Shown here: in pieces, positions 1-64,000 of the stretch
How positions within the stretch are numbered: position 1 is the stretch's first letter
Layout: every line of letters begins with the position of its first letter
Assembly: GCF_001078055.1 (NCBI RefSeq)
Contig: NZ_CP010777.1
Coordinates: forward strand, 890,408 to 954,407
Direction of reading: 5' to 3'
Source: Rufibacter radiotolerans
GTDB lineage: Bacteria; Bacteroidota; Bacteroidia; Cytophagales; Hymenobacteraceae
Length of the DNA: 64,000 bases
Position numbers and translations under genes: made by a program
The notes under the pieces: model-generated
Database searches by the model: none
Seen by the model: the letters and a program-made list of their open reading frames with translations, nothing else
What the model was told of the DNA's origin: nothing

Positions 1-94
1 TGCCCTGGCAGCCAGAAAAGACAAAGCCAGGAAAGCTGGCCTGTCAAATACCTACACCATCGTTCGCTGCCGGGCGCACAACCGGTAAGAGACC

Positions 95-1495
95 ATGAGT
101 ACAACTATAAAGGACCCAGAGGCCTTCCGTGACACCATTGCCACGGTAGACAAAGAAGGGAAACGGGTGTGGCTTTACCCTAAAAAGCCCAGCGGGAAAC
201 TGTACCAGTACCGCAAATATGTGAGCTATCTGCTCCTTACCTTACTTTTCGCGGGGCCATTCATTAAAGTGAATGGGTTACCTCTGCTTATGTTCAATAT
301 CCCGGCGCGCAAGTTTGTGATGTTCGGGAGTGTTTTCTGGCCGCAGGATTTCTTCATCCTTTTGGTGGGGTTCATGGCCTTTCTGGTATTCATTATCCTG
401 TTTACGGTAGTGTACGGGCGCGTATTCTGCGGATGGGTTTGTCCGCAGACCATCTTCATGGAGATGGTATTCAGACGGATAGAATACTGGATTGAAGGCG
501 ATGGCCCTGCCCAAAAGGCGCTGGACCGAGCCCCCTGGACCAAAGAGAAGATCTTCAAGAAAACTGCCAAACACACACTCTTTGTGCTGGTGTCCTTGGT
601 GATCGCGCATACGTTTCTGGCCTACATCATTGGCGTAGACGAACTGCAGAAGATAGTGACAGATTCGCCGGCCAACCACTGGGGCGGCCTGGTTTCCTTA
701 ATGGTGTTTACCGGAGTGTTCTACTGGGTGTTTGCCCAGTTCAGGGAGCAGGTGTGTACCATAGTCTGCCCGTACGGCCGTCTGCAGGGCGTCATGCTGG
801 ACAAGCAAAGCCTTACCGTGGCCTATGACTATGAGCGCGGCGAGCCCAGAGGGAAATTAAGAAAAGGCCAGGAGCGCACCGACGGCGACTGCATTGACTG
901 CCACCAGTGCGTGCAGGTTTGCCCTACCGGGATAGACATCAGAAACGGGGCGCAGCAGATGGAGTGTATTAACTGTACCGCCTGTATAGATGTCTGCAAC
1001 TCCATCATGGACTTGGTGAACAAGCCGCAGGGCCTCATCAGAATGGCCACCGAGGAAAGTATTGCGGAGAAAAAGCCGTGGCGGTTTACCACCCGCATGC
1101 GCGCCTATACTGGGGTATTGGTGGTACTGGTGGCGGCCTTTGCGGTTCTTTTGGCTACCCGTTCCAATATTGAGGCTACTATTCTGCGTACCCCGGGCAT
1201 GCTCTACCAGCAAACCGAGAAAGGTACTATTACCAACCTCTACCACATCACGCTCATCAACAAGACTGATGAGGAAATGCCCATCACTCTCAAGATCCTT
1301 TCCAGTGAGGGAAGCATCACGGTTGTGAGAAACGAGTTGGTGTTGCCAAAACAGGGCCTGGTGGAAGGGGTGTTCTTTGCCGAGATTCCGAAGAGCGTTC
1401 TCACTTCGGCCTCCTCTAAAATTGAGATTGGCGTCTTTCACGGGGATGAACTCCTTGCCACCGAGAAAACCAAGTTCCTGGGGCCGGGGCACTAG
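95..1495 (+). CDS. ccoG: cbb3-type cytochrome c oxidase accessory protein CcoG
   Basis: A 466-residue membrane iron-sulfur protein of the CcoG/RdxA/FixG family, which helps assemble cbb3 oxidase; family members are reported to act in copper reduction and maturation. Hydrophobic segments lie near residues 41-60, 86-107, 161-180, 198-216 and 337-354. Cysteine motifs are CGWVCP (112-117), CTIVCP (221-226), CIDCHQCVQVCP (266-277) and CINCTACIDVC (291-301); the last two form a bacterial 2x[4Fe-4S] ferredoxin domain. The C-terminal 100 residues are the periplasmic Ig-like domain usual for the family. Length is normal. The ATG follows an upstream open region closely and ccoH follows after 80 bases. 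High confidence in the family. Confidence 0.95.
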   Translation: MSTTIKDPEAFRDTIATVDKEGKRVWLYPKKPSGKLYQYRKYVSYLLLTLLFAGPFIKVNGLPLLMFNIPARKFVMFGSVFWPQDFFILLVGFMAFLVFIILFTVVYGRVFCGWVCPQTIFMEMVFRRIEYWIEGDGPAQKALDRAPWTKEKIFKKTAKHTLFVLVSLVIAHTFLAYIIGVDELQKIVTDSPANHWGGLVSLMVFTGVFYWVFAQFREQVCTIVCPYGRLQGVMLDKQSLTVAYDYERGEPRGKLRKGQERTDGDCIDCHQCVQVCPTGIDIRNGAQQMECINCTACIDVCNSIMDLVNKPQGLIRMATEESIAEKKPWRFTTRMRAYTGVLVVLVAAFAVLLATRSNIEATILRTPGMLYQQTEKGTITNLYHITLINKTDEEMPITLKILSSEGSITVVRNELVLPKQGLVEGVFFAEIPKSVLTSASSKIEIGVFHGDELLATEKTKFLGPGH

Positions 1496-1575
1496 AATGA
1501 TTGAATGATTGAGAGATTGAGTGAATGTAAAAATTCCTCTCTCTAACAACAAACAACTAAAAACTGAGAACTAAC
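1496..1575. repeat. GAATGATTGAGAG simple-sequence spacer
   Basis: The ccoG-ccoH spacer begins with an imperfect tandem of GAATGATT-GA, then GAGAGATTGAGTGAATG. The same purine-rich words recur at 57838-57875 and, inverted, at 58000-58037. Nothing else is visible in the spacer apart from AT-rich sequence before ccoH. Confidence 0.5.
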
Positions 1576-2052
1576 ATGTCTAATCATATATCAAACCCAA
1601 ACCCAGTAGCGCAACGGTCTATGTTGCCTTACATTATTACCGCGGTCTTTTTGCTGTTTGGTTGCTACATTGGCTTTATGGTCTACGGGGCCATGCAGAG
1701 CGATGTGAACCTGGTGAGCAAGGAATATTACGCCGAAGAGCTAGCCTACGGGAAGCGCATGGAGCAGGTGGCCCAGGCCCAGCAATTGGAGAACCCCATT
1801 ACCATCATCTCGGCAGCCGCCGCTGAGCAGTTGGTGATCCAGTTTCCTGCTGAACTGACCGCCGCCACCGGGTCTATTCACCTGTTCCGGCCGTCAGACG
1901 CTAAGCTGGACGTGGTTCTGCCCTTGACCCTGAACGCAGAGGGTGTGCAGCACATCAATACCGCCTCTTTGAAAAAAGGCCTGTGGCGCGTGCAACTCAC
2001 TGGTAAGGTGAACGGGAAAGAATATTACCATGCCCAGGACATAACCCTGTAA
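1576..2052 (+). CDS. ccoH: FixH/CcoH family protein
   Basis: A 158-residue protein with one N-terminal membrane segment (about residues 17-38) followed by a periplasmic domain. It shows the FixH pattern: the segment after the membrane anchor contains NLVSKEYYAEELAYGKRM (D/N-LV-KDYY-x-GL in relatives). CcoH is needed for stable cbb3 oxidase assembly. Its position directly after ccoG and four bases before a TauE/SafE-like gene is the standard Bacteroidota arrangement, which supports the call. The sequence of this family is poorly conserved, so the call leans partly on context. Confidence 0.88.
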   Translation: MSNHISNPNPVAQRSMLPYIITAVFLLFGCYIGFMVYGAMQSDVNLVSKEYYAEELAYGKRMEQVAQAQQLENPITIISAAAAEQLVIQFPAELTAATGSIHLFRPSDAKLDVVLPLTLNAEGVQHINTASLKKGLWRVQLTGKVNGKEYYHAQDITL

Positions 2053-2056
2053 CACC

Positions 2057-2761
2057 ATGCTTTGGGCAGGATTAGTCATTGGATTTATAAGTAGCTTTCA
2101 TTGCGTGGGGATGTGCGGCCCCATAGCTATGGCGCTGCCTGTTGGCAGGGGATCCGGCGCTTCCTTTATGGGAGGCCGGCTCCTGTACAACCTGGGCCGC
2201 GTGACTACTTACGCTACTCTGGGTTTAGCCGCCGGGCTTCTGGGCCGCACCCTGCAACTGGCCGGCTGGCAACAAACAATCTCTATTGTGTCTGGGCTGC
2301 TCATGCTGGCCCTGGTACTGTTACCTAAGATCAATGCGGGAAAATTTACCCAATGGCTGGGCACCGACCGCTGGTGGAACGTGCTCAGAAAAGCCATTGG
2401 CAAGAAGTTTCAGAATCCGTCGGCGGGGTCTTTGTTCTCTATTGGCGTCTTGAACGGTCTGCTGCCCTGCGGCATGGTGTACTTTGCTCTGGCCGGGGCC
2501 GTGAGTGCGCCTGGAGTAGAAGGAGCCGTGGGCTACATGGCTATGTTTGGGCTGGGCACGCTGCCGCTTATGTGGCTGGTGTCTTTGTCTGGCAAGGTGA
2601 TAAAGCCGCAGTGGCGCTATTACATGCGCAGCGCCGTGCCCTATGTGGCTGCCTGCCTGGCCGTGCTGTTCATCTTGCGGGGCCTGAACCTGGGCGTACC
2701 CTACCTCAGCCCTAAACTGATTTCCACCACCCAGGAAGCCGCCGTCTGCCATATTCCTTAA
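2057..2761 (+). CDS. Sulfite exporter TauE/SafE family membrane protein (cbb3-associated)
   Basis: A 234-residue polytopic protein with about six membrane helices. The first helix carries SSFHCVGMCGP (residues 12-22), the cysteine pair typical of the DsbD_2/UreH-like branch that accompanies cbb3 oxidase genes; NGLLPCGMVYFAL (about 135-147) is the matching motif in the second half. Family members near cco genes are thought to move metal ions or reductant for oxidase maturation, but the substrate here is unknown. It starts four bases after the ccoH stop, so the two are probably translated from one message. Confidence 0.85.
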   Translation: MLWAGLVIGFISSFHCVGMCGPIAMALPVGRGSGASFMGGRLLYNLGRVTTYATLGLAAGLLGRTLQLAGWQQTISIVSGLLMLALVLLPKINAGKFTQWLGTDRWWNVLRKAIGKKFQNPSAGSLFSIGVLNGLLPCGMVYFALAGAVSAPGVEGAVGYMAMFGLGTLPLMWLVSLSGKVIKPQWRYYMRSAVPYVAACLAVLFILRGLNLGVPYLSPKLISTTQEAAVCHIP

Positions 2762-2800
2762 CCTGAAATTCCTTCTTTACCTCTATACTCAAAAAGACCA

Positions 2801-3700
2801 ATGAAGCCAACTCCCAGAATTCTGCTGCCTTTCAATTTTACGGAAGGTTGTGTGGCTGCGCTTCAATACGCCAGCCAGTTTGCCAGTTACCTGAAAGCCG
2901 ACCTTGTGCTCCTGCACTGTGCCGGAGAGGAGCAATTGACACCAACCTTCCAGAGTCACCTCATGTCCCGCCTTAGGTCCTTCACAGACCGTTACATGCC
3001 CCTTGGCGCGCCTACCATTACCCGATTTTGTGTGGTGCGCAACGGGTACCTGCGCGAAAACCTGGCCTCTGTGGTAGAGTACCACAACGTAGACCTGCTC
3101 ATTTCCAGCCCCGAGGCGTTTCTGGGCTATAAAGCGTCCGGCGATGTTGTGTCCCTGAAGGAGTTTGCCGGGTGCCCCGTGTTAATTGTGCCGCAGGAGG
3201 TTACATTCAAGCCGTTGCGGAAGATTGTCTACAGCCTTAACTTCCATGACATTGACACCAGTGTGATCCAGCGGGTGCAGGCCCTGGCAAGGCCTTTTGG
3301 GGCGTCTATTGTTCTGCTGTACCTGCACGGGAAAATAGAAACCGTGGAGCTATGCCAGCTCCAGAAAAAGGCGGCCAGGCTAAAGGAACAGTTCCCGTAT
3401 GCAGAAATGTCGGCGGTGTTCCAGGAAGAGGAAGACCTGCTGGAGGGCCTCAATGACTTCGCCGAAGGCCATTCCCCAGACCTTTTTGTGATGGCTACCC
3501 GTGACACCCACCTGGTGCATGAGTATTTCTCTGGGCACTACCGCAAAACCAGGGCCTACCACCTCAACACCCCCTTCCTGAATCTGTACCAGGCCCGCAT
3601 CACGGCCTGCTCAGGGAGCTGCCTTCATTGCCAGGATGATGCCCTGCCTTTTGAGCAGGAATATAAACCCGCAGCCACCCGGAAAGTGCAGGTAGCTTAG
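2801..3700 (+). CDS. Universal stress protein, two UspA domains
   Basis: A 299-residue cytoplasmic protein with two tandem Usp folds: an N-terminal one beginning RILLPFNFTEGCVAAL and a second beginning KIVYSLNFHDIDTS after about residue 145. The clear ATP-binding motif G-x2-G-x9-G(S/T) is not obvious, so it may belong to the non-ATP-binding group. A short tail after the second domain holds CSGSCLHC, a cysteine cluster not needed for the fold that could bind metal. It lies 40 bases after the oxidase-maturation genes, and linkage of Usp genes to micro-oxic respiration is common. A strong terminator follows. Confidence 0.85.
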   Translation: MKPTPRILLPFNFTEGCVAALQYASQFASYLKADLVLLHCAGEEQLTPTFQSHLMSRLRSFTDRYMPLGAPTITRFCVVRNGYLRENLASVVEYHNVDLLISSPEAFLGYKASGDVVSLKEFAGCPVLIVPQEVTFKPLRKIVYSLNFHDIDTSVIQRVQALARPFGASIVLLYLHGKIETVELCQLQKKAARLKEQFPYAEMSAVFQEEEDLLEGLNDFAEGHSPDLFVMATRDTHLVHEYFSGHYRKTRAYHLNTPFLNLYQARITACSGSCLHCQDDALPFEQEYKPAATRKVQVA

Positions 3701-3718
3701 GACCAAAACCCACTGGCT

Positions 3719-3764
3719 AGCTAAAGCAGAAGCCCTGCCATTTGGCGGGGCTTCTGCTTTAGCT
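3719..3764 (+). terminator. Rho-independent terminator after the cco/usp operon
   Basis: AGCTAAAGCAGAAGCCC pairs with GGGCTTCTGCTTTAGCT around a TGCCATTTGGCG loop region, and a short T run follows. It sits 19 bases after the universal stress protein stop. Confidence 0.85.
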
Positions 3765-3782
3765 TTTACCGGAAGGAAGAGG

Positions 3783-3953
3783 CTACATTTTGGCCACGGC
3801 TTCCAGGTAATCCTATACATAGTCATTTGCCGGGTTCACTTCCAGGGTTCTTTTTCCAAAATGCTCGGTGAGGGTTTTGTCTTCCATGCCTAAGGAACTG
3901 TCTATTTGAAGGCAATAGGAAACTTTGACGCAGGAAGGTTTACTGAAACGCAT
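3783..3953 (-). pseudogene. Possible gene remnant with an in-frame TAG
   Basis: Reading from an ATG overlapping the end of the L,D-transpeptidase gene gives about 46 coding-like residues (including MEDKTLTEHFGKRTLEVNP and ANDYV), then a TAG at 3815-3813, then DYLEAVAKM and a second stop at 3785-3783. The peptide looks like real protein on both sides of the TAG. It could be a decayed gene, a sequencing error, or chance. No family was recognised. Confidence 0.25.
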
Positions 3954-4674
3954 ATTGTCCGCCCTGCGTGACCTGCACCCGGGGTAAAAAGCGGTGCTGC
4001 TCAAATGGATGGAAACCGGAGGCCAGGTTTTCCCAGAAAGCCAGCAGGGCAGGTTGCTGGGCGTAGGTTTTCCTGAGCTGCGCATACTGGCCAGTATTAA
4101 AACGGGTAGGGAAAATGTGCACCGGTATCTGCTGTTGGCCCTGGTGGTATGCTTCTACCGTTAACACGTACAGTTCCTTCATCTTCTCGTCTGTAAGGGG
4201 CAGGCAGCCCAGCGTGACGCAGTCGCCGTGCAGGAAAATATCACCGCCCAGCTTACCGGTATGGCGGGCGCTGTCGGCGGCATTGGGGTAATTGATGCCC
4301 AGGGAGAGGTAGTAGTTGCTCTTGGGGTTGAACCGGTCTATGTAGTAGAACCCTTCCGGAATCTGGCCGTCGCCTTCCTGCCGCTTGGGGCCGTAGGTAC
4401 CTGACCGGGCGCAGATCAGATAAGTAGTAAACAACGTGAATGGTTTTTCTGCCGAGGTCCTGGCCCAGACCTCCACCTGCTTTTCATGCTTGAAGGCCCG
4501 CAGGTACAATTGCAGGTTCTGGAAGGAAAGGCCTTTGGCCTGAAGCTGTTTTTCCAGGGGCGCGTACTTTTCGCGGTACGCCGTCTTTACCCGTTCATGC
4601 GTCAATTGATCAGCCTTAAACCCGCCTGTAAAGGCAAAGGTGCTTACAAACAAAAGCAGCAACAGGTTTTTCAT
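3940..4674 (-). CDS. L,D-transpeptidase family protein (YkuD domain)
   Basis: A 244-residue exported protein with an N-terminal signal sequence (MKNLLLLLFVSTFAFTGG). The catalytic signature is HGDCVTLGC (residues 149-157), with Cys157 as the expected nucleophile. The spacing and the 'IPEGFYYIDRFNP' strand match the YafK/ErfK-like branch. Such enzymes make or edit 3-3 peptidoglycan cross-links or attach proteins to the cell wall, using the periplasmic tetrapeptide. The gene stands alone on the minus strand, with a palindrome between its start and the end of the upstream DUF1456 gene. Confidence 0.88.
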   Translation of the reverse strand: MKNLLLLLFVSTFAFTGGFKADQLTHERVKTAYREKYAPLEKQLQAKGLSFQNLQLYLRAFKHEKQVEVWARTSAEKPFTLFTTYLICARSGTYGPKRQEGDGQIPEGFYYIDRFNPKSNYYLSLGINYPNAADSARHTGKLGGDIFLHGDCVTLGCLPLTDEKMKELYVLTVEAYHQGQQQIPVHIFPTRFNTGQYAQLRKTYAQQPALLAFWENLASGFHPFEQHRFLPRVQVTQGGQYAFQ

Positions 4675-4695
4675 AGATAGGGTGGTGGAAACAGC

Positions 4696-4745
4696 AAAAG
4701 CCGTTTTGGGGCTGTTTTCTTTAAAACAACGCCAAAACGGCTTTT
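4696..4745. repeat. Intergenic GTTTTGG...CCAAAAC palindrome, copy 1
   Basis: AAAAGCCGTTTTGG pairs with CCAAAACGGCTTTT; the inner part (GGCTGTTTT / AAAACAACG) has mismatches. It lies just downstream of the DUF1456 gene and upstream of the transpeptidase gene, both on the minus strand, and ends in CTTTT/AAAAG, so it can act as a terminator. Confidence 0.7.
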
Positions 4746-4763
4746 ATCTATATAGCCTTTACT

Positions 4764-5051
4764 CTATTTTTTGCGGGGCGGGTACGACTGGGGTTTCCGG
4801 GCGGGCGATGGCGTGGCGGCCGGCTTTTTCTGATCCTCGGGGCCGCGCATGTGAATGACCAGGCCATTCAGGAAATTGCGCAGCAGCTGGTCGCCGCAGG
4901 GCTTGTAGTTGGGGTGATCCTCTTTCCGGAAGATGGCGCCCAACTCGCTTTTGGTGATGTTGAAGTCCACCAGCTTCAGAATGTCTATAATATCATCGTC
5001 GCGGAATTGGAGCGCCACGCGCAGTTTCTTCATGATATCGTTGTTGGTCAT
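4764..5051 (-). CDS. DUF1456 family protein
   Basis: A 95-residue protein matching the DUF1456/YehS family: NNDIMKKLRVALQFRDDDII, then ELGAIFRKEDHPNY and CGDQLLRNFLNGL. Members usually carry one or two copies of this domain of about 65 residues; this is the short single-domain form common in Bacteroidota, with a basic proline-rich tail (about residues 75-95). The function of the family is unknown. It appears to be a single-gene unit bounded by palindromes on both sides. Confidence 0.88.
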   Translation of the reverse strand: MTNNDIMKKLRVALQFRDDDIIDILKLVDFNITKSELGAIFRKEDHPNYKPCGDQLLRNFLNGLVIHMRGPEDQKKPAATPSPARKPQSYPPRKK

Positions 5052-5181
5052 GGGCTTTTCTAGCTATTGCGAAAACAAAAATACAACCTTCTGCCTCAAT
5101 TCTACGGCTTTTCAAAAGTAGTGGTGGAATTACCGCCCTGCACCCACACGGGGAGAAAGATTTGACCCGTAACCGCTAGAA

Positions 5182-5221
5182 ACGTTTAGGGCCTGTTTTC
5201 TGGAAAACAGGCCCTAAACGT
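5182..5221. repeat. Intergenic palindrome, copy 2
   Basis: A perfect inverted repeat: ACGTTTAGGGCCTGTTTTC pairs with its complement around a two-base centre. It sits 27 bases downstream of the outer-membrane receptor gene (minus strand). The GTTTAGGG version of the core is matched by CCCTAAAC on the other arm, so pairing is kept where sequence differs from other copies. Confidence 0.85.
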
Positions 5222-5248
5222 GAAACAACGCAAATACTAAATTATTTA

Positions 5249-7750
5249 TTAGGCCTTTTCTTCGGCCGCTTTTCTTCTGGGTTTCTCAGCCCCTTTTTCG
5301 CGCTTGAACTCCATCTTGCCAAAGCGGTAGTTAAAGCTCACCCGCACCACGCGGTTGTAAAGGTTGTTGACGTTGAAATTGTCTGAGTTGTTATTGTTCA
5401 CCGTGGTCCTGATGGAGTTGTTGCTGAACAGGAAGTTCTCCACGTTCAGGCTCATACCCGCCTTGCGCTTAAAGAACTCCTTGCGCAGGCCCAAGCTATA
5501 GGAGTAGTTGTAGGTGCTTCTGCTCTGAATGGAAATGCGTGGTGAGTTAAAAGAGGCGGCCACCTGCGCACTGAAATCCTTCTCAAAGCGGTAAGAGGCG
5601 TTGGTGCTCATGGTATACATAAACCCGGCCTTGCTCACGCGGTTTTTGCCCACCATGCTGTTGAGCTCATTGTAATACAAATTGAGGTTCACGCCCAACT
5701 GCGCTTTCTGGGTAAAACGGGTAGAGGTAGAAAGGCTGGTGCCGTAAATGGCGTTCTTGCCCAGGTTGGCATAGGTGGTGTTGAGCGTGTCATTGTTCTC
5801 CTTAATGGGGAACTGGTAGTGGGCAATGTCATTGTTGGTCTGGCGCCAGTAGGCAGAGGCGTTCAGGCTGGTGGTCTTAAGCAGCCAGCTGAAGTTCAGT
5901 TCTGTGTTGTGCGTGAGTTCGGCGTCCAGGTCTGGGTTTCCGTAGCGGATGTTGAGCTGGTTAGACTCATTGCGGTAAGGGTTCAGCTGCGTGATGGTAG
6001 GCCGATGGATACGCGTGGAGTAGCTTAACCGCAGGCGTTTGCTGTTCTCAAAGCTGCGCATGAGCATGATGTTAGGCATGAAGTTATTGAACGGCTTGTC
6101 CAGGTGGGTGTCTACGTTGTTGGTGTTGAAATCGCCGCCCACGTTGGTGTACTCATACCGGCCGCCCACCCGCACGGTGTACAGTTTCTGCACCCGCAGG
6201 GTATAGGAAAAGTAAGAAGAGTACACGTCCTGGTCATAGCTGAACAGGTTTGACCGGATGGGGTCTTGTTTCAAAGGCGCGTCTGCCGACCGGGAGAACA
6301 GGAAATCATAGTCACTGCCCGAGTGGCGCAGCTCGGTTTTCAGGCCCACTTCCAGGGTGCTTCCTTTGGAGATAGGGTGGGTGTAATCTACTTTATAGGT
6401 GATCTCACGGCTGGTGCTGTGGTTGTCGCTCTGCTCCAGGCGGGTAATCACATCTGTGTTATTGTCCTCTACCAGGGCATAGTCACTGTCCTGGCTGTTT
6501 TGGTTGAAGCTGGCGGTCACCTCCAGTTCCTGCCCTTTTTTGGTGAAGCGCTTCTTGTAGTTCAGGTTGGTGTCCAGCCCTTTGGTAAGGCCTTGGTTGT
6601 CAATATCCCTAAAGCGGTAAGAGCTGGGCTGCTCTTCACCCGAGGGCGTAAACTGCCGGGTAGTAAGCGTACGGTCACTCAGGTTTTCGGCGCCGTTGAC
6701 CCTAACGCTGGCGCTCAGGCTGTTCTTTTCATTGAACTCATAGTCAGCGGCCAGTTGCGTGAAAAGAGAGCGGCCATTGTTCTCATAGGTGCTGTTCTGC
6801 TCAATCTGCTTGGACGGGGTCCGGATCAGGTTTTCCTCCTTGAAATAGACCTGGTCAGATTCGGCGTCACCTATGCGGTCATTGAAGTTGCCGCCCACGC
6901 TGGCCCGAAGGCCCAGTTTCTTCTTTTTAACGTTGAGGTTGGTGTTGAGGCTGTTGGTCATGTTGCCGGTGGTGGCGGTCACAGAGCCGGTCATGCCTTC
7001 TATGCTGCTTCTTTTGGTGATGATGTTGACCACGCCCGCGGTGCCCTCTGAGTCATACTTGGCAGAGGGGTTGGTGATCACCTCCACAGATTTGATCATG
7101 TCCGCGGGGATCTGCTGCAGGGCCTCAGCCAGATTATCTGCCAGCATGGTGCTGGGTTTCCCGTTGATCAATATCTTGATCTTAGGACTGCCGCGCATTT
7201 CCACGTTGCCCTCAATGTCCACGGCCAGCATGGGTACTTTCTTGAGCACGTCGGCGGCGGTGCCGCCAATGTTGGTAATGTCATTCTCAGCGTTATACAC
7301 CAGGCCGTCATCGGTTTCCTGAATCAAGTCTTTCTCGCCGGTCACTACCACTTCTTCCAGAGCCTTGCTGTCTGAGGCCAGGCCAATAGAACCCAAGGTA
7401 ATAGGGCTGGTGCCGGCGGGCACTGTAAAGGGATGCAGCTTGGACACATACCCCACAAAACTAATAAGCAGGTCATAGTCACCCGGGGCCACGCGTGGCA
7501 GAGTGAAATTCCCGTTTTCATCGGCGGGCACGCCGGTAATGGTTTTGCCGGCCTTGTCTTGCAGCGCCACCGTGGCAAACCCTACTGGGGCCTTGGTGGC
7601 ACCGTCTACCACCGTGCCCGAAACCGGAACGCCCGTGGTTTGCACCCAGGAGGAGGCGAAAGGGGCAGCCACCACGCCGGCCACCGGGGCCAACGCCAGG
7701 AGGGTGAAGAGAAAGAATCTTAGGTGGCTTTGGAGGTAAAGCTGTTTCAT
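5249..7750 (-). CDS. TonB-dependent receptor-like outer membrane beta-barrel protein
   Basis: A protein of 833 residues from the chosen ATG at 7750; the open frame runs to 7828, but MKQLYLQSHLRFFLFTLLAL begins a normal signal peptide there. After the signal comes a carboxypeptidase-regulatory-like beta-sandwich (PVSGTVVDGATKAPVGFATV), then a plug domain (ADVLKKVPMLAVDIEGN, INGKPSTML, GTAGVVNIITKRS), then a long beta-barrel ending VSFNYRFGKMEF and a charged tail. This is the architecture of the 'outer membrane beta-barrel family' receptors of Bacteroidota. Substrate unknown: no SusD, iron or cobalamin genes are adjacent. It seems to be transcribed alone. Confidence 0.9.
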   Translation of the reverse strand: MKQLYLQSHLRFFLFTLLALAPVAGVVAAPFASSWVQTTGVPVSGTVVDGATKAPVGFATVALQDKAGKTITGVPADENGNFTLPRVAPGDYDLLISFVGYVSKLHPFTVPAGTSPITLGSIGLASDSKALEEVVVTGEKDLIQETDDGLVYNAENDITNIGGTAADVLKKVPMLAVDIEGNVEMRGSPKIKILINGKPSTMLADNLAEALQQIPADMIKSVEVITNPSAKYDSEGTAGVVNIITKRSSIEGMTGSVTATTGNMTNSLNTNLNVKKKKLGLRASVGGNFNDRIGDAESDQVYFKEENLIRTPSKQIEQNSTYENNGRSLFTQLAADYEFNEKNSLSASVRVNGAENLSDRTLTTRQFTPSGEEQPSSYRFRDIDNQGLTKGLDTNLNYKKRFTKKGQELEVTASFNQNSQDSDYALVEDNNTDVITRLEQSDNHSTSREITYKVDYTHPISKGSTLEVGLKTELRHSGSDYDFLFSRSADAPLKQDPIRSNLFSYDQDVYSSYFSYTLRVQKLYTVRVGGRYEYTNVGGDFNTNNVDTHLDKPFNNFMPNIMLMRSFENSKRLRLSYSTRIHRPTITQLNPYRNESNQLNIRYGNPDLDAELTHNTELNFSWLLKTTSLNASAYWRQTNNDIAHYQFPIKENNDTLNTTYANLGKNAIYGTSLSTSTRFTQKAQLGVNLNLYYNELNSMVGKNRVSKAGFMYTMSTNASYRFEKDFSAQVAASFNSPRISIQSRSTYNYSYSLGLRKEFFKRKAGMSLNVENFLFSNNSIRTTVNNNNSDNFNVNNLYNRVVRVSFNYRFGKMEFKREKGAEKPRRKAAEEKA

Positions 7751-8106
7751 AAAAGGCATGCAGACCGGGTTCTCAATTGGGGAAAGCGTCATGTTGGAAT
7801 CTCTTCCGGCTACCCATGCAGGCCCCACACCGGTGGGAACAACAGGTAGATAAACGCCTCTTTGACAGCACCTACCTTTAATGGTTTAACAGGTTGGGTG
7901 TTAAATTCTCAAAATACTTCCCCAGCCACGCTTATTCTGTCAACAAGAAGGTTTATCAATTGAGAATAGAGAAATGAGTGGCCGTTTTGGGTAATAAAAG
8001 AAATGTTAGAATGGTGGGTTGAAACCATAATGAATTTCCGTTTCGGGCCTGTTTTCTTAAAAACAGGCCCGAAACGGAAATGGGTTATTCCCGGAAGGGA
8101 CAGTTG
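7751..8106. other. Intergenic region upstream of the receptor gene
   Basis: About 350 bases between the receptor start and the phosphoesterase stop. It holds the palindrome at 8034-8081 and probably the receptor promoter. No other open frame is convincing. Confidence 0.5.
8034..8081. repeat. Intergenic palindrome, copy 3
   Basis: ATTTCCGTTTCGGGCCTGTTTT pairs with its complement around CTTA. It lies 26 bases downstream of the phosphoesterase stop. GTTTCGGG replaces GTTTTGGG, with the matching change in the other arm. Confidence 0.85.
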
Positions 8107-9951
8107 TTAATAGGTGAGCAATTCTACCTTGCCGTCCATGGTGGCGGCGAGGAGCTTGCGTTTGGGCAGCACGTTCACGGTATTCACCATGGAGTTGTCA
8201 ATCTTGTGGGCCCAGTTCACTTTCTGGGTTTTAGGGTCAATACTGTACACCACGCCGCTCTTGGTCCCGAAGAACACGGCCCCGTCTTTCTCTACCAGCA
8301 TAGACGGCACGTGCTCATAGCCAAAGCCGGCGTTCATTTTCCAGGCTAGCTGCGGCGCCGTTTTGTTGGTTTTAAAAGCTACCACCTCATCTTGCATGGT
8401 CTTGCCGTACACCAACTGTTTGTCTGCGGACAGGCCAATGGATTCGCGCACGGTAGCTTCCTTGCTGCGCCAGAGGGCTTTGCCGGACTGGGCGTCAATA
8501 GCGGTGATGAACCGGTCTGGGGCCACAATATAGACCACGCCGTCATGGGCCACCGGGGTGACCATGGCCGGGGAGAACATGCGGTTGGCAGATCCGTTTT
8601 CCCATTTCCAGGCCAGTTTGCCGTCTTTCTGGTTCAGGGCGTACAGATGCCGGTCCCAGGCGCCAAAGATCACCTTGCCCTCATACAGCAGCGGCTTGCT
8701 CACCACGGCCCCTTGCAGGCCCTCAAACTGCCAAAGTTGTTTCCCGCTCTTGGCGTCCAGGGCCCTGAACGTGCCGTCGCTGCCGCCAATATACACCACG
8801 CCTTTTTCTATGGTTGGCGACCCCAGCACCGAAGCGCCCGTCTTGGTGGACCAGGCAAGCTTGCCGGTCTTGGCCTTGAGGGCGTAGATGCTCCCGTCCC
8901 CGGAACCGAAGATGATATAATCCTTATAGACCTCCGGTGAGGAAAACACCCCGCCGCCGGTTTGGTAGGACCATACTTTTTTGCCGTCCTTTCCAGACAG
9001 GGCTTCCACCTTGCCCACGCTGTTGCCAAAGACTACCAGGCCTTTGGTGTAAACCGGCGTGGAAATGACGTTGGCGTCTGAATGGTAGCTCCAGGCTTTT
9101 TTAACGGTAGGGTAGGTGGTGTTGATAGCGTAAGAAGGGCGGTCATATTTCCGGCTGGTGTTGTATTGGCGCGGGCCCAGGGCAATGCGGCGCCACACCG
9201 GTTTGGTGGCCACGCCCGGGGTTCTCTCTGCGAACAGCGCCGAGTCTTGCCGAACCTCTACCAGATTGTAACCGCCTATGAGCTCTTTGGCCCGCAGGTT
9301 AGAGCGGCCCATGGTGGCTGGAACCCCCTCAGAATCTGCCTTGCGGTTGCTGTGGCCGTGGCCGCAGATAGAGAACTGCGTATTGTATTTCTTCAGGCGG
9401 TCCAGGGCATCATACCAGTTGTCCAGGCCATTGTCCAGGGGGTAGTGGTTCACAAAAATGATGGGCTGCGTTTTGGGTGTAGCCGCCAGCACGCTGTCCA
9501 GCCAAACCGTGGCATCTCTGGGGATATGCCCATCTGACATACGCACGTACGGCCCAGAGGCGCAGCCAATGAATTTGTAACCCTGGTGCTCAAACACAAA
9601 CTTGTCGCTCCCGAACTCCCGGATAAAACTCACCCCGCCCGACTCAGACCAGCCCGTGTCATGGTTGCCTGGCACAATATAATAAGGGACCTTCAGCTTA
9701 CTGATGATGCTTTTGGCCTTCTTCAGTTCCAGGTCGGTGCCCATCTCGGTGATGTCGCCGGTGAGAAGCACGAAGTCAATGCCGGGCAGTTGGTTAATGT
9801 CTGCAATGGTACGTTCCAGGTCTTCTTCGGCGCCGCCGTTGGGGGTGCCAATATGGGTGTCTGTGACAAAGGCGAATTTGAAAGACTGCGCAAAGGACAG
9901 CTGGCATTGAAGGAGGGAAAGCAGGAAGGCAATCCGGAGAAGGTGTTTCAT
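8107..9951 (-). CDS. Metallophosphoesterase fused to a PQQ-type beta-propeller
   Basis: A 614-residue secreted protein starting MKHLLRIAFLLSLLQC with a signal peptide ending about SFAQ; the longer open frame to 10008 lacks support. Residues about 22-280 are a calcineurin-like phosphoesterase: FVTDTHIG, LLTGDITEMG, VPGNHDTGW, VNHYPLD and CGHGHSNRK supply the usual metal ligands. Residues about 300-610 are repeated PQQ-enzyme-like propeller blades (for example GKDGKKVWSYQTGGGVFSSP and KTGKLAWSTKTGASVLGSP). The propeller probably binds a partner or substrate rather than PQQ. It may hydrolyse phosphodiesters in the periplasm or outside the cell; the substrate is unknown. Confidence 0.87.
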   Translation of the reverse strand: MKHLLRIAFLLSLLQCQLSFAQSFKFAFVTDTHIGTPNGGAEEDLERTIADINQLPGIDFVLLTGDITEMGTDLELKKAKSIISKLKVPYYIVPGNHDTGWSESGGVSFIREFGSDKFVFEHQGYKFIGCASGPYVRMSDGHIPRDATVWLDSVLAATPKTQPIIFVNHYPLDNGLDNWYDALDRLKKYNTQFSICGHGHSNRKADSEGVPATMGRSNLRAKELIGGYNLVEVRQDSALFAERTPGVATKPVWRRIALGPRQYNTSRKYDRPSYAINTTYPTVKKAWSYHSDANVISTPVYTKGLVVFGNSVGKVEALSGKDGKKVWSYQTGGGVFSSPEVYKDYIIFGSGDGSIYALKAKTGKLAWSTKTGASVLGSPTIEKGVVYIGGSDGTFRALDAKSGKQLWQFEGLQGAVVSKPLLYEGKVIFGAWDRHLYALNQKDGKLAWKWENGSANRMFSPAMVTPVAHDGVVYIVAPDRFITAIDAQSGKALWRSKEATVRESIGLSADKQLVYGKTMQDEVVAFKTNKTAPQLAWKMNAGFGYEHVPSMLVEKDGAVFFGTKSGVVYSIDPKTQKVNWAHKIDNSMVNTVNVLPKRKLLAATMDGKVELLTY

Positions 9952-10066
9952 GGAATGTTGGTTAAGCTTGGCAGACCTAAATATTATACATTGAGGCCGG
10001 TTTAACAACCTATGGCCACCAACTTGATTAAATTTTTTAAAAAGTTTCTTGTGTCCATAGCCTTTG

Positions 10067-10106
10067 CGCGTTTTGAGGCCGTTTTTAGAAATATAGCCCC
10101 AAAACA
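10067..10106. repeat. Decayed intergenic palindrome
   Basis: GCGTTTTGAGGCCGTTTTT ... ATAGCCCCAAAACAG keeps the core layout, but the two arms no longer match fully. It lies inside the longest open frame of the YCII gene, which is one reason to place that gene's start further downstream. Confidence 0.45.
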
Positions 10107-10224
10107 GAATTCGGCCCTGGCCGATGCCCGTGGGGATATCCTTTACACAGGTAAAGAAAACTGGGGCATTCCTTTCCCGCTGATTTTTTCTACCTTTAAA
10201 TCCTTAACCCTAACTCTAAAACCT

Positions 10225-10515
10225 GTGAAACAATATCTGGTAACCGGCCTTGACTCCACCAATGAGGGTGCCCTGGAGCACCGCATGTCTGTGCGCCCTG
10301 CGCACTTTGAGATGGCCAAAAAACTGAAAGAGAAAGGCAACTTCGTGCTGGGCGGCGCCATTCTCAATGACGAAGAAAAAATGATTGGCTCCTCTATGGT
10401 GGTGCAGTTTGAAACCGAGGCCGACCTGCAGAAGTGGCTGGACGAAGAGCCGTATATCCAGCAAAAAGTGTGGGAGAAAGTAGACATAAAGCCCTACAAA
10501 GTGGCCAACGTGTAA
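10225..10515 (+). CDS. YCII-related domain protein
   Basis: From a GTG at 10225 this encodes 96 residues, the usual size of a YciI-like protein (KQYLVTGLDSTNEGALEHR, then SVRPAHFEMAKKLKEKG, GGAILNDEEKMIGSSMVV, VWEKVDIKPYKV). The His-containing RPAHF segment is the conserved putative active site of the dimeric ferredoxin-like fold. The open frame extends upstream to 10012, but that part contains a decayed copy of the intergenic palindrome and reads like non-coding sequence, so the GTG start is preferred. Enzymatic role unknown. Confidence 0.8.
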   Translation: MKQYLVTGLDSTNEGALEHRMSVRPAHFEMAKKLKEKGNFVLGGAILNDEEKMIGSSMVVQFETEADLQKWLDEEPYIQQKVWEKVDIKPYKVANV

Positions 10516-10540
10516 CTGGCGCAAGCGGCGTTTGCATAAT

Positions 10541-10598
10541 GTGCTCCCGTTGTTTTGGGCCTGTTTTCTCAAAAACAGGCCCAAAACAACGGGAGCAC
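10541..10598. repeat. Intergenic palindrome, copy 4 (bidirectional terminator)
   Basis: GTGCTCCCGTTGTTTTGGGC pairs perfectly with the downstream arm, 27 bp of stem around a four-base centre, followed by TTTTTA. It separates the converging YCII and MscS genes and should stop transcription from both. Confidence 0.88.
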
Positions 10599-10620
10599 TT
10601 TTTATGGAGATTTGCAAAAG

Positions 10621-11916
10621 CTACATTCCCTGCGGCGGGGTGCCGCTTGCTTCAATTGGCACTCCATCGGGGTTGATAAACTGCACCTGCTGCCTGGGGT
10701 AAACCGGAATAATGATGCCCACATATTCGGGTTTGTTCAATTCTAGGGTGGTCCGGATGGTCAGTTCGCTTTTCCATTTTCGGCGCTCGCGCGCGCCTAC
10801 CAGATACCGGATGGTGATGTTGGTCCAGGAGTCATCTGATGAGACAAAGACCTGGGGCTTTTCTGAGACAGAGTCCGGTATTCCAATGGTTTGCAGCATC
10901 TGGCCATAGGCCCGGGCGGGTTCTACCATGTAGCCGGCCAGCAGTTCCTGCGCAATCCTTTCCAACACCTCCAGCGCTTTTTTAAGGTCAGACTCATTGG
11001 CAATAGACACGGTAAGTTCATCCCAGACATAGGGGAAATCGCCGGTGAGGTTAATGACCGTGCCGGAGAGAATCTCATTATTAGGGAACGTGACCATACG
11101 GCCGGTGGGCTGCTCGGCCTGCACGAAGCCCGGCTGGTAAGGGGCGCCAATCTCCCAGACGGTGGTGGTCAGGAAATCAATGCGGTACACATCGCCAAAG
11201 ACTTCGCCCACTTTCACGCGGTCGCCTACCCGGTAATACCCCTGAAACGAGTTGAGCAGCCAGCCCGTGAAACTTTCAATAGGCGTCTGCAAAGACCAGG
11301 AAAGCGCCAGGCCTATCAACCCGAAAGACCCCACCAACGCCCTGATATCCCCGGCCACAATGCTCACCACTATGCCTATGCCCAACAACCAGATGGCCAG
11401 TGAGATAAGCGTGCTGATGGCGCTGCCGCTGTGCCAATGGCCAATGAATTTCCGCACCACCGCCCTGATAACGCGGGTCAGGAGCCAGGTGAGGAGCAGC
11501 GCCACCAGGGCAATGAGGAGCTTAGGGAGGTTGTAGTAAAAGCTGTCCCACAGGTTCTGGAGCGCGCCAAAGGCTTCATCGGTGGCTTCTTTACTGGACA
11601 GAGCCCTGGGTGCGGCCACAGCGGAAACCGTGTCTGCCACCTGCGCCTCGTCCTCAAAACCCAGGCCGGCCTCAGAGGGAGAAATCAGGAGCAGGAAAAA
11701 CCCGGTGATGGCTACGGCCAGCATAGAAGCCTGCCTAAAATTCTTCAACCGTTTTTCTGCTCCCTGTACCGCTGAGCCTCGCCTTAGCCGTCTTTTTCTT
11801 TTTCTGGGTGTGGTTTTAACGAGGGGGTTTCCGGCAGACCGCGGGGCGTATGTTCCTTTTTGGGCCTGGGTAGAAAATAGACGGGAAAGCCGTTTGTCTC
11901 GGGAGGAAGTAGGCAT
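10621..11916 (-). CDS. Mechanosensitive ion channel family protein (MscS-like)
   Basis: A 431-residue inner-membrane protein. A basic N-terminal stretch (about residues 1-62) precedes the first membrane helix (MLAVAITGFFLLLISP); further helices lie about 130-150, 175-200 and 205-225. The pore-lining and upper beta-domain signature is GLIGLALSWSLQTPIESFTG followed by YRVGDRVKVGEVFGDV and ITFP-like VTFPNNEILSGTVIN. Such channels open on osmotic down-shock. The true start may be later than the first ATG, because the basic leader is unusual. It converges with the YCII gene across a shared hairpin. Confidence 0.9.
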   Translation of the reverse strand: MPTSSRDKRLSRLFSTQAQKGTYAPRSAGNPLVKTTPRKRKRRLRRGSAVQGAEKRLKNFRQASMLAVAITGFFLLLISPSEAGLGFEDEAQVADTVSAVAAPRALSSKEATDEAFGALQNLWDSFYYNLPKLLIALVALLLTWLLTRVIRAVVRKFIGHWHSGSAISTLISLAIWLLGIGIVVSIVAGDIRALVGSFGLIGLALSWSLQTPIESFTGWLLNSFQGYYRVGDRVKVGEVFGDVYRIDFLTTTVWEIGAPYQPGFVQAEQPTGRMVTFPNNEILSGTVINLTGDFPYVWDELTVSIANESDLKKALEVLERIAQELLAGYMVEPARAYGQMLQTIGIPDSVSEKPQVFVSSDDSWTNITIRYLVGARERRKWKSELTIRTTLELNKPEYVGIIIPVYPRQQVQFINPDGVPIEASGTPPQGM

Positions 11917-12022
11917 GGGGCGTTTCTAAGGTGAGGTTAGCAGTAGAGTTCAACCTTCTTTCCTTTATAAGGAGTTGACTTTCTATACGCAAAAACCTCA
12001 GGAACGCTCAAGCCCCTCCCTT

Positions 12023-12586
12023 TTAGGAAACCTCCGTAGACACCGGCAGCAGATCCAGCTCCTGCGCATGCGGCTGCAGGGCCTGAATGATAAAGGCAAT
12101 GTGCTCGGCCAGGTCCACGCCCATCAGTTCGGCGCCCAGGCGCACCTCGCCGCGGTCCACGGAGGCCGCAAAGCTGGCCTGTTTCAGTTTCTTGAGCACA
12201 GATTTGGCCTCCAGGCCCTCCAGCCGCTGCGGACGCACCTGGGCGCAGGCCACCACAAAACCCGTGATCTCATCGCAGCCCAACAGACCTTTGTCTAACA
12301 GACTTTCATGCGGTACGCCCCAGCGGCTGTAGTGGCCTGAGATGGCGTGGGCCATTTCTTCCTCGCCGCGCTCGCGCAGGAGTTGGGTAATCACGTGCGG
12401 GTGTTGGGTGGGGTGGGCCTCATAATCTGCGTCATGGAGCAGGCCGGTGTTGCCCCAAAGCTCGGGGTCCTGGTTCAGTTTCTGGGCGTAGGCGCGCATC
12501 ACCAGTTCAACGGTGCGGGCGTGGCGCAGGAGGCTGTCGCCTTTGGTATAGTGTTGTAAGGTCTGGATCGCTTCTTCTCTGGTCAT
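12023..12586 (-). CDS. HD domain protein (HDIG-type metal-dependent hydrolase)
   Basis: A 187-residue protein from the ATG at 12586 (the open frame extends to 12652, but the family begins MTREEAIQTLQHYTKGDSLL). Metal ligands are visible: His22 in LRHARTV, His51-Asp52 in GLLHDADYE, and histidines near 78-85 (AMAH/SGHY-type), with Asp105 in GCDEITGFV. The family hydrolyses phosphoester bonds in nucleotides, but the substrate for this branch is not established. It stands alone; a palindrome separates it from the redox cassette upstream. Confidence 0.85.
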   Translation of the reverse strand: MTREEAIQTLQHYTKGDSLLRHARTVELVMRAYAQKLNQDPELWGNTGLLHDADYEAHPTQHPHVITQLLRERGEEEMAHAISGHYSRWGVPHESLLDKGLLGCDEITGFVVACAQVRPQRLEGLEAKSVLKKLKQASFAASVDRGEVRLGAELMGVDLAEHIAFIIQALQPHAQELDLLPVSTEVS

Positions 12587-12659
12587 GTTAGTGCGGGTTT
12601 GAAACCAGTAAGATACACACGGGGGGGCAGTTGCGCAAACTGCCGCAGGCAAGCCAACG

Positions 12660-12701
12660 CCTGTTTTGGGCCTGTTTTTCGGAAAACAGGCCCAAAACAG
12701 G
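12660..12701. repeat. Intergenic palindrome, copy 5
   Basis: CCTGTTTTGGGCCTGTTTT pairs with AAAACAGGCCCAAAACAGG around TCGG. It ends only six bases from the stop of the polyferredoxin gene, so it probably terminates the redox cassette transcript. Confidence 0.88.
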
Positions 12702-12706
12702 AAACG

Positions 12707-14047
12707 CTAAGATAAGATACGGAGGTTGTCTGGATGAATGAGCTGGGTGGCGTCATAGCGCCCTTCGCGCGGTCCGTTCTCCAGTTTCAAAACGCCCCGT
12801 GGGCATACGGTGGCGCAGATGCCACAGCCCACGCAGGCCGCCCTAATTATAGGTTGCCCCTGCTGGGCGTAATGCCGCACATCAATGCCCATCTCACAGG
12901 AGGTAGAACAATTACCGCAGGAGATACATTGGCCCCCATTGGTGGTGATCCTGAACCGGGAGAAATGCTTTTGCAGCAACCCCAGGTACGCGGCCATGGG
13001 GCACCCAAACCGGCACCACACCCTGGAACCCAGCAATGGGTAAAAGCCCACCCCAATCACGCCCGCAAACACAGACCCGATCAAAAAGCCGTACCACTGC
13101 GCAAACGTGCCTGAGACCTGGCCCAGAATAGCGCCCTGCGCGTAGGAGTTCACCCACAGCAAAATGGTGAGCAGGATAATGGCCCCGAAAATGGGGTAGA
13201 TAAGCCTGACCTCCAGCCGCCAGGCCTTGCGGGAACGGTCGGCCAGGTGGCGGTAAGGGTCGCCGGCGGTTTCAGCCAGGCCCCCGCAGCCGCAGACCCA
13301 GCTGCAGTACCAGCGCTTGCCATAGAAGTAAGTTAAAATTGGGGTAGCCACCAGAGACATGATCGCGCTCCAGAAAACCAGGAAAACGCCCAGGCCAAAC
13401 GGCTGCTCCAGAAGACCGGCCACCGTGCCCGGGAACAGGTACTCATATTTCAAGGGCCAGAAATAGCTGAAATAAAACTCGGGGCCCTGGAAGAGCACCA
13501 TCAAATGCGGCAGGATAAAGGCAAACACCAACTGAAAGAACATCACCGACAAAGTCCGGATGACCTGGTAGCGGCTGTGCCGGTATTTAAGAAGCGCCCG
13601 CACGCCCATGAGCAGCACGGCAAAGGTGTAAAAGGCTCCGTACAGAAACCAGTTGTCGGCGGGGCGGTTCCGCATGAACTGGCTTAGGCCGTCAAAGGTT
13701 CTGATCAGGCCTTCCAGCACCCAAGGGAACCAGTACAGCACCACGTAAAACCCGGTCAGGAGCAGGGCTACTACCCAGGCACTCCAGCCTTTCGCGGTTT
13801 GGCTTTGTCGCCAGACCCCCATATTGGCCAGGTGTGGCTGCTGCGTAAACCTCAGCTTGAAATACCACAGGCTACCGGCCGTCAACAAAACCAAGCCCGC
13901 CACCAATGCCTCCCAACCCAGTACAGGAATCACTAACGGCGATAGCCCCACGACCAACCCCGCCAGCACCATCGCCAACGAACCTTTTTCCGCCCAGGAA
14001 AGGGAAGGGAATTCAGAATGACCTAACGCAAGGGAGTTGTCTTTCAC
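12707..14047 (-). CDS. Membrane-bound 4Fe-4S polyferredoxin (NapH/NosR/CcoG-like)
   Basis: A 446-residue membrane protein with about seven helices and two ferredoxin-type clusters. Cysteine motifs are CSWVCGC (248-254) and CRFGCP (345-350) at membrane ends, then CISCGNCSTSC (374-384) and CVGCGICATVCP (405-416). This layout resembles the electron-transfer half of NapH/NosR proteins, which pass electrons from quinol or NAD-linked donors to a periplasmic or membrane acceptor. It is distinct from the ccoG at the left end. It is the last gene of a minus-strand cassette with a small membrane protein and an FAD oxidoreductase, which suggests a membrane electron-transfer chain; donor and acceptor are not known. 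Confidence 0.85.
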   Translation of the reverse strand: MKDNSLALGHSEFPSLSWAEKGSLAMVLAGLVVGLSPLVIPVLGWEALVAGLVLLTAGSLWYFKLRFTQQPHLANMGVWRQSQTAKGWSAWVVALLLTGFYVVLYWFPWVLEGLIRTFDGLSQFMRNRPADNWFLYGAFYTFAVLLMGVRALLKYRHSRYQVIRTLSVMFFQLVFAFILPHLMVLFQGPEFYFSYFWPLKYEYLFPGTVAGLLEQPFGLGVFLVFWSAIMSLVATPILTYFYGKRWYCSWVCGCGGLAETAGDPYRHLADRSRKAWRLEVRLIYPIFGAIILLTILLWVNSYAQGAILGQVSGTFAQWYGFLIGSVFAGVIGVGFYPLLGSRVWCRFGCPMAAYLGLLQKHFSRFRITTNGGQCISCGNCSTSCEMGIDVRHYAQQGQPIIRAACVGCGICATVCPRGVLKLENGPREGRYDATQLIHPDNLRILS

Positions 14048-14187
14048 GAAGGAAGATTAGTGTTTGGTGATTAGCTGAAAAGGCTTGGTAAGGAAGGTGA
14101 TTTCTGCTAAATAGTGTTTAAAGTTTGGAGAAGCATAAATAGATGCTTTGATCTCTGTTTCTCAAAATCCTTACCTCTTCTTTCTCC

Positions 14188-14421
14188 TTAGTGGTGATGA
14201 TGGTGGTGATGGTCATCATCCTCGGGTTTGGCGCGCAGGTTCTGGATAGAGCCAAACACAAACAACACACCCCAGCAGAGGTACAGGTAGTTAAAGGATT
14301 CTATCTCGCGGCCCCATAAATACAGGAGCAAATGCGCCAACGCCGACATCACAACCCCCGTCACGGCTATAAACTGAAAGGAGTTCATGGCTTTGGGATT
14401 ATATATTTTAAACCATTCCAT
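14188..14421 (-). CDS. Small membrane protein with a natural His7 tail
   Basis: A 77-residue protein with two hydrophobic helices (about residues 15-35 and 45-60) and the C-terminal end KPEDDDHHHHHHH. The seven histidines use both CAT and CAC codons, so they are not a simple trinucleotide repeat. The tail, preceded by three aspartates, could bind Ni, Zn, Cu or Fe. It lies between the polyferredoxin gene and the FAD oxidoreductase gene (28 bases away), so it is probably part of the same electron-transfer unit. No named family recognised. Confidence 0.75.
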   Translation of the reverse strand: MEWFKIYNPKAMNSFQFIAVTGVVMSALAHLLLYLWGREIESFNYLYLCWGVLFVFGSIQNLRAKPEDDDHHHHHHH

Positions 14422-14449
14422 AGGTCAAAAGTTAAGCGCTACTGCCTGG

Positions 14450-15748
14450 TTACCGGGCAGAGCGATTGGTTAAATACTCCTGGTATACGTTAAAAATCTC
14501 GCGTTGCGGCAATCGGTGGAATTCGGGGTCAAAGGCAGCCAGCTTTAAGTGGGGCACCACGGTTTCCAAGGTAGCCTTTTCTTTGATCCATCGCTCACAA
14601 ACCTCCTGCCGGAAACGGATGTTCAATAGGTTGAATCCGGTCACAGTCTGGTCTTCCTGCCGGAAGTAGATGCGCAGGCTCTGCCACTTTTTGGGGTTTT
14701 GCCACAGCAGGGAGGAAATTCCTTCGGGGTGCCGGGCGGGCACGGGTCCGTAGCTCTGGTATTCCACCTCAAAAAACTTAGCCGAGTTAAACCACACGCC
14801 CCGGGCATAGGTGGTGCGACGCCCACTTAGGGTCATGCCCACGGTCTCACCCTGCAACCGGCCTGTGTACCACAGCTGTTCCACTGGGGCCTGGCCCAAG
14901 GGCGGCTCCCGGAATTCGGCGCAGTCGCCGGCGGCATAGATGCCTGGCACGTTGGTCTCCAGAAACTCGTTCACCAGAATTCCCCTAGCCGTGTCCAGAC
15001 CTGCCGACTTCGCCAGGTTTACCTGAGGTTGCACCCCAATGGCCATGCCCACAAACTGGCAGGTGATCTCCTGGCCCTGCTGGGTGCGTACCGCCCTCAC
15101 GTGCCCCTTTTCATCAGAGAGCACCTCGGCTAGTTCCGTTTCCAGCAATACCTCCACGCCCTGTTCCCGAAGGTGTTGGACAATAAAGGTAGCCTCCTCG
15201 GGCGGCAGGTTGTTGCCCCAGTAATGCGTCTCCCGCACCAGCATGGTCACGCGCACGCCCCGGCTACGGAGCATCTCGGCCATCTCCACACCAATGAGTC
15301 CGCCCCCGGCAATTACCGCGCGGGAAACGCCCCGGGTATTTAGCTCCATCAGTTCCAGGTCCTGCCAACTATACAGGCCCTGCACGCCTTTGGCTTCCAG
15401 GCCCGGCAGGTAAAACCGGTGATAGGTAGACCCGGTGGCCAGCAGCAACTGATCATAGGGTAGAAAGGAACTGTCTTCCAGCTTCAGGGTTTTCTCTTCA
15501 GGGGAAATCTTGGTTACAACAGTTTGAAGCAATTCGAATTTATTCTCTTGCCAGAACCAGGGTTCATACAACTGTAGATGGCGGGGTTGTAGCTGGCCCA
15601 TGTACACGTACATAAGGGCAGTGCGGGCAATAGGATAGGGGGTTTCCCCTGAGATAACAGTAATGCGCGCCTGCGGAGATTGCCGCCGGAGCGTGAGGGC
15701 CGCCGTGATACCGGTAATGCCATTGCCAATGATCACTGTATGCGACAT
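14450..15748 (-). CDS. NAD(P)/FAD-dependent oxidoreductase
   Basis: A 432-residue pyridine nucleotide-disulfide-type oxidoreductase. The FAD dinucleotide fold is at the N terminus (VIIGNGITGITAAL), the second NAD(P) fold near residue 145 (AVIAGGGLIGVEMAEML), with LLLATGS (about 103) and the FAD-binding GIYAAGDCAE (about 268). It resembles rubredoxin/ferredoxin reductases and the N-terminal half of NirB. No redox-active CxxxxC pair is seen. It lies first in the minus-strand cassette, ahead of the His-tailed membrane protein and polyferredoxin, and likely moves electrons between NAD(P)H and the iron-sulfur protein. Confidence 0.87.
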   Translation of the reverse strand: MSHTVIIGNGITGITAALTLRRQSPQARITVISGETPYPIARTALMYVYMGQLQPRHLQLYEPWFWQENKFELLQTVVTKISPEEKTLKLEDSSFLPYDQLLLATGSTYHRFYLPGLEAKGVQGLYSWQDLELMELNTRGVSRAVIAGGGLIGVEMAEMLRSRGVRVTMLVRETHYWGNNLPPEEATFIVQHLREQGVEVLLETELAEVLSDEKGHVRAVRTQQGQEITCQFVGMAIGVQPQVNLAKSAGLDTARGILVNEFLETNVPGIYAAGDCAEFREPPLGQAPVEQLWYTGRLQGETVGMTLSGRRTTYARGVWFNSAKFFEVEYQSYGPVPARHPEGISSLLWQNPKKWQSLRIYFRQEDQTVTGFNLLNIRFRQEVCERWIKEKATLETVVPHLKLAAFDPEFHRLPQREIFNVYQEYLTNRSAR

Positions 15749-15802
15749 GCCGCAAAGGTAGGGATTAGGGTCCAGAACTAAGAACAGGTTTTGCGTAGCC
15801 AG

Positions 15803-15840
15803 CGTTTTGAGGCTGTTTTTGCGAAAACAAGCCTAGAACA
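15803..15840. repeat. Decayed intergenic palindrome
   Basis: CGTTTTGAGGCTGTTTTTGCG followed by AAAACAAGCCTAGAACAG. Core layout is recognisable, with several broken pairs. It lies upstream of the FAD oxidoreductase gene, between it and the next hairpin. Confidence 0.45.
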
Positions 15841-15892
15841 GCTGCAAGGGCCAAATGTTTGAAAGGCCGCCGGTGATTGTATCTGGAGGAAA

Positions 15893-15947
15893 CCCCTATA
15901 AAAGCAAAAGGCCTCTACTTGGTAGAGGCCTTTTGCTTTTATAGGGG
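15893..15947 (-). terminator. Long perfect hairpin terminator
   Basis: CCCCTATAAAAGCAAAAGG continues into a 26-bp perfect stem with a three-base loop. It begins 11 bases downstream of the small secreted protein gene. It does not share the recurring GTTTTGGGCC core, so it is an independent terminator. Confidence 0.8.
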
Positions 15948-15957
15948 AGTGGTAAAA

Positions 15958-16350
15958 TTATTTCTTACGGCTTGGAGATACTTCCTGCACTAAAGACAAG
16001 AAGCTGGCTTCTGGCTTGGTTTTGAAAGCGGCATACGCATCTACCTGACGGCTAGACAAGATTTTGAACAGTTTGTTCTCAAATTCCTGGTCAATCTCAG
16101 AAAGCTTGGCGTTCATGTTCTCAGTGTCGTTCTGGAAAGTTCTGGCCACTTCAGCGGCTTTAGACAAGCGCTCAGTGTTCAGGTTACGCACCTGAATGTA
16201 TTCGTTCTCGTTCAGACCCATGTTCTGAGCCATTAGGCGAGAGATGGAAAGGGAAGTTTTTTCAACCGCTCCGTCGGCGGCTGGGGCTTGCGCGTTAGCA
16301 GTGAAAGCACAGGCAACAAAGAAGCAAATTGAGAGAGTAAAGTTTTTCAT
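15958..16350 (-). CDS. Small secreted helical protein of unknown function
   Basis: A 130-residue exported protein: signal peptide MKNFTLSICFFVACAFTANA, then a mostly helical domain (SLSISRLMAQNMGLNENEYI, EIDQEFENKLFKILSSRQVD). The pattern of a Leu-rich start, an 'LNENEY.QVR.LN' segment and 'FKILSSRQVDAYAAFK' resembles small Spy/CpxP-like (LTxxQ) periplasmic helical proteins found in Bacteroidota, but the match is by eye only. The long AT-rich region upstream suggests a regulated promoter. Confidence 0.7.
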   Translation of the reverse strand: MKNFTLSICFFVACAFTANAQAPAADGAVEKTSLSISRLMAQNMGLNENEYIQVRNLNTERLSKAAEVARTFQNDTENMNAKLSEIDQEFENKLFKILSSRQVDAYAAFKTKPEASFLSLVQEVSPSRKK

Positions 16351-16886
16351 GGGTAAAGATTTTGAGTGGTTTGTAGATATTGTAGTGGTAGTGATAATTC
16401 TAAAGAATGTCTAATTGCTGTATTTGTGGTGTTTTACGCCATAATAGGTGTAAGGTTGCGCACAAGTGTTTATTAAATTCATTTTATTAATATGTTAAAA
16501 TAGGTGTATTGGAATAATTATAAATTTAATGAATTCTTGATATATAAAAATTGTAATATTTAATATATATTAATCTGCATATAGCGGTTTAAGAGTTGAA
16601 GTAACTGTTTAACGGCCTGTTTACAGCCCATAAATGGGAAGGGATTATTCCACCTTTATAGACTTGTTAAATTCTTTCTGAGAAAGAAGGCGCGCAAAAG
16701 AATTTGGCTCAAAGAGAGGGTATTAAAGAGGGAGCCGGTCTTTGGATAGCTAGGTTGCTCCATTTCCTGATGCTGGTTTCTTTGGCAGCTTTACCATGAA
16801 GCCAAAAAGAAGAGGTTCCGTTTTGGGCCTGCTTTTTGGAAAGCAGGCCCAAAACGGAACCTCTTACATTAGAGTGCCCTAAAGGA
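16351..16886. other. AT-rich intergenic region
   Basis: About 535 bases between the small secreted protein start and the PorP/SprF stop. The stretch 16480-16570 is very AT-rich and probably holds the promoter of the minus-strand secreted protein gene. The palindrome at 16810-16865 ends the PorP/SprF transcript. No coding frame is convincing. Confidence 0.5.
16810..16865. repeat. Intergenic palindrome, copy 6
   Basis: AAGAGGTTCCGTTTTGGGCC and its complement form a 24-bp outer stem; the inner CTGCTTT pairs with AAAGCAG, a compensated change from the usual CTGTTTT. It lies 22 bases downstream of the PorP/SprF stop. Confidence 0.87.
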
Positions 16887-17906
16887 TTACCAGAGCCACT
16901 CAGGGCAAAGCATGCGTGTTTTGTTTCTCAGTTTCACCCCCACAATCAGTTCATGGCTGCCGGCACTGGCATTGTTCAGGCCAGAGGTAGTCAGGTCATA
17001 AGAGTAGCCGAAGTCAAGGACGTGGTTCACATTCATGCCAGCCAGGGCAGCCACCGCATCTCCGTGGCGGTATGACACTCCCGCCCAAAAGCGGTTGGCG
17101 TAGGTGGCCTTGAAGTTGACGTCTACTGACAGCGGGCTGGGCTGCGCTAGTTTCATCATAACAGACGGCTCCAGAGAAAGGTCATAGCGTAACCTGATGC
17201 GGTAGCCCCCGGTCAGGAAGTAATGGGGCTGCAGCTTTTGCTGGGCCACCTGCATGCCTTCGTTCCCGGAGATGGTGTTGGTCACAAGCTGCGCCGCTGA
17301 CGCCCCCACGTAAAAGAAGTCTGAATACACCCAGGTGCCCAGCCCCAGATCAAAATTGGTCTTAGACATGGTACCGGCCAGTAACGACGGGTCGTTCTGG
17401 TTGTTCAGGCGAATGGCGTTCCCGTTCAGGCGCGTCTGCACAAACCCACCGGCCAACCCCACCGACATGTTCACCTTTCTGGTAATGGGGTGGTGATAGG
17501 CATAGGTCAGGTTCACGTTGGTAGCACTGAGCGGGCCGGTCTTGTCTACCTGCGCCATGGCGCCAAACCCGTGGTGCGGCCTGGCCTTGTGGTATTTGGC
17601 CGAACGTGGGTTTTTGGATGGCAGCTTGGGCACAAAGCCTTTGCCAGTGCCGGGGCCCTGCGGGGAGTTACGGTCATTGAACCCGAAGGAGGAGTGTCCG
17701 CTAATGTAATAGGTGACCGGCGCTCCGTCTACTCCCACCCATTGCCGGCGGGTTCCCATCCGCACATCGGTGTAGCTCTCTATACCAGAGAGGGCGGGGT
17801 TCAGCAGAAAGTTGTTGAACAGGTACTGGCTGTACTGGGCTTTCTGCTGGGCCATAGCCGGCGTGAACAGAACAGTAAACAAAATAAGGTGGGCAAGCTT
17901 CTTCAT
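16887..17906 (-). CDS. Type IX secretion PorP/SprF family membrane protein
   Basis: A 339-residue outer-membrane barrel with signal peptide (MKKLAHLILFTVLFTPAMAQ). The family start is classic: QYSQYLFNNFLLNPALSG, then MGTRRQWVGVDGAPVTY. PorP/SprF proteins help secrete and surface-attach partner proteins with a gliding-motility-type C-terminal domain, and are usually encoded directly after the partner. Here it begins six bases after the stop of the 1725-residue protein, so it is most likely its dedicated secretion and anchoring partner. Confidence 0.93.
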   Translation of the reverse strand: MKKLAHLILFTVLFTPAMAQQKAQYSQYLFNNFLLNPALSGIESYTDVRMGTRRQWVGVDGAPVTYYISGHSSFGFNDRNSPQGPGTGKGFVPKLPSKNPRSAKYHKARPHHGFGAMAQVDKTGPLSATNVNLTYAYHHPITRKVNMSVGLAGGFVQTRLNGNAIRLNNQNDPSLLAGTMSKTNFDLGLGTWVYSDFFYVGASAAQLVTNTISGNEGMQVAQQKLQPHYFLTGGYRIRLRYDLSLEPSVMMKLAQPSPLSVDVNFKATYANRFWAGVSYRHGDAVAALAGMNVNHVLDFGYSYDLTTSGLNNASAGSHELIVGVKLRNKTRMLCPEWLW

Positions 17907-17912
17907 CTGGGC

Positions 17913-20900
17913 TTACTTAATAATAGTGACGTTTCCGGTAAGGGGACTCTCTTTGTCATCCAGGCGGATGAGGTAATAGTAGGTAGCGGCCGGAAGCGGC
18001 TGCCCGTTCAGGCGGCCATCCCATGGCTTATCATATCCTCTGGATTCAAATACCTTGTTCCCCCAGCGGTTGAAAATCTCCACCTGGCTGTTAGGGTAGT
18101 TGTTGAGCCCAGGAAGGTCCCACGCATCATTGATACGGTCGCCGTTAGGCGTAAAGCCGTTGGGCACCTCCACCGGAGGCAGCACGGTAATAGTCACCTG
18201 GTCTGAAGAAGTACAGCCGTCTGGCGTAGTCACGGTAACGGTGTAGGTGGTAGTGACAGTGGGTTTGGCCACTGGGTTGGCGATCTTGTCATCACTCAGG
18301 CCCAGGCTTGGTGACCAAGCGTAAGAGATGCCACCTTTGGCTTCCAGTTCCACAAAACGTCTGGTGATAATGGTCACATCTGGGCCGGCGTTGGCCGTTG
18401 GGGCCGGAATGTTGGCTTTTACCGCCACCATCTCGCTGGCGCAGTTCTGCACCACAGACCGCACGTAATACGTAGTGGTTTCCTTGAGCACCGGTGTGGT
18501 AAACTGCTGGCCAGAGCCTAATAATTTTCCGCCCATGGGCTTGTCAAACCATTCAATTACCGTGGGAACTGTGCCGTTCGGGATCGCCTGCAGGGTAGCG
18601 CTGAAGCCGGCGCAGATGAAGGCCTCCTTCACGGTAGGTGGTTGCGGTACTGTTACGGTTACCTGTACCACGTTGCTTTCGGCAATGGCGCACCCTCCAG
18701 AAAGCACTTTTCTCCGGAACCAGGTGGTGCGCGTAAGCGGACCCGGCGCGTAATGCTGCTCAGTGGTATTGCCAAAGGCCGTCCCAAACCCTGAAGCGGG
18801 CCCGGAGGTGCTGCTTTCCCACACATAGGTGAAGGAGCCATTTCCACCTTCAGGTGTGGTGCCGGTCAGGCGGGCAGGGGCCGTATTCAGGCAGACCGTC
18901 TGGTTGGTAGAGATGCTGTTCTGCGTGATGGCCGTAAATACCGTCACCTTGATCACGTTAGACTCCAGGGTAATGGTACCAGAGCTCACTTTCCTCCTGA
19001 ACCAGGTGGTTTGGGTAAGTGGACCAGACATATAGTCTCTGGTAGCAGGGTTGCCGCTGGCAGTTACAAAATCAGAGGTAGCGCCGGTGGTACTCATTTC
19101 CCAGACATAATGGAAGGTGCCGTCTCCGCCTACCGGCTCTGAACCCACCAATAATTTAGGGGCGTTACCGGTGCAGATGCTCTGGTCTTCGGTGATAGTG
19201 TTCTGCGAAAGCCCTGCGTTCACAGTCACCTTCACCTCATTGCTGAGAACATCACACCCGCCGGAGGTTACCTTGCGCCGGAACCAAGTGGTTTGACTAA
19301 TGGCGCCTGAGGCGAAGGTTTTACCCGTAGCCCCGGAAATGGTGCTATACGAAACCCCATCCAGGCTGCTTTCCCACTGGTACTGGTAGTTTCCAGCTCC
19401 GCCGGTAGGCGTGGTGCCCGTAAAGGCGGCCGGCTTGTTATTGATGAAGATGACCTGGTTGTCCTGGATGAAGTTGTTGATGATAGAGGAGCTTACCGTC
19501 ACCTTCACGGCCGCACTGGTCTGCGCCAAACAGGTGCCTGATTTTACTACCCTTCTATACCAGGTGGTTTGGTATAGGATGCCCGGGGTGTAGTCCTGCT
19601 CCTGATTGGCTCCGGCCGCTGCGTAGTAGGCAATGCCATCGGTGCTACTCTGCCACTGGTAGGTATAAGAGTTGGTGCCGCCGGTAGGTAACGCACCCGT
19701 AATGGTTCCGGCATTGGTGCCAGCGCAGATTTCCTGCACGCCAGACAAAACGTTATTGGCAACGGGAGGCTGTACCGTCACCTGTACCGCGGTACGCGGA
19801 CCGGCGCAACCTCCGGCTACGGCCTGTACATAGAAAGTAGTGGTCTGGGTAAGGGCCGGTGTGGTAAAAGCAGGTCCAGAGAATAAGGCAGTTCCGCCGG
19901 AAGGGGCCGCAAACCAGGCATAAGATAGGTCATTAGCCGGATTTTTTACTTCCAGTATGGCTTTTTCTGAATGGCACACCGTAGCGGCAATACCTTCTGG
20001 CGCCGATGGAAGCGCTGTCACGGTTACTTTTACTTCGGCTCTTCCTGGAGACACGCAACCATTGGTGGTCACCGCCTGGGCGTAATAGGAAACGTTATTC
20101 TGCAGGGTGGCCGTGGTAAAGGTATTGCCTTCCGCTAACAGGTTGCCGCCGGTGGGGGCGTCAAACCACTGCACTTTGTACGTGGTAGAAGACGCGGTGG
20201 CCGTTAAGGTAGCCGTGCCTCCCTGGCAGATGGCTACGCTTCTGGCAATAGGCGGCGATGGCAAAGGAAGAACGGTGATCTTCACCGCTGAGCTGGTCAA
20301 CTGGCAATCACCGGAGTACGTGACCCTGCGGAACCAGGTAGTTGCCGGCAGAATGCCCGGGGCATATGTGGCATTTTCAAAAGCACCTGATGCGGTGGTA
20401 AAGCCCGCCGTGGCGCTGGTGATACTTTTCTCCCACTTATAGGTATAGGTGCCGTTTCCGCCGGTGGCGGCGGGGGCGTTAATAACCGGGGCCGTTGACT
20501 CATCGCACACCAATATGTCAGCGGGCATGGTCACCGGTTTAAGGGCCGGCGTCATTTCCATTTTTACCGGGGCGGTAAAGTCCACGCAAGCGCCCATGGT
20601 CACCTTGCGGCGGAACCAGGTAGTCTGCGTAAGGGCCGCTGGGGCGTAGTTCTGGTTGGTGTTGGTGCCTACCGCAGCGCTGAATCTGTTGCCGTCCAGG
20701 CTGCTTTCCCAGGAGTATTGAGGCACGCCGTTTCCGCCGGTAGGGCGATAGCCGGTAATTACTGCCGGTACAGATCCTTCGCACACCACCTGGGCTTCTG
20801 AGGTGAAGTTGTTGGCGATAGGTGGCTGTACAGTCACGGTTACCTCCGTCCGGATCTTAGCGCAGTTGCCCGGGGCTTTGCTTTGCACAAAATAGGTAGC

Positions 20901-23090
20901 GTTCACAAAAAGGGCAGGCGTCACAAAGGTATCTCCGGTAAAGACAGGGGAGCCGCCGGTAGCGCTGGTGAACCACTCATAAGGTCCGCCCGGGGCGGTA
21001 GCAGTTAAGGTGGCAGAAGACCCGCTGCAAATAGTGACATTGGCCACGGTAGGCGGGAAAGAGATAGCGTACACAGAAACCAACACCGCAGGCGAGGTTT
21101 GGGTACAGCCGTCAATGGTCACCTTACGGCGGAACCAGGTGTTGGCGGTGATAGGGCCGGTCTGATAGGAGGAAACGTTGGATGAACCGGTAACCAGGCT
21201 AAAGCCCTGGGTGTCGCTGGTCGTGCTGGCCTCCCAGGCATATACCGGCTGCCCACCGTTTCCGCCGCCTGGCAAAGAGCCAGAGATAGTGGTGGTGGTA
21301 CCGTAGCAAATATTGTCTGCCGGGCCCTGCACGGTATTGTTGCTGATGCCGGGCACTACAGAAATCTTAACGGGTTCAGATACGCTGGTACAGCTACCAG
21401 AAGTGACTACCCGTCTAAACCAGGTGCTTTGGGTAAGGGTACCCGGGGCGTAATCAGCGGCAGTGCTGGTGCCGGGGGCTTTGGTGAACACTGTACCGTT
21501 GGTGCTGCTTTCCCATTGGTAGGCATAGGTGCCAGAACCACCAGACAGGGCTTCCCCGGTCAGGGAGGCAGCTGCCTCTCCTAGGCAGAAGGTTTGGTCC
21601 GTGCTGATGCTGTTCCCGGTCAGGGTAGGCTGCACTGTCACCTTCACCGCGTTGCGGCTTGCAGAAAAACAGCCTTCCGGAGAAAGGGTAGCGGTATAAT
21701 AGGTAGTGGTAGCGTTGAGGGCCGGCGTAATAAATGTAGGGCCGGTGGCCAGGAAGTCTTTTTCGTCTCCGGTGGCAGTAGCATACCAATAAACGGTGCC
21801 GCCGGTGGCACTTGCTTTCAAGGTGGCCGGGCTGCCGAAGCAGGTAGTCATATCAGCCGCCGTTGGTGCGCTTGGCAAGGGCGTGACCGTTACCTGTACC
21901 GGGGTTCGCGTTTGGCTGGTGCAGCCGCCGCTCCTGGCAGACTCTACATAATAAGTAGTGGTGGTTGTTAAGACGGGGGTAGTAAAAGTGGCGCCCGTAG
22001 CCAGTGGTGTGGTGGCGCCAGCCGAAGCAAACCAGTTAAAGACAGACCCTTCGCCAGTGGCTTTTAAGGTGGCGGTAGTGCCGGCGCAGATAGCGGCGCC
22101 TGCTGCAGCGGGGGCAGAAGGGGCGTCACGGACCACTATGGATTGGTTGGTGGAGTCTCCGGTACAGGTAGTGCTTGTGCCAGATGGGGTAACTGCTAAC
22201 TGGATGGTGTACGTACCCTTGTTCTGGAAGAGGATGGAAGGCTTAGCTGAAGAAGCATTGGTGCCATTGGTAAAGGCCCAGCCGGTGCTGGGTGAAATAG
22301 TCCATAAACGCTTATAGCCACTGGTGTTTCCGCCTACGTTGTTGCCGTTGTATCCGCTCTTGGTGTCATCATTCAGGGTAATGGTCTGGTTAGGGCAAAG
22401 CGTGTTGCCCGGCTGAATGCTGAAAGAGGCAATGGGTTTAGAGGAAATCACAATCCCGCTTACCTCTGCCTGCTTGGAGATACAGCCGTAAGCAATGGCA
22501 AACATGGTAAAGCCCTTGGGCTTCCCTTCAGAAGACTTGGTAAAGTTATGGACAATGGTAGACGGGAGGTTGCTCTGCGTGTAATGGAGCGTATCTGTGC
22601 CGTCATCAAACCAGATGGCGTATTTGGTGGTAGCGGCGTTCCCTTCGGTGCCCAAAATCCCAAACTTGAAGGCCGCAGGGGCGCAGTCTGAGGTGTTATT
22701 GGGGCTCTGGATACCAATACCTGGGGTGCTGCCATTAAATACCGGGTAGGTGCTACTGGCGGTACAACCGTTCTGGCTGACAACAGTGTACTTTAAGTTG
22801 AAACTGCCTTGGGTCTTATAAGTGTGCGAAGCCGTAGTGAATGAGGCAGGATAGGTGTTGGAGGTGCCGTCTCCCCATTCAATAATAGCTTCTTTGTTCT
22901 TAGAGGAAGTGGTAGAGGCGTTCACTACTTCCAGATTGTACTCCACCGAACCACCTACCGAACTACATCTGGTGAAGTTTTCTTCGTTAGCATCAGATAA
23001 AGAGGCGTCCGGCTTATCCGGGCAGGTTTGGGCGAAAGTGTAAAGACTCCAGAAAAACAGGAGGGTGAAAAAAGAGAAGAACTTTTTCAT
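17913..23090 (-). CDS. Giant T9SS-secreted repeat protein, gliding-motility-type C-terminal domain
   Basis: A 1725-residue secreted protein. Signal peptide (MKKFFSFFTLLFFWSLYTFA), then about 300 residues with PKD-like folds, then a mosaic of two Ig-like repeat types of roughly 75-95 residues. Type A ends TTTYYV-x-...GC-x-VTV (six copies); type B contains P-x-GGNG...W(E/Q)SS and TTWFRRKV-x-SG-C (eight copies). By eye the order is A A B B A B B A A B B B B A. A further PKD/Ig-like domain (AGPDVTIITRRFVELEAKGG) is followed by VPNGFTPNGDRINDAWD and FNRWGNKVF, the signature of the CHU_C/type B sorting domain. It is probably a cell-surface adhesin or matrix protein. Confidence 0.92.
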   Translation of the reverse strand: MKKFFSFFTLLFFWSLYTFAQTCPDKPDASLSDANEENFTRCSSVGGSVEYNLEVVNASTTSSKNKEAIIEWGDGTSNTYPASFTTASHTYKTQGSFNLKYTVVSQNGCTASSTYPVFNGSTPGIGIQSPNNTSDCAPAAFKFGILGTEGNAATTKYAIWFDDGTDTLHYTQSNLPSTIVHNFTKSSEGKPKGFTMFAIAYGCISKQAEVSGIVISSKPIASFSIQPGNTLCPNQTITLNDDTKSGYNGNNVGGNTSGYKRLWTISPSTGWAFTNGTNASSAKPSILFQNKGTYTIQLAVTPSGTSTTCTGDSTNQSIVVRDAPSAPAAAGAAICAGTTATLKATGEGSVFNWFASAGATTPLATGATFTTPVLTTTTTYYVESARSGGCTSQTRTPVQVTVTPLPSAPTAADMTTCFGSPATLKASATGGTVYWYATATGDEKDFLATGPTFITPALNATTTYYTATLSPEGCFSASRNAVKVTVQPTLTGNSISTDQTFCLGEAAASLTGEALSGGSGTYAYQWESSTNGTVFTKAPGTSTAADYAPGTLTQSTWFRRVVTSGSCTSVSEPVKISVVPGISNNTVQGPADNICYGTTTTISGSLPGGGNGGQPVYAWEASTTSDTQGFSLVTGSSNVSSYQTGPITANTWFRRKVTIDGCTQTSPAVLVSVYAISFPPTVANVTICSGSSATLTATAPGGPYEWFTSATGGSPVFTGDTFVTPALFVNATYFVQSKAPGNCAKIRTEVTVTVQPPIANNFTSEAQVVCEGSVPAVITGYRPTGGNGVPQYSWESSLDGNRFSAAVGTNTNQNYAPAALTQTTWFRRKVTMGACVDFTAPVKMEMTPALKPVTMPADILVCDESTAPVINAPAATGGNGTYTYKWEKSITSATAGFTTASGAFENATYAPGILPATTWFRRVTYSGDCQLTSSAVKITVLPLPSPPIARSVAICQGGTATLTATASSTTYKVQWFDAPTGGNLLAEGNTFTTATLQNNVSYYAQAVTTNGCVSPGRAEVKVTVTALPSAPEGIAATVCHSEKAILEVKNPANDLSYAWFAAPSGGTALFSGPAFTTPALTQTTTFYVQAVAGGCAGPRTAVQVTVQPPVANNVLSGVQEICAGTNAGTITGALPTGGTNSYTYQWQSSTDGIAYYAAAGANQEQDYTPGILYQTTWYRRVVKSGTCLAQTSAAVKVTVSSSIINNFIQDNQVIFINNKPAAFTGTTPTGGAGNYQYQWESSLDGVSYSTISGATGKTFASGAISQTTWFRRKVTSGGCDVLSNEVKVTVNAGLSQNTITEDQSICTGNAPKLLVGSEPVGGDGTFHYVWEMSTTGATSDFVTASGNPATRDYMSGPLTQTTWFRRKVSSGTITLESNVIKVTVFTAITQNSISTNQTVCLNTAPARLTGTTPEGGNGSFTYVWESSTSGPASGFGTAFGNTTEQHYAPGPLTRTTWFRRKVLSGGCAIAESNVVQVTVTVPQPPTVKEAFICAGFSATLQAIPNGTVPTVIEWFDKPMGGKLLGSGQQFTTPVLKETTTYYVRSVVQNCASEMVAVKANIPAPTANAGPDVTIITRRFVELEAKGGISYAWSPSLGLSDDKIANPVAKPTVTTTYTVTVTTPDGCTSSDQVTITVLPPVEVPNGFTPNGDRINDAWDLPGLNNYPNSQVEIFNRWGNKVFESRGYDKPWDGRLNGQPLPAATYYYLIRLDDKESPLTGNVTIIK

Positions 23091-23753
23091 AGGCGCTAGT
23101 GTGCCGGCAGGTAAAATAGGAATTTACACGAATCAATAAGGAATAGGGAGGATGCTTGAGCTGTTATAGCAGAAAAAGATCTGCCACAGAAGCAAAAGGC
23201 AATAGTAAGCTAAACCGCTAGGGGTGAGGTTTGTCCAATCACAGGGGAAGTACAAAATACGTCTGCTAAGGAGCAGTCAGAAAGTGCTTTTATGTGATGG
23301 TGAGCCGGAGAGGCAAATGTATATATTCTAGATTCTTCCTGAAAGTAATTTTTTTCCATATATTTATTTAGAGTGGATCTGGTAATTGATTTATATCTTT
23401 ATAACCTCTGTTAGAGGCTCTGATTTAGAAGTATAAATATTTATGTTTCAAGCGCGTTTCGTGGTCAGTAACAACGTGAATCGTAACTTAAGTTCAATAA
23501 TTTCGTAAAAATTATGTTTTTAAATTTTATACATTTTTTATAACTATTCTTATTTTTAATATGAGTGGTGTCTTAATTAAAAGAGATAGGAGGCGCAGAA
23601 CTGTTAATGTTTGCTTTTTTCTTACCCCTTTAGAGGGAAAATCGTAAAATAAAGTACAACTAAGGAGATGAAAAGAAGCGGTAGCTTGGGCAGAAAAGGA
23701 CTCTATTGATTATTCAACGGGTAAAAAGAGTAGTTGGCAGTTAAATTTGGGGT
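23091..23753. other. AT-rich non-coding region upstream of the giant protein
   Basis: About 660 bases, strongly AT-rich between 23330 and 23600, upstream of the 1725-residue gene. It likely contains that gene's promoter. No open frame or repeat is convincing before the first structured-RNA unit. Confidence 0.5.
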
Positions 23754-23805
23754 GTTCACCTAAAAGGTAGAGTGGAAAAGAAATTACCTATTACCTTTGA
23801 CAAAG

Positions 23806-23996
23806 TAAAAACAGCAGAAAATGTCTGCTGAGAAAGATATTGAAAACATAAAGGAGCGGCGAGGCACTTCTGCTTGCAGGAGCGTCAAAGGTTCTGATGC
23901 TTATTGGGGGATATGCTACAGACACTAATGACATTTTGCCTCGCTTGCCCCTCCTTTTTCAGCCTCTTTTCCTGCCCAGGGAAAGAGGCTTTTTTG
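23806..23996 (+). ncRNA. Structured small RNA, copy 1 of a tandem pair
   Basis: Predicted about 190-nt RNA. Promoter: TACCTTTG at 23792-23799 (TAnnTTTG -7 element), with GTTCACCTAAAA 38 bases upstream, at the same spacing as in copy 2. Stems: CAGCAGA/TCTGCTG near the 5' end; GGAG/CTCC and GCGAGGCA (23859-23866) with TGCCTCGC (23937-23944); CTTCTG-CTTG-CAGGAG; AGCGTC/GACACT; and a conserved GATGCTTATTGGGGGATATG segment. It ends with a terminator hairpin (23961-23990) and TTTTTT. No conserved open frame is shared by the two copies. Could be a 6S-like RNA or another known class; no family was recognised. Confidence 0.75.
23961..23996 (+). terminator. Terminator of structured RNA copy 1
   Basis: AGCCTCTTTTCCTG pairs with CAGGGAAAGAGGCT and is followed by six T. 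Confidence 0.8.
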
Positions 23997-24157
23997 TGTC
24001 TGTATAGGAAGGCATGGGCCAGGCGTGGCCAGTTTGGTTTGTGGAGTTGGATACGCCAATTTGGTTCATCCGGAAAAACGGCCTATTGGTCGAGCGATTT
24101 GGGCGGTTTACCTAAAAATTCTTTTAGTCTTGCAGGAAGCTGTTACCTTTGACACAG

Positions 24158-24340
24158 TTAAAACAACAAAGAAAGTTTGCTGCTAAAGATATAAAGGAGC
24201 GGTGGGGCACTTCTGCTTGCAGAAGCGTTACAAGTTTTGATGCTTATTGGGGGATATGCTACAAACGCTTTTAACATTGCCTCGCTTGCCCTTCTTTTCA
24301 ACCTCTTTTTCCTGACCAGGAAGAAGAGGTTTTCTTTTTT
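24158..24340 (+). ncRNA. Structured small RNA, copy 2 of a tandem pair
   Basis: Second copy, 352 bases after the first, with its own TACCTTTG (24144-24151) and GTTTACCTAAAA upstream. Compared with copy 1, stems are kept by paired changes: CAACAAA/TTTGCTG against CAGCAGA/TCTGCTG; GTGGGGCA (24202-24209)/TGCCTCGC (24278-24285) against GCGAGGCA; CTTCTG-CTTG-CAGAAG; AGCGTT/AACGCT against AGCGTC/GACACT. The block GATGCTTATTGGGGGATATG is identical in both. Ends with a hairpin and TTTTCTTTTTT. The compensatory changes argue strongly for a functional RNA. Confidence 0.75.
24300..24340 (+). terminator. Terminator of structured RNA copy 2
   Basis: AACCTCTTTTTCCTG pairs with CAGGAAGAAGAGGTT, followed by a T-rich tract. 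Confidence 0.8.
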
Positions 24341-24472
24341 AGGGCAGCCCGGCCCCTAACGGTTTGGTTCTATTAGCACCTCCTTTTGAAAATTCTTTCC
24401 TTGTCACTGGCCCTCTTCCTACAGGAAAGCCACCGGAGAGCGTGTAAGGGCAAATTTGCCATTCATTTTGCG

Positions 24473-24480
24473 TACCTTTG
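24473..24480 (+). promoter_or_regulatory. Likely -7 element for the zinc-ribbon protein gene
   Basis: TACCTTTG fits the Bacteroidota TAnnTTTG -7 consensus, 28 bases before the ATG at 24508. A -33 TTG at the ideal distance is not clear. Confidence 0.5.
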
Positions 24481-24507
24481 GTAAAACCCTAATACACTAG
24501 AGATTTC

Positions 24508-25140
24508 ATGAACCAGCATATGACCGAAAATGAGCGCGAAGTAATCAAGCTCATTAATTTCTTCAAGAAAAAGGGAGAGCGGCTGGCCGAGGAAGGTTCC
24601 CTGACCCAGGAGCACCAGGACCTGAATGCGGCCTGTGAACGCCTGACCGAGAAAATCTACAACCACGCCGATTTCCGGCAACAGGTGCTGGAAAAGCACG
24701 AGACCCTGAAAGGCATCATTGAAGACAGCGCCCAGTGCCCTAGCTGTGGCAAGGTAGATAAGCTTAAGAAAGTAGGCGTGGCCACCAATGAGCTGGGCTG
24801 GAAATCTAACCGCTATAAATGCCGTCGCTGTAATATTGAGTTCACCTGGAACCGACCCAACAACCCCTGGGACATGATCCCGTTCCTGGAGATTTGCCTG
24901 CAGGAACTGGACACCAACCTCGGCTCTGCCGAAATGGAAGGAGACTTGAGGGAACGCGCCCAGGGCGCCCGCGACCACATGTCCGTGAGCCTGGAGCAAT
25001 TACGGGCCGCCATCGCTTCTGCCGACGAGGAGAAGGCGCGTATGGAGGAGCAGGACCGTGAGATGTCCCGCATGCTGCATGAGTTCAAGAAATATCTGCT
25101 AATAGAGAAAATCAAACTGGAGCCCTTCAGCGAAAACTAA
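24508..25140 (+). CDS. Coiled-coil protein with a central zinc ribbon
   Basis: A 210-residue soluble protein of unknown function. Residues about 1-75 and 130-200 are charged helices likely to form coiled coils; between them is a zinc ribbon with CPSCGK (about residues 77-82) and CRRCNIEF (about 109-116). It begins 28 bases after a good -7 promoter element. No partner gene is adjacent; the structured-RNA pair lies directly upstream in the same orientation. The ribbon may bind nucleic acid or simply stabilise the fold. Confidence 0.75.
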   Translation: MNQHMTENEREVIKLINFFKKKGERLAEEGSLTQEHQDLNAACERLTEKIYNHADFRQQVLEKHETLKGIIEDSAQCPSCGKVDKLKKVGVATNELGWKSNRYKCRRCNIEFTWNRPNNPWDMIPFLEICLQELDTNLGSAEMEGDLRERAQGARDHMSVSLEQLRAAIASADEEKARMEEQDREMSRMLHEFKKYLLIEKIKLEPFSEN

Positions 25141-25162
25141 GAAAACCCGTTTTGCGGAAAAG

Positions 25163-25216
25163 AAGAATCCCGTTTTGGGGCCGTTTTGCTAAAAACGGCT
25201 CCAAAACGGGATTCTT
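25163..25216. repeat. Intergenic palindrome, copy 7
   Basis: AAGAATCCCGTTTTGGGGCC pairs with GGCTCCAAAACGGGATTCTT (one G-T pair) and ends in TTT. It sits 22 bases after the zinc-ribbon gene, as a terminator would. Confidence 0.85.
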
Positions 25217-25305
25217 TATAAATTGGTAACAAACAAAATTTAGTAAGGCCGTACATAGGTGAAAAGTAGCTACAAAAGCCGCTGATCACGTTACAAAATA
25301 AAGCC

Positions 25306-25572
25306 ATGCCCATAGAAAACGACAACATCACCAACTCAGACGAAAGCAAACGCCTGCCAGACAGTAACCCCTCCCCGTATGAAGGTCAGCAGACTGAGGA
25401 CGAGGAAGTAGGGAAACCGGACATGGGCGGAAGCTCGCTCCAGGCCAAGGAAGAAGATTACCTGGACACTGAGCCCGAAGGATCTAAAATAGAAGGCAAT
25501 GTGGCCGCCAAGGAAGAGGAAGACACCTCCAAGCTAGATGGCAGTAACGCCAACAACCTGCGTACCAAGTAA
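25306..25572 (+). CDS. Small acidic, probably disordered protein
   Basis: An 88-residue protein very rich in Glu, Asp, Ser, Asn and Lys, with no hydrophobic core (for example QQTEDEEVGKPDMGG and AAKEEEDTSKLDG). Likely intrinsically disordered. It is followed by a long palindrome and then by a gene for a larger disordered protein, so both may relate to stress or desiccation tolerance; that is a guess from composition alone. No family recognised. Confidence 0.65.
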   Translation: MPIENDNITNSDESKRLPDSNPSPYEGQQTEDEEVGKPDMGGSSLQAKEEDYLDTEPEGSKIEGNVAAKEEEDTSKLDGSNANNLRTK

Positions 25573-25590
25573 TTAGTGCTGAAGAGTTTG

Positions 25591-25648
25591 AATCCCCTTC
25601 GGTTTTTGGCTTGTTTTGGAGAAAACAGGCCAAAAACCGAAGGGGATT
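25591..25648. repeat. Intergenic palindrome, copy 8
   Basis: AATCCCCTTCGGTTTTTGGC pairs with GGCCAAAAACCGAAGGGGATT almost perfectly around GGAG. It lies 19 bases downstream of the acidic protein gene. Confidence 0.85.
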
Positions 25649-25717
25649 TCTTGCGTTAAAGATAAGCGCCCTGGGCATGTAAACGTGCTCACAGTCACAC
25701 TCTAACAATTTAACGCT

Positions 25718-26707
25718 ATGAATAGAAATCAGGATTTAAATGACTTAGAACGCCAGAATTGGGAAAGGATGCAGCGCCGTGATGATGACCAGTTCCGGGG
25801 CTCTTACCGCCAGGACCTTGACCGCGGCGACAAATATGACCAGTTGAACCGCCGCAATAACTTTAATGACCGTGACATTAGCCAGGACTACCGGAGCGCG
25901 CAGTTCCAGGGGACAACTGAAGACCTGCGCCGGGAGAACACCGGGCAATTGCCCCGTGACTACGGCCGGGACCCCAACCGCCGCGGTGAGCGCCTGGATA
26001 ACTTTAACCCCCATGAGGATAATAACGGCCTGGAAGGGGCCACCCGTAACTTCGGTAACATGGGCAGCTACGGCGGAGCGCAAGGCTGGGGTACTTCCCG
26101 CGGCGGCTCCCACCAGGGCGCTTCCCCCGGAAACCAATGGGCCAGCGGCCATGGCCGAGACGAGGGGCGCCCGGTGAACCGCCAGATCTACGGCGCCTAC
26201 CGTGACCGCAACAGCTTCGCGCTAGGTGAACGGGAGCAGTATGACGGAACCAGCCGTTACGGTACCCAGGGCGCAGACACCTCCAGGGGAATAGAGCCTT
26301 CAGAGTGGACCGGCCCTAGAGGAGGCGTTCGGGGCACAGCTGGTTCTGCCAGAAGGCAAGATGACAGCCGGTATGAGATCTATGATGATGCTGAGTCTAA
26401 CTACAGCCGGGGCGAATACGGTAACCAGATGGGAGGCGGCGCCTATATGGGCAGCGGCTATGACCGCCGCACCCACGGGGAGTACGGGCCAATGCTGGAT
26501 TACAACCAGGCCCCCCGCGAGCGTTACAACCAGGAGGGCGAAGGCATGCGTACCGAAAACTACGGAAACATGGCCGGTACCCTCAGCTACGGCATTGACT
26601 GGGACTACCGGTCGGCGGAAGGCCGAAACCGGTTGTATGACCCCATGAGCGGCCACATAAGAAGGCATGACTCCCAGCCTCCCTCACGAGAGGATTTCAA
26701 CTGGTGA
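25718..26707 (+). CDS. Low-complexity Gly/Arg/Asp/Tyr-rich protein
   Basis: A 329-residue protein dominated by Gly, Arg, Asp, Asn, Tyr and Gln, with very few aliphatic residues and no cysteine. Recurring pieces are DLDRGDKYDQLNRR, YGGAQGWGTSRGG, RYNQEGEGMRTENYGNM and SRYEIYDDAESNYSRGEYG. There is no signal peptide or membrane helix. The composition resembles RG/YG-rich proteins that stay unfolded and can phase-separate or bind RNA. Coding is supported by a continuous frame with the window's usual codon choice and a terminator right after the stop. Function unknown. Confidence 0.75.
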   Translation: MNRNQDLNDLERQNWERMQRRDDDQFRGSYRQDLDRGDKYDQLNRRNNFNDRDISQDYRSAQFQGTTEDLRRENTGQLPRDYGRDPNRRGERLDNFNPHEDNNGLEGATRNFGNMGSYGGAQGWGTSRGGSHQGASPGNQWASGHGRDEGRPVNRQIYGAYRDRNSFALGEREQYDGTSRYGTQGADTSRGIEPSEWTGPRGGVRGTAGSARRQDDSRYEIYDDAESNYSRGEYGNQMGGGAYMGSGYDRRTHGEYGPMLDYNQAPRERYNQEGEGMRTENYGNMAGTLSYGIDWDYRSAEGRNRLYDPMSGHIRRHDSQPPSREDFNW

Positions 26708-26710
26708 GAA

Positions 26711-26765
26711 GCATCTTAAAACAGGAAAGGCTGCCCAAAAGGCAGCCTTTCCTGTTTTAAGATGC
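26711..26765 (+). terminator. Long perfect hairpin terminator
   Basis: GCATCTTAAAACAGGAAAGG continues into a 25-bp perfect stem around CAAAA. It starts three bases after the stop of the low-complexity protein gene and touches the next palindrome. Confidence 0.82.
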
Positions 26766-26819
26766 AGCCTTTGCGTTTTGGGCCTGTTTTTAGGAAAACA
26801 GGCCCAAAACGCAAAGGCT
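26766..26819. repeat. Intergenic palindrome, copy 9
   Basis: AGCCTTTGCGTTTTGGGCCTG and its complement form a perfect stem around TAGG. It abuts the preceding hairpin, giving two long hairpins back to back with unrelated stems except for a shared GCAGCCTTT. Confidence 0.87.
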
Positions 26820-26884
26820 TCCGCTACGGGAAGAGGTGGATATATAATCTCCTTAAAACCCGTGCGTTCTAAGGTTGTGCGTTC

Positions 26885-26892
26885 TACCTTTG
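26885..26892 (+). promoter_or_regulatory. Likely -7 element for the lipoprotein/SCO/cytochrome operon
   Basis: TACCTTTG, 28 bases before the ATG at 26920, fits TAnnTTTG. The region upstream lacks a clear TTG at the ideal distance. Confidence 0.5.
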
Positions 26893-26919
26893 CGCTTGTT
26901 GTGAATAATTGACCTGTCT

Positions 26920-27342
26920 ATGAAAAATCCTTGGGTTTTATGGCTGTGCCTGCTTGTGATGGCAGCGTGCGCTCCATCGCCGCAGAAAAAGGTAGAGGTG
27001 TTGCAGCAGGAAGTGTTGGCCTTGCATGACTCGGCCATGGCCAAAATGGGAGCCTTGTACACGGGGCGCAAAGAACTTACCTTCCTCAAAGACTCAGTCA
27101 TCACCAAAGATACCTCTGCCCAGCAACAGTTGGCCCGGCAGATCAATGCCCTGGTACAGGCCGATGAGCACATGATGCAGTGGATGCGGGCTTACCGCAT
27201 CCCCGAAGGCAAGAAACCCGAAGAGGCCCTTACATACCTGCAGGCAGAGAAAACCAAGATAGAACAGGTGCGCCAGGAAATTGAGAAGACCCTGCGGACC
27301 TCAGATTCACTGGCCGCGCATTACAGAACCCCAAAACCATGA
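26920..27342 (+). CDS. Putative lipoprotein, helical
   Basis: A 140-residue exported protein with a lipobox in MKNPWVLWLCLLVMAACAPS (cleavage before Cys17). The mature part is helical and charged (QQEVLALHDSAMAKMGALY, EHMMQWMRAY, EKTKIEQVRQEIEKTL). Similar small lipoproteins occur next to SCO genes in Bacteroidota. Its stop overlaps the next start (ATGA), so it is co-translated with the SCO-family gene and may help in copper handling or respiratory assembly; that role is inferred from context. Confidence 0.75.
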   Translation: MKNPWVLWLCLLVMAACAPSPQKKVEVLQQEVLALHDSAMAKMGALYTGRKELTFLKDSVITKDTSAQQQLARQINALVQADEHMMQWMRAYRIPEGKKPEEALTYLQAEKTKIEQVRQEIEKTLRTSDSLAAHYRTPKP

Positions 27343-27986
27343 GAAACACCCTTTTATCTTTTAGTCTAGGGATAACCCTGTTAGGCGCCTGTACCTCTCC
27401 CCCCGAAAATAAGTCCTTGCCTATTCTGGGACCTAGGGAGCCTAAAGTGACCATGGTGGACGGTACCCCTAAGGTAGATACCGTGTACCACACCATTCCA
27501 GATTTCGCCTTGCTGGACCAGGATAGCCAGATGGTGACCCAGAAAACGGTGGCCAACAAGATTTACGTGGCAGATTTCTTTTTTACGTCCTGTCCCTCTA
27601 TTTGCCCCAAAATGAAAAGCCAGATGCTGCGGGTGTATGAAAAATACAAAGATAACCCCCGGGTGGCACTGCTTTCCCATTCCATAGACCCCACCCATGA
27701 CACCGTGGCGGTGCTGCGCGATTACGCAGACCGCTTAGGCGTGAAGAGTAGTACCTGGCATTTCTTGACGGGCAACCGTGACACCATTCTGGATCTGGCC
27801 CAGAAGCACTACTTCACCAGCGCCATGGTAGACAAGGCTATGCCGGGTGGGTTTGAGCACAGCGGGGCCTTTCTTTTGGTAGACGAGCAACGCCGCCTGC
27901 GCGGTCATTATGACGGCACCAATGCCCAGGACGTAGACAAACTCCTGAAGGATATGGAGGTGCTGCTTTCTGAAAAGAAAAAATAA
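27339..27986 (+). CDS. SCO1/SenC family lipoprotein (copper/thiol-redox)
   Basis: A 215-residue lipoprotein (lipobox LLGAC near residue 16) with a thioredoxin-like fold. The metal/redox site is FTSCPSICPKM (CxxxC, about residues 86-90), with the matching histidine in FEHSGAFLLVD. SCO proteins deliver copper to the CuA centre of cytochrome oxidase or act as thiol reductases. It overlaps the upstream lipoprotein by four bases and is followed after four bases by a cytochrome c gene. Confidence 0.92.
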   Translation: MRNTLLSFSLGITLLGACTSPPENKSLPILGPREPKVTMVDGTPKVDTVYHTIPDFALLDQDSQMVTQKTVANKIYVADFFFTSCPSICPKMKSQMLRVYEKYKDNPRVALLSHSIDPTHDTVAVLRDYADRLGVKSSTWHFLTGNRDTILDLAQKHYFTSAMVDKAMPGGFEHSGAFLLVDEQRRLRGHYDGTNAQDVDKLLKDMEVLLSEKKK

Positions 27987-27990
27987 CGCT

Positions 27991-28392
27991 ATGCGGTTTC
28001 CTGTCATCAAGGTCTTGGGTTGTATTATGATGGGATTGCTGCTCGCCGGCTGTTTTACAGAGCGGGGCCAGGAAGGCGAATTGCTGTACGGTCGCCATTG
28101 CAGTAGCTGTCACCTGGAAAACGGGGAAGGGCTGCGGGGCGTGATTCCGCCCCTGGTCAACTCAGACTATTCAGAGAAGAACCGGGATATTCTGGCTTGC
28201 CTGATCAGGCAGGGAATTAAAGGCCCTATCACGGTAAACGGAAAGACCTACAACCAGGCCATGCCCGGTAACCAGAAACTCACAGAGGCAGACCTGACCA
28301 ATATCATAAACTACCTGTCAAAAGAATTCAAATCACCCAAGGAGAGGGTCTCTTTTGGGGAAATACGGGAACAGGTGAAGGCTTGCCCATAG
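27991..28392 (+). CDS. Class I cytochrome c lipoprotein
   Basis: A 133-residue lipoprotein (lipobox LLLAGC about residue 15-20). Heme site CSSCH in LYGRHCSSCHLENGEG; likely axial Met in YNQAMPGNQKLTE, followed by LTNIINYL, the C-terminal helix of cytochrome c. It probably passes electrons near the oxidase served by the SCO protein. It is the last gene of the three-gene operon. Confidence 0.92.
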   Translation: MRFPVIKVLGCIMMGLLLAGCFTERGQEGELLYGRHCSSCHLENGEGLRGVIPPLVNSDYSEKNRDILACLIRQGIKGPITVNGKTYNQAMPGNQKLTEADLTNIINYLSKEFKSPKERVSFGEIREQVKACP

Positions 28393-28774
28393 ACTCTTTT
28401 CTCAAAACCACATCCTCCTTTGCTTGCTTTAAACCAGCAAACCTGCCAAACGTATTTGGTGGGTCTGCTGGTTTTTTTGCTTAGCCTTTGTTTGATTCTG
28501 GTCACCGCTATTCTGGCTAGTGCACATGCGTTTTACTTTTGGGATTGTGCTTTTCTAAGGTTGGCGGTGGTGTTAGATTTTACAGAAATAAACCGAGATG
28601 GAGTTCCGGGCTGCTAGAAGCCTTCGGTCTTAAAGTTGGGGATTTCTCATGGGAGGGATGTTATGCCAGGGATGCTATTGGTTTTAAGAAACCACCAAAA
28701 GTTGTCGTAGGAAAACAAAAGCTAAAAATATTGGTAATTCTTGTATTTTAGAAGAATAGCTAATAATTTTAGCT
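28393..28774. other. Intergenic region with terminator
   Basis: About 380 bases. It holds the hairpin at 28431-28478. The rest is AT-rich with no convincing frame; the radical SAM promoter is probably within the last 60 bases. Confidence 0.5.
28431..28478 (+). terminator. Terminator after the cytochrome c operon
   Basis: AAACCAGCA and TGCTGGTTT frame an inner CCAAA/TTTGG stem, followed by a run of T. It lies about 40 bases after the cytochrome c stop. Confidence 0.75.
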
Positions 28775-29878
28775 ATGGAAAACGGACCAGAGAAATCGGG
28801 TAAAAGCAGCAAGCCTTTCCAGAATGCCAGCCTTACCAAGGGCCGGGGAGCGCAATACAATCCTGCCAACCCTTACTTGAAACAGGAGTATGTACTGGAG
28901 CATATAGAGGGGCTGGACGAGCCTTGGGAGCAGCAGGCGGCTACCCAGTTCTTTCAGGAAAAACCTAAAACCATAGTGAATGAGGTGAACTCCCCAGACC
29001 TGGGTCTCATGTATTCCATGAACCCTTACCAGGGGTGTGAGCACGGCTGCGTGTACTGTTATGCGCGCAACACCCATGCCTATTGGGGCTTGGGGGCGGG
29101 GCTGGACTTTGAGCAGAAGATCATCATAAAAGAGAACGCAGCCCAGGTGTTAAAGCAACAACTGGAGAACCCCCAGTGGGTGGTAAGGCCTATTATGCTG
29201 GCCGGTAACACAGACTGCTACCAACCCATTGAGGCCAAAAAGAAGATCACCAGGCAGTTGCTGGAAGTACTGCTGCAGTACCGGCACCCGGTAAGCATGA
29301 TCACTAAGAATTCCCTTATCCTCCGGGACCTTGACCTGATCCAGGAACTGAGCAAACACCAGCTGGTGCACGTGAATATTTCCATCACTACTCTGGACGA
29401 GGCGCTTCGGTTAAAGCTGGAGCCGCGCACCGCCACGGGTGCCAAAAGACTGGCCGTGGTGAAGGCGCTGTCTGAGGCAGGCGTCCCGGTGAACGTAATG
29501 GTGACCCCGGTTATTCCGGGGTTGAACGACCATGAGGTGCCCGCTATTCTGGAGGCATCGGCGGCGGCCGGGGCCTTGTCTGCAGCCTATACCATTGTGC
29601 GGTTGAACGGGGCCGTGGGCGAAACCTTTGAAGACTGGATTCATAAAGCCTACCCAGACCGGGCCAACAAAGTGCTCAACCAGATCAAATCCTGCCACGG
29701 CGGAACGCTTAATGATAGCCAGTTTGGACGGCGCATGGCAGGGGAGGGGAAGTGGGCGGAGACCATCAAGGCCCTGTTCAAGATTTCCCTTCGGCGCCAT
29801 TTCCAGGGCAGGACCATGCCGGCCTATAACCTGTCTGCCTTTTCGCCGCGGGCGGGTAAACAGCTCTCCATGTTCTAG
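28775..29878 (+). CDS. PA0069 family radical SAM protein
   Basis: A 367-residue protein with the radical SAM cluster motif in GCEHGCVYCYARN (Cys88, Cys92, Cys95). Other family marks are AGNTDCYQPIE, NVHVSITTLDE-like VHVNISITTLDE, and LEPRTATGAKRL. It resembles the spore photoproduct lyase/Rv2578c-like group, whose reaction is not established outside spore formers. The start ATG is preceded by AT-rich sequence. It appears to be monocistronic. Confidence 0.9.
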   Translation: MENGPEKSGKSSKPFQNASLTKGRGAQYNPANPYLKQEYVLEHIEGLDEPWEQQAATQFFQEKPKTIVNEVNSPDLGLMYSMNPYQGCEHGCVYCYARNTHAYWGLGAGLDFEQKIIIKENAAQVLKQQLENPQWVVRPIMLAGNTDCYQPIEAKKKITRQLLEVLLQYRHPVSMITKNSLILRDLDLIQELSKHQLVHVNISITTLDEALRLKLEPRTATGAKRLAVVKALSEAGVPVNVMVTPVIPGLNDHEVPAILEASAAAGALSAAYTIVRLNGAVGETFEDWIHKAYPDRANKVLNQIKSCHGGTLNDSQFGRRMAGEGKWAETIKALFKISLRRHFQGRTMPAYNLSAFSPRAGKQLSMF

Positions 29879-30459
29879 TAATTGCCTCTTTCTGCTTCTT
29901 TGATAAAAAGGCGGCTTTAAAGGTTGCCTTAGAGGGAGACAGCCGCGAAGGCTGTTTGAACTGCTTAAAGAAATACTAGAAATAGAAAGAAGTAACTGCT
30001 TGATGGAATGGATTGGTGATGCGAAGGGGTGACAGCTTGTCAGGTGGGATAAGGGCGGATTAGCCCCTGTAAGGAAGGGAACTGGTTAAGCAGGAAGGAA
30101 GGCTGTCAGGGGGAAGCGTGATTAGGGTTTGCCTAGGAGGCAATGGAAGATTTAGGGAATGCTGCCAGAAAGGATTCTATAAACCGAAGCCAGCCAGAAA
30201 GCGGTGTTCCACGGGTAAAGAAAGGTTGAAGGTGATAGGGTATAAGCTGTTTTGGGTCAACTGTATATAGGTGTTTATCTATATAATTGGTTGAGCAGAG
30301 GGATGGGCCCTTAAGCGAGGAAAGGAATCTGGGGAGGAGTTCTGGTTGTACGGGAGATGCGGGCAAGGGTTTTAGAAGAGGATAGCCTTGGTAAAAACAT
30401 AGAAGGCTCTTTCTGGGTAGAACCTTTCTAAAACAGGTGTGGTCTTCGTATCTTTAGGC
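29879..30459. other. Non-coding stretch, nothing recognised
   Basis: About 580 bases with mixed composition. Short open frames exist on the minus strand (around 30133-30366), but they lack coding character and plausible starts. The sequence TATCTTTA at 30449-30456, just before the next gene, could be a -7 element, which would leave an almost leaderless message. Confidence 0.4.
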
Positions 30460-31623
30460 ATGGGGAAGGCCATCTTATCTACAAGCGCTGTGGCTGGGAA
30501 GAAAGTAAAGCGAAGCTTCTTGTTTAAACTGATTGTGGTTCTGAACATAGGAGCCGCGGTCTTGTTTGTGCTTTCCCATGTGGCTTCCTATATCAACCCT
30601 GCGGTCCTCTGGGTGGGTAGCCTGGTGGCGCTCACCTTTCCGGTGTTGCTGCTCCTGAACTTGCTGTTCATTCTCTACTGGCTCCTGGTCAAAAGCCGGG
30701 CGGTGTTCATTTCCTTGTTTGCCTTGTTGGTGGGGTTCAATAATCTGCAGGCCCAGATCCAGCTTAACCTCTTCCCCTCTGAGGTGCCAACCAACGCCCA
30801 GCAACTGCGGGTGCTCAGTTTCAACGCCCGGCTTTTTGACCTATATGCCTGGACCGGCAACCCGCGCACCCGAGACAAGATCTTTAAGATGGTGCAGGAT
30901 GAGAGCCCCGATATCATCTGCTTCCAGGAGTTCTATACTTCTTCCCGGTCCGGCCGGAATAACCTGGATACGCTCCTCCGTTTGCAGAAAGCCACCAACC
31001 AGCACGTGGCCTATACAGAGACCCTCCGGAAGACAGACCATTGGGGAATCGCCACCTTCAGCTCGTTCCCGGTGGTTAGGCGGGGCAACATCCTGTTCAA
31101 TGAGAAAACCAACAACCTCTGTATTTTCACCGACCTTAAAATCGGCCCGGACACGGTGCGGGTTTACAACGTGCACTTCCAGTCTAATCGGTTCAAGCGG
31201 GAGGACTACGAGTTCTTGGGAAACCCCAACGCCAAGCCTTCTAACGATGAGAAACTGATGGCCTCTCGCAACATCATCCGGCGCCTGCAGGTGGGGGCCA
31301 CCAAGCGGGCGTACCAGGTGAAAGTGGTGGCAGACCATATTGAAAACTCACCGTACCCGGTCATTGTCTGCGGCGACTTCAATGACCCGCCGGCCTCCTT
31401 TACGTATAATAAAATTAGCAAAGGGCTGAAGGATGCGTTTGTGGAAAGCGGCTGGGGACTAGGCAATACCTTTAACGGACTCTTCTCCATCTTGCGCATT
31501 GACTACCTCCTGCATGACGCCAGAATGGTAGGCACAGGGTACCGCACCATCCGGCAGAACCTTTCAGACCACTACCCTATTGTGAGTGACCTTTGGCTGA
31601 AAAAGGTCGAGCCAGTCAAGTAA
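30460..31623 (+). CDS. Endonuclease/exonuclease/phosphatase family membrane protein
   Basis: A 387-residue protein from the ATG at 30460. Three hydrophobic helices lie in the first 110 residues (IVVLNIGAAVLFVLSHVAS; VGSLVALTFPVLLLLNLLF; AVFISLFALLVGF). The EEP catalytic domain follows: RVLSFNARLFD, IICFQEFY (metal Glu), VRVYNVHFQS, VIVCGDFNDPP (Asp/Asn), and SDHYPIVSDL (Asp-His). It probably acts outside the inner membrane on a phosphodiester substrate such as a nucleic acid or lipid; substrate unknown. It converges on a CDF transporter across a palindrome. Confidence 0.88.
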   Translation: MGKAILSTSAVAGKKVKRSFLFKLIVVLNIGAAVLFVLSHVASYINPAVLWVGSLVALTFPVLLLLNLLFILYWLLVKSRAVFISLFALLVGFNNLQAQIQLNLFPSEVPTNAQQLRVLSFNARLFDLYAWTGNPRTRDKIFKMVQDESPDIICFQEFYTSSRSGRNNLDTLLRLQKATNQHVAYTETLRKTDHWGIATFSSFPVVRRGNILFNEKTNNLCIFTDLKIGPDTVRVYNVHFQSNRFKREDYEFLGNPNAKPSNDEKLMASRNIIRRLQVGATKRAYQVKVVADHIENSPYPVIVCGDFNDPPASFTYNKISKGLKDAFVESGWGLGNTFNGLFSILRIDYLLHDARMVGTGYRTIRQNLSDHYPIVSDLWLKKVEPVK

Positions 31624-31649
31624 GTAATTGTATTTTGCGGAGTTGCTGG

Positions 31650-31681
31650 TTTGGGCCCGTTTTAAGAAAAACGGGCCCAAA
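31650..31681. repeat. Intergenic palindrome, copy 10
   Basis: TTTGGGCCCGTTTT pairs with AAAACGGGCCCAAA (loop about AAGA). It lies between the converging endonuclease-like and CDF genes, nine bases from the latter's stop. Confidence 0.85.
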
Positions 31682-31690
31682 ACGCCTACG

Positions 31691-32698
31691 TTATTGGACG
31701 GGGTGCAGCACGTGCTTCTGGTTTTCAATCACATTGTCTAGGGTCCACTCCACGCGGCCCACAAAGGCGTGCTCCCTAACCTTACAGTCAGATTTGGTGC
31801 AGAGACGGCAACTGTCAGGGGGCAGGCAGGGGTCCAGGTGCACGAACAACTCCACTACGTCGCCCATTTCCTGGGTGATGATCTCCTGTAGCAACTCTAC
31901 TTCCTGGTGTGATTCCTGCAGGTTAAAGTACCAGGGCAGGGTAAGGTGGCAGTCTATGTGCAGCATGCTGCCGTACTTGATCACGCGCATGTTGTGCAGG
32001 TCAATCCAGTTCTCGCGGCGGCGCTGGTTAAGCACGGCTATGATGCGGTCCATGAGCTGGTGGTCGGCCTCATCCATTACCCCAGAGATGGAGTTGCGCA
32101 CAATGCCGTACCCTGTGTACATGATGAAGGAACCAAAGATAATGGCCACCACCGAGTCTAGCCAGACCAGTTGGGTAAAGTAGATGCAGCCCAGGCCTAC
32201 CACCAGGCCAAGGCTGGAATAGGCGTCTGAGAGCAGGTGCTTGCCATTGGCGATAATGGTGAGCGAATGGTCACGGGTGCCGCGTTTGACCAGGTAGCGG
32301 CCTGCCACGTAATTGGCGGCGCCGGCCACCAGGGTAAGCACAATACCCACGTCCATCTTTTGGACCGGTTGCGGGTACAGCAGGTTGTAAATGGATTTGA
32401 CAAGAATGGCAGCGCCCGCCAGGGTAATGAGCGCCCCTTCCAGACCTGAGGAGATGAATTCTATCTTGCCGTGCCCGTAGGGGTGGTCCAGGTCACGGGG
32501 CTTGGCCGCCAGGTACACGCTATACAAGGCCACGCCGCCCGCCACAAAGTTAATGATGGACTCCAGGGCATCGGTTAAGATGGCGTTGGAGTTGGTGATA
32601 AAGAAAGCGACGAATTTAATCCCCAACAGCAGCACGGCCATCAGAAGCATGAGGGCCATTACACGAATGGGGGAAACCTTGGAAGGAGGGGTGGGCAT
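31691..32698 (-). CDS. Cation diffusion facilitator family transporter
   Basis: A 335-residue inner-membrane antiporter with about six helices. Metal-site residues are visible in NAILTDALES (helix 2) and in GKHLLSDAYSSLG (HxxxD, helix 5); HPYGHGKIEFISS lies between. The cytosolic C-terminal domain is present but extended by a cysteine-rich segment (DPCLPPDSCRLCTKSDC, about 292-308), which may bind metal. Such carriers export Zn, Co, Fe or Mn in exchange for protons. Specificity cannot be read from sequence alone. Confidence 0.92.
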   Translation of the reverse strand: MPTPPSKVSPIRVMALMLLMAVLLLGIKFVAFFITNSNAILTDALESIINFVAGGVALYSVYLAAKPRDLDHPYGHGKIEFISSGLEGALITLAGAAILVKSIYNLLYPQPVQKMDVGIVLTLVAGAANYVAGRYLVKRGTRDHSLTIIANGKHLLSDAYSSLGLVVGLGCIYFTQLVWLDSVVAIIFGSFIMYTGYGIVRNSISGVMDEADHQLMDRIIAVLNQRRRENWIDLHNMRVIKYGSMLHIDCHLTLPWYFNLQESHQEVELLQEIITQEMGDVVELFVHLDPCLPPDSCRLCTKSDCKVREHAFVGRVEWTLDNVIENQKHVLHPVQ

Positions 32699-32868
32699 AA
32701 AAGCGGATTTAAGGCAAGCCTTTTGCCCTCAAACGGAGGGGAGGCAAAAGGGGGTACAAAAGTACAGCCTTTTTTGGTACCGCTACCGCAATTTTTGGAG
32801 GTGGCCGTAACGCTGCCTTCGGAACAAAGGATTGGTCCTGGCGCGGCAAGCAAAGAAAAGGTGACTTC

Positions 32869-32955
32869 TTACCCGAAAAGGGCCGTCAGTAACCAGGTCA
32901 CAAAGGAGGCCAGAAGGCCCAGGAAGAAAAATAAGAAGCCCAGGATGGTACGCAT
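32869..32955 (-). CDS. 28-residue single-helix membrane protein
   Basis: Encodes MRTILGFLFFFLGLLASFVT plus WLLTALFG, an almost uninterrupted hydrophobic helix. Upstream on the same strand is TATCTTTA (32983-32976), with TTG (33003-33001) 17 bases before it, a good Bacteroidota promoter. The ATG lies about 20 bases after that. Small proteins of this size are often missed. No family recognised. Confidence 0.5.
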   Translation of the reverse strand: MRTILGFLFFFLGLLASFVTWLLTALFG

Positions 32956-32975
32956 AGCCTTATGTTAAATCTTAG

Positions 32976-33003
32976 TAAAGATACTACATTCAGATTAATG
33001 CAA
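32976..33003 (-). promoter_or_regulatory. Promoter for the 28-residue membrane protein
   Basis: TTG, 17-base spacer, TATCTTTA on the minus strand, close to the TTG/TAnnTTTG consensus. Confidence 0.45.
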
Positions 33004-33107
33004 CAAATCCCTTGATTCTTTCATATAACTACTATTGCAATTGGCTAACAATCCTCTTAGTTTAGCCTTTTCGACAAAACCTAAATTTACGACTTTACCT
33101 ATTGCAT

Positions 33108-33299
33108 ATGAATAGCCCGGTTAACAAGGTTGTAGTGGGAAAACCAATTGAGAAGCTGCTGAAGAACAGCGCATTACTGGCTGTAGATACTTCCTCCGTA
33201 AATGATTCCTTAGCCCGCCTGGAGGCACTAAGGCAAACCTATATCCAGTCGCCTACCGCCGGGAGGAATGTCTTTAAGCTTCCTGGCCTGGAGCTGTAG
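33108..33299 (+). CDS. Small protein of unknown function
   Basis: A 63-residue protein (ATG at 33108) with a coding-like sequence: KVVVGKPIEKLLKNSALLAV, DSLARLEALRQTYIQS, and NVFKLPGLEL at the end. It is amphipathic, without signal peptide or membrane helix. It lies alone between two minus-strand genes, followed by a decayed and a perfect palindrome. No family recognised. Confidence 0.5.
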   Translation: MNSPVNKVVVGKPIEKLLKNSALLAVDTSSVNDSLARLEALRQTYIQSPTAGRNVFKLPGLEL

Positions 33300-33618
33300 C
33301 CTAGCTTTACCGTTATTTCTTTTAGCCAGGTGGCAGAGCCGCCCCATGCCTTGGCGTTGGCGGAACGCTGTTTTTGGCACGTTTGCTGGAAAATAGCCCT
33401 AAAACGTCCGGGGGAGTGCAAGCCTGCGCCTGAAGTATGCTCCCCGGCAGGTTTATGTAAAAGTAAAATAGTTTCGAAGCCCTCCTTAAGACCATGGAAA
33501 CCTCTTAGAAGGCGGGCTTTAGTTAGGTGCTGATCATCAAAAGGGAGCCCCGTGTTTTGGGGGCGTTTTTCGTAAAACGCCCCCAAAACACGGGGCTCCC
33601 TTTTATTTTTCTAAAAAA
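33300..33618. other. Intergenic region with two palindromes
   Basis: About 320 bases. A decayed palindrome lies near 33368-33406 (CTGTTTTTGGCACGTTTGC ... AGCCCTAAAACG) and a perfect one at 33539-33604. No coding frame is convincing. Confidence 0.5.
33539..33604. repeat. Intergenic palindrome, copy 11 (bidirectional terminator)
   Basis: AAAAGGGAGCCCCGTGTTTT pairs with its complement through about 31 bp, flanked by A on the left and TTTTATTTTT on the right. It is one of the clearest terminator forms, placed between the small plus-strand gene and the converging response regulator gene. Confidence 0.9.
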
Positions 33619-34260
33619 CTAGTCTATCAGGCCTTGCTTGATGGCGTACTTGATAAGGGTAGCCGTGTTGCGGGCCTTGGTTTTCTCAATCAGGTGCTGG
33701 CGGTGCGACTCAATGGTTCTTTTGCTGGCAAAGATCTTGTCAGCGATCTCAGCGTTGGTATAGCCCTCGGCAATGAGCTTGAGCACCTCCATCTCACGCT
33801 TGGAGATCTCCGGCATATTGTTGGCCTTGGCTTCTCCGGCCGGGTTGTTGGCTTTCTGCAGCAGGTTAAGCGCTACTTCTGAGCAGATAAAGGAGTTGTC
33901 ATTGGCCACGGTTTTAATAGCATGCACCAGCTCGTCACGGCCGGCGGTCTTCAGTACAAAGCCCATGGCGCCGGAGGCCCGTACCTTCTGCACGTAACTC
34001 TCCTGGTCCAGCATGGTCAAGACCAGAACCTTGGCTTCAGGGTGCTTTTGCTGTAGCTGTTTCAGGGTCTCAAAGCCATCCATGACCGGCATGTTAAGGT
34101 CTAACATGATCACGTCTGGCGTAGTGGTTTCCAGGAGCTTCAGGAGTTGCTCTCCATTTTCTGCCTCCCCAATAATCTGGATAGTGCGCTCTGATTTCAA
34201 CAGAGATTTTATTCCGTCCCGTATGATGGTGTGATCATCAACCAAAATTACTTTTGTCAT
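33619..34260 (-). CDS. NarL/FixJ-type response regulator
   Basis: A 213-residue two-component regulator. The receiver domain (1-120) has the acidic pocket VDDH (8-10), phosphoacceptor Asp54 in IMLDLNMPVMDGF, and Lys near 104 (VLKTAG). The LuxR-type helix-turn-helix is C-terminal (ISKREMEVLKLIAEGYTNAE; SKRTIESHRQHLIEK). Such regulators usually pair with HisKA_3 kinases; the six-PAS kinase at 36074-39163 has that kinase type and is the nearest candidate partner. A promoter with TTG and TATATTTA 20 bases apart lies upstream. Confidence 0.93.
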   Translation of the reverse strand: MTKVILVDDHTIIRDGIKSLLKSERTIQIIGEAENGEQLLKLLETTTPDVIMLDLNMPVMDGFETLKQLQQKHPEAKVLVLTMLDQESYVQKVRASGAMGFVLKTAGRDELVHAIKTVANDNSFICSEVALNLLQKANNPAGEAKANNMPEISKREMEVLKLIAEGYTNAEIADKIFASKRTIESHRQHLIEKTKARNTATLIKYAIKQGLID

Positions 34261-34288
34261 GCCAACTGATGTTAGATTGCTTTTATAA

Positions 34289-34319
34289 TAAATATAACAA
34301 TGGTTAAGTTCAAAACCAA
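34289..34319 (-). promoter_or_regulatory. Promoter of the response regulator gene
   Basis: On the minus strand: TTG (34319-34317), 20-base spacer, TATATTTA (34296-34289), then the ATG about 29 bases on. Close to the Bacteroidota TTG/TAnnTTTG consensus. Confidence 0.5.
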
Positions 34320-34468
34320 AGGCTAGTGCAATATATGGGTTCTAACGTTTTTCCCTCTCAAGTAACTATCTGCAAAAGGTGATTTCTGACACAAAAACAG
34401 AAAATACGTATTAATACCTATTGGCAAAAACTCGTACTTACAACCTTTTATAGGGCGTCTTATTTAGG

Positions 34469-34476
34469 TATATTTG
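34469..34476 (+). promoter_or_regulatory. -7 element before the first STAS gene
   Basis: TATATTTG is an exact TAnnTTTG. Transcription should start near 34482, which rules out the longer frame opening at 34478 and supports the ATG at 34532. Confidence 0.5.
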
Positions 34477-34531
34477 TTTGGGAGAGAGCCAGTTTTGGCT
34501 TTTCTGTTTTACCGGAGGAGGGGGCTACCCA

Positions 34532-34876
34532 ATGAAAATTTCAACAGAGGTTACAAACGCAGGATTCCTGGTTTCTTTAAAGGGGCCCCTGGATGAAGTT
34601 TGTGCCAACGTGATCAAAAAGGAGTTGGAAGGGGTGGTGGTGCAAAACAGGAAGTTTGTGATGCTTGACTTTGCCGGCGTTACCAAACTAAGCGCCGTGG
34701 GGCTGCGGTATCTTCTGCCCTACGTCCAGCTTATCCACTACCAACAGAAGCAGATCATTCTATTTAACCTGAATGATAGTATCCATGGGTTAATCAAAAA
34801 CTCTGGGTTCAGTTCACTGGTCATTATTAAAAAGACCCTAGCTGATGCCGTGGCCTACGCCAACGAGAATTCCTAG
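34532..34876 (+). CDS. STAS domain protein (anti-sigma factor antagonist-like), first of three
   Basis: A 114-residue single-domain protein from the ATG at 34532, preceded by a purine-rich GGAGGAGGGGG (a strong ribosome site, unusual here). It has the STAS pattern: ISTEVTNAGFLVSLKGPLD, FVMLDFAGVTKLSAVGLRYL. At the phosphorylation loop it has LSAVGL where classic antagonists have ISSAGL, so one Ser remains but the usual pair is broken. Partner-switching proteins of this kind bind a kinase/anti-sigma factor. Partner not identified. Confidence 0.82.
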   Translation: MKISTEVTNAGFLVSLKGPLDEVCANVIKKELEGVVVQNRKFVMLDFAGVTKLSAVGLRYLLPYVQLIHYQQKQIILFNLNDSIHGLIKNSGFSSLVIIKKTLADAVAYANENS

Positions 34877-35033
34877 CGGCCCTAAAAAACACAGTAGTAA
34901 CTTCCTGGACCACCACTTAGAATAGAAGGCTTGCCGCCTAAAGGCAACTTGCCTTGATAGATAAAGTATTTATAAAATAGCAAATGACCCGCAGGTGAAT
35001 GGAGGGAGCGACCTTTTAAAGGCCCCGGTTCCA

Positions 35034-35063
35034 TTGCTCTTTACAGGTAATTTCATATATTTA
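35034..35063 (+). promoter_or_regulatory. Promoter before the second STAS gene
   Basis: TTG (35034-35036), 19-base spacer, TATATTTA (35056-35063), directly before the ATG at 35073. It fits the Bacteroidota consensus and gives a very short leader. Confidence 0.5.
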
Positions 35064-35072
35064 GGTATTAAG

Positions 35073-35423
35073 ATGAAGATCATGAAAATTGCTGTTGAAG
35101 AGAACGCTCAGGTGTACCTGATTAAATTGAACGGGGAACTGGACGCTTCTACGTGTCTGGAGGTGGATAAAGCAATTGAGCTGGCTTTAACAGGGCAGTT
35201 AGAGCAGCTTTGGATTGACTTCACAGGCTTGACTTATATTTCTTCCGCAGGCTTGGGCGTACTGATTTCGCATTTGGGCACTTTGGAAAGACGGCATATA
35301 GGTATGGTGTTGTATGGCATGACCAAACAGGTGCGCAACGTATTTGAACTTTTAGGGCTGCATATGATTATGAACATAGTGCCCACCAAAGAAGACGCTC
35401 AACTCCAGTACCAGGAAAGATGA
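35073..35423 (+). CDS. STAS domain protein with intact phospho-serine motif, second of three
   Basis: A 116-residue STAS protein (ATG at 35073; the longer frame from 34995 runs across the promoter). It has KLNGELDASTCLEVDKAIE and the classic loop WIDFTGLTYISSAGLGVLIS, where the Ser pair is the expected kinase target in anti-sigma factor antagonists such as SpoIIAA/RsbV. It lies about 200 bases after the first STAS gene, on its own promoter. Its cognate kinase is not encoded here in obvious form. Confidence 0.9.
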   Translation: MKIMKIAVEENAQVYLIKLNGELDASTCLEVDKAIELALTGQLEQLWIDFTGLTYISSAGLGVLISHLGTLERRHIGMVLYGMTKQVRNVFELLGLHMIMNIVPTKEDAQLQYQER

Positions 35424-35499
35424 CCGGCCAGGAGACACCTTCCTTCCAGGCCTCCGGCAAAGCTGAAAAGCACCTGGCTGGCCTTCGGTGGGAAACGGG

Positions 35500-35748
35500 C
35501 TACGGCTGGATGAGCCTTCTTACCCTGGAAATGCCGGTTTTGGTCAGATAAAGCAGCGGTGGGTCACAGATGGGGCTTATTTTCAGCATCCCCTCCTCAG
35601 AAAGGAAACGGAACTGGGGCAGGATATCCTCGCCCTCCAGGTGCAGCGCCCTGCTCACCCGGTCAGAATCTATTGGTGAATCCTCGGGCCGTTCCATAGA
35701 CTGCACCAACCTATACATCTCCCGCAAAATCAAATCCATCATCTCCAT
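35500..35748 (-). CDS. Small winged-helix-like protein, paralogue A
   Basis: An 82-residue protein: LILREMYRLVQSMERPED, then DRVSRALHLEGEDILPQFRF, LSEEGMLKI, and LLYLTKTGISRVR. This helix-helix-helix-hairpin order, with L-x2-G-x-L and YLTK-x-GI, resembles a winged helix. The protein encoded at 44041-44334 follows the same plan (LHEIYRLV ... LVNHGYLTG ... YITKLGIS), so the two look like paralogues. It may bind DNA. No named family recognised. Confidence 0.65.
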   Translation of the reverse strand: MEMMDLILREMYRLVQSMERPEDSPIDSDRVSRALHLEGEDILPQFRFLSEEGMLKISPICDPPLLYLTKTGISRVRRLIQP

Positions 35749-36073
35749 ACAACTAGCCTTCTGATAAAGGTTAGAAATCTTACCCCACTTCCTAAAAACA
35801 GCAAATCCGTGGTTTTGTTACAAAATTCCTGCGGGAAGGTTTGTGAAGATTCTTCTGCCAAAACCATGCCTGAAATACAGGATAGCGGAAGGGGATAAGG
35901 CCTGGAAAAAGCCTGGGACACAGCCACAAGGTGAGGTGGCGGGTTTTCAAGCCATGCCGATTTACCCGGCAGACTGAGCAGGAAATGAAAGAAATTCACC
36001 GGCCTTCTGTTTAGGGCCCGTTTTTCTAAAAACGGGCCCTAAACAGAAGGCCGGTGTAAAAACTGCGACTGGG
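35749..36073. other. Intergenic region
   Basis: About 325 bases. It holds the palindrome at 35997-36056, which ends the histidine kinase transcript, and upstream sequence of the winged-helix-like gene. Nothing else recognised. Confidence 0.45.
35997..36056. repeat. Intergenic palindrome, copy 12
   Basis: CACCGGCCTTCTGTTTAGGG pairs with its complement, a stem of nearly 30 bp with centre CTAA-type. It lies 17 bases downstream of the six-PAS kinase stop. Confidence 0.88.
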
Positions 36074-39000
36074 TTAGGGTTTCTGTTTCTTGAGATTAAT
36101 GGTGACAATGGTGCCTTCCTGCGGGCCAGACTGGATGCTCATAGCGCCGTTCAGTAGTTTCACCCCGTTCTGGATAGAGGTGAGGCCTATTCCCTTTGAC
36201 TTTATCTTTTCCAGGGGCGGCATGCCCTGGCCGTTGTCTTCCACCCGCACCATGATCTGGTGGCCTTTGTCTACCACCTGCACCAGGGCCTCAGTGGCGT
36301 TGGCGTGTTTCATGACATTGTTCAGCAGCTCCTGCACAAACCGGAACAGGTGCGTCTCAATGGAATGGTTGGTGGGTTTGTCAAAACCGGTGATGATGCT
36401 CTGCACGGTAAAGGTGGGGGTGGTGAGCTTGCCCTCCAGGTCCTTGATGGCAGCTTTGAGGCCCAGGTCTTCCAGCACCCTTGGTATCAGTTCATGGGCC
36501 AGGGTGCGCGTTTCCTTGATAGCCTCTTCCAGAAACCCTGAAATGCGGTTTAATGGTGTCTGGGCCTCGTGGTCAAAAGCGGGGTGCGCCTGCACTTCTT
36601 CCAGGTTGAGTTTGGCGGCGTACAGCAGCTGGGCCAGGCTGTTGTGCAGGGCTTCGGCAATGCGCTTGCGCTCGTCATTCTGGGTGGTAAGGATCGCCTC
36701 CATCACGGCCTTCTGCTGGTCTAGTTTTACTTGGGTGTCTGTCTGTTGGCGCTGCTCCTGCTCCGTGATGTCATGCACAATGGCCAGAACTCCGCTGATC
36801 TCTTTGTCTGGCGTGATAACCGGGGTGAGGGTGATCTCATAAGACCTGTCCGGAGCCAGGTAGGGTAGTTTGAAGATGGTAATCTGCTCGCCCTGGAGAA
36901 CGGTAGCCAGTTTCTGGATAAGCCTTTTCTGGCTCTTTTGGGGCAGCACAGAGGTCAGTGATTTGCCTAGTACCTCCTGGCGCTCAAGGTGGGTGATCTC
37001 TTCCATCTTCTTGTTCCAGGACGTAATGTTCAGGTCCACGTCCAGGGCCACAATGCCATTGATGTGGGTGTCCAGCAGGTTCTGGGAGAATTCCTTTTCC
37101 CGGGAGAGCTGGTCCTGGATCTGCTTCTGCTCCGTGATGTCAATGCCGAAGGCAATTCCCAGTTGGCGCTGGGTATCCAGAAACCCGAAGTTCTGGAAGG
37201 AGATTTGCCGGCCCTGGTACGGATAGGAAGCGGTAAAGCTTTTCTCCTGCCCATCCAGTACTTCCTGGAAGTTGTCTTGCAGGAAGGGGAACACCTCAAA
37301 GAGATTTTTCCCCTGCAGCTCATTGTCATGAATACCAATGCTCTGGAGTCCTTTCCCTTTAATCTCCTGGTAGTTGCCCTGTAGGTCAAGCACGGTCAGT
37401 ACCATGGGTAGGTTCTGCAGGATCTGGTCCAGTAGCATGGTGCGGTGGCGCGCCTCTTCTTCGGCCTTTTTTTGTTCGGTCACGTCCAGGCAGAAGCCAA
37501 TCAGCTCACCGGTGGTCATTTCCTGGAAGAAGAAGTTCTGTTTGAAGACCTGGTTGCCGTTCACAATTGCCTCACTGATGAACTGGACTTTTTGCCCCTT
37601 TAACGCAGCCTCCAGATGCGTTAAAATATCGGGCTTTATTTCCTGCATGGACTTTCCAACCAACTCATGCTGCTCCAGGCCCAAGGACTGCAGGCCGTTG
37701 CCCCTTGATTCTAGAATTTCCATTTGGGGGCTAACGCGCCAGAGGACCACGGGCAGGTTTTTAAGGATGGCCTCAATGGTCTCGTTTTTCTGGTGCAGTT
37801 CTCTCTCAGCCTTGAGTTTCTCTGTAACGTCCTGGGCAATGCCCACCAGTTGGGTGGGTACCCCTGAAGCGCCGCGCTTGAACACCGTTTCCCGGAAATG
37901 GATATTATGCCAGGTATCATCCTTGGCCCGCACGCGAACATTGTACTCCAGGAAATCACCGTCTTTTGCGTTAGCAAAGCGTTGGGCCCGGTTAAAAACC
38001 AGCGGGGCGTCCTCGGGGTGGAAGAGTGTGTTGAGCAGGTCGCGCGGATGGCCCGGAACGTCTGCCTCTCCATACCCCAGAAAGGATAGGAAATTGCGGT
38101 TGTTGTAAACGTTTCGGCCTAGTTCCAGGTCCTCTACGTACAGGAAATCAGGCATGGCCTCGGCCATTTTCCTAACCAGCAGTTGGCTTTCTTGCAACTT
38201 CTCAATGGCAATGCGCTGCTGGGTGACGTCTTCAAAGGTGAGCACAAACCCATCATCCATCTTCACGGCCACGCAGTTGAGGTAGATCTCGCGGTCCTCT
38301 ATTTTGTATTGGGCCGAGAACGTGGAGGGGAGACCGCTTTCCACCACGTTCAGAAAAATAGCAAAATGGCCGTCTGCCACCACCCTTGGGAAGGTTTGCA
38401 CCAAAGGCACCCGGCGTAATTGCTCCTGCGAAAAATTTAAAAAAAGCTCAGCGGTTCTATTGACCAGCAGCCACTCAAAGTCAAGGATCTTGCCTTCATA
38501 GTTCCTGACGGCCTTAAACACCTGGATGGCATTAAGGGAGCTGTTGATAATGGCGGAAAGAAGGGATTCCTTGTTGTGCAGGGCCAGGTTGTTTTGGTTC
38601 CGCTCGGTCACATCCAGCAAGGCAATCCTGATTTGGTCTGGTTTGTTTTCCTGGCGCAGCAGAATGCCTTCCAGTTGCCCGTACAGGTCATTCCCCTTCT
38701 GGGAGATAAGCTTTAATTCTACGGTTTGCGGCCCGTCTGTCTGTAATACCTTCTTAAAAAAGCTGTAGTAGTCATCCAGGCTGTCATTATGCACAAACTG
38801 GCTGAACCGCCGGTTCACCACGTAATCATACTCCGTGTTGAGGATGTCTACCCCTTTGGCATTGACCTCTTCCACCAGCCCGTGGGCGTCTAAGGTCACG
38901 TACCCGAAGGGGGCATGGAAGTACAGGTCTCTGTATTTGGCCTGGGCCGCCTCCAGTTCCTGCGTGGCCATCTGCAGTTGGTGGTTCTGCATCTCCAGCT

Positions 39001-39163
39001 CCATCTGGTGGGTCTGCAGTTCCTGGATCAGGTGGCACACCTCCTGTTCGGGCATGTTCCGGGCCTCCTCCTCACTGATGGGGCGCTGCAGCTTTTCTGC
39101 TTTCTGCCTTAGCACAGAGAAGTCATGGGCAATGCCAAGCGATAAATTTTTGTCAGTACTCAT
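36074..39163 (-). CDS. Six-PAS sensor histidine kinase (HisKA_3/HATPase)
   Basis: A 1029-residue soluble kinase from the ATG at 39163; no membrane helix is seen. An N-terminal coiled coil (LIQELQTHQMELEMQNHQLQ) is followed by six PAS units, each ending in a -DVTE/-DITEQ-type helix (for example LLDVTERNQ, FEDVTQQR, GIAQDVTEK, FCLDVTEQK, GIDITEQK, VHDITEQE). The dimerisation segment ERKRIAEALHNSLAQ gives the phosphoacceptor His at about residue 840; the HATPase has FVQELLNNVMKHA, VEDNGQGMP and KGIGLTSIQ. This kinase class pairs with NarL-type regulators, so the one at 33619-34260 is the natural candidate. Several PAS units may sense redox or ligands in the cytoplasm. Confidence 0.93.
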   Translation of the reverse strand: MSTDKNLSLGIAHDFSVLRQKAEKLQRPISEEEARNMPEQEVCHLIQELQTHQMELEMQNHQLQMATQELEAAQAKYRDLYFHAPFGYVTLDAHGLVEEVNAKGVDILNTEYDYVVNRRFSQFVHNDSLDDYYSFFKKVLQTDGPQTVELKLISQKGNDLYGQLEGILLRQENKPDQIRIALLDVTERNQNNLALHNKESLLSAIINSSLNAIQVFKAVRNYEGKILDFEWLLVNRTAELFLNFSQEQLRRVPLVQTFPRVVADGHFAIFLNVVESGLPSTFSAQYKIEDREIYLNCVAVKMDDGFVLTFEDVTQQRIAIEKLQESQLLVRKMAEAMPDFLYVEDLELGRNVYNNRNFLSFLGYGEADVPGHPRDLLNTLFHPEDAPLVFNRAQRFANAKDGDFLEYNVRVRAKDDTWHNIHFRETVFKRGASGVPTQLVGIAQDVTEKLKAERELHQKNETIEAILKNLPVVLWRVSPQMEILESRGNGLQSLGLEQHELVGKSMQEIKPDILTHLEAALKGQKVQFISEAIVNGNQVFKQNFFFQEMTTGELIGFCLDVTEQKKAEEEARHRTMLLDQILQNLPMVLTVLDLQGNYQEIKGKGLQSIGIHDNELQGKNLFEVFPFLQDNFQEVLDGQEKSFTASYPYQGRQISFQNFGFLDTQRQLGIAFGIDITEQKQIQDQLSREKEFSQNLLDTHINGIVALDVDLNITSWNKKMEEITHLERQEVLGKSLTSVLPQKSQKRLIQKLATVLQGEQITIFKLPYLAPDRSYEITLTPVITPDKEISGVLAIVHDITEQEQRQQTDTQVKLDQQKAVMEAILTTQNDERKRIAEALHNSLAQLLYAAKLNLEEVQAHPAFDHEAQTPLNRISGFLEEAIKETRTLAHELIPRVLEDLGLKAAIKDLEGKLTTPTFTVQSIITGFDKPTNHSIETHLFRFVQELLNNVMKHANATEALVQVVDKGHQIMVRVEDNGQGMPPLEKIKSKGIGLTSIQNGVKLLNGAMSIQSGPQEGTIVTINLKKQKP

Positions 39164-39236
39164 GGGCCGCAATTAAAAAGTTCAACACCAAAAGGGCGGG
39201 GGAGATATGTATAAAAAGCTGATCATGGAGCCTTAG

Positions 39237-39280
39237 TTCCGTTTCAGGCCTGTTTTAAGGAAAACAGGCCTGAAACGGAA
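39237..39280. repeat. Intergenic palindrome, copy 13
   Basis: TTCCGTTTCAGGCCTGTTTT pairs with its complement around AAGG. It lies in the spacer between the CheB-CheR gene (stop at 39430) and the kinase start, all minus strand. Confidence 0.87.
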
Positions 39281-39429
39281 GTTGGCAAAGTGGTGACTTC
39301 AACGTTGTAACTTGCCTTACTTATTCCGGGGCCATGCCCGGCACCCATGCTTTCCCATTTTCACCAAAGCCACAATTGGCCTTTCTCTGCCCTCAACAGG
39401 ACCGCGTCCGGCATCCTCTGGCGGTGCCC

Positions 39430-42420
39430 TTACCTTTCAAAAACCTCCAGGGCCATCAGAATTTTAAAGGGCTTGTTCTCGGTTTGCTCCACCCGCCGGG
39501 TGTTCAGCACCATGCGGCGGTAGCCCAGCACCGGGAATTCATGTTCCAGTACCTCGTTCTTCATTTCTTTTCCTTCCAGCAGCACCTGGTTCATGCGTTC
39601 CTTCAGGGCCGGAATATCCCACTGGCCGTTGCCTAAATGGAAGAGCCACTGGCCTTTCAGTTGTTCGGGGATTAGCTGAAACGTTTGCGCAAAGGCATTG
39701 CTGGCGCATTCCACGCGCAGCTGGCCGTCTAACACCACCAGCGGCTGCTGGATAATGTCAATGATGTTGGCCGCGTACAGGCTGGTGGCCGCCACGCTGG
39801 CCTCCAGGTTCTTGAAAGCGGTGATGTTGGTGAACGTGACTACTGCCCCGTTTATGAAATTGTCTACGGTGCGGTAGGGGAGAATGCGCATGGAGTACCA
39901 CTGCTGCTCATCTTTGGTTTGCAGGTGCACCTCTTTGGGCCGAAGCTTTTCCATCACTTCTTTCACATCTTCCACAATGGAGGGGTACTTAAGCGAGGAG
40001 GCAATGTCTGAAATGGAGCGGCCAACGTCTGCCCGAATCAGGTTGAAGATGTGGGTAGCCTGCGGGGTGAAGTTCTTGATGTTGAGGTTGTTGTCCAGGA
40101 AGATAGTGGCTATCTCGGTACTGTCCAACAGGTTCTTCATGTCATTGTTGGAGTTGGTAAGCTCCTCGGTCTTGGTCTGGTACTGGAGGTTGATGGTCAT
40201 GAGCTCCTCATTGAGCGACTGCATCTCCTCTTTGTTGGTCATAGACTCCTCATTGGTGCTCTGCAGCTCCTCATTAGCCGATTGAAGTTCTTCATTGGTA
40301 GACTTCAGTTCCTCCAGGGAGGAGTTCATCTCTTCAATGGTAGACTGCAGGCGCTGCTTGGTAAAAAGCAACTCCTTTTCCAGTTCGGCTACCCTGGAGT
40401 CTGGGGGAGAGGCCAAATCCAAGGCTTTATGCTTGCGGTGCCGGAATTTGGGCGTAGGCAAGTCCTCAAACACCACCAGTAAAAAGCCTTTCAATGGCGC
40501 GGGCTCCTGCAGAGGCGTCACTGATAGTTTAATGTATTGCTCCCCACTGTCTGTCTGCACCCGCACCTGCTCTACAGAGAACGGCTCCTTAAGCGTATTG
40601 GCTTTGTTAATGAGGTTGTTGAGCTCAAACTTGAGGCCTTCACGGGCCATCTCAAACACATTGAGCGTGGCCTGGCCCTGGGCGGGTTCTAGGTAGCGGC
40701 CGGTACGGCCCTGTATGTAAAAGATATCCCCTTTGGCGTTGATAATGAGCGAAGGAGGCGCAAACTGCTGGAGCAAGACCCGCTGAATGAGCGGCCCCAG
40801 GTTCATATCTTTTTTATCTGGTAATTGATTGGGTTCTGGGAACGGTTTCACAGTTTCAATGGAGGTAAAGGTAAACGGGAAATCCACCATCCGGCTCAGG
40901 GGGTAAGACGTTTCATTGCGGCGCGAGATCTTCCATTTGGTATCTATAGGCGTGAATAGGTCTGGGTACCCAGATAGCGTCTCTGAGGACCCCAGAAACA
41001 GCAGGCCGTTGGGGTTGAGGGCATAATGGAATACCGGGAACAGCTTTTTCTGCAGGTCTGAGGACAGGTAAATGAGCAGGTTGCGGCAGGTAAGCAGGTC
41101 CAGTTTGGTGAAAGGCGCGTCGCGGTTGAGGTTATGCACGGCAAACACGATCATCTCGCGCAGCTCCTTTTTCACACAGTAATGGCCTTCCACCCGGGTA
41201 AAATACCGGCTCAGGCGGTCTGGAGAGACGTCTGCGGTAATGTTTTCCTGATAGCAGGCGGCCCGGGCAAAATCTACCGCGGCTTGGTCAATGTCTGAGG
41301 CGAATACCTGCACTTTCACTTGCGGCGCGTTCTCCATCTGGGCCAGGCATTCCTGGATGAGGATGGCAATGGAATAGGCCTCCTCGCCGGTAGAGCAGCC
41401 CGCCACCCACACGCGCACGGTCTCGCCGTCTTTCTTTTCCTTTAAAAGGGCCGGCAGGTACCTTTCCTTCAGGACCTGGAAAGCCTCAGGGTCGCGGAAG
41501 AATTTGGTCACGCCAATGAGCAGCTCCTTGAAGAGCAATTCCACTTCCTGCGGGTTTTTCTCCAGAAAGTTAATGTACTCAGAGAATTTGTGCAGGTGGT
41601 GGGTGTTCATGCGCCGCTCAATGCGCCGGTAAATGGTGTTGCGTTTGTAGAGCGAGAAGTCATGGCCGGTCTTGTTGCGGATAAGCGAGAACACCTTCTG
41701 CAACATCTGCGAGGACTTGTGTGTATCTACCGCGGTTTTGCCTTTTATGGACGGCAGGTGGGTGTAGGCCATTAGTTTTTCCGCCATTTCCTCCACCGGT
41801 ACCACATGGTCCACAAACTCCGTCTTAATGGCGTTGCGGGGCATGCTGTCAAAGCGGGCAGTAGTGGGCTCCTGCACCATTACCATCCCAAAGTTCTCCA
41901 TGATCATTTTCACGCCCAGTGAGCCGTCTGCCCCCATGCCCGAGAAGATAATGCCTATGGCCTGCTCGCGGCGGTTCACGGCCAGGCTCTGGAAGAAGTA
42001 GTCTATGGGCATGCGCTGGCCGTTGGGGCGCTCGGGCTCGTGTAGTCTAAAGGTATTGCGCTCTATGGAGGTTTCTTTGTTGGCGGGCACCAGGTACACT
42101 TGCTCGGGCTCTACCTGCATGCCGTCTGTGATCTGCACCACGGGCAGCGGGGTGTAGCGCTGGATGATCTCCGTCATCATGCTTTTCTGGCTGGGGTCCA
42201 GGTGCGGCACCACCACAAAGGCCATGCCGGTACCTATGGGCAGGTGCTGGAAGAAAGACTCAAAGCCTTCCAGGGCTCCGGCCGAACCGCCCAGCGCCAC
42301 CACCGGGAAATCATTGGCCGGCTTGGCGGGCATTTCCTGTTTCACCAGATCTGAGGAAGTAGCGGCGATAGTGGTGAGGGCAGCCTGGGGGGAAGAGTGT
42401 ACTGCTTCTGGTTTTTCCAT
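39430..42420 (-). CDS. CheB-CheR fusion with coiled coil and PAS domains
   Basis: A 996-residue protein from the ATG at 42420 (a TTG would extend it to 42471). First a CheB methylesterase: Ser in ALGGSAGALEGFE, His in VVPHLDPSQKS, Asp in FSGMGADGSLGVKM. Then a CheR methyltransferase: SAM-binding RVWVAGCSTGEEAYSIA and LLTCRNLLIYL. A long coiled coil (EEMNSSLEELKSTNEELQSA onward) leads to two PAS-like domains. Relatives often end in a histidine kinase; here the protein stops right after the last PAS (MALEVFER). It probably controls methylation of a receptor or signals through PAS; no chemotaxis receptor is nearby. Confidence 0.92.
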   Translation of the reverse strand: MEKPEAVHSSPQAALTTIAATSSDLVKQEMPAKPANDFPVVALGGSAGALEGFESFFQHLPIGTGMAFVVVPHLDPSQKSMMTEIIQRYTPLPVVQITDGMQVEPEQVYLVPANKETSIERNTFRLHEPERPNGQRMPIDYFFQSLAVNRREQAIGIIFSGMGADGSLGVKMIMENFGMVMVQEPTTARFDSMPRNAIKTEFVDHVVPVEEMAEKLMAYTHLPSIKGKTAVDTHKSSQMLQKVFSLIRNKTGHDFSLYKRNTIYRRIERRMNTHHLHKFSEYINFLEKNPQEVELLFKELLIGVTKFFRDPEAFQVLKERYLPALLKEKKDGETVRVWVAGCSTGEEAYSIAILIQECLAQMENAPQVKVQVFASDIDQAAVDFARAACYQENITADVSPDRLSRYFTRVEGHYCVKKELREMIVFAVHNLNRDAPFTKLDLLTCRNLLIYLSSDLQKKLFPVFHYALNPNGLLFLGSSETLSGYPDLFTPIDTKWKISRRNETSYPLSRMVDFPFTFTSIETVKPFPEPNQLPDKKDMNLGPLIQRVLLQQFAPPSLIINAKGDIFYIQGRTGRYLEPAQGQATLNVFEMAREGLKFELNNLINKANTLKEPFSVEQVRVQTDSGEQYIKLSVTPLQEPAPLKGFLLVVFEDLPTPKFRHRKHKALDLASPPDSRVAELEKELLFTKQRLQSTIEEMNSSLEELKSTNEELQSANEELQSTNEESMTNKEEMQSLNEELMTINLQYQTKTEELTNSNNDMKNLLDSTEIATIFLDNNLNIKNFTPQATHIFNLIRADVGRSISDIASSLKYPSIVEDVKEVMEKLRPKEVHLQTKDEQQWYSMRILPYRTVDNFINGAVVTFTNITAFKNLEASVAATSLYAANIIDIIQQPLVVLDGQLRVECASNAFAQTFQLIPEQLKGQWLFHLGNGQWDIPALKERMNQVLLEGKEMKNEVLEHEFPVLGYRRMVLNTRRVEQTENKPFKILMALEVFER

Positions 42421-42736
42421 AACGGAAGGTGGTGCTAATTGGGTGGCCTCTCTCAGGACCGTGAAATTCAAAAACCTTTACGGAGGGGGATAAAGGGTGA
42501 GGGTATGTAAAAATAGGCAAATCCAGCGTAAGGCCATAATTTCTGCCTCAAGCCCCATAGAAGTACAAGTTACAGCTATTAAAGAATACCTTAAAAAGTT
42601 TCTATTGGTTGCAGGGTTATACCCAATAAATACGGATGATTCACCGAGTTTATTCTGAACCGGCTGCAGAAACGCCTAAAAATCTTACTTCTATGTCTGC
42701 GTACACGTAGTACCTCTACATACAATCGCAAATGGC
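42421..42736. other. Divergent promoter region between two CheB-type genes
   Basis: About 315 bases between the minus-strand CheB-CheR gene and the plus-strand CheB gene. AT-rich around 42540-42620. It must carry the start signals of both genes, though no clear consensus promoter is seen. Confidence 0.45.
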
Positions 42737-43786
42737 ATGAAACTCCCGCACCATGACATAGTTGTAATTGGTACCTCTGCCGGGGGCATGGCCGTGCTGT
42801 GCCAGTTGCTGGAACAATTACCCCTGGACCTGCCCGCGTCTATTTTTATAGTACAGCACCTGGCCCGTGACTCCAATGCCCAGATTCTGGTGGACCGCCT
42901 GAACCGTACCAGCACCCTTCCTTGCCAGGTGGCCACCCACGAACAGGTTATTGAAACTGGTAAAGTATACTTTGTGCCCCAGGACAACCACCTGCTGCTG
43001 CAGAAGGGTAGAATGCTAGTGACCAAAGGCCCACGCGAGAACCTGTTCCGGCCGGCCATTGATCCCTTGTTCCGGTCTGCCGCTGCCGCTTACGGGCCCC
43101 GCGTGATTGGCATAGTCTTAACGGGTATGCTGCAGGACGGCACCGTGGGCATGGAGATGATCAAGCGCAGCGGAGGCATTACCATGGTGCAGGCCCCCAC
43201 AGACGCCGAGTACCCAGACATGCCCCAAAGCGTGTTAAAGGAGATGGAGGTAGATTACGTGGTCTCCATGGCCGAAATGGGCGAAATGCTGCAGGAACTG
43301 GTGTTCGTGCCCGCCTCAGCCACTGCTGAGCCCCCGGAGGATATCTTGTATGAAGCCTCCATTGCTGAACGCCTCATGCTTAATACTGGCGAAGGTGCCG
43401 TGGAAGATACCGAGATTCTGGGCCCCCGGTCGCCGTTTTCCTGCCCCAGCTGCGGTGGCGCCCTCTGGGAGGTTAGTCACGGGCACGTAAAACACTACCG
43501 CTGCCACTCAGGCCATGCCTATACGGCTGAGTCTTTCCTCAACGCCAACGTGGAGTCCATTGAGGAAACCCTGTGGATAGCCATGCGCATGCTGGAGGAG
43601 CGCCGCACCATGCTCAACGCCATGGCCGAGCAGGACAAAAAGAAAGGCCACAACCATTGGGCAGAAGTACAACAGGAGCGCGCCGATGAGCTCAAGATCC
43701 ACATCTCGCGCATCAGGCAGCTACTGCTTTCAAACGCCAATGCCAGAGCCGCCAATGACCCGGAAGACGCAAAAGAGGCCGGCTGA
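42737..43786 (+). CDS. Stand-alone CheB methylesterase with C-terminal zinc-binding segment
   Basis: A 349-residue protein. The CheB catalytic domain occupies about residues 1-190: Ser in VVIGTSAGGMAVL, His in FIVQHLARDSNAQ, Asp in VLTGMLQDGTVGME. There is no receiver domain. The C-terminal part has CPSCGGALWEV and YRCHSGHAYT, likely a zinc site (three Cys and His), then a helical end (EETLWIAMRMLEERRTMLNA). This architecture is common in bacteria without chemotaxis and is thought to serve two-component signalling. It is divergent from the CheB-CheR gene. Confidence 0.92.
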   Translation: MKLPHHDIVVIGTSAGGMAVLCQLLEQLPLDLPASIFIVQHLARDSNAQILVDRLNRTSTLPCQVATHEQVIETGKVYFVPQDNHLLLQKGRMLVTKGPRENLFRPAIDPLFRSAAAAYGPRVIGIVLTGMLQDGTVGMEMIKRSGGITMVQAPTDAEYPDMPQSVLKEMEVDYVVSMAEMGEMLQELVFVPASATAEPPEDILYEASIAERLMLNTGEGAVEDTEILGPRSPFSCPSCGGALWEVSHGHVKHYRCHSGHAYTAESFLNANVESIEETLWIAMRMLEERRTMLNAMAEQDKKKGHNHWAEVQQERADELKIHISRIRQLLLSNANARAANDPEDAKEAG

Positions 43787-43787
43787 T

Positions 43788-43823
43788 TTTGGCCTGATTT
43801 TTGGAAAACGAGCTTAAAACGCC
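43788..43823. repeat. Decayed intergenic palindrome
   Basis: CTGATTTTGGCCTGATTTTTGG followed by AAAACGAGCTTAAAACG, directly after the CheB stop. The core is recognisable; pairing is partly lost. Confidence 0.45.
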
Positions 43824-44040
43824 ATTCCTGATTCTTGCTCCTGAAAGCAGAACCAAATGGTAAATAACAAAGACCCGTCTTTTAGGGGAATGGGGTAAAT
43901 ATAGGGTAGAACGTTGGTAAAGTGGTAGTTGCCTTTTGAATGTTATCACAAAAATTGTATAAATACAGATAAAAATACCGTACTTATACAACTTATAGAA
44001 AAGATAATGCGTTGAATGTGAAGCTAGAAGGAGACAAGGT

Positions 44041-44334
44041 ATGACAGAAGAAGAAAAAGTATTACACGAAATATATAGATTAGTAAAGGGCGATAAATCA
44101 ATGATGCACTTACCGGTTTCGCCGGTGACGGTGAGCCAGGGAACAGGCCTTACGGTAGAACAGGTGCTGGCCTGCTGCAAGACGCTGGTGAACCACGGCT
44201 ACCTCACGGGTACCGGAAGCACTTCTTTCCCCCCTTATTTTTACATCACCAAACTAGGCATTTCGGCGGCCCAGAGCCCCAAACCCGCGCTTTATATCTA
44301 CACCGCGCCGGTGAATGCCAGAAAGAGAGCATAA
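44041..44334 (+). CDS. Small winged-helix-like protein, paralogue B
   Basis: A 97-residue protein: EEEKVLHEIYRLVKGDKS, VSQGTGLTVEQVLACCKTL, NHGYLTGTG and PYFYITKLGISAAQSPK. The plan matches the gene at 35500-35748, with a longer loop and C-terminal tail (IYTAPVNARKRA). The middle helix pair resembles a helix-turn-helix followed by a beta wing. A long AT-rich leader lies upstream. Possible small DNA-binding regulator; unproven. Confidence 0.65.
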   Translation: MTEEEKVLHEIYRLVKGDKSMMHLPVSPVTVSQGTGLTVEQVLACCKTLVNHGYLTGTGSTSFPPYFYITKLGISAAQSPKPALYIYTAPVNARKRA

Positions 44335-44355
44335 GCGCCGTAACGGGCCAAAGGC

Positions 44356-44417
44356 AAAGGGCGGTTCTGTTTTGGGCCTGGTTTCTTAAAACCAGGCCCA
44401 AAACAGAACCGCCCTTT
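44356..44417. repeat. Intergenic palindrome, copy 14 (bidirectional terminator)
   Basis: AAAGGGCGGTTCTGTTTTGG pairs with its complement (about 29 bp) and ends in TTTTAT. Inner CCTGGTTT pairs with AAACCAGG, a compensated change from CCTGTTTT. Between converging genes. Confidence 0.9.
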
Positions 44418-44433
44418 TATATCTCTAGAAAAA

Positions 44434-44616
44434 TTACCGCCGTGGGTGTTCTTTCCGCCAGCCTACCACCAGCAAGATGATCCAGACCGGGAAGAAGGGG
44501 GTGACCATACCCAGAAAATACGGGTCTGCCACCATCGGTAACACAAACAGCAGGAGCAGGTTCAGACCAAGCCCTATGAGCCCCACCCGGTAATAATTAT
44601 TCCATTTTTTGATCAT
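44434..44616 (-). CDS. Small membrane protein, two helices
   Basis: A 60-residue protein: MIKKWNNYYRVGLIGLGLNL leads into one helix, and TPFFPVWIILLVVGW is a second, with a basic end (RKEHPRR). It starts 29 bases after the isoaspartyl peptidase gene on the same strand, so it may be co-transcribed. Function unknown; no named family recognised. Confidence 0.6.
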   Translation of the reverse strand: MIKKWNNYYRVGLIGLGLNLLLLFVLPMVADPYFLGMVTPFFPVWIILLVVGWRKEHPRR

Positions 44617-44645
44617 CTTTTGCTTTGGTGGCCAGGCTAAAGGGG

Positions 44646-45584
44646 TTAGGCTTCATTCTCCCAGGCCACTTCCTCATCTTTCCAGACGGCCACGTAAGAC
44701 GGCTCATCGCCTTTCTTGCAGGCCCTGAACATGAGATTGGTCTCAAAGCTGAACTCAATGTTGCCGTCTTTGTCCATGGCCACAAAGTTGCGGTCTCCTT
44801 CAATGCGGTCTTTGTAGAGGGTCATGGCTGCCTGGCTGGCTTCTTTCAAGGACAAGCCTTTGTATTTCATGTGCGCGTAAACCTCATGGGCCGTGTTGGC
44901 CCGCATAATACCTTCGCCGTCACCGGTGCAGGACACGGCGCATACTTCGTTGTTGGCATAAGTACCAGACCCAATAATGGGAGAATCGCCCACCCGGCCC
45001 GGCAATTGGTTGACCAGACCGCCCGTAGAAGTGGCCGCCGCCAGGTTGCCGTTTCGGTCAAGGGCCACGGCCCCCACAGTATCATGTCCTCCGGCAACGT
45101 CTTTTTCTTTTTTGGCTTCTTCCAGTTCCTTCTCTTTTTCTTCGGTCCAGAAGTACTGGTCAGATTTCATTTCCAGTTCGTATTCCCGGGCAAAGTCTTC
45201 GGCCCCGGTGGCGCAGAGCATCACATGTTTAGATTTCTGCATAATGGTTTTAGCCAGGGTAATGGGGTTTTTAATATGCTTTACCCCGCCAATGGCACCT
45301 GCCTTCATGGTTTTGCCGTCCATAATGGCAGCATCAAATTCTATGCTTTGATCAGTAGCCAGACTAGCTCCTTTCCCTGCGTTGAAAAGCCGGTTATTTT
45401 CCATACTTCGCACGGCGGCTTCCACAGCGTCTACGGCGCTGCCGCCGTCGTTTAAAACGCGCCAGCCGGCAATAAGGGCATTCTCCAACCCCTGCTCATA
45501 GGCGGCCTGCTGGGCCTCACTTATTTCTTTCTTGGTCTTGTTTTCTGCACCGCCATGTATGGCAATGCCCCAGTTGTTATTCAT
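44646..45584 (-). CDS. Isoaspartyl peptidase/L-asparaginase (Ntn hydrolase)
   Basis: A 312-residue precursor of the plant-type asparaginase family. It begins WGIAIHGGAEN, and the autocleavage site is GGHDTVGAVALD, with Thr169 as the catalytic nucleophile freed by self-processing. GRVGDSPIIGSGTYANN and CTGDGEGIMRA complete the active-site pattern. It hydrolyses isoaspartyl dipeptides and L-asparagine in the cytoplasm; there is no signal peptide. Length is typical. Confidence 0.93.
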   Translation of the reverse strand: MNNNWGIAIHGGAENKTKKEISEAQQAAYEQGLENALIAGWRVLNDGGSAVDAVEAAVRSMENNRLFNAGKGASLATDQSIEFDAAIMDGKTMKAGAIGGVKHIKNPITLAKTIMQKSKHVMLCATGAEDFAREYELEMKSDQYFWTEEKEKELEEAKKEKDVAGGHDTVGAVALDRNGNLAAATSTGGLVNQLPGRVGDSPIIGSGTYANNEVCAVSCTGDGEGIMRANTAHEVYAHMKYKGLSLKEASQAAMTLYKDRIEGDRNFVAMDKDGNIEFSFETNLMFRACKKGDEPSYVAVWKDEEVAWENEA

Positions 45585-46142
45585 GGCTATCTAGTTAAAA
45601 TCCTGTTTCTTTTGATATAGAATGTCCTGTAGGAGCGGTTAATGTACGCACCCGTACTCCCACCGTTGGCAAAATAAATACGGTATTCTTTGTGTCTTTT
45701 ACGGTGTGCGCATAGAAGAGGCTACTGCGGCCATGCCACCAACCTCTGTTTTCGCTTTTGTAGGGAATTGCTATTGTTAAAAAAAACGTTAAGAAATGAC
45801 TTCCAATGATTTACGTGTTTACGCATTGCATTTACCGTATTTTTTCCGGCACTTTTCATAGGAGCAAAAGCGTATGTAGTTAAACCGGCAAAGGACTTCA
45901 GCTATCTTTTTAAGATGCGTTTCTGGCCAACTCCCCTGACCCGCTAAACCCATTTTGCCACTTTTAAAAAATACGCTGATGATAAAGCACCCTAAACTCT
46001 TGAAAACCTGGCTGAAGCACCCTGCCACCAGAAAGGCATGGACCGGGAGAGTGAACGGATCCATGGAGCACATAAGCTACTCTCAGGCTATACCCTTGGA
46101 CAGTGCTAGGCAAACCCTCAAACAAACCAATTTAGCCCAGGC
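45585..46142. other. Intergenic region before the third STAS gene
   Basis: About 560 bases. An open frame at 45955-46146 (63 residues, or 55 from MIKHPKLLKTWLKHP) overlaps the STAS start by four bases and might be a small coupled gene, but its codon choice is not decisive. Otherwise AT-rich with no clear promoter. Confidence 0.35.
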
Positions 46143-46490
46143 ATGATGCAGAAGATCATCACTGAAAAGATAGGAGGGAAGGTGATCATTGTCTTGCAAG
46201 GCGATGTGGATGCCTCTGATATGCGCCTGAGTCGGCGGCTGACCAGCCCCCAAAGCAGGAGCCTGGAGTTTAACATCTGGATTGACTGCTCTGCGGTGGA
46301 GTGCATTAAGACACATGGACTTTGCCACTTTGTCAACCAGCTCCTGCTCCTGAAAGGGGCAAACGTTTCTGTTATGTTGCTGGGCCTGGCAGAACACCAA
46401 CAAAGGCTGCTGCAGTTACTGCACCTGGACCCGCTTTTTACCATTGTCCCAGATTTTGAGGAAGCCTACCAACTGGTGCAAGCTTCCTAG
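46143..46490 (+). CDS. STAS-like protein with a degenerate phospho-site, third of three
   Basis: A 115-residue protein with the STAS order: KIGGKVIIVLQGDVDASDM, FNIWIDCSAVECIKTHGLCH, VSVMLLGLAEHQQRLL. The loop that normally holds the phosphorylated Ser reads CIKTHGL, so only Thr remains; it may be insensitive to kinase. It starts 31 bases before the next gene and likely shares a transcript with it. Part of a dispersed set of three STAS proteins in this region. Confidence 0.78.
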   Translation: MMQKIITEKIGGKVIIVLQGDVDASDMRLSRRLTSPQSRSLEFNIWIDCSAVECIKTHGLCHFVNQLLLLKGANVSVMLLGLAEHQQRLLQLLHLDPLFTIVPDFEEAYQLVQAS

Positions 46491-46521
46491 GCTCACCCGG
46501 TTCCAGAAAGAATGAAAAGAG

Positions 46522-46902
46522 ATGAAAGCCAGAGAAGGAACGCGTATGATTTTAGATGAATTTAAAGACCTGGAGGGGGCCATGGCCTTCCTTCTGAAAC
46601 ACCACTACCACTATACTTTTCAATGCACCCACCAGGGCTGGCGTTGCCTGGAAACCCAGCAAGAATACACCCCAGAGGAAATGGTCCTGCTTGGCTGCCA
46701 GCGGTTTCAGCAGAAGAGAGGTACGGCCAGAGCCATGACATTTCTCTACGCCGTTAGCACGCCCGATGGCAAGAAAGGCGTCATTCTGGATAACTGCCAT
46801 ACGTACGCTAACCCTCACCTGGGCGACTTTCTGGTACGCATGAAACTGCAATACCTGCAACCGGAAGCCACCAGAAAGAAGGTCCTGGAGGCTGCCCTAT
46901 AA
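46522..46902 (+). CDS. Small protein of unknown function
   Basis: A 126-residue protein; an ATG at 46546 with AGAAGGA upstream may be the true start (MILDEFKDLEGAMAFLLKHH). Features are YHYTFQCTHQGWRCLETQQ, EEMVLLGCQRF and MTFLYAVSTPDGKKGVILDN. The last part (YA-x-DGKKG-x-L-D) recalls a small Bacteroidota family sometimes mislabelled as phosphoribosylpyrophosphate synthetase; that resemblance is by memory and weak. It follows the third STAS gene. Confidence 0.65.
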   Translation: MKAREGTRMILDEFKDLEGAMAFLLKHHYHYTFQCTHQGWRCLETQQEYTPEEMVLLGCQRFQQKRGTARAMTFLYAVSTPDGKKGVILDNCHTYANPHLGDFLVRMKLQYLQPEATRKKVLEAAL

Positions 46903-46977
46903 TCCTATTGAAAGGCCGCCCACCGGGCACGGGCGGCCCAAAGACAAGTGAATGTTGCCCCTGCTTTTTGGGGTATT

Positions 46978-47021
46978 ATGCGTTTTGGGGCTGTTTTTTG
47001 TAAAACAGCCCCAAAACGCAT
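46978..47021. repeat. Intergenic palindrome, copy 15
   Basis: ATGCGTTTTGGGGCTGTTTT pairs with its complement; GGGGCTG is matched by CAGCCCC. It lies between converging genes, 18 bases from the phospholipase D-like stop. Confidence 0.88.
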
Positions 47022-47038
47022 TTCACGTAAAGCCCCCG

Positions 47039-47521
47039 CTATACAAAGGGCTGCATTTCCTGCCAGAGCCGGGTAAATTCCTTGCTATAGGCGGCCACCA
47101 CGGGTTTGTCATCGGTGATCAGGACGTTTTCATGGTTGTAGAGCGCGGCGCTGCGGGTCCAGTTGTACGAACCGGTGAGCACCCAGAGGCTGTCAATAAT
47201 GGCAAACTTGTGGTGCATGTGGTTTTGGGTATTGTCTACCCGTATAGTCAGGCCTGCCTGGGCCAGGGCCCGTATGTCTGAGCCTTTGTCAAACAGTTTC
47301 TCATTGTCTGTGACAAGCTGAATCGTTATCCCTTTCCGGAAGGTTTCCAGCAGCGCAGCGGTGATGCGGTCATCAGAAATAGTGAACACGCAAAGGTGCA
47401 AAGAGTGCTTCGCTGACCGGATACTGTGCAGGATCGCGTTCAGGCACTCGTCTCCTGGGCTGAAGAAGGCGCCTTCTTTCAGGTTGGCAGCGCTGGAGGT
47501 AAAGGGCAGTTGAAAGGCCAT
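47039..47521 (-). CDS. Phospholipase D-like nuclease domain protein
   Basis: A 160-residue protein with a single HKD motif: HHKFAIID followed by LTGSYNWTRSA. The first strand reads ILHSIRSAKHSLHLCVFTI. One-motif members act as dimers; bacterial examples are nucleases such as Nuc or BfiI-like enzymes. There is no signal peptide, so it is likely cytoplasmic. Substrate unknown. Confidence 0.87.
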   Translation of the reverse strand: MAFQLPFTSSAANLKEGAFFSPGDECLNAILHSIRSAKHSLHLCVFTISDDRITAALLETFRKGITIQLVTDNEKLFDKGSDIRALAQAGLTIRVDNTQNHMHHKFAIIDSLWVLTGSYNWTRSAALYNHENVLITDDKPVVAAYSKEFTRLWQEMQPFV

Positions 47522-48042
47522 GGGGTGTATAGCTGGAGTTAACGCCTACGTTTACCCCTAAATGTACCTAAGGTTTCAGGTCAGGTTCTTCCTACGGTTA
47601 ATTCCTGGCTGTTTGGTTCTTGTCTAGCCCTCAAAATCAACGATTTGGGTAATGGGCGAGATTCCGTTTTAAGGCTGTTTTTGGGAAAACAGCCTTAAAA
47701 CGGAATGGCATTGAATAGGCAGCCTACCATGCTGGGGTTAGTTCTTTTGTTTAATAAGGTTAAAGTGTTTCTTGTCGTTAGGTTAAGAAGCTTTTCCCTT
47801 TACAGGCAGGATGCAGGGGCTTCGTTGTTTACTTTAATTGAACATAATTGATATCCTTAAATCTGTCTCACGGCAAGAAAAAGCCCTGGAAATGAGGTAT
47901 GAAGGCAGGGATTAGGGCTTAAATATACTTTAAGCCAGCTTTTGTCGTTTTTTCAAAACTCTTGCTGAATGTCTTTCACGCTATGGAAGAATTCAGTAAT
48001 TTTAATTTCACAGGTAAAGATATTGACCTTAATTTCCCGTTT
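47522..48042. other. Divergent intergenic region
   Basis: About 520 bases between a minus-strand and a plus-strand gene start. It contains a perfect palindrome at 47661-47706 although neither flanking gene ends here. A frame upstream of the next ATG (47962-48042) exists but lies before the signal peptide. Confidence 0.45.
47661..47706. repeat. Intergenic palindrome, copy 16, between divergent genes
   Basis: ATTCCGTTTTAAGGCTGTTTT pairs with its complement around TGGG-type centre. Unlike most copies it is not at a 3' end: both neighbours start here. This argues against all copies being simple terminators, or suggests a lost or unseen gene. Confidence 0.87.
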
Positions 48043-48735
48043 ATGAGAGCTATTGCCCTTTCTCTGTTCCTTTGTATTGCCATGATCAACCTAGGCCAAG
48101 CCCAGGCCCAGGACCAGAAAGCGATTACCGCTAAAGACCGCGCCCATTACAACTTACAGCAGCAGTACAGCTCTTTGAAGTACCGGTCATCGTCGCACAA
48201 GGAGTTCAACCAGGAATACAAAGTTGTAAAACTGAGCAGCCTGGACGCCTTCTTCAGAAATGTGCAGGACACCTTAAAGGTAAGACAGCAAAGCATCAAA
48301 AACGCCGGCAAAGAGACGGCCATCGCCCTGGCCAAAACTCAAAAAGAGCTCGCCGACCAGAAAGCCCAGGTGCAGGCACTGCAGCAAGTAAACGCCCAGA
48401 AAGAGAAGCAGATCCAGCAAGGCGCTCATGATGTGGCCTCGCTTTCTGTGCTGGGCCTTGACATGGACAAACAAGTATACGTTTGGATAAGCCTGCTTAT
48501 TATTGCAGCCTTGGGAGCCGTAGCAGCCGTGTTTGCCATCATGTACAAAAACAGCAACCGCGTGACCCAGGAAAAGATCAACGCCTACGAAGACATCAGC
48601 GAGGAACTGAAGACCCACAAGCAAGTCGCCCGCGAAAAAGAAATCAAATTGAAGCGTGACCAACAGTCTGAATCCAACAAAGTAGAAGAGCTCAAACAAC
48701 AGATAGCTGACCTGCAGAAACGCCTTACGGTGTAA
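48043..48735 (+). CDS. Secreted/membrane coiled-coil protein
   Basis: A 230-residue protein from the ATG at 48043, where a signal peptide begins (MRAIALSLFLCIAMINLGQA). The middle has EYKVVKLSSLDAFFRNVQDT, then a long coiled coil rich in Gln/Lys/Ala, one membrane helix near residues 147-169 (VWISLLIIAALGAVAAVFAI), and a second cytoplasmic coiled coil (QQIADLQKRL). Similar Bacteroidota proteins are sometimes labelled 'tRNA (guanine-N1)-methyltransferase', a name not supported by this sequence. Function unknown. Confidence 0.75.
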   Translation: MRAIALSLFLCIAMINLGQAQAQDQKAITAKDRAHYNLQQQYSSLKYRSSSHKEFNQEYKVVKLSSLDAFFRNVQDTLKVRQQSIKNAGKETAIALAKTQKELADQKAQVQALQQVNAQKEKQIQQGAHDVASLSVLGLDMDKQVYVWISLLIIAALGAVAAVFAIMYKNSNRVTQEKINAYEDISEELKTHKQVAREKEIKLKRDQQSESNKVEELKQQIADLQKRLTV

Positions 48736-48906
48736 GAATTAAAGCCTCAAGCCTATCGGCTGAATTTCATGGAGTAGCTGCTTCTTTGCTTATAACCCGT
48801 TTGGTTTTGGCAGGGAAGCAGTTTTTTATTAAAGGCTGAAGTGACATTGAGGAAGATAAATTGCGAGAAGTGCTTAAAACCTTTGGTATATAGTATTAGC
48901 GCTGTT

Positions 48907-48938
48907 GTGCGTAGAGTTAGCGCCAGCGCTCTACGCAC
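48907..48938. repeat. Hairpin GTGCGTAGAG...CTCTACGCAC
   Basis: A ten-base perfect stem around TTAGCGCCAGCG. Not related to the main palindrome core. Confidence 0.6.
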
Positions 48939-49049
48939 ATTCCGAACAGCTAATTAGCTGATGGGTGTTTCCTTTCTTCTTTTGCCGTAGGGACAGATCA
49001 CGACTTGTTCGGTTCTGGCATTAACCAAGTTTCAATTATAGACTACAGG

Positions 49050-49300
49050 TTGCACCGCAATTGTGCTTGTCAGTGAGAACACCAACAACGGTGAGGTATT
49101 TGGCAAGAGGCGAGGAGTTCCAAAGAACGCTCATCCGGATTTGTAATCCGGAAGTTCCGAAAGGGGGATTTATAATCCCCGGTGACAGCGCCTCTTGAGG
49201 ATATCGTCGGAGGATGGCAAGTCTGACAGCCATGAGTGCTCTCCTGTGTAAACACCCCTCTGCGCTCCCTCAAGGAAAGAGTCTGCGTTGAAGAGGCGGC
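49050..49300 (-). repeat. Composite repeat, copy A
   Basis: Read on the minus strand: CGCAGACTCTTTCCTTGAGG, GGGGTGTTTACACAGGAGAG, GGGGATTATAAATCCCCCTT, TCCGGATTACAAATCCGGA, GAGCGTTCTTTGGA and CCGTTGTTGGTGTTCTCAC, in that order. The same blocks in the same order occur at 54365-54665 on the plus strand. Confidence 0.75.
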
Positions 49301-49301
49301 A

Positions 49302-49345
49302 ATTACGTTTTGAGGCTGTTTTCCGCAAAACGTGCCCCAAACACA
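49302..49345. repeat. Decayed palindrome joined to composite repeat A
   Basis: TTACGTTTTGAGGCTGTTTTC followed by GCAAAACGTGCCCCAAACAC. The core is recognisable but partly unpaired; it borders the composite repeat. Confidence 0.45.
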
Positions 49346-49579
49346 TACCTTCTAGTACTCCTTCCCACGTCTTCCCCGTTTCCAGTCTTTACCTCGAGCG
49401 CCTCGCTTGTGGCCCTGCAACAGCTTTACTAAGGGCAGAAGGCAAAGCGGCCGCAAGGGCAGTGCGAGAGGGAAAGACGGGGCCCCGCGGCCGTGAGCGC
49501 TCGGAGGGAACCAATGAAACAACAAAGCTCATAGAGCTATAGACAAGCTGCCATTCCAAGGGGAAAGCAGAATAGCTTA

Positions 49580-49612
49580 CAACAACAACAACAACAACAA
49601 CAACAATAACAA
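49580..49612 (+). repeat. (CAA)n microsatellite
   Basis: About ten CAA/AAC units with one interrupting TAA, in the long non-coding region upstream of the peptide transporter. Confidence 0.8.
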
Positions 49613-49793
49613 GTCTCATAAGACAACTTGCCTTAATACCCCCAGCGGATATCTTCACCAATACCCTATTTCAAGCTTCTTTTTCCCAAAACAGGCCTAA
49701 AACAGAAATCTTGGCCGCGGCATCAAATCCCAACATTATCCCTTAAATTGTCAGGTCAAAACAGACATAACCCCGCGCTTTACTACCAGACAA

Positions 49794-51287
49794 ATGGATT
49801 TAACCGAACCGCAGATTCCGGAGGCGCCTACCTCCACAGGGCACCCCAGGCAGTTGTACATGCTGTTCTTCACCGAGATGTGGGAACGGTTCTCCTTCTA
49901 TGGTATGAAGGCGCTGCTGCTGGCGTACATGATAACCCAGCTCAAATTTGATGAACCTAAGGGGTACGCCATTCTGGGGTCTTATGCGGCGCTGGTGTAC
50001 ACCATGCCTATGTTTGGCGGCATCATGTCAGACAGGTTTCTGGGGGGCCGGAAGGCGGTGATGTACGGCGGTATTCTCATGACCATTGGCCACCTGGTGC
50101 TGGCCGTGCCCCAGGACTGGAGCTTTTTTTACGGCATGGCTTTTATCATCTGCGGCAACGGGTTCTTTAAGCCCAACATTTCCAGCCTGGTAGGTACGCT
50201 GTATGCCGACAATGACCCGCGCAAAGACAGCGCTTTTTCCATTTTTTACATGGGCATTAACATTGGCGCGGCGCTTGGTGGTTTGCTGTGCGGGTATGTG
50301 GGCCAGCAGATCAACTGGCATTACGGCTTCGGGCTGGCTGGTTTGTTCATGATCCTGGGATTGGTAGTGTTTGCGGTGGGTAAGAAATCTTTGGGCCAAA
50401 ACGGCCTTCCGCCTAACCCAGACGACCTGAAGGCCCCAGTGTTTGCCGGCGTCAGCAAGGAAGTAGTGATTTACGTGGCTACGCTGGCCATTATTCCCGT
50501 GATTGTGGCGCTGTTCCATCGCTATGAGATCATGGATTTTATCATGTTCGGGCTTGGCGCTATTTCTATCCTGTACATCTTGTTTATTGCGTTTAAGATG
50601 GAGGCCGAAGCCCGCTATAAACTGTTTGCGGCGCTGGTGCTCATTGTCTTCTCCACCTTGTTCTGGGCCTTTTATGAGCAGAACGCCGGCTCTCTGAACC
50701 TGTTTGCCATGCGGAACGTGGACATGCACGTGGCGGGCGTGCAGCTGCCGGCGCTGTCGGTGAACAATTTTTTGCCGCCGGCCTGGGTGGTGATTTTGAG
50801 CTTCTTCTTTGCCTGGCTGTGGCCGGCGCTTAACCGAAAGGGCATGGAGCCCAATACGCCCACCAAGTTCGGTCTTTCCTTTATTCTGGTAGGGATGGGC
50901 TTTTACGTGTTCTATCTGGGCTGCCAGACCAGCGAGGGCAGCGGTTTAATTCCGTTGCTTACCTTCATAGCTGGGTATTTTTTCATTATCTGCGGCGAGA
51001 TGTGCATTTCGCCCATCGGGCTTTCCATGATCACCAAGCTTTCACCGCCGCGCATTGTGGCCATGATGATGGGCATCTGGTTTTTTGCCAGCGCCGTGGG
51101 GGAGTTTCTGGCCAGTAAGATTGGGTCGCTTATGAGTGTTCCGGAGAATGTAGTCAATAATCCGGTGCTGTCGCTGCCCTACTATGCAGACATCCTGAAC
51201 CAGATTGGCCTCTGGTCTTTAGGTATTGGCGTGGTCTTGATCTTGTTGGGGTCGGTGATCCGGAAGTGGATGGGGGAGGTGCGGTAG
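49794..51287 (+). CDS. Proton-dependent peptide transporter (POT/PTR family)
   Basis: A 497-residue inner-membrane protein with 12 or more helices. The proton-coupling ExxER motif is in FTEMWERFSFYGMKALLL near residue 30; the PTR signature is FSIFYMGINIGAALGG (about 148-163), with DRFLGGRKAVMYGG earlier. Such carriers take up di- and tripeptides with protons. It follows a long non-coding region and is monocistronic, ended by a strong hairpin. Confidence 0.94.
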   Translation: MDLTEPQIPEAPTSTGHPRQLYMLFFTEMWERFSFYGMKALLLAYMITQLKFDEPKGYAILGSYAALVYTMPMFGGIMSDRFLGGRKAVMYGGILMTIGHLVLAVPQDWSFFYGMAFIICGNGFFKPNISSLVGTLYADNDPRKDSAFSIFYMGINIGAALGGLLCGYVGQQINWHYGFGLAGLFMILGLVVFAVGKKSLGQNGLPPNPDDLKAPVFAGVSKEVVIYVATLAIIPVIVALFHRYEIMDFIMFGLGAISILYILFIAFKMEAEARYKLFAALVLIVFSTLFWAFYEQNAGSLNLFAMRNVDMHVAGVQLPALSVNNFLPPAWVVILSFFFAWLWPALNRKGMEPNTPTKFGLSFILVGMGFYVFYLGCQTSEGSGLIPLLTFIAGYFFIICGEMCISPIGLSMITKLSPPRIVAMMMGIWFFASAVGEFLASKIGSLMSVPENVVNNPVLSLPYYADILNQIGLWSLGIGVVLILLGSVIRKWMGEVR

Positions 51288-51309
51288 TCTTTCTCACCCG
51301 CCTTTTGGC

Positions 51310-51348
51310 AAAGAACGGGAGCAGGATTATTTCCTGCTCCCGTTCTTT
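51310..51348 (+). terminator. Terminator of the peptide transporter gene
   Basis: AAAGAACGGGAGCAGG pairs with CCTGCTCCCGTTCTTT, followed by more T. 23 bases after the stop. Confidence 0.88.
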
Positions 51349-51393
51349 TTTCTAACTTACCGGCACCAACCACCCTACCAACAACACAACGCT

Positions 51394-51900
51394 ATGGAAT
51401 TAAATCATAAGCTGCTTCGGCAGTTTGAGCAGGAGGCCGCCAACACCAGAAAAATGCTGGAACGCGTACCCGCCGAGCACTTTGATTGGCGGCCACACGC
51501 CAAAAGCATGACCCTGAAGGAGCTGGCAGGCCACGTGGCAGAATTACCGGGCATCTTCATTGTGCAAACCCTGCAAACCGATGAGCTGGACTTTGCCACC
51601 ACCAAATTATCCCGGTTTGCGGGCACTACCGCTGAAGAGTTGATGGACTTCTTTGAGGAGAATTTCAAGAAAGCCGTGAAAACCCTCAATGACACCAACG
51701 TGGTGGAGATTGGCAAAAGCTGGACCCTGCGCAACGGAGAGAAGGTGTTTTTTACCCTTCCCCGGCAGGTTGTGATTAGAAACCTGGCCATGAATCACCT
51801 CATCCACCACCGGGGGCAATTGAGCGTGTACCTGCGCCTGCTAGACGTGCCGGTACCGGGCATGTACGGGCCTTCGGCCGATGAAGGCTTTATTGGTTAG
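51394..51900 (+). CDS. DinB family protein
   Basis: A 168-residue four-helix-bundle protein of the DinB/YfiT type. Likely metal ligands are the histidines in GHVAELPG (about residue 48) and NHLIHHRGQLSVYLR (about 130-145). Members act as thiol-dependent or metal-dependent enzymes, mostly uncharacterised in Bacteroidota. Followed by a palindrome. Confidence 0.9.
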   Translation: MELNHKLLRQFEQEAANTRKMLERVPAEHFDWRPHAKSMTLKELAGHVAELPGIFIVQTLQTDELDFATTKLSRFAGTTAEELMDFFEENFKKAVKTLNDTNVVEIGKSWTLRNGEKVFFTLPRQVVIRNLAMNHLIHHRGQLSVYLRLLDVPVPGMYGPSADEGFIG

Positions 51901-51929
51901 ATAAACTATTTAAGAAATTCTATCTCCGG

Positions 51930-51971
51930 GCTGTTTTGGGGCCGTTTTCCAGAAAACGGCCCCAAAACAGC
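51930..51971. repeat. Intergenic palindrome, copy 17
   Basis: GCTGTTTTGGGGCCGTTTTC pairs with its complement around CA. It lies 29 bases after the DinB gene and before the next plus-strand gene, whose ATG at 51993 starts after it. Confidence 0.88.
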
Positions 51972-51992
51972 TTTCCTTTTCACACTGCCGTT

Positions 51993-52913
51993 ATGTTCAA
52001 GCTTTCCGTTTTTCTGTTGTTGGCCTGCGTGGCCACCCGCGGCTTCAGCCAGACCAACCCCATGGAACTCCCGCTGTACACGGGCAAGATTCCCAATGAA
52101 GTACCGGGCCCCAATGAGGAGACCCGCGAGGTCCGCGCCGACAAAACCGTGAGCCTTTCTAAGGTGCGGCAGCCTACGCTCACCGTGTATTTACCGGCCA
52201 AGGGCAAAGGAAACGGAACGGCGGTGATTATCTGTCCGGGCGGGGGCTACTCCAAGCTGGCGGCCAGCCATGAGGGATCAGACGTGGCCCAGAAATTCGC
52301 GGAGCAGGGCGTAGCTGCCTTTGTGGTGAAGTACCGCCTGCCCAGTGCCGCCGTCTCCTCTAAACCTGAGCTGGCGCCGTTGCAGGATGCCCAGCAAGCC
52401 CTGTACGTGGTGCGAAAACGGGCCAAGGAATGGAACATCAATCCAGAGCGAGTAGGCATGATGGGCTTCTCGGCGGGCGGACACCTGGCCTCCACGGCGG
52501 GCACGCAATACGCCGCTACTCAGATTCCTAACCCCGAGAATATTAACCTGCGCCCAGATTTCATGCTCTTGATTTACCCGGTCATCAGCAGTGATTCTAC
52601 CGTGTGGCACAAGGGCTCCTTTAGTCTGCTATTGGGGAAAGGCGCCTCTGCGGAGAAACAGCGGCAGTACTCCAACGACCTGCAGGTAACAGCCCAGACA
52701 CCGCCTGCCTTTCTGGTGCACGCCTCAGATGACAGGGCTGTGCCGGCTCAAAACAGCATTCTTTTTTACCAAGCCCTGCTTAAAAATAAAGTCCCCGCCG
52801 AACTACACCTGTACCAACGGGGCGGCCACGGCTTTGGGCTCAACAACAAAACTACCAAAGACTATTGGTTTGACCGGTGCCTGAACTGGCTGGCCAGTAA
52901 TCAGTTATTGTAG
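51993..52913 (+). CDS. Secreted alpha/beta hydrolase (esterase/acetylxylan esterase-like)
   Basis: A 306-residue protein from the ATG at 51993 (signal peptide MFKLSVFLLLACVATRGFSQ); the longer frame crosses the palindrome. The oxyanion strand is AVIICPGGGYSKLA, the nucleophile elbow GMMGFSAGGHLAS, and the acid/base are in HASDDRAVP and GGHGFGLNN. The BD-FAE-like pattern fits carbohydrate esterases or peptidase-like S9 relatives. The substrate is unknown; no polysaccharide cluster is adjacent. Confidence 0.9.
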   Translation: MFKLSVFLLLACVATRGFSQTNPMELPLYTGKIPNEVPGPNEETREVRADKTVSLSKVRQPTLTVYLPAKGKGNGTAVIICPGGGYSKLAASHEGSDVAQKFAEQGVAAFVVKYRLPSAAVSSKPELAPLQDAQQALYVVRKRAKEWNINPERVGMMGFSAGGHLASTAGTQYAATQIPNPENINLRPDFMLLIYPVISSDSTVWHKGSFSLLLGKGASAEKQRQYSNDLQVTAQTPPAFLVHASDDRAVPAQNSILFYQALLKNKVPAELHLYQRGGHGFGLNNKTTKDYWFDRCLNWLASNQLL

Positions 52914-53148
52914 GGCTGGTGAAAACAAGCGTTTGGAAGGTTCTTGAACGGTGAACACTCTTTCCTTTTATCGTGCTAAGGGAGAATTGCGCGGCTGCGT
53001 ATACCTACAAAATAAAGACGCTGTTTTCCTAAGGAACTGAATTAATACGTACGTAGAAAGCGTTACCTTTCCAAGATGTTACGGATTTTTGATTGACGAT
53101 TCCCCGTTGAGATAGCTCCTTAGCTTTTTATCAACTTTTATCGTCACC

Positions 53149-54234
53149 ATGGCCACACCCAAGTTTATTGCCCCCTCTACTTCCTTTTACGCCGAATTAA
53201 AAAGCCGCACTAGTGCCTATTTTGAAGAAATAGGAAGCCAACCCACCGGAAACAAAAACCTCTACATAAAAGCGGCCGTGCTGCTTTCCAGCTTGGTCTT
53301 TTTGTACGTGCACCTGGTCTTTTTCACGCCGCCTTTCTGGTTGGCGATCATTGAATGTATTTTGCTGGGCGGTGTGACCGCCGCCATTGGTTTCAACATC
53401 ATGCATGATGGGGGGCACGGCAGTTTCAGTAAGCGTAAGTGGGTGAATACCCTGGCCGGTCTGTCTTCTAACATGCTGGGTGCTAACATCCACATGTGGA
53501 CCACCAAACACAACATCATCCACCATACCTATACCAACATTGACGGCGTAGATGATGACCTGGATGCCAAACCTTTTCTGCGCCTGTGTGAAAACCAGGA
53601 GCACCTGAAAATCCATAAGTACCAGCATTTCTATTTCTGGGGCGCCTATGCCATGCTTTTCATCTACTGGGTGTTTATCACCGACTACATCAAATACTTC
53701 ACCCAGAAAGTAGGTACTATTCCGTTGCAGAAAATGAAGCGCAAGGACCACATTTCCTTCTGGGGCTTTAAGATGATGCACTTTGCCTTGTTTGTGATTC
53801 TGCCTATTTACACCGTAGGGTTTCTGCCTTGGTTAATAGGATTCCTGATTTACGGCATGTTCACTGGGCTTGTGATGAGCATTGTGTTCCAGCTGGCCCA
53901 TACCGTAGAGCACGCCCATTTCCCTATGCCCACGGTGGCAACCAACCGTATTGAAGACGAGTGGGCCCTCCACCAATTGAAAACCACCGCCAATTTTGCC
54001 ACCAAAAACAAAATCGTTTCTTGGTTGACCGGCGGCCTTAACTTCCAGATTGAGCACCACCTGTTCCCGCGTATCTCCCACGTGCATTACCCGGCCATCA
54101 GCAAAATCATCAAGCAGGCCTGCGCTGAATTTGGGGTAACATACAATGAGTATCCTAAAACCAGAACCGCCATTCTTTCGCACATCGCGCACTTAAAGCA
54201 ACTGGCCTTGCAGCCGGTTCTGGTGCAGCGGTAG
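53149..54234 (+). CDS. Membrane fatty-acid desaturase
   Basis: A 361-residue membrane-bound desaturase with the three histidine boxes: HDGGHG (about residues 86-91), HNIIHH (about 122-127) and QIEHHLF (about 303-309), plus AHTVEHAHF. Hydrophobic helices flank the boxes. It inserts a double bond in acyl chains using oxygen, probably to adjust membrane fluidity. TACCTTTC at 53064-53071 may be its promoter element. A hairpin terminator follows. Confidence 0.93.
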   Translation: MATPKFIAPSTSFYAELKSRTSAYFEEIGSQPTGNKNLYIKAAVLLSSLVFLYVHLVFFTPPFWLAIIECILLGGVTAAIGFNIMHDGGHGSFSKRKWVNTLAGLSSNMLGANIHMWTTKHNIIHHTYTNIDGVDDDLDAKPFLRLCENQEHLKIHKYQHFYFWGAYAMLFIYWVFITDYIKYFTQKVGTIPLQKMKRKDHISFWGFKMMHFALFVILPIYTVGFLPWLIGFLIYGMFTGLVMSIVFQLAHTVEHAHFPMPTVATNRIEDEWALHQLKTTANFATKNKIVSWLTGGLNFQIEHHLFPRISHVHYPAISKIIKQACAEFGVTYNEYPKTRTAILSHIAHLKQLALQPVLVQR

Positions 54235-54258
54235 AATTAGAAAATAACTTGAATAAAG

Positions 54259-54292
54259 AAGGCCCGCTCTCATTTTGTTGAGAGCGGGCCTT
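54259..54292 (+). terminator. Terminator of the desaturase gene
   Basis: AAGGCCCGCTCTCA pairs with TGAGAGCGGGCCTT; loop TTTTGT. 25 bases after the stop. Confidence 0.85.
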
Positions 54293-54298
54293 GCTGTT

Positions 54299-54336
54299 TT
54301 TAGGGTGTTTTTAGGAAAATGGCTCTAAAGCGTAAA
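54299..54336. repeat. Decayed palindrome joined to composite repeat B
   Basis: GTTTTTAGGGTGTTTTTAGG followed by AAAATGGCTCTAAAGCG. It precedes the composite repeat, as at copy A. Confidence 0.4.
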
Positions 54337-54364
54337 ACCACTTAATAAGGACAGCACCGCCTTC

Positions 54365-54665
54365 TAAACGCAGACTCCCCCCTTGAGGGGGGCGAAGGGG
54401 GGTGTTTACACGGGAGAGCATACTTTGCGGAATAAGCTAGGGCTGTTCGGGATTTGCAATCCCGAACTTCTGAAAAGCGGATTTGCAATCCGCCTGCCGG
54501 GAATTGTGGGCCTGTACCTACGGGGATTATAAATCCCCCTTTCCCAGCTTCCGGATTGCAAATCCGGAAGAGCGTTCTTTGGAGAACATTTTTGGTGCTT
54601 GTTGCCTACAAGGCCCTTTGCTGCCCGCCGTCCCGCCGTTGTTGGTCTTCTCACCAACAACCACC
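54365..54665 (+). repeat. Composite repeat, copy B
   Basis: Plus-strand copy: CGCAGACTCCCCCCTTGAGG, GGGGTGTTTACACGGGAGAG, CGGGATTTGCAATCCCGAAC, GCGGATTTGCAATCCGC, GGGGATTATAAATCCCCCTT, TCCGGATTGCAAATCCGGAA, GAGCGTTCTTTGGA, CCGTTGTTGGTCTTCTCACC. It has two more GGATTTGCAATCC palindromes than copy A. No protein is encoded. Confidence 0.75.
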
Positions 54666-54839
54666 ATATCTCCTCCACCTGTATCCCACAAAGGAACCTT
54701 GTTTTTAACCAGAACCGCAACGGATAGGTAGCAACCTGTCTCTACATCAGCAGAGATCTTGCAAAACAAAAGCGCGTATCAAATAGCCTTCCTAGATTAG
54801 TCGTGCTACCTGATACGCGCTACTTGCTACGAGCAAACG

Positions 54840-57008
54840 TTACTTGGCCTGCATGTACCGCTCAAAGAACTCATAGGTCCTGAGCATCTGGTCTATGCGT
54901 TGGCGGTTGTTACCGGCACGGGTAATCTCGTGGGTAGCGCCGGGGTGCCGAACGTACTCTACCGGGCGGTTTAAGACTTTCAGGCTTTTGTAGAGCATCT
55001 CGCTTTGGATCACGCCGGTGCGCAGGTCATTCTCGCCGTGGAAGATGATGAGCGGGGTGGTAATGTTCTGGACGTAGGTGAGCGGTGATTCGCTCTGGAT
55101 GATGCCTTTGTGCTCCTGCTCCCAAGGGTAACCGCCAAAATAATTAGGCACCAGGCGCCAGGCGTTTCCTTCCCCGAAGAAGGTGCTCAGGTCATACACG
55201 CCGCGCTGCGAGCAGGCTGCCTTGAAGCGTTTGTCATGACCCAAAATCCAGGACACCAGGTAGCCGCCGTAAGAACCGCCTGTAATGGCCAGCTTAGAGG
55301 TGTCGGCCCAGCCTTCGGCCACGGTTTTGTCCAGGGCGGTCAACACATCGCTGGCCGGGCCTGCGCCCCAGTCTTTGATGTTGGCGCGCATGAATTCCTC
55401 TCCGTAGCCGCCTGAACCACGCGGGTTGGCATACACCACGCCGTAACCGCGAGCCGTGAAATACTGGTACTCATGCCACATGCTGTTTTCGCCGGGACCC
55501 CACATGGCCGTAGGGCCGCCGTGGATCTCCAGCAAGAGCGGGTATTTCTGGCCGGCCACAAAGTTGGTGGGTTTCATGACCCAGTACTCAATGGTCTGGC
55601 CTTTGGCATTGGTGAAGGTGTGTTTTTCTGGCTGACTCAGTTTCTTCTGGCTTACCCAGTCCTGGTTAAGGGAAGTAAGCCGAACTTCCTTTTTGCCATC
55701 GGCGCTAGCCGCATACAGTTCATTGGGGTTGGCAATCTGGGTAATTACGTAGGCCAACTGGTCTTTCTGCAGGTCAAAAGAGCCCACGCCTTTATTCACT
55801 TCTGTGAGCGGTTCTACTTTTCTTTTCTTCACATCGGTGCGGTTCAGGAGCACGCCGCCGTTAGAGGGCGAAGTGAAATACACGTATTTGTCGTTCTCGC
55901 TCCAGACCAGGTTGCTTTTGTTGCGGTCATGGGCAATGGTGACCAGATCAGAGGCCTTTCCGCCTACGGGCATCAGACCCAGCGCCGGAATACGTACCTC
56001 ATTGGACGGGCTGTACTGGAAGGCAATCCATTTACCCGAAGGGGAGACGCTGTTGCCAGAATACGACATGCCTTTCTTGCCAATCAATTGCTTAAGGCCC
56101 GTGCCGTCTGTGTTGACTATGTAAATGGCGTTGTCTTGGGCGCGGGTAGGGTTTTCGGTTTCGTCCATGTCGCCGTCAAAGATGACCTGCTTGCCGTTGG
56201 GCAAGAAGTTGGCGTTGCTGCTGGAGAGGAAACCGGCCGTTAAGTCTTTGGGCGTGGCGCCGGGTTTGGCGTCTATGAGAAAGATGTGCGAAAGGTTGAG
56301 GTTAGACGAAGTAGTGGATTCTTCCTGAAACCGCAGTTGATTGATCACCTTGGCTTTCTGGTCTTTCTCGTTCTGGTCCAGGTAACCTCTGATCTCGGCT
56401 AGGGAGCCGTCTGGATTGGGTTTGGCGGTGTTCACCTTCAGGTTCTCGTTCTGGAAAAAACCCGGTTTCTCATACGACCATTTGGGCAGGTCGCGGGTGG
56501 GGTTGAGGGTAGAATCTGAGAGCAGTTCATTCAGGGCAATGCCTGAGGTGAAAAGCAACTGCCGACCGTTGGGGCTCCAGCGCGGTTGGCTGGCGCCGTA
56601 CTTGAACTTGGTGAGTTGCATGGGTTCGCCGCCGGCGAAGGAAAGCAGGAAAATCTGGGGCTTGCCTTCCGCTACGCGCACAAAGGCCAGCTGTTTGCCG
56701 TCTGGGCTCCAGGCCGGTTGGGTAGCGTTGTCTTTGCCATAGGTAAGCTGCCGCGCTTCCTGGCTTTTGTTCACCGGCTGCAGAAACAGGTGGGTGCTGT
56801 ACCGGAAATCAGTTTTCTTTTCGGGGTCTGGCTCTACGGTAGTCACGGTAAAGGCTACCTGCTTCCCGTCTGGCGACAAGGCCACGGCGCCCACCTGCTT
56901 GATCTTAAGTAAATCTGTGACCTGCACCAGGTCTTTGTTGGCCTGGGCCTGCACCCAGGAAAGGCTTGCCCACCACAAAAGCAGGAAAACCGAAAGTTGT
57001 TTGTTCAT
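54840..57008 (-). CDS. S9 family serine peptidase (acylaminoacyl/dipeptidyl peptidase type)
   Basis: A 722-residue secreted peptidase with signal peptide (MNKQLSVFLLLWWASLSWVQ). An N-terminal seven-bladed propeller with PD40-like motifs (ATQPAWSPDGKQLAFVR, GASQPRWSPNGRQLLFT) gates the C-terminal alpha/beta hydrolase domain. Catalytic residues: Ser in ITGGSYGGYLVSW, Asp in FHGENDLRTG, His in HPGATHEITR. It cleaves short peptides, probably in the periplasm. Length is normal for the family. Confidence 0.94.
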   Translation of the reverse strand: MNKQLSVFLLLWWASLSWVQAQANKDLVQVTDLLKIKQVGAVALSPDGKQVAFTVTTVEPDPEKKTDFRYSTHLFLQPVNKSQEARQLTYGKDNATQPAWSPDGKQLAFVRVAEGKPQIFLLSFAGGEPMQLTKFKYGASQPRWSPNGRQLLFTSGIALNELLSDSTLNPTRDLPKWSYEKPGFFQNENLKVNTAKPNPDGSLAEIRGYLDQNEKDQKAKVINQLRFQEESTTSSNLNLSHIFLIDAKPGATPKDLTAGFLSSSNANFLPNGKQVIFDGDMDETENPTRAQDNAIYIVNTDGTGLKQLIGKKGMSYSGNSVSPSGKWIAFQYSPSNEVRIPALGLMPVGGKASDLVTIAHDRNKSNLVWSENDKYVYFTSPSNGGVLLNRTDVKKRKVEPLTEVNKGVGSFDLQKDQLAYVITQIANPNELYAASADGKKEVRLTSLNQDWVSQKKLSQPEKHTFTNAKGQTIEYWVMKPTNFVAGQKYPLLLEIHGGPTAMWGPGENSMWHEYQYFTARGYGVVYANPRGSGGYGEEFMRANIKDWGAGPASDVLTALDKTVAEGWADTSKLAITGGSYGGYLVSWILGHDKRFKAACSQRGVYDLSTFFGEGNAWRLVPNYFGGYPWEQEHKGIIQSESPLTYVQNITTPLIIFHGENDLRTGVIQSEMLYKSLKVLNRPVEYVRHPGATHEITRAGNNRQRIDQMLRTYEFFERYMQAK

Positions 57009-57292
57009 AGTGTACGGCTGAAGGAATAGATAAAAGTGGCATCAGTTACCACCCTAAAGCTATAAATAATTCCCGGGTAAATGCAGCGTTTTGTGCGTTT
57101 AGCCGGGAAGCTGTTTAGGGAATTTTGGGAAGGCAGGCACTAGTAGCGTTTGCTGGAGACTGGTGGCCTCGTAAAATACAGGCGCTATTCTACTTGCTGG
57201 TGAGAACACGCAGCAAGGGCGGGATGCTTTGCGTGGTTTGGGAATTGTGAGAGAAGGAAATCGATGGTAAAAGGCAGTTGACTCACCCATTA

Positions 57293-57340
57293 ACGCCTAC
57301 TCAACGCAGACTCTCCCCTTGAGGGGTGTTTACAAAGGGG
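57293..57340 (+). repeat. Composite repeat fragment D
   Basis: CAACGCAGACTCTCCCCTTG then AGGGGTGTTTACA, matching the 5' end of copies A and B. Confidence 0.6.
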
Positions 57341-57432
57341 AATATGCATTTCAATGCCTTTCACTAGTGTTCCCCTTTGATCAAGAGAGAAACAAAAGAA
57401 TATCGAGAATACGTGGATCAGCAAGTGTAAAC

Positions 57433-57475
57433 ACCCCTCTGCGCTCCCCTCAAGGGGAGAGTCTGCGCGTTGTGG
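57433..57475 (-). repeat. Composite repeat fragment E
   Basis: Read on the minus strand: GCAGACTCTCCCCTTGAGGG, GCGCAGAGGGGTGTTTACAC. It faces fragment D across about 95 bases, and a GTTTTGAAGCCGTTTTC half palindrome sits at its outer end, as in other copies. Confidence 0.6.
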
Positions 57476-57533
57476 CGGTTGTTCTGTTTTGAAGCCGTTT
57501 TCTCAAGTGAGTCCGCGCTTAATGGCGGTGGTC

Positions 57534-57572
57534 AGTTTTGAGGCCGTTTTTCAGAAAACAGCCTCAAAGCAG
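57534..57572. repeat. Intergenic palindrome, copy 18
   Basis: CAGTTTTGAGGC and GCCTCAAAGCAG frame CGTTTTTCAGAAAACA. Slightly imperfect. It lies 14 bases downstream of the next minus-strand gene. Confidence 0.65.
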
Positions 57573-57585
57573 GTACTTTTAACGG

Positions 57586-57831
57586 TTACTCTCTGGCCTG
57601 CGAGATTTGTTGGATGAGTTCTTCGTCTGAGGTTTTTTCTAGCCAATTGGAGGGCAGTTGCAGCCGGACGGTTTGGGCGCCGCCGCTGGGTGTGCACACC
57701 ACGGTCACGGTGCCTTCCTCCGTTTCAGTGAGCTCAGTGGCTTTCTCAGCGGCTTTATCTTCTAGTCCAGCATAGGCCTGCACGCAGGTCCAGGTGAGGT
57801 TGTCTTGGTCTGTTACTTCGCGTTGGGTCAT
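57586..57831 (-). CDS. Small acidic protein of unknown function
   Basis: An 81-residue protein: LTWTCVQAYAGLEDKAAEKA, TEEGTVTVVCTPSGG, AQTVRLQLPSNWLEKTSDEE. Two cysteines, no signal peptide or membrane helix. The beta-rich middle and short helical end suggest a small folded domain. It is bounded by a palindrome downstream and simple repeats upstream. No family recognised. Confidence 0.65.
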   Translation of the reverse strand: MTQREVTDQDNLTWTCVQAYAGLEDKAAEKATELTETEEGTVTVVCTPSGGAQTVRLQLPSNWLEKTSDEELIQQISQARE

Positions 57832-57837
57832 TTTCTA

Positions 57838-58037
57838 TTGAATGATTGAGAGATTGAATGAGTGAGAGAATGGGGTGAAGGAATTGAAAGGAGGTACGGC
57901 ATTGCGAAAGAAAGGATGGCTTGCTTTATGGTTTAGACCGGTTTTCCTAAAAACAGCCGCTATTCAAACGAGTTGCTCTCCTTTACAATCAATCACTTCC
58001 TTATTCTCTCAATCTCTCACTCATTCAATCTCTCAAT
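57838..58037. repeat. Inverted pair of GAATGATTGAGAG simple repeats
   Basis: ATTGAATGATTGAGAGATTG at 57838 onward, and at about 58000-58037 its complement-type sequence (CTCTCAATCTCTCACTCATT), about 125 bases apart. Between them lies only a decayed palindrome trace. The same words occur at 1496-1530. Confidence 0.55.
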
Positions 58038-58040
58038 AAA

Positions 58041-58697
58041 TCAGTCAAGAAACTCAAAGGCGCTGATGTAGGCGTTCATGTGTTCCAGGAGCAGGTGAAT
58101 GTGGTAGCCGTCTGCCAGGGCGTGGTGCACGGCTATGCTGAGGGGAAGGGTGATCTGGTCTTCGTGCTGCACCAGTTTCCCGAAGGCGAATTTAGGGATG
58201 CCCGCATCTGCCGGATTGGCTGAGAACGCGTGTTCCATGCCTTTAAAGGTAAACCACGGCAAAGTGGTGAGGTGCAGGTTGTCATTGCCCTGGTAGCCAT
58301 GAAAGAGGCCTTTCTTGTCCTGAACCTCGGCTATGATGTCACGCGCCTGGTTGCAGAAATCCAGCAACGAGTCCTGGTGGGGCAGGTGCACAAAGGCAAT
58401 GGTCTGGTCGTTTTTGAGCACGGTGGTGGAGAGGTCCAGCCCGGCGTACTGCACTATTTGACCTTCTTCAATGCGCAGCAGAAAGTTAGGCGTGGCACAT
58501 GCCGCCTGCCGGGTCACAAACAAATAGGCCAGAAAAACCGAGAGGCCTTCGCGCTTGCAGTAATGGTAAAGAGGAGAGATGTCAATCTCGGTGTGCACGT
58601 TGAAAAACGGCTGCGTAAACGGCTGAAAGAACCGGAACTGCTCCTCGCGTTCCCAGCCTTCCAGCGGAATTATGGTTTTGGGGTATTTGGTAGTCAT
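58041..58697 (-). CDS. Chloramphenicol acetyltransferase-fold acyltransferase
   Basis: A 218-residue protein of the CAT fold. The catalytic motif is VHHALADGYHIHLLLEHMN (first His pair as the base, Asp for structure), near residues 186-204. ENDNLHLTTLPWFTF-like segment matches the substrate-side strand. CAT homologues in environmental Bacteroidota are common and need not inactivate chloramphenicol; the acceptor cannot be deduced. Normal length (CAT about 210-220). Confidence 0.88.
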   Translation of the reverse strand: MTTKYPKTIIPLEGWEREEQFRFFQPFTQPFFNVHTEIDISPLYHYCKREGLSVFLAYLFVTRQAACATPNFLLRIEEGQIVQYAGLDLSTTVLKNDQTIAFVHLPHQDSLLDFCNQARDIIAEVQDKKGLFHGYQGNDNLHLTTLPWFTFKGMEHAFSANPADAGIPKFAFGKLVQHEDQITLPLSIAVHHALADGYHIHLLLEHMNAYISAFEFLD

Positions 58698-58765
58698 GTG
58701 GGCGGGTGTCTTAAATTGCCCGGTGCTTGGCTTTTAAGTGCACCGGGCATTAAAGGTAACGGGTT

Positions 58766-59350
58766 CTACGCTTGTTTCAAGGCTGAAAGGGTTTGGTTTA
58801 CCTTGGAAAGAAGCGGCCGTAGGTCTTTTTTAATGGCTCGTCTATTTAAGAAATACACGAGCACATTAATCCCTAAGAGGGCCACCGCAGGAACCAGCAG
58901 CCGCTTCGCCCCAAACGGAAATCCTGCCAAAAACAGCACCATACAGCAGCTGAATGGTAACAGATACCAATACAGAACGCCTTGGAGCAGGTGCACCTGT
59001 TGTTGCAGATACACCTGGTAGTGCAGCAGAAATTGCTCAAGGGGAAGGGACGGGTCTTGGAGAGGCTTTCGGCGGGCCCGCCGTAACTGGTAAATTACCA
59101 ACGCACACCAGGGAATCACCAACGCGGCCCCTATCTTGGTCAAGGTGAACGGAACAAACCAGGCCACCAATCCAAAAAGCGGCATAATGAGCAAGGCTAC
59201 GCTTATTTCCAGCCAGTCGCGCCATTTTATTTTCTGATAGACGGTGCTGGCCTCCTGTCTTACTTCCTGCAATAAAAGGGCCTGGTCTACCTGAATAGGG
59301 CTTGAAGGGGTGGCATTCTGCCATAGGTTTTTAAGATCTTGGTCTAGCAT
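58766..59350 (-). CDS. Membrane protein, probable anti-sigma partner of the adjacent ECF sigma factor
   Basis: A 194-residue protein with four hydrophobic helices (about 49-66, 69-86, 124-144, 147-166). The soluble N-terminal part (DLKNLWQNATPSSPIQVDQA) is about 45 residues, and the C terminus is basic. Its start overlaps the sigma factor stop by seven bases, so the two are coupled. That coupling, with a short cytoplasmic head, is the usual layout of an anti-sigma factor in this group, but no zinc-binding anti-sigma motif (HxxxCxxC) is seen. Confidence 0.7.
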   Translation of the reverse strand: MLDQDLKNLWQNATPSSPIQVDQALLLQEVRQEASTVYQKIKWRDWLEISVALLIMPLFGLVAWFVPFTLTKIGAALVIPWCALVIYQLRRARRKPLQDPSLPLEQFLLHYQVYLQQQVHLLQGVLYWYLLPFSCCMVLFLAGFPFGAKRLLVPAVALLGINVLVYFLNRRAIKKDLRPLLSKVNQTLSALKQA

Positions 59351-59853
59351 AAGGCGGGGCTTAAACAGGTGAATAATTTTTCTCTAATGCGTTTCATCTT
59401 CACGGCCACATGGTTTTCTGTGAGGCCGGTCACTGTGGCAATTTCTCGGTAGGGCAGGTCTTCCAGGTACAGCAGGACCAGCGAGCGGTCAGAGTCATTC
59501 AGCTTTTGGATGCAGTGGTGCAGTGCCTTTAACCGCTCTTCGGTGGCGGGGTCTGGAGTCTCCTGGGGCAGGTTCAGGAACTGGATACTGTCCAGGTGCC
59601 GGGTGCGCTTCTGGTCATTCTGGTAACGCAGGCGGGCCTGCAGACACACGTTAAGCGTAACCCGGTACACCCAGGTCTGGAGCTGCGCCTCCCCCCTGAA
59701 CGTGGCCAACGACTTCCAGAGCTGGAGCACCGTTTCCTGAAACAAGTCTTGGGCGGCCTGGTGGTCTGGCGCGTAAGACCGGCAAACCCTATAGATGCGG
59801 TCTTGGTTGGAGTGCAGTAGCTGCAGGAAGGTAGTTTCCAGTGGTGTTTGCAT
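59344..59853 (-). CDS. ECF-type RNA polymerase sigma factor
   Basis: A 169-residue sigma-70-like factor. Region 2 has LLHSNQDRIYRVCRSYAPDH and AAQDLFQETVLQLWKSLATF; region 4 has LVLLYLEDLPYREIATVTGL and NHVAVKMKRIREKL. It likely directs a small regulon and is controlled by the overlapping downstream membrane protein. Confidence 0.92.
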   Translation of the reverse strand: MQTPLETTFLQLLHSNQDRIYRVCRSYAPDHQAAQDLFQETVLQLWKSLATFRGEAQLQTWVYRVTLNVCLQARLRYQNDQKRTRHLDSIQFLNLPQETPDPATEERLKALHHCIQKLNDSDRSLVLLYLEDLPYREIATVTGLTENHVAVKMKRIREKLFTCLSPALC

Positions 59854-60009
59854 GGGCAGTAGAAGGCCGGTTCACATAGTTAGTGCGGTCTGGCCCAGGA
59901 ATATGACAGCAGAGACTGGAATTTTTTTGAGGGAAGCGCAGAAAGCCCCTTTTAAGGCCATTTTGGCTAAAACTGCCCCAAAACTTGCGGCAGGGTTTCC
60001 TGGGAATTA

Positions 60010-60049
60010 GTGTTGTTTTAGGCCTGTTTTAAGAAAATAAGGCCTCAAA
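60010..60049. repeat. Partly decayed palindrome
   Basis: GTTGTTTTAGGCCTGTTTT, then AAAATAAGGCCTCAAAG. About two thirds of the pairs remain. Confidence 0.5.
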
Positions 60050-60175
60050 GGGAATAGACCTTACAGATTTTAAGCGGTGCTACCCAGGGTTACTTATCGG
60101 GAAGTGCCTAAATGCCTGGAGAAAATTTAATGGAAAAAGCCGGTAATGCCTCACAGAACAGGTATTGCGTTTAAG

Positions 60176-60345
60176 GACTGCTTTCTGAAAAACGGCTTCA
60201 AAACAAAGCCACCTGTATTGGCCGGGATTTGTACTCCCGAACGAAAGAAAAGCAGGTTTGCCATTCGCCGGGAAACGGGACCGGAAACGCCGGAAAATGC
60301 CTATCCGCGTCTACCTCCTCCGGATCGCAAATCTGGAAGAGCTAA
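60176..60345 (+). repeat. Composite repeat, copy C (decayed)
   Basis: CGGGATTTGTACTCCCGAAC, AAAAGCAGGTTTGCCATTCG and TCCGGATCGCAAATCTGGAA match blocks of copy B with several changes that break the palindromes. A palindrome trace lies at its left end. Confidence 0.6.
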
Positions 60346-60495
60346 AGCATGATGAGAGGCATAAGAAAGCTAAACGAGCCAAATGCCCTCTCTCACCAGA
60401 ACTCTCCTGACTACGGGAGAGGAGGGCGGCGCTCAAAGCAATTGTTTTTCCCAACTGTCCCTTTCAATTAAAAGGTGCTTTCTTAAATTAGAGCC

Positions 60496-62085
60496 ATGAA
60501 ATATAAACTACACCTTATAAACAACGGCTTGACCAGAAGCTTTTCCGGAGTGCTGGTAGCCGGTTTGCTGCTGTCATCCTCGCTGGTATCTGCCCAAGTG
60601 AAGAACCCCGTAGTGGATAGCATTATCAAAGAAGCCACCGAGAATTCACAGCTGGAGCCCATGGCGCATGAGCTGTTAGATGTGATTGGCCCGCGGTTGG
60701 TAGGTTCGCCGCAGATGTTGCAGGCCAGCGACTGGGCTATAGAGAAATACAAAGGCTGGGGTATTGCTGCCCGGCGTGAGAACTGGGGCGAGTGGCGCGG
60801 CTGGCAGCGGGGCGTCTCGCACATAGACATGGTACACCCTCGCGTAAAGTCCCTGGAAGGCATGCAACTGGCCTGGAGCCCAGGCACCAAAAGCAAAGGC
60901 GTGACCGCCGAAACCATCATCTTGGACGATGTAGCTGATTCTGTGGCGTTCCTGAAGTGGTTGCCCAGCGTGAAAGGAAAGTTTGTGCTTATCTCCATGA
61001 ATCAACCCACCGGCCGACCAGATTATAACTGGCAGGAGTTTGCCACCAAAGAATCTTTTGAGAAAATGAAGACCGAGCGCACCGCCCAGACTGAGGCCTG
61101 GCGCCAGCGCATAGCCAAAACCGGCCATACGGCCCGCACGTTGCCCGTGGCCCTGGAGAAAGCCGGTGCCGCAGGGGTGGTGATGTCCAACTGGTCTTCG
61201 GGGTTTGGGGTAAATAAGATTTTCAGCGCCTATACTAAAAAGATACCTGCCGTAGACATTGCCCTGGAAGATTACGGCATGTTGTACCGTCTTACCCAAT
61301 CTGGACACAAGCCTAAAATCAGCGTTCGTGCCGATGCCAAAGAGACCGGTGTGGCCAAAGCCTTCAACACCATCGCGGAGATAAAAGGCACTGAGAAACC
61401 GAATGAATACGTGCTGTTGTCGGCGCACTTTGACTCCTGGGACGGCGGTTCCGGGGCCACCGATAACGGAACCGGCACTCTGGTCATGATGGAGGCCATG
61501 CGCATTCTCAAGAAAGTGTACCCTAACCCCAAAAGAACCATTCTAGTAGGTCACTGGGGTAGCGAGGAACAGGGCCTGAACGGTTCCCGCGCCTTTGTGG
61601 AAGACCACCCCGAGATTGTGCAGAACCTGCAGGCCCTCTTTAACCAGGACAACGGAACCGGAAGGGTAGCCAACATCTCGGGTCAGGGCTTCTTGCATGC
61701 CTATGACTATATCAACCGCTGGTTACTTCCGGTGCCGTCCAGCATCAAGGAGTCTATCCAGACTACCTTTCCAGGCACCCCGGGCGGCGGCGGTTCTGAC
61801 CATGCCTCTTTTGTGGCAGCCGGCGCGCCCGCCTTCTCCCTGAGTTCTTTAAGCTGGTCGTATGGTACCTACACCTGGCACACCAACCGCGATACCTATG
61901 ACAAAGTAGTGTTTGATGACGTGCGCAGCAACGCCATTCTTACCGCCATTCTCGCCTACATGGCCAGCGAAGACCCGGCTAAAACACCCCGTGAGAAAAG
62001 CGTGCTGCCCGTGAACGCCAGAACCGGCGAGCCTATGAAATGGCCTGAGCAACGTAGCCCTACCCGCAAAGGCGGCCTGGACTAA
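60496..62085 (+). CDS. M28 family zinc metallopeptidase
   Basis: A 529-residue secreted aminopeptidase-type enzyme. Signal peptide within the first 35 residues (SFSGVLVAGLLLSSSLVSA). A PA-like domain (about 140-290) interrupts the chain. Metal and catalytic residues: His and Asp in LSAHFDSWDGG and GATDNGTGTLVMME, Glu pair in WGSEEQGLNGS, Asp in NQDNGTGRV, His in GGSDHASFVAAG. It removes residues from peptides in the periplasm or outside the cell. A hairpin terminator follows. Confidence 0.93.
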   Translation: MKYKLHLINNGLTRSFSGVLVAGLLLSSSLVSAQVKNPVVDSIIKEATENSQLEPMAHELLDVIGPRLVGSPQMLQASDWAIEKYKGWGIAARRENWGEWRGWQRGVSHIDMVHPRVKSLEGMQLAWSPGTKSKGVTAETIILDDVADSVAFLKWLPSVKGKFVLISMNQPTGRPDYNWQEFATKESFEKMKTERTAQTEAWRQRIAKTGHTARTLPVALEKAGAAGVVMSNWSSGFGVNKIFSAYTKKIPAVDIALEDYGMLYRLTQSGHKPKISVRADAKETGVAKAFNTIAEIKGTEKPNEYVLLSAHFDSWDGGSGATDNGTGTLVMMEAMRILKKVYPNPKRTILVGHWGSEEQGLNGSRAFVEDHPEIVQNLQALFNQDNGTGRVANISGQGFLHAYDYINRWLLPVPSSIKESIQTTFPGTPGGGGSDHASFVAAGAPAFSLSSLSWSYGTYTWHTNRDTYDKVVFDDVRSNAILTAILAYMASEDPAKTPREKSVLPVNARTGEPMKWPEQRSPTRKGGLD

Positions 62086-62161
62086 AAGAGACACGATTGA
62101 GGTTTGCTGTTCCTGGTTTTGGATAGCCATTCCTGAAAACTTGACCTAAGTGATTACTTGC

Positions 62162-62212
62162 AAAAAGCTTCCCTTCAAAGGCATTTACAATGCTAATGAA
62201 GGGAAGCTTTTT
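62162..62212 (+). terminator. Terminator of the M28 peptidase gene
   Basis: AAAAAGCTTCCCTTCA pairs with TGAAGGGAAGCTTTTT; the loop holds a second small stem (GCATT/AATGC). Confidence 0.85.
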
Positions 62213-62446
62213 ATTTTGCCTTCACCCTAAATCAATCTGAAGAGTTGCCTAAGATGAAATGAGGAATAATCGTAAAGTGAAATTCAGGAATGAGGGCCAA
62301 GGCAATTGCTGAAAAGTATAATGGGTTATAAAAAGGACAGGGTGAGCTTTATAAGTAGATGTGATAGATTTAGAATTGGCGTAAAAATAATAATTGTAAT
62401 ACGAACATATATATATAAAATGCAATATTGGTATTGAGTTAGTCAT

Positions 62447-62454
62447 TATCTTTG
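62447..62454 (+). promoter_or_regulatory. -7 element of the sensor kinase gene
   Basis: TATCTTTG fits TAnnTTTG; a TTG lies 16 bases before it (62428-62430). It supports a start at or after 62487. Confidence 0.5.
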
Positions 62455-62486
62455 TGCGTTTTTAAAAGGCAATAAAAGTCTGGGGC

Positions 62487-63839
62487 GTGGGTAGTATAGT
62501 GATTGATTGGATAAAGCAAAAGTGGACTTACCTGGTAGGCTGTTCCGCAGAGTTCTCTATGGAGAACCGCGTTTACAACACGTTTTGTATTATCACGCTT
62601 TTCGGGGTGGGGTACAATATCCCGTTTAACCTCATTACCGGACTGTACGGACCTTTCTTTGTGACCGTATTCCTTTTGGGACTGGTTTCATTTGCCTTGT
62701 ATCTTTCCAGGTTTAAAGGCAAATACCAGCTGAGCTTTCTCATTTTGTCGGTGTCAATCCATGCGGGGCTAGGGATCAATTATTTCTTTAACGACGGGAT
62801 TACGGGGCCTACGCTGGTGCTGTTGTCCTTGTTTTTCTTCCCTATTCTGGTGGTGGCCTCCAAGCGCCGCTACTGGATCTGGACCACCATTAACGTGGGA
62901 CTTATTCTCACGCTGGCTTTGGTAGAATACCTGTACCCAGAGGTGATTCTAGGGCGCTACCTTACCCGCGAGACACGTTTTATTGACATGGTGTCTACCT
63001 ATCTGATTGTGATTATGTTGATTAGGGCCTGTACCGTTTTCCTGCTCAACCATTACAACAATGCCCATAAAGCGGCCCAGGAAGCCAATCTGGCCCTCCA
63101 GAAACTGAACCAGGAAAAGACCAAGCTGCTTTCCATTATTTCACATGATTTCAGGGCCCCATTAGCCAACATTCAGGGCTACCTGCAGTTTCTGACCAAA
63201 ACAGACATTGCCCCAGACCAGCGGTTAAAGATTAAAACGCAGCTGCTCCAAAACACGCAGACCACGCTAGATATGCTCACCAATGTGCTTACCTGGTCTA
63301 AAAGCCAGATGGAGGGCGGGGAAAAGGCACTGGTCTCCATTAACGTCAATACGGCGCTGTCTGCTTCCCTGGAGCTTTTCAAGGACATGGCCATCCATAA
63401 AGACATCACCCTTAAGTACAGCTTAGGGGAGGATATTTTCATTGTCAGCGACGAGGAGTTTCTGCAACTGGTGGCAAGAAACCTGGTCAACAACGCCATC
63501 AAATTCACAAAGCCCGGCGGAGCCATTGAGGTAAGTGCCGTTAAAAATGGGTCAAACCTGCTCTTATGCGTCAAAGACAGCGGAAACGGGGAACCTGCTA
63601 CCATCACCCCTGATATTTTCCTGCTGAACAGCGGCCCTTCTTACGGAACCAACCGGGAGAAAGGGGTAGGCTTAGGTCTGGTGCTTTGCCGCGAATTTGT
63701 GGAAGAGCAGCAGGGCCGCATCTGGTTTGAAACCCAGCCTACTTCAGGGGTTAGCTTCTTTGTAGAGGTTCCGTTGGTGCCAGAGAGGATGGAGCTTTCC
63801 TTTGTTTTAGAACAGACAGCCTTGCCTAAAGCGGTTTAA
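62487..63839 (+). CDS. Membrane sensor histidine kinase
   Basis: A 450-residue kinase from a GTG at 62487 (later starts at 62499 or the ATG at 62559 are possible). Six hydrophobic helices lie in about residues 30-190, with short loops and no large external sensor. A coiled coil leads to the HisKA motif LLSIISHDFRAPLANIQGYL (phosphoacceptor His220). The HATPase has NLVNNAIKFTKPGG, CVKDSGNG and a final GVGLGLVLCREFVEEQQGR. No response regulator is next to it within the window, so its partner is unknown. Confidence 0.92.
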   Translation: MGSIVIDWIKQKWTYLVGCSAEFSMENRVYNTFCIITLFGVGYNIPFNLITGLYGPFFVTVFLLGLVSFALYLSRFKGKYQLSFLILSVSIHAGLGINYFFNDGITGPTLVLLSLFFFPILVVASKRRYWIWTTINVGLILTLALVEYLYPEVILGRYLTRETRFIDMVSTYLIVIMLIRACTVFLLNHYNNAHKAAQEANLALQKLNQEKTKLLSIISHDFRAPLANIQGYLQFLTKTDIAPDQRLKIKTQLLQNTQTTLDMLTNVLTWSKSQMEGGEKALVSINVNTALSASLELFKDMAIHKDITLKYSLGEDIFIVSDEEFLQLVARNLVNNAIKFTKPGGAIEVSAVKNGSNLLLCVKDSGNGEPATITPDIFLLNSGPSYGTNREKGVGLGLVLCREFVEEQQGRIWFETQPTSGVSFFVEVPLVPERMELSFVLEQTALPKAV

Positions 63840-64000
63840 GCTCGTTTTTAAGAAATCTGGCGGAAAGCTTTACCCTTAAACCAATCCCTGTAAAAAAGCG
63901 GGCCGTTGAGTAATCCTTTTCTCTGGTTCAAGTTTTCAACTTAGACCTGCCGTGGGCTGAAGTTTGCAACTCCCGGAAGGAAATAACCTCAAACTTTATG
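63840..64000. other. Right-hand end, non-coding as far as seen
   Basis: The last 160 bases follow the sensor kinase stop. An ATG lies at the very end, but nothing after it can be read. No gene can be supported. Confidence 0.4.

Follow-up and report, generated by a model that had tools for sequence, protein, structure and literature searches.

Two similar units lie in tandem in the genome of Rufibacter radiotolerans, and the questions raised by this locus are what they encode and how their products might act. The genome (G000) is a single contig of 4.82 Mb, and the window, the whole stretch of DNA analysed, comprises 64 kb of it. Below, Gnnn denotes genomes of the genus sample and Lnnn denotes loci.

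Two predicted tandem RNA genes

The units occupy 23711-23995 and 24063-24340, with starts 352 bases apart, and show 79.5% identity over 210 aligned columns. On one side they are flanked by a large gene on the minus strand (17913-23090), whose product is an Ig_7/CHU_C type IX secretion protein, and on the other by a gene at 24508-25140, which encodes 210 aa and has zinc-ribbon matches that are all sub-threshold. A shared motif is found as GTTCACCTAAAA at 23754 and as GTTTACCTAAAA at 24106, and TACCTTTG follows 38 bases downstream of each. As read from the sequence, each unit consists of a Bacteroidota -7 box, for which the available part of PMC9723704 gives the consensus TAnnTTTG, a structured RNA of about 185-190 nt, and an intrinsic terminator. 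The first-pass annotation had described this spacing and had proposed that each of the tandem units is a non-coding RNA gene equipped with its own promoter and terminator, and the sequence bears out both points. The features are listed below, where R1 is a covariance model built from 18 sequences of the unit and its homologues.

23713..23764, + strand: operator of unit 1, direct repeats starting at 23713, 23734 and 23755 (21-bp period)
23792..23799, + strand: -7 box TACCTTTG of unit 1, Bacteroidota type, by eye without a TTG at -33
23805..23995, + strand: predicted RNA 1, ~190 nt, putative start, end at the T-run of the terminator
23812..23830, + strand: P1, 5' hairpin of RNA 1
23844..23957, + strand: three-way-junction core of RNA 1, R1 match of 122.4 bits (the sequence itself is in the model)
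23902..23917, + strand: invariant apical loop TATTGGGGGATATGCT of RNA 1, proposed pairing site
23961..23995, + strand: intrinsic terminator of RNA 1
24065..24116, + strand: operator of unit 2, repeats starting at 24065, 24086 and 24107 (21-bp period)
24144..24151, + strand: -7 box TACCTTTG of unit 2
24157..24340, + strand: predicted RNA 2, ~184 nt, putative start
24187..24298, + strand: three-way-junction core of RNA 2, R1 match of 110.9 bits (the sequence itself is in the model)
24245..24260, + strand: invariant apical loop of RNA 2
24300..24339, + strand: intrinsic terminator of RNA 2

A cis-acting leader of the gene at 24508-25140 was considered and rejected, because terminators close both RNAs, the gene has its own TACCTTTG near 24473, and its sister-genus homologues have no such RNA upstream.

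Structure and covariation

Both units fold better than shuffled sequences (z of -5.65 for unit 1 and -3.71 for unit 2; 0/200 shuffles as good). The consensus of the 18 sequences is a three-way junction, in which a closing helix meets a hairpin of 7 bp and a long hairpin capped by an apical loop. Two-sided changes are found in 14 of the 37 core pairs, compared to 5.1 in shuffles (0/500 as high), and the signal is destroyed when the partners in the alignment are slid against each other. One of the five covariation measures, the number of further pair types, shows no excess (29 versus 28.0 in shuffles, 163/500). The share of cells pairing in the consensus is 94.7%, which is biased upward because the structure was derived from the same sequences; the two-sided counts are stronger evidence than this percentage. 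As judged from the alignment, the fold is supported by covariation.

Covariation between the two copies had previously been regarded as strong evidence for the RNAs. In the 37 core pairs, 30 are unchanged between unit 1 and unit 2, 2 changed on both sides, 5 changed on one side and 0 are broken. The claim of covariation holds strongly in the 18-sequence alignment, but the two copies alone are not the strong evidence. Of the individual helices named earlier, GCGAGGCA/GTGGGGCA is compatible with pairing, but only via one-sided, G-U changes, and CAACAAA/TTTGCTG in unit 2 keeps its pairing except for one A-C mismatch (by eye). AGCGTC/GACACT is not a conserved helix, and the genus-wide consensus pairs GUCA with UGAC.

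The apical loop UAUUGGGGGAUAUGCU (TATTGGGGGATATGCT in the RNA) is identical in 18/18 sequences, although the stems drift. Because the loop rows were gathered with the shorter ATTGGGGGATATGCT, any copy whose loop had changed would escape that step; R1 added no further copies. In the apical hairpin, 18/18 copies contain an ATG that begins a frame (MLQ...) of at least 12 codons, from which a small peptide could be read. This is scarcely credible as the function of the units: residues 4-5 vary (T, M, I, N, R, K, G; L, P, T, F), the lengths differ, indels of 1-2 nt switch the frame after about codon 7-8, and the changes track base pairing. A conserved small protein frame, the finding on which the non-coding reading was to be judged, was looked for in the homologues and none was found, so that this reading stands. 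Two features of a trans-acting antisense sRNA, an own promoter and terminator (by sequence only) and the lack of a conserved protein frame, are found here.

Distribution of the RNA

By blastn, each of the 15 other genomes sampled from the genus contains the unit. R1 matches 16/16 genomes of the genus (Rufibacter, with Sabulibacter ruber) at the same genomic place, and two copies are found only in the genome of the window and in G012 among 204 genomes of the family. Across the six genera to which these 204 genomes belong, matches are confined to one genus, with 0 in the 188 other genomes; strict filters apply at that search size, and very diverged relatives may escape. The orthologous locus in sister genera, located via the downstream gene in 9 of 26 genomes, was searched unfiltered and gave no R1 match beyond chance at 9/9 loci (best E 0.28).

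A scan of 84,980 species genomes for the exact loop returned 34 stretches. Eleven of these belong to Rufibacter or Sabulibacter and are strong R1 matches; the other 23 reach an R1 match of E 0.23 at best and look like chance, and a stretch in Pontibacter reads as coding by eye. No match was found in 72,556 plasmid records, and the viral scan gave the exact loop in 2 contigs with no R1 match at E up to 5. The downstream gene adjoins the RNA in 16/16 genomes and the large upstream gene does so in 15/16 (not seen in L008). This fixed place throughout the genus speaks against a mobile element or a type III antitoxin array. The tandem copy of G012 (L017:1142-1400) has very different stems, the same loop and three 21-bp repeats. 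In a tree of the units, 13/15 inner branches were unsupported, and the duplication could not be dated.

Conserved homologues, for which a covariance model scan of related genomes had been advised, are found throughout the genus. The suggestion of a Bacteroidota-specific family was too broad, as the range is one genus and not the phylum. On this evidence from sequence, the RNA is a new, genus-specific non-coding family, of a kind (trans-acting bacterial sRNA) that is already known.

Relation to known RNA classes

Rfam 15 gives 0 matches at gathering score in the 64-kb window. When region 23600-24450 was searched to E 10, only matches far below gathering scores appeared, with no 6S among them and PyrR scoring highest (23 bits, cut-off 54). 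The same was found for four homologous loci searched to E 0.5, where a ctRNA match (24.8 bits, cut-off 50) touches the RNA end in L017. The Rfam check advised earlier therefore returns no family, and the original statement that the class was not recognised stands.

The first-pass annotation had also considered a 6S-like RNA, and it can be asked whether the genus's own 6S RNA, too diverged for Rfam, is encoded here. The length of about 185-190 nt is similar to that of 6S and 6S-Flavo (RF00013, RF01685), neither model finds a 6S RNA in the genome of the window, and 6S is present in Bacteroides and Flavobacterium according to the available portions of PMC7366714 and PMC9723704. RF00013 gave 0 matches to E 10 in that genome, the one same-genus genome searched, while 8/14 control genomes gave a match, 4 of them above the cut-off. 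RF01685 gave 0 matches in 16 own-genus genomes; over all 29 genomes searched it produced 1 weak match (E 0.66), in another family, and none above the cut-off. The hallmark of 6S is a long rod with a large central bubble, whereas the consensus here is a three-way junction and not a bulged rod. Moreover, the RNA is genus-restricted: R1 is at chance level at 9/9 sister-genus loci and has no match in the rest of the family. The promoter element is also common to non-housekeeping genes. A 6S identity is consequently very improbable, and the 6S-like suggestion is not upheld. Within the literature library searched, no work joins Rufibacter with small RNA and none joins 6S RNA, Bacteroidetes and Cytophagales; papers joining Hymenobacter with non-coding RNA and transcriptome contained nothing on such an RNA, judged by title and abstract opening.

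A triple-repeat operator

All 18 RNA promoters carry three direct repeats, typically TTNRNC, with a 21-bp period and at a fixed distance from the -7 box, the last repeat starting 37 nt upstream of it. The promoter rows were cut at a fixed distance from the -7 box, which was placed by eye in the diverged G012 copy; MAFFT aligned them with 0 gaps in 91 columns, and TT is invariant at columns 4-5 and 25-26. Pairs of TTNRNC occur 24 times at distance 21 and 8 times at distance 42, compared to a shuffle mean of 0.07 (maximum 2 in 1000) at distance 21, the counts not being independent because the 18 promoters are homologous. The triple repeat and the complementary sites described below are additions to the first-pass annotation.

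The operator profile R2 also found the promoters of orthologous secreted small proteins in three genomes (E 1.6e-4, 0.001 and 0.005). This protein has 29 matches, some weak, in 14/16 genomes of the genus and none in the genome of the window. Upstream of the 29 genes, a score based on the repeats only was significant against mononucleotide shuffles (p < 0.05) for 19 of them and fell short for the other 10. Fourteen of these 19 promoters were kept by eye, leaving out L143, L147, L151, L152 and L159. In the 14, TTTG (12 promoters) or TTTA (2 promoters) stands exactly at the expected -7 position, and since the box was not used in the repeats-only score, this is an independent test of the operator. 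Two of the omitted promoters, L151 and L152, were later matched in another register, with the box in place, by the wider profile R3. Secreted proteins of about 105-120 aa (LNExQ..., LTPxQQK) are seen at L127, L128, L129 and L133-L150, mostly behind the triple-repeat operator; two members of the family were tested against Pfam at cut-off, with no match.

R3, trained on 32 promoters, gives 74 matches at E up to 0.1 in the 16 genomes, that is, the 32 training promoters and 42 more, compared to 1.6 expected provided that the E-values hold. Twenty of these regions and three more were examined. Three genomes have the operator ahead of a large secreted protein (L184, E 0.001; L198, E 0.009; L196, E 0.05), and five look-alike promoters in five genomes (L183, L188, L193, L194, L195) have near-identical repeats and the TTTG box in place. 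In the genome of the window, operator-like sites lie upstream of a 73-aa protein (L191, G000:C1:3357061-3357149, E 0.005), a large secreted-looking protein (L185, G000:C1:800751-800811) and a CHASE3 histidine kinase (L190, G000:C1:1396221-1396295, E 0.0036). A similar CHASE3 histidine kinase in G014 has such a site as well (L131, G014:C2:317449-317517, E 0.0028). The operator match of a 168-aa gene in G012 reaches E 6.6e-7; this gene is called receiver-like from its N-terminus read by eye, and Pfam finds no domain in it.

Two further matches were noted. L126 (G011:C111:399493-399582) is a full-length operator match (R2, E 5.3e-5) upstream of a gene that by eye resembles phosphoribosylanthranilate isomerase. 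L130 (G014:C1:1612445-1612524), a weak operator-like hit of E 0.01, immediately precedes what by eye is a tRNA gene, because of which a relation to stable-RNA promoters was considered.

Most likely, a regulator would bind the repeats as an activator, as suggested by the position of the sites and the missing TTG at -33. LytTR sites, as described in the available text of PMC4847170, are direct repeats of 9-11 nt with spacers of 11-13 nt and share no common consensus. The 21-bp period in the 18 promoters agrees with this repeat and spacer geometry, which points to a LytTR-type protein as the candidate regulator. Three repeats, as found here, are unusual for such sites.

Sites complementary to the loop

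A search of the 16 genomes for AGCATATYCCCCAA with up to one mismatch gave 73 hits, of which 18 are the RNA genes themselves. Outside the RNA genes, exact AGCATATYCCCCAA occurs 6 times in five of the 16 genomes searched, compared to 0.74 expected, and AGTATATCCCCCAA, with one G-U, occurs 5 times compared to 0.19 expected, the latter word having been picked after seeing the hits. Expected numbers were computed under a third-order Markov model whose training set was 0.52 Mb of same-genus DNA. Some of the sites share ancestry (G013 with G006; G004, G014 and G008, which have theirs at one orthologous place), which leaves about 4 and about 3 independent occurrences. With up to one mismatch, the 55 non-self sites represent a modest excess over 36.7, and the reversed control gave 8 versus 15.2. 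All 55 sites, in 54 regions, were inspected; apart from the sites described below, most of the one-mismatch hits are inside ORFs and probably due to chance.

The candidate sites offer 14-20 contiguous pairs with the loop, G-U included. Six loci have the site at the stop codon of an ORF, its start lying anywhere from 2 nt inside the codon to 13 nt past it, with a hairpin and a U-run downstream:

G013 and G006: post-stop site, secreted lysine/alanine-rich protein
G011: post-stop site, signal peptidase I (Pfam Peptidase_S26)
G014, G004 and G008: post-stop site, protein ending GGRGF with the look of an outer-membrane receptor (family by eye)

The G001 site and a second G013 site (one mismatch) lie ahead of a terminator without a clear upstream ORF; the small or overlapping frames placed by a simple ORF caller over these two and over the G004 site are, by reading, taken as spurious. 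One G012 site (L291) is intergenic, and one of the five AGTATATCCCCCAA sites is inside an ORF (G001, L264). The C-run of the G013 and G001 sites sits in the loop of a 6-bp hairpin, an arrangement suggestive of a kissing contact. In G006 (L284:2566-2602) there are two copies of the site 23 nt apart in one 3'UTR. A complement-like site also precedes a gene starting MSKTVIGIFDSSSEAQRAV in G012 (L278/L291).

The leader of the receiver-like gene of G012 holds a site too: it reads AAGCATATTCCCCAAG and can pair with the loop along 14 nt, one of the pairs being G-U. Predicted pairing energies are -22.8 kcal/mol in G012 and -22.7 in G007, over 14 nt in both, and no operator was found in the G007 orthologue though its leader pairs. 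G001 has a degenerate version (-13.2), no better than the unrelated leaders of G013 (-13.2) and G004 (-13.3). Leader pairing is thus found in 2 of 15 orthologues and, besides degenerate G001, is absent in 12 others.

In the genome of the window, the search with up to one mismatch found only the RNA genes themselves. Wobble matches number 122 there and 48 in the reversed control, whose different composition makes this no fair test. Among the 100 of the 122 listed, which extend to 3.87 Mb of the genome, the nine best-looking by eye are chance-like (eight in ORFs, one intergenic). One wobble match, L342 (G000), lies on the opposite strand inside a gene similar to the MSKTVIGIFDSSSEAQRAV gene and is possibly a coincidence. 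On sequence grounds, no convincing target is found in this genome.

Proposed mode of action

The sequences hold a covarying structure, an operator, promoters shared with protein genes, and complementary sites. The explanation that we consider probable is an activator-controlled, trans-acting antisense RNA that acts via its G-rich loop. We infer that each unit is expressed and transcribed independently, as an RNA with the P1 hairpin, a three-way junction with the G5 apical loop, and an intrinsic terminator. The three repeats, spaced at 21 bp ahead of a -7 box that lacks a TTG at -33, would be bound by a regulator that is most likely an activator rather than a repressor and, from the geometry, a candidate LytTR-type protein; the same element precedes secreted small proteins and some signalling genes. 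The loop UAUUGGGGGAUAUGCU would pair in trans, in vivo, with C-rich sites (AGYATATYCCCCAA) by stop codons or in mRNA leaders, and pairing would alter mRNA stability or translation, or the sites would titrate the RNA.

The last alternative, a special form of the antisense reading, is that the sites are 3'-UTR sponges titrating the RNA and not regulated mRNAs. It is a possibility suggested by the position of the sites between stop codon and terminator, by the two copies 23 nt apart in G006, and by the C-run as a 6-bp hairpin loop in G013 and G001; the leader site of G012 and G007 and the intergenic site of G012 (L291) do not fit a 3'UTR. Rather unlikely is a different function, in which the invariant G5 hairpin serves as the binding site for a protein (RNA polymerase, an RRM protein or an enzyme) and the complementary sites are coincidental or unrelated. 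This would agree with a loop invariant in 18/18 while stems drift, with the lack of a good antisense target in the genome of the window, and with targets that are not conserved across the genus. Against it stand the excess of exact complements, their mostly post-stop, pre-terminator or leader positions, and the 14-20 nt of pairing. Candidate targets differ between species, and since the genome of the window has no good site, only in some species does trans-pairing have support, and protein binding competes with the antisense RNA as an explanation.

More tentatively, a genus-wide circuit of two tiers might exist. One regulator of the three-site 21-bp operator would drive the secreted and signalling genes together with the RNA, and the G5 loop would dock, by kissing or antisense contact, on C-rich post-stop, pre-terminator elements of rapidly changing mRNAs, as a regulatory or sponge class.

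Comparison with known systems

Most Bacteroidota are not known to have Hfq, and characterised trans-acting RNAs are few in this phylum. The surprising parts of the present system are the 21-bp triple-repeat regulon and the complementary sites after stop codons, which, if true, would be an unusual place for sRNA action. Because a promoter element, a candidate regulon, a covarying fold, an invariant loop and, for several species, candidate targets are at hand, the RNA is directly testable.

RNAIII (AgrA) and VR-RNA (VirR) are reportedly RNAs activated by LytTR proteins. There, too, the RNA gene lies downstream of direct repeats separated by about two helical turns; two repeats are found there and three here, and the likeness concerns promoter geometry. 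Within Bacteroidota, Rfp18 of Flavobacterium psychrophilum is likewise a structured, genus-conserved sRNA, and in the available part of PMC9723704 one of its stem-loops is predicted to pair with all predicted targets, including an intergenic site within an operon. Compared to Rfp18, the candidate sites here are mainly post-stop and pre-terminator and the promoter has a triple-repeat operator. GibS of Bacteroides thetaiotaomicron is likewise a trans-encoded, genus-conserved sRNA with an extended seed, and was called in 2020 the first trans-encoded Bacteroidetes RNA with identified targets, according to the available part of PMC7366714. As described in that part, the seed of GibS is single-stranded, lies at the 5' end and acts at translation starts, whereas the candidate seed of the Rufibacter RNA is the apical loop of a three-way junction.
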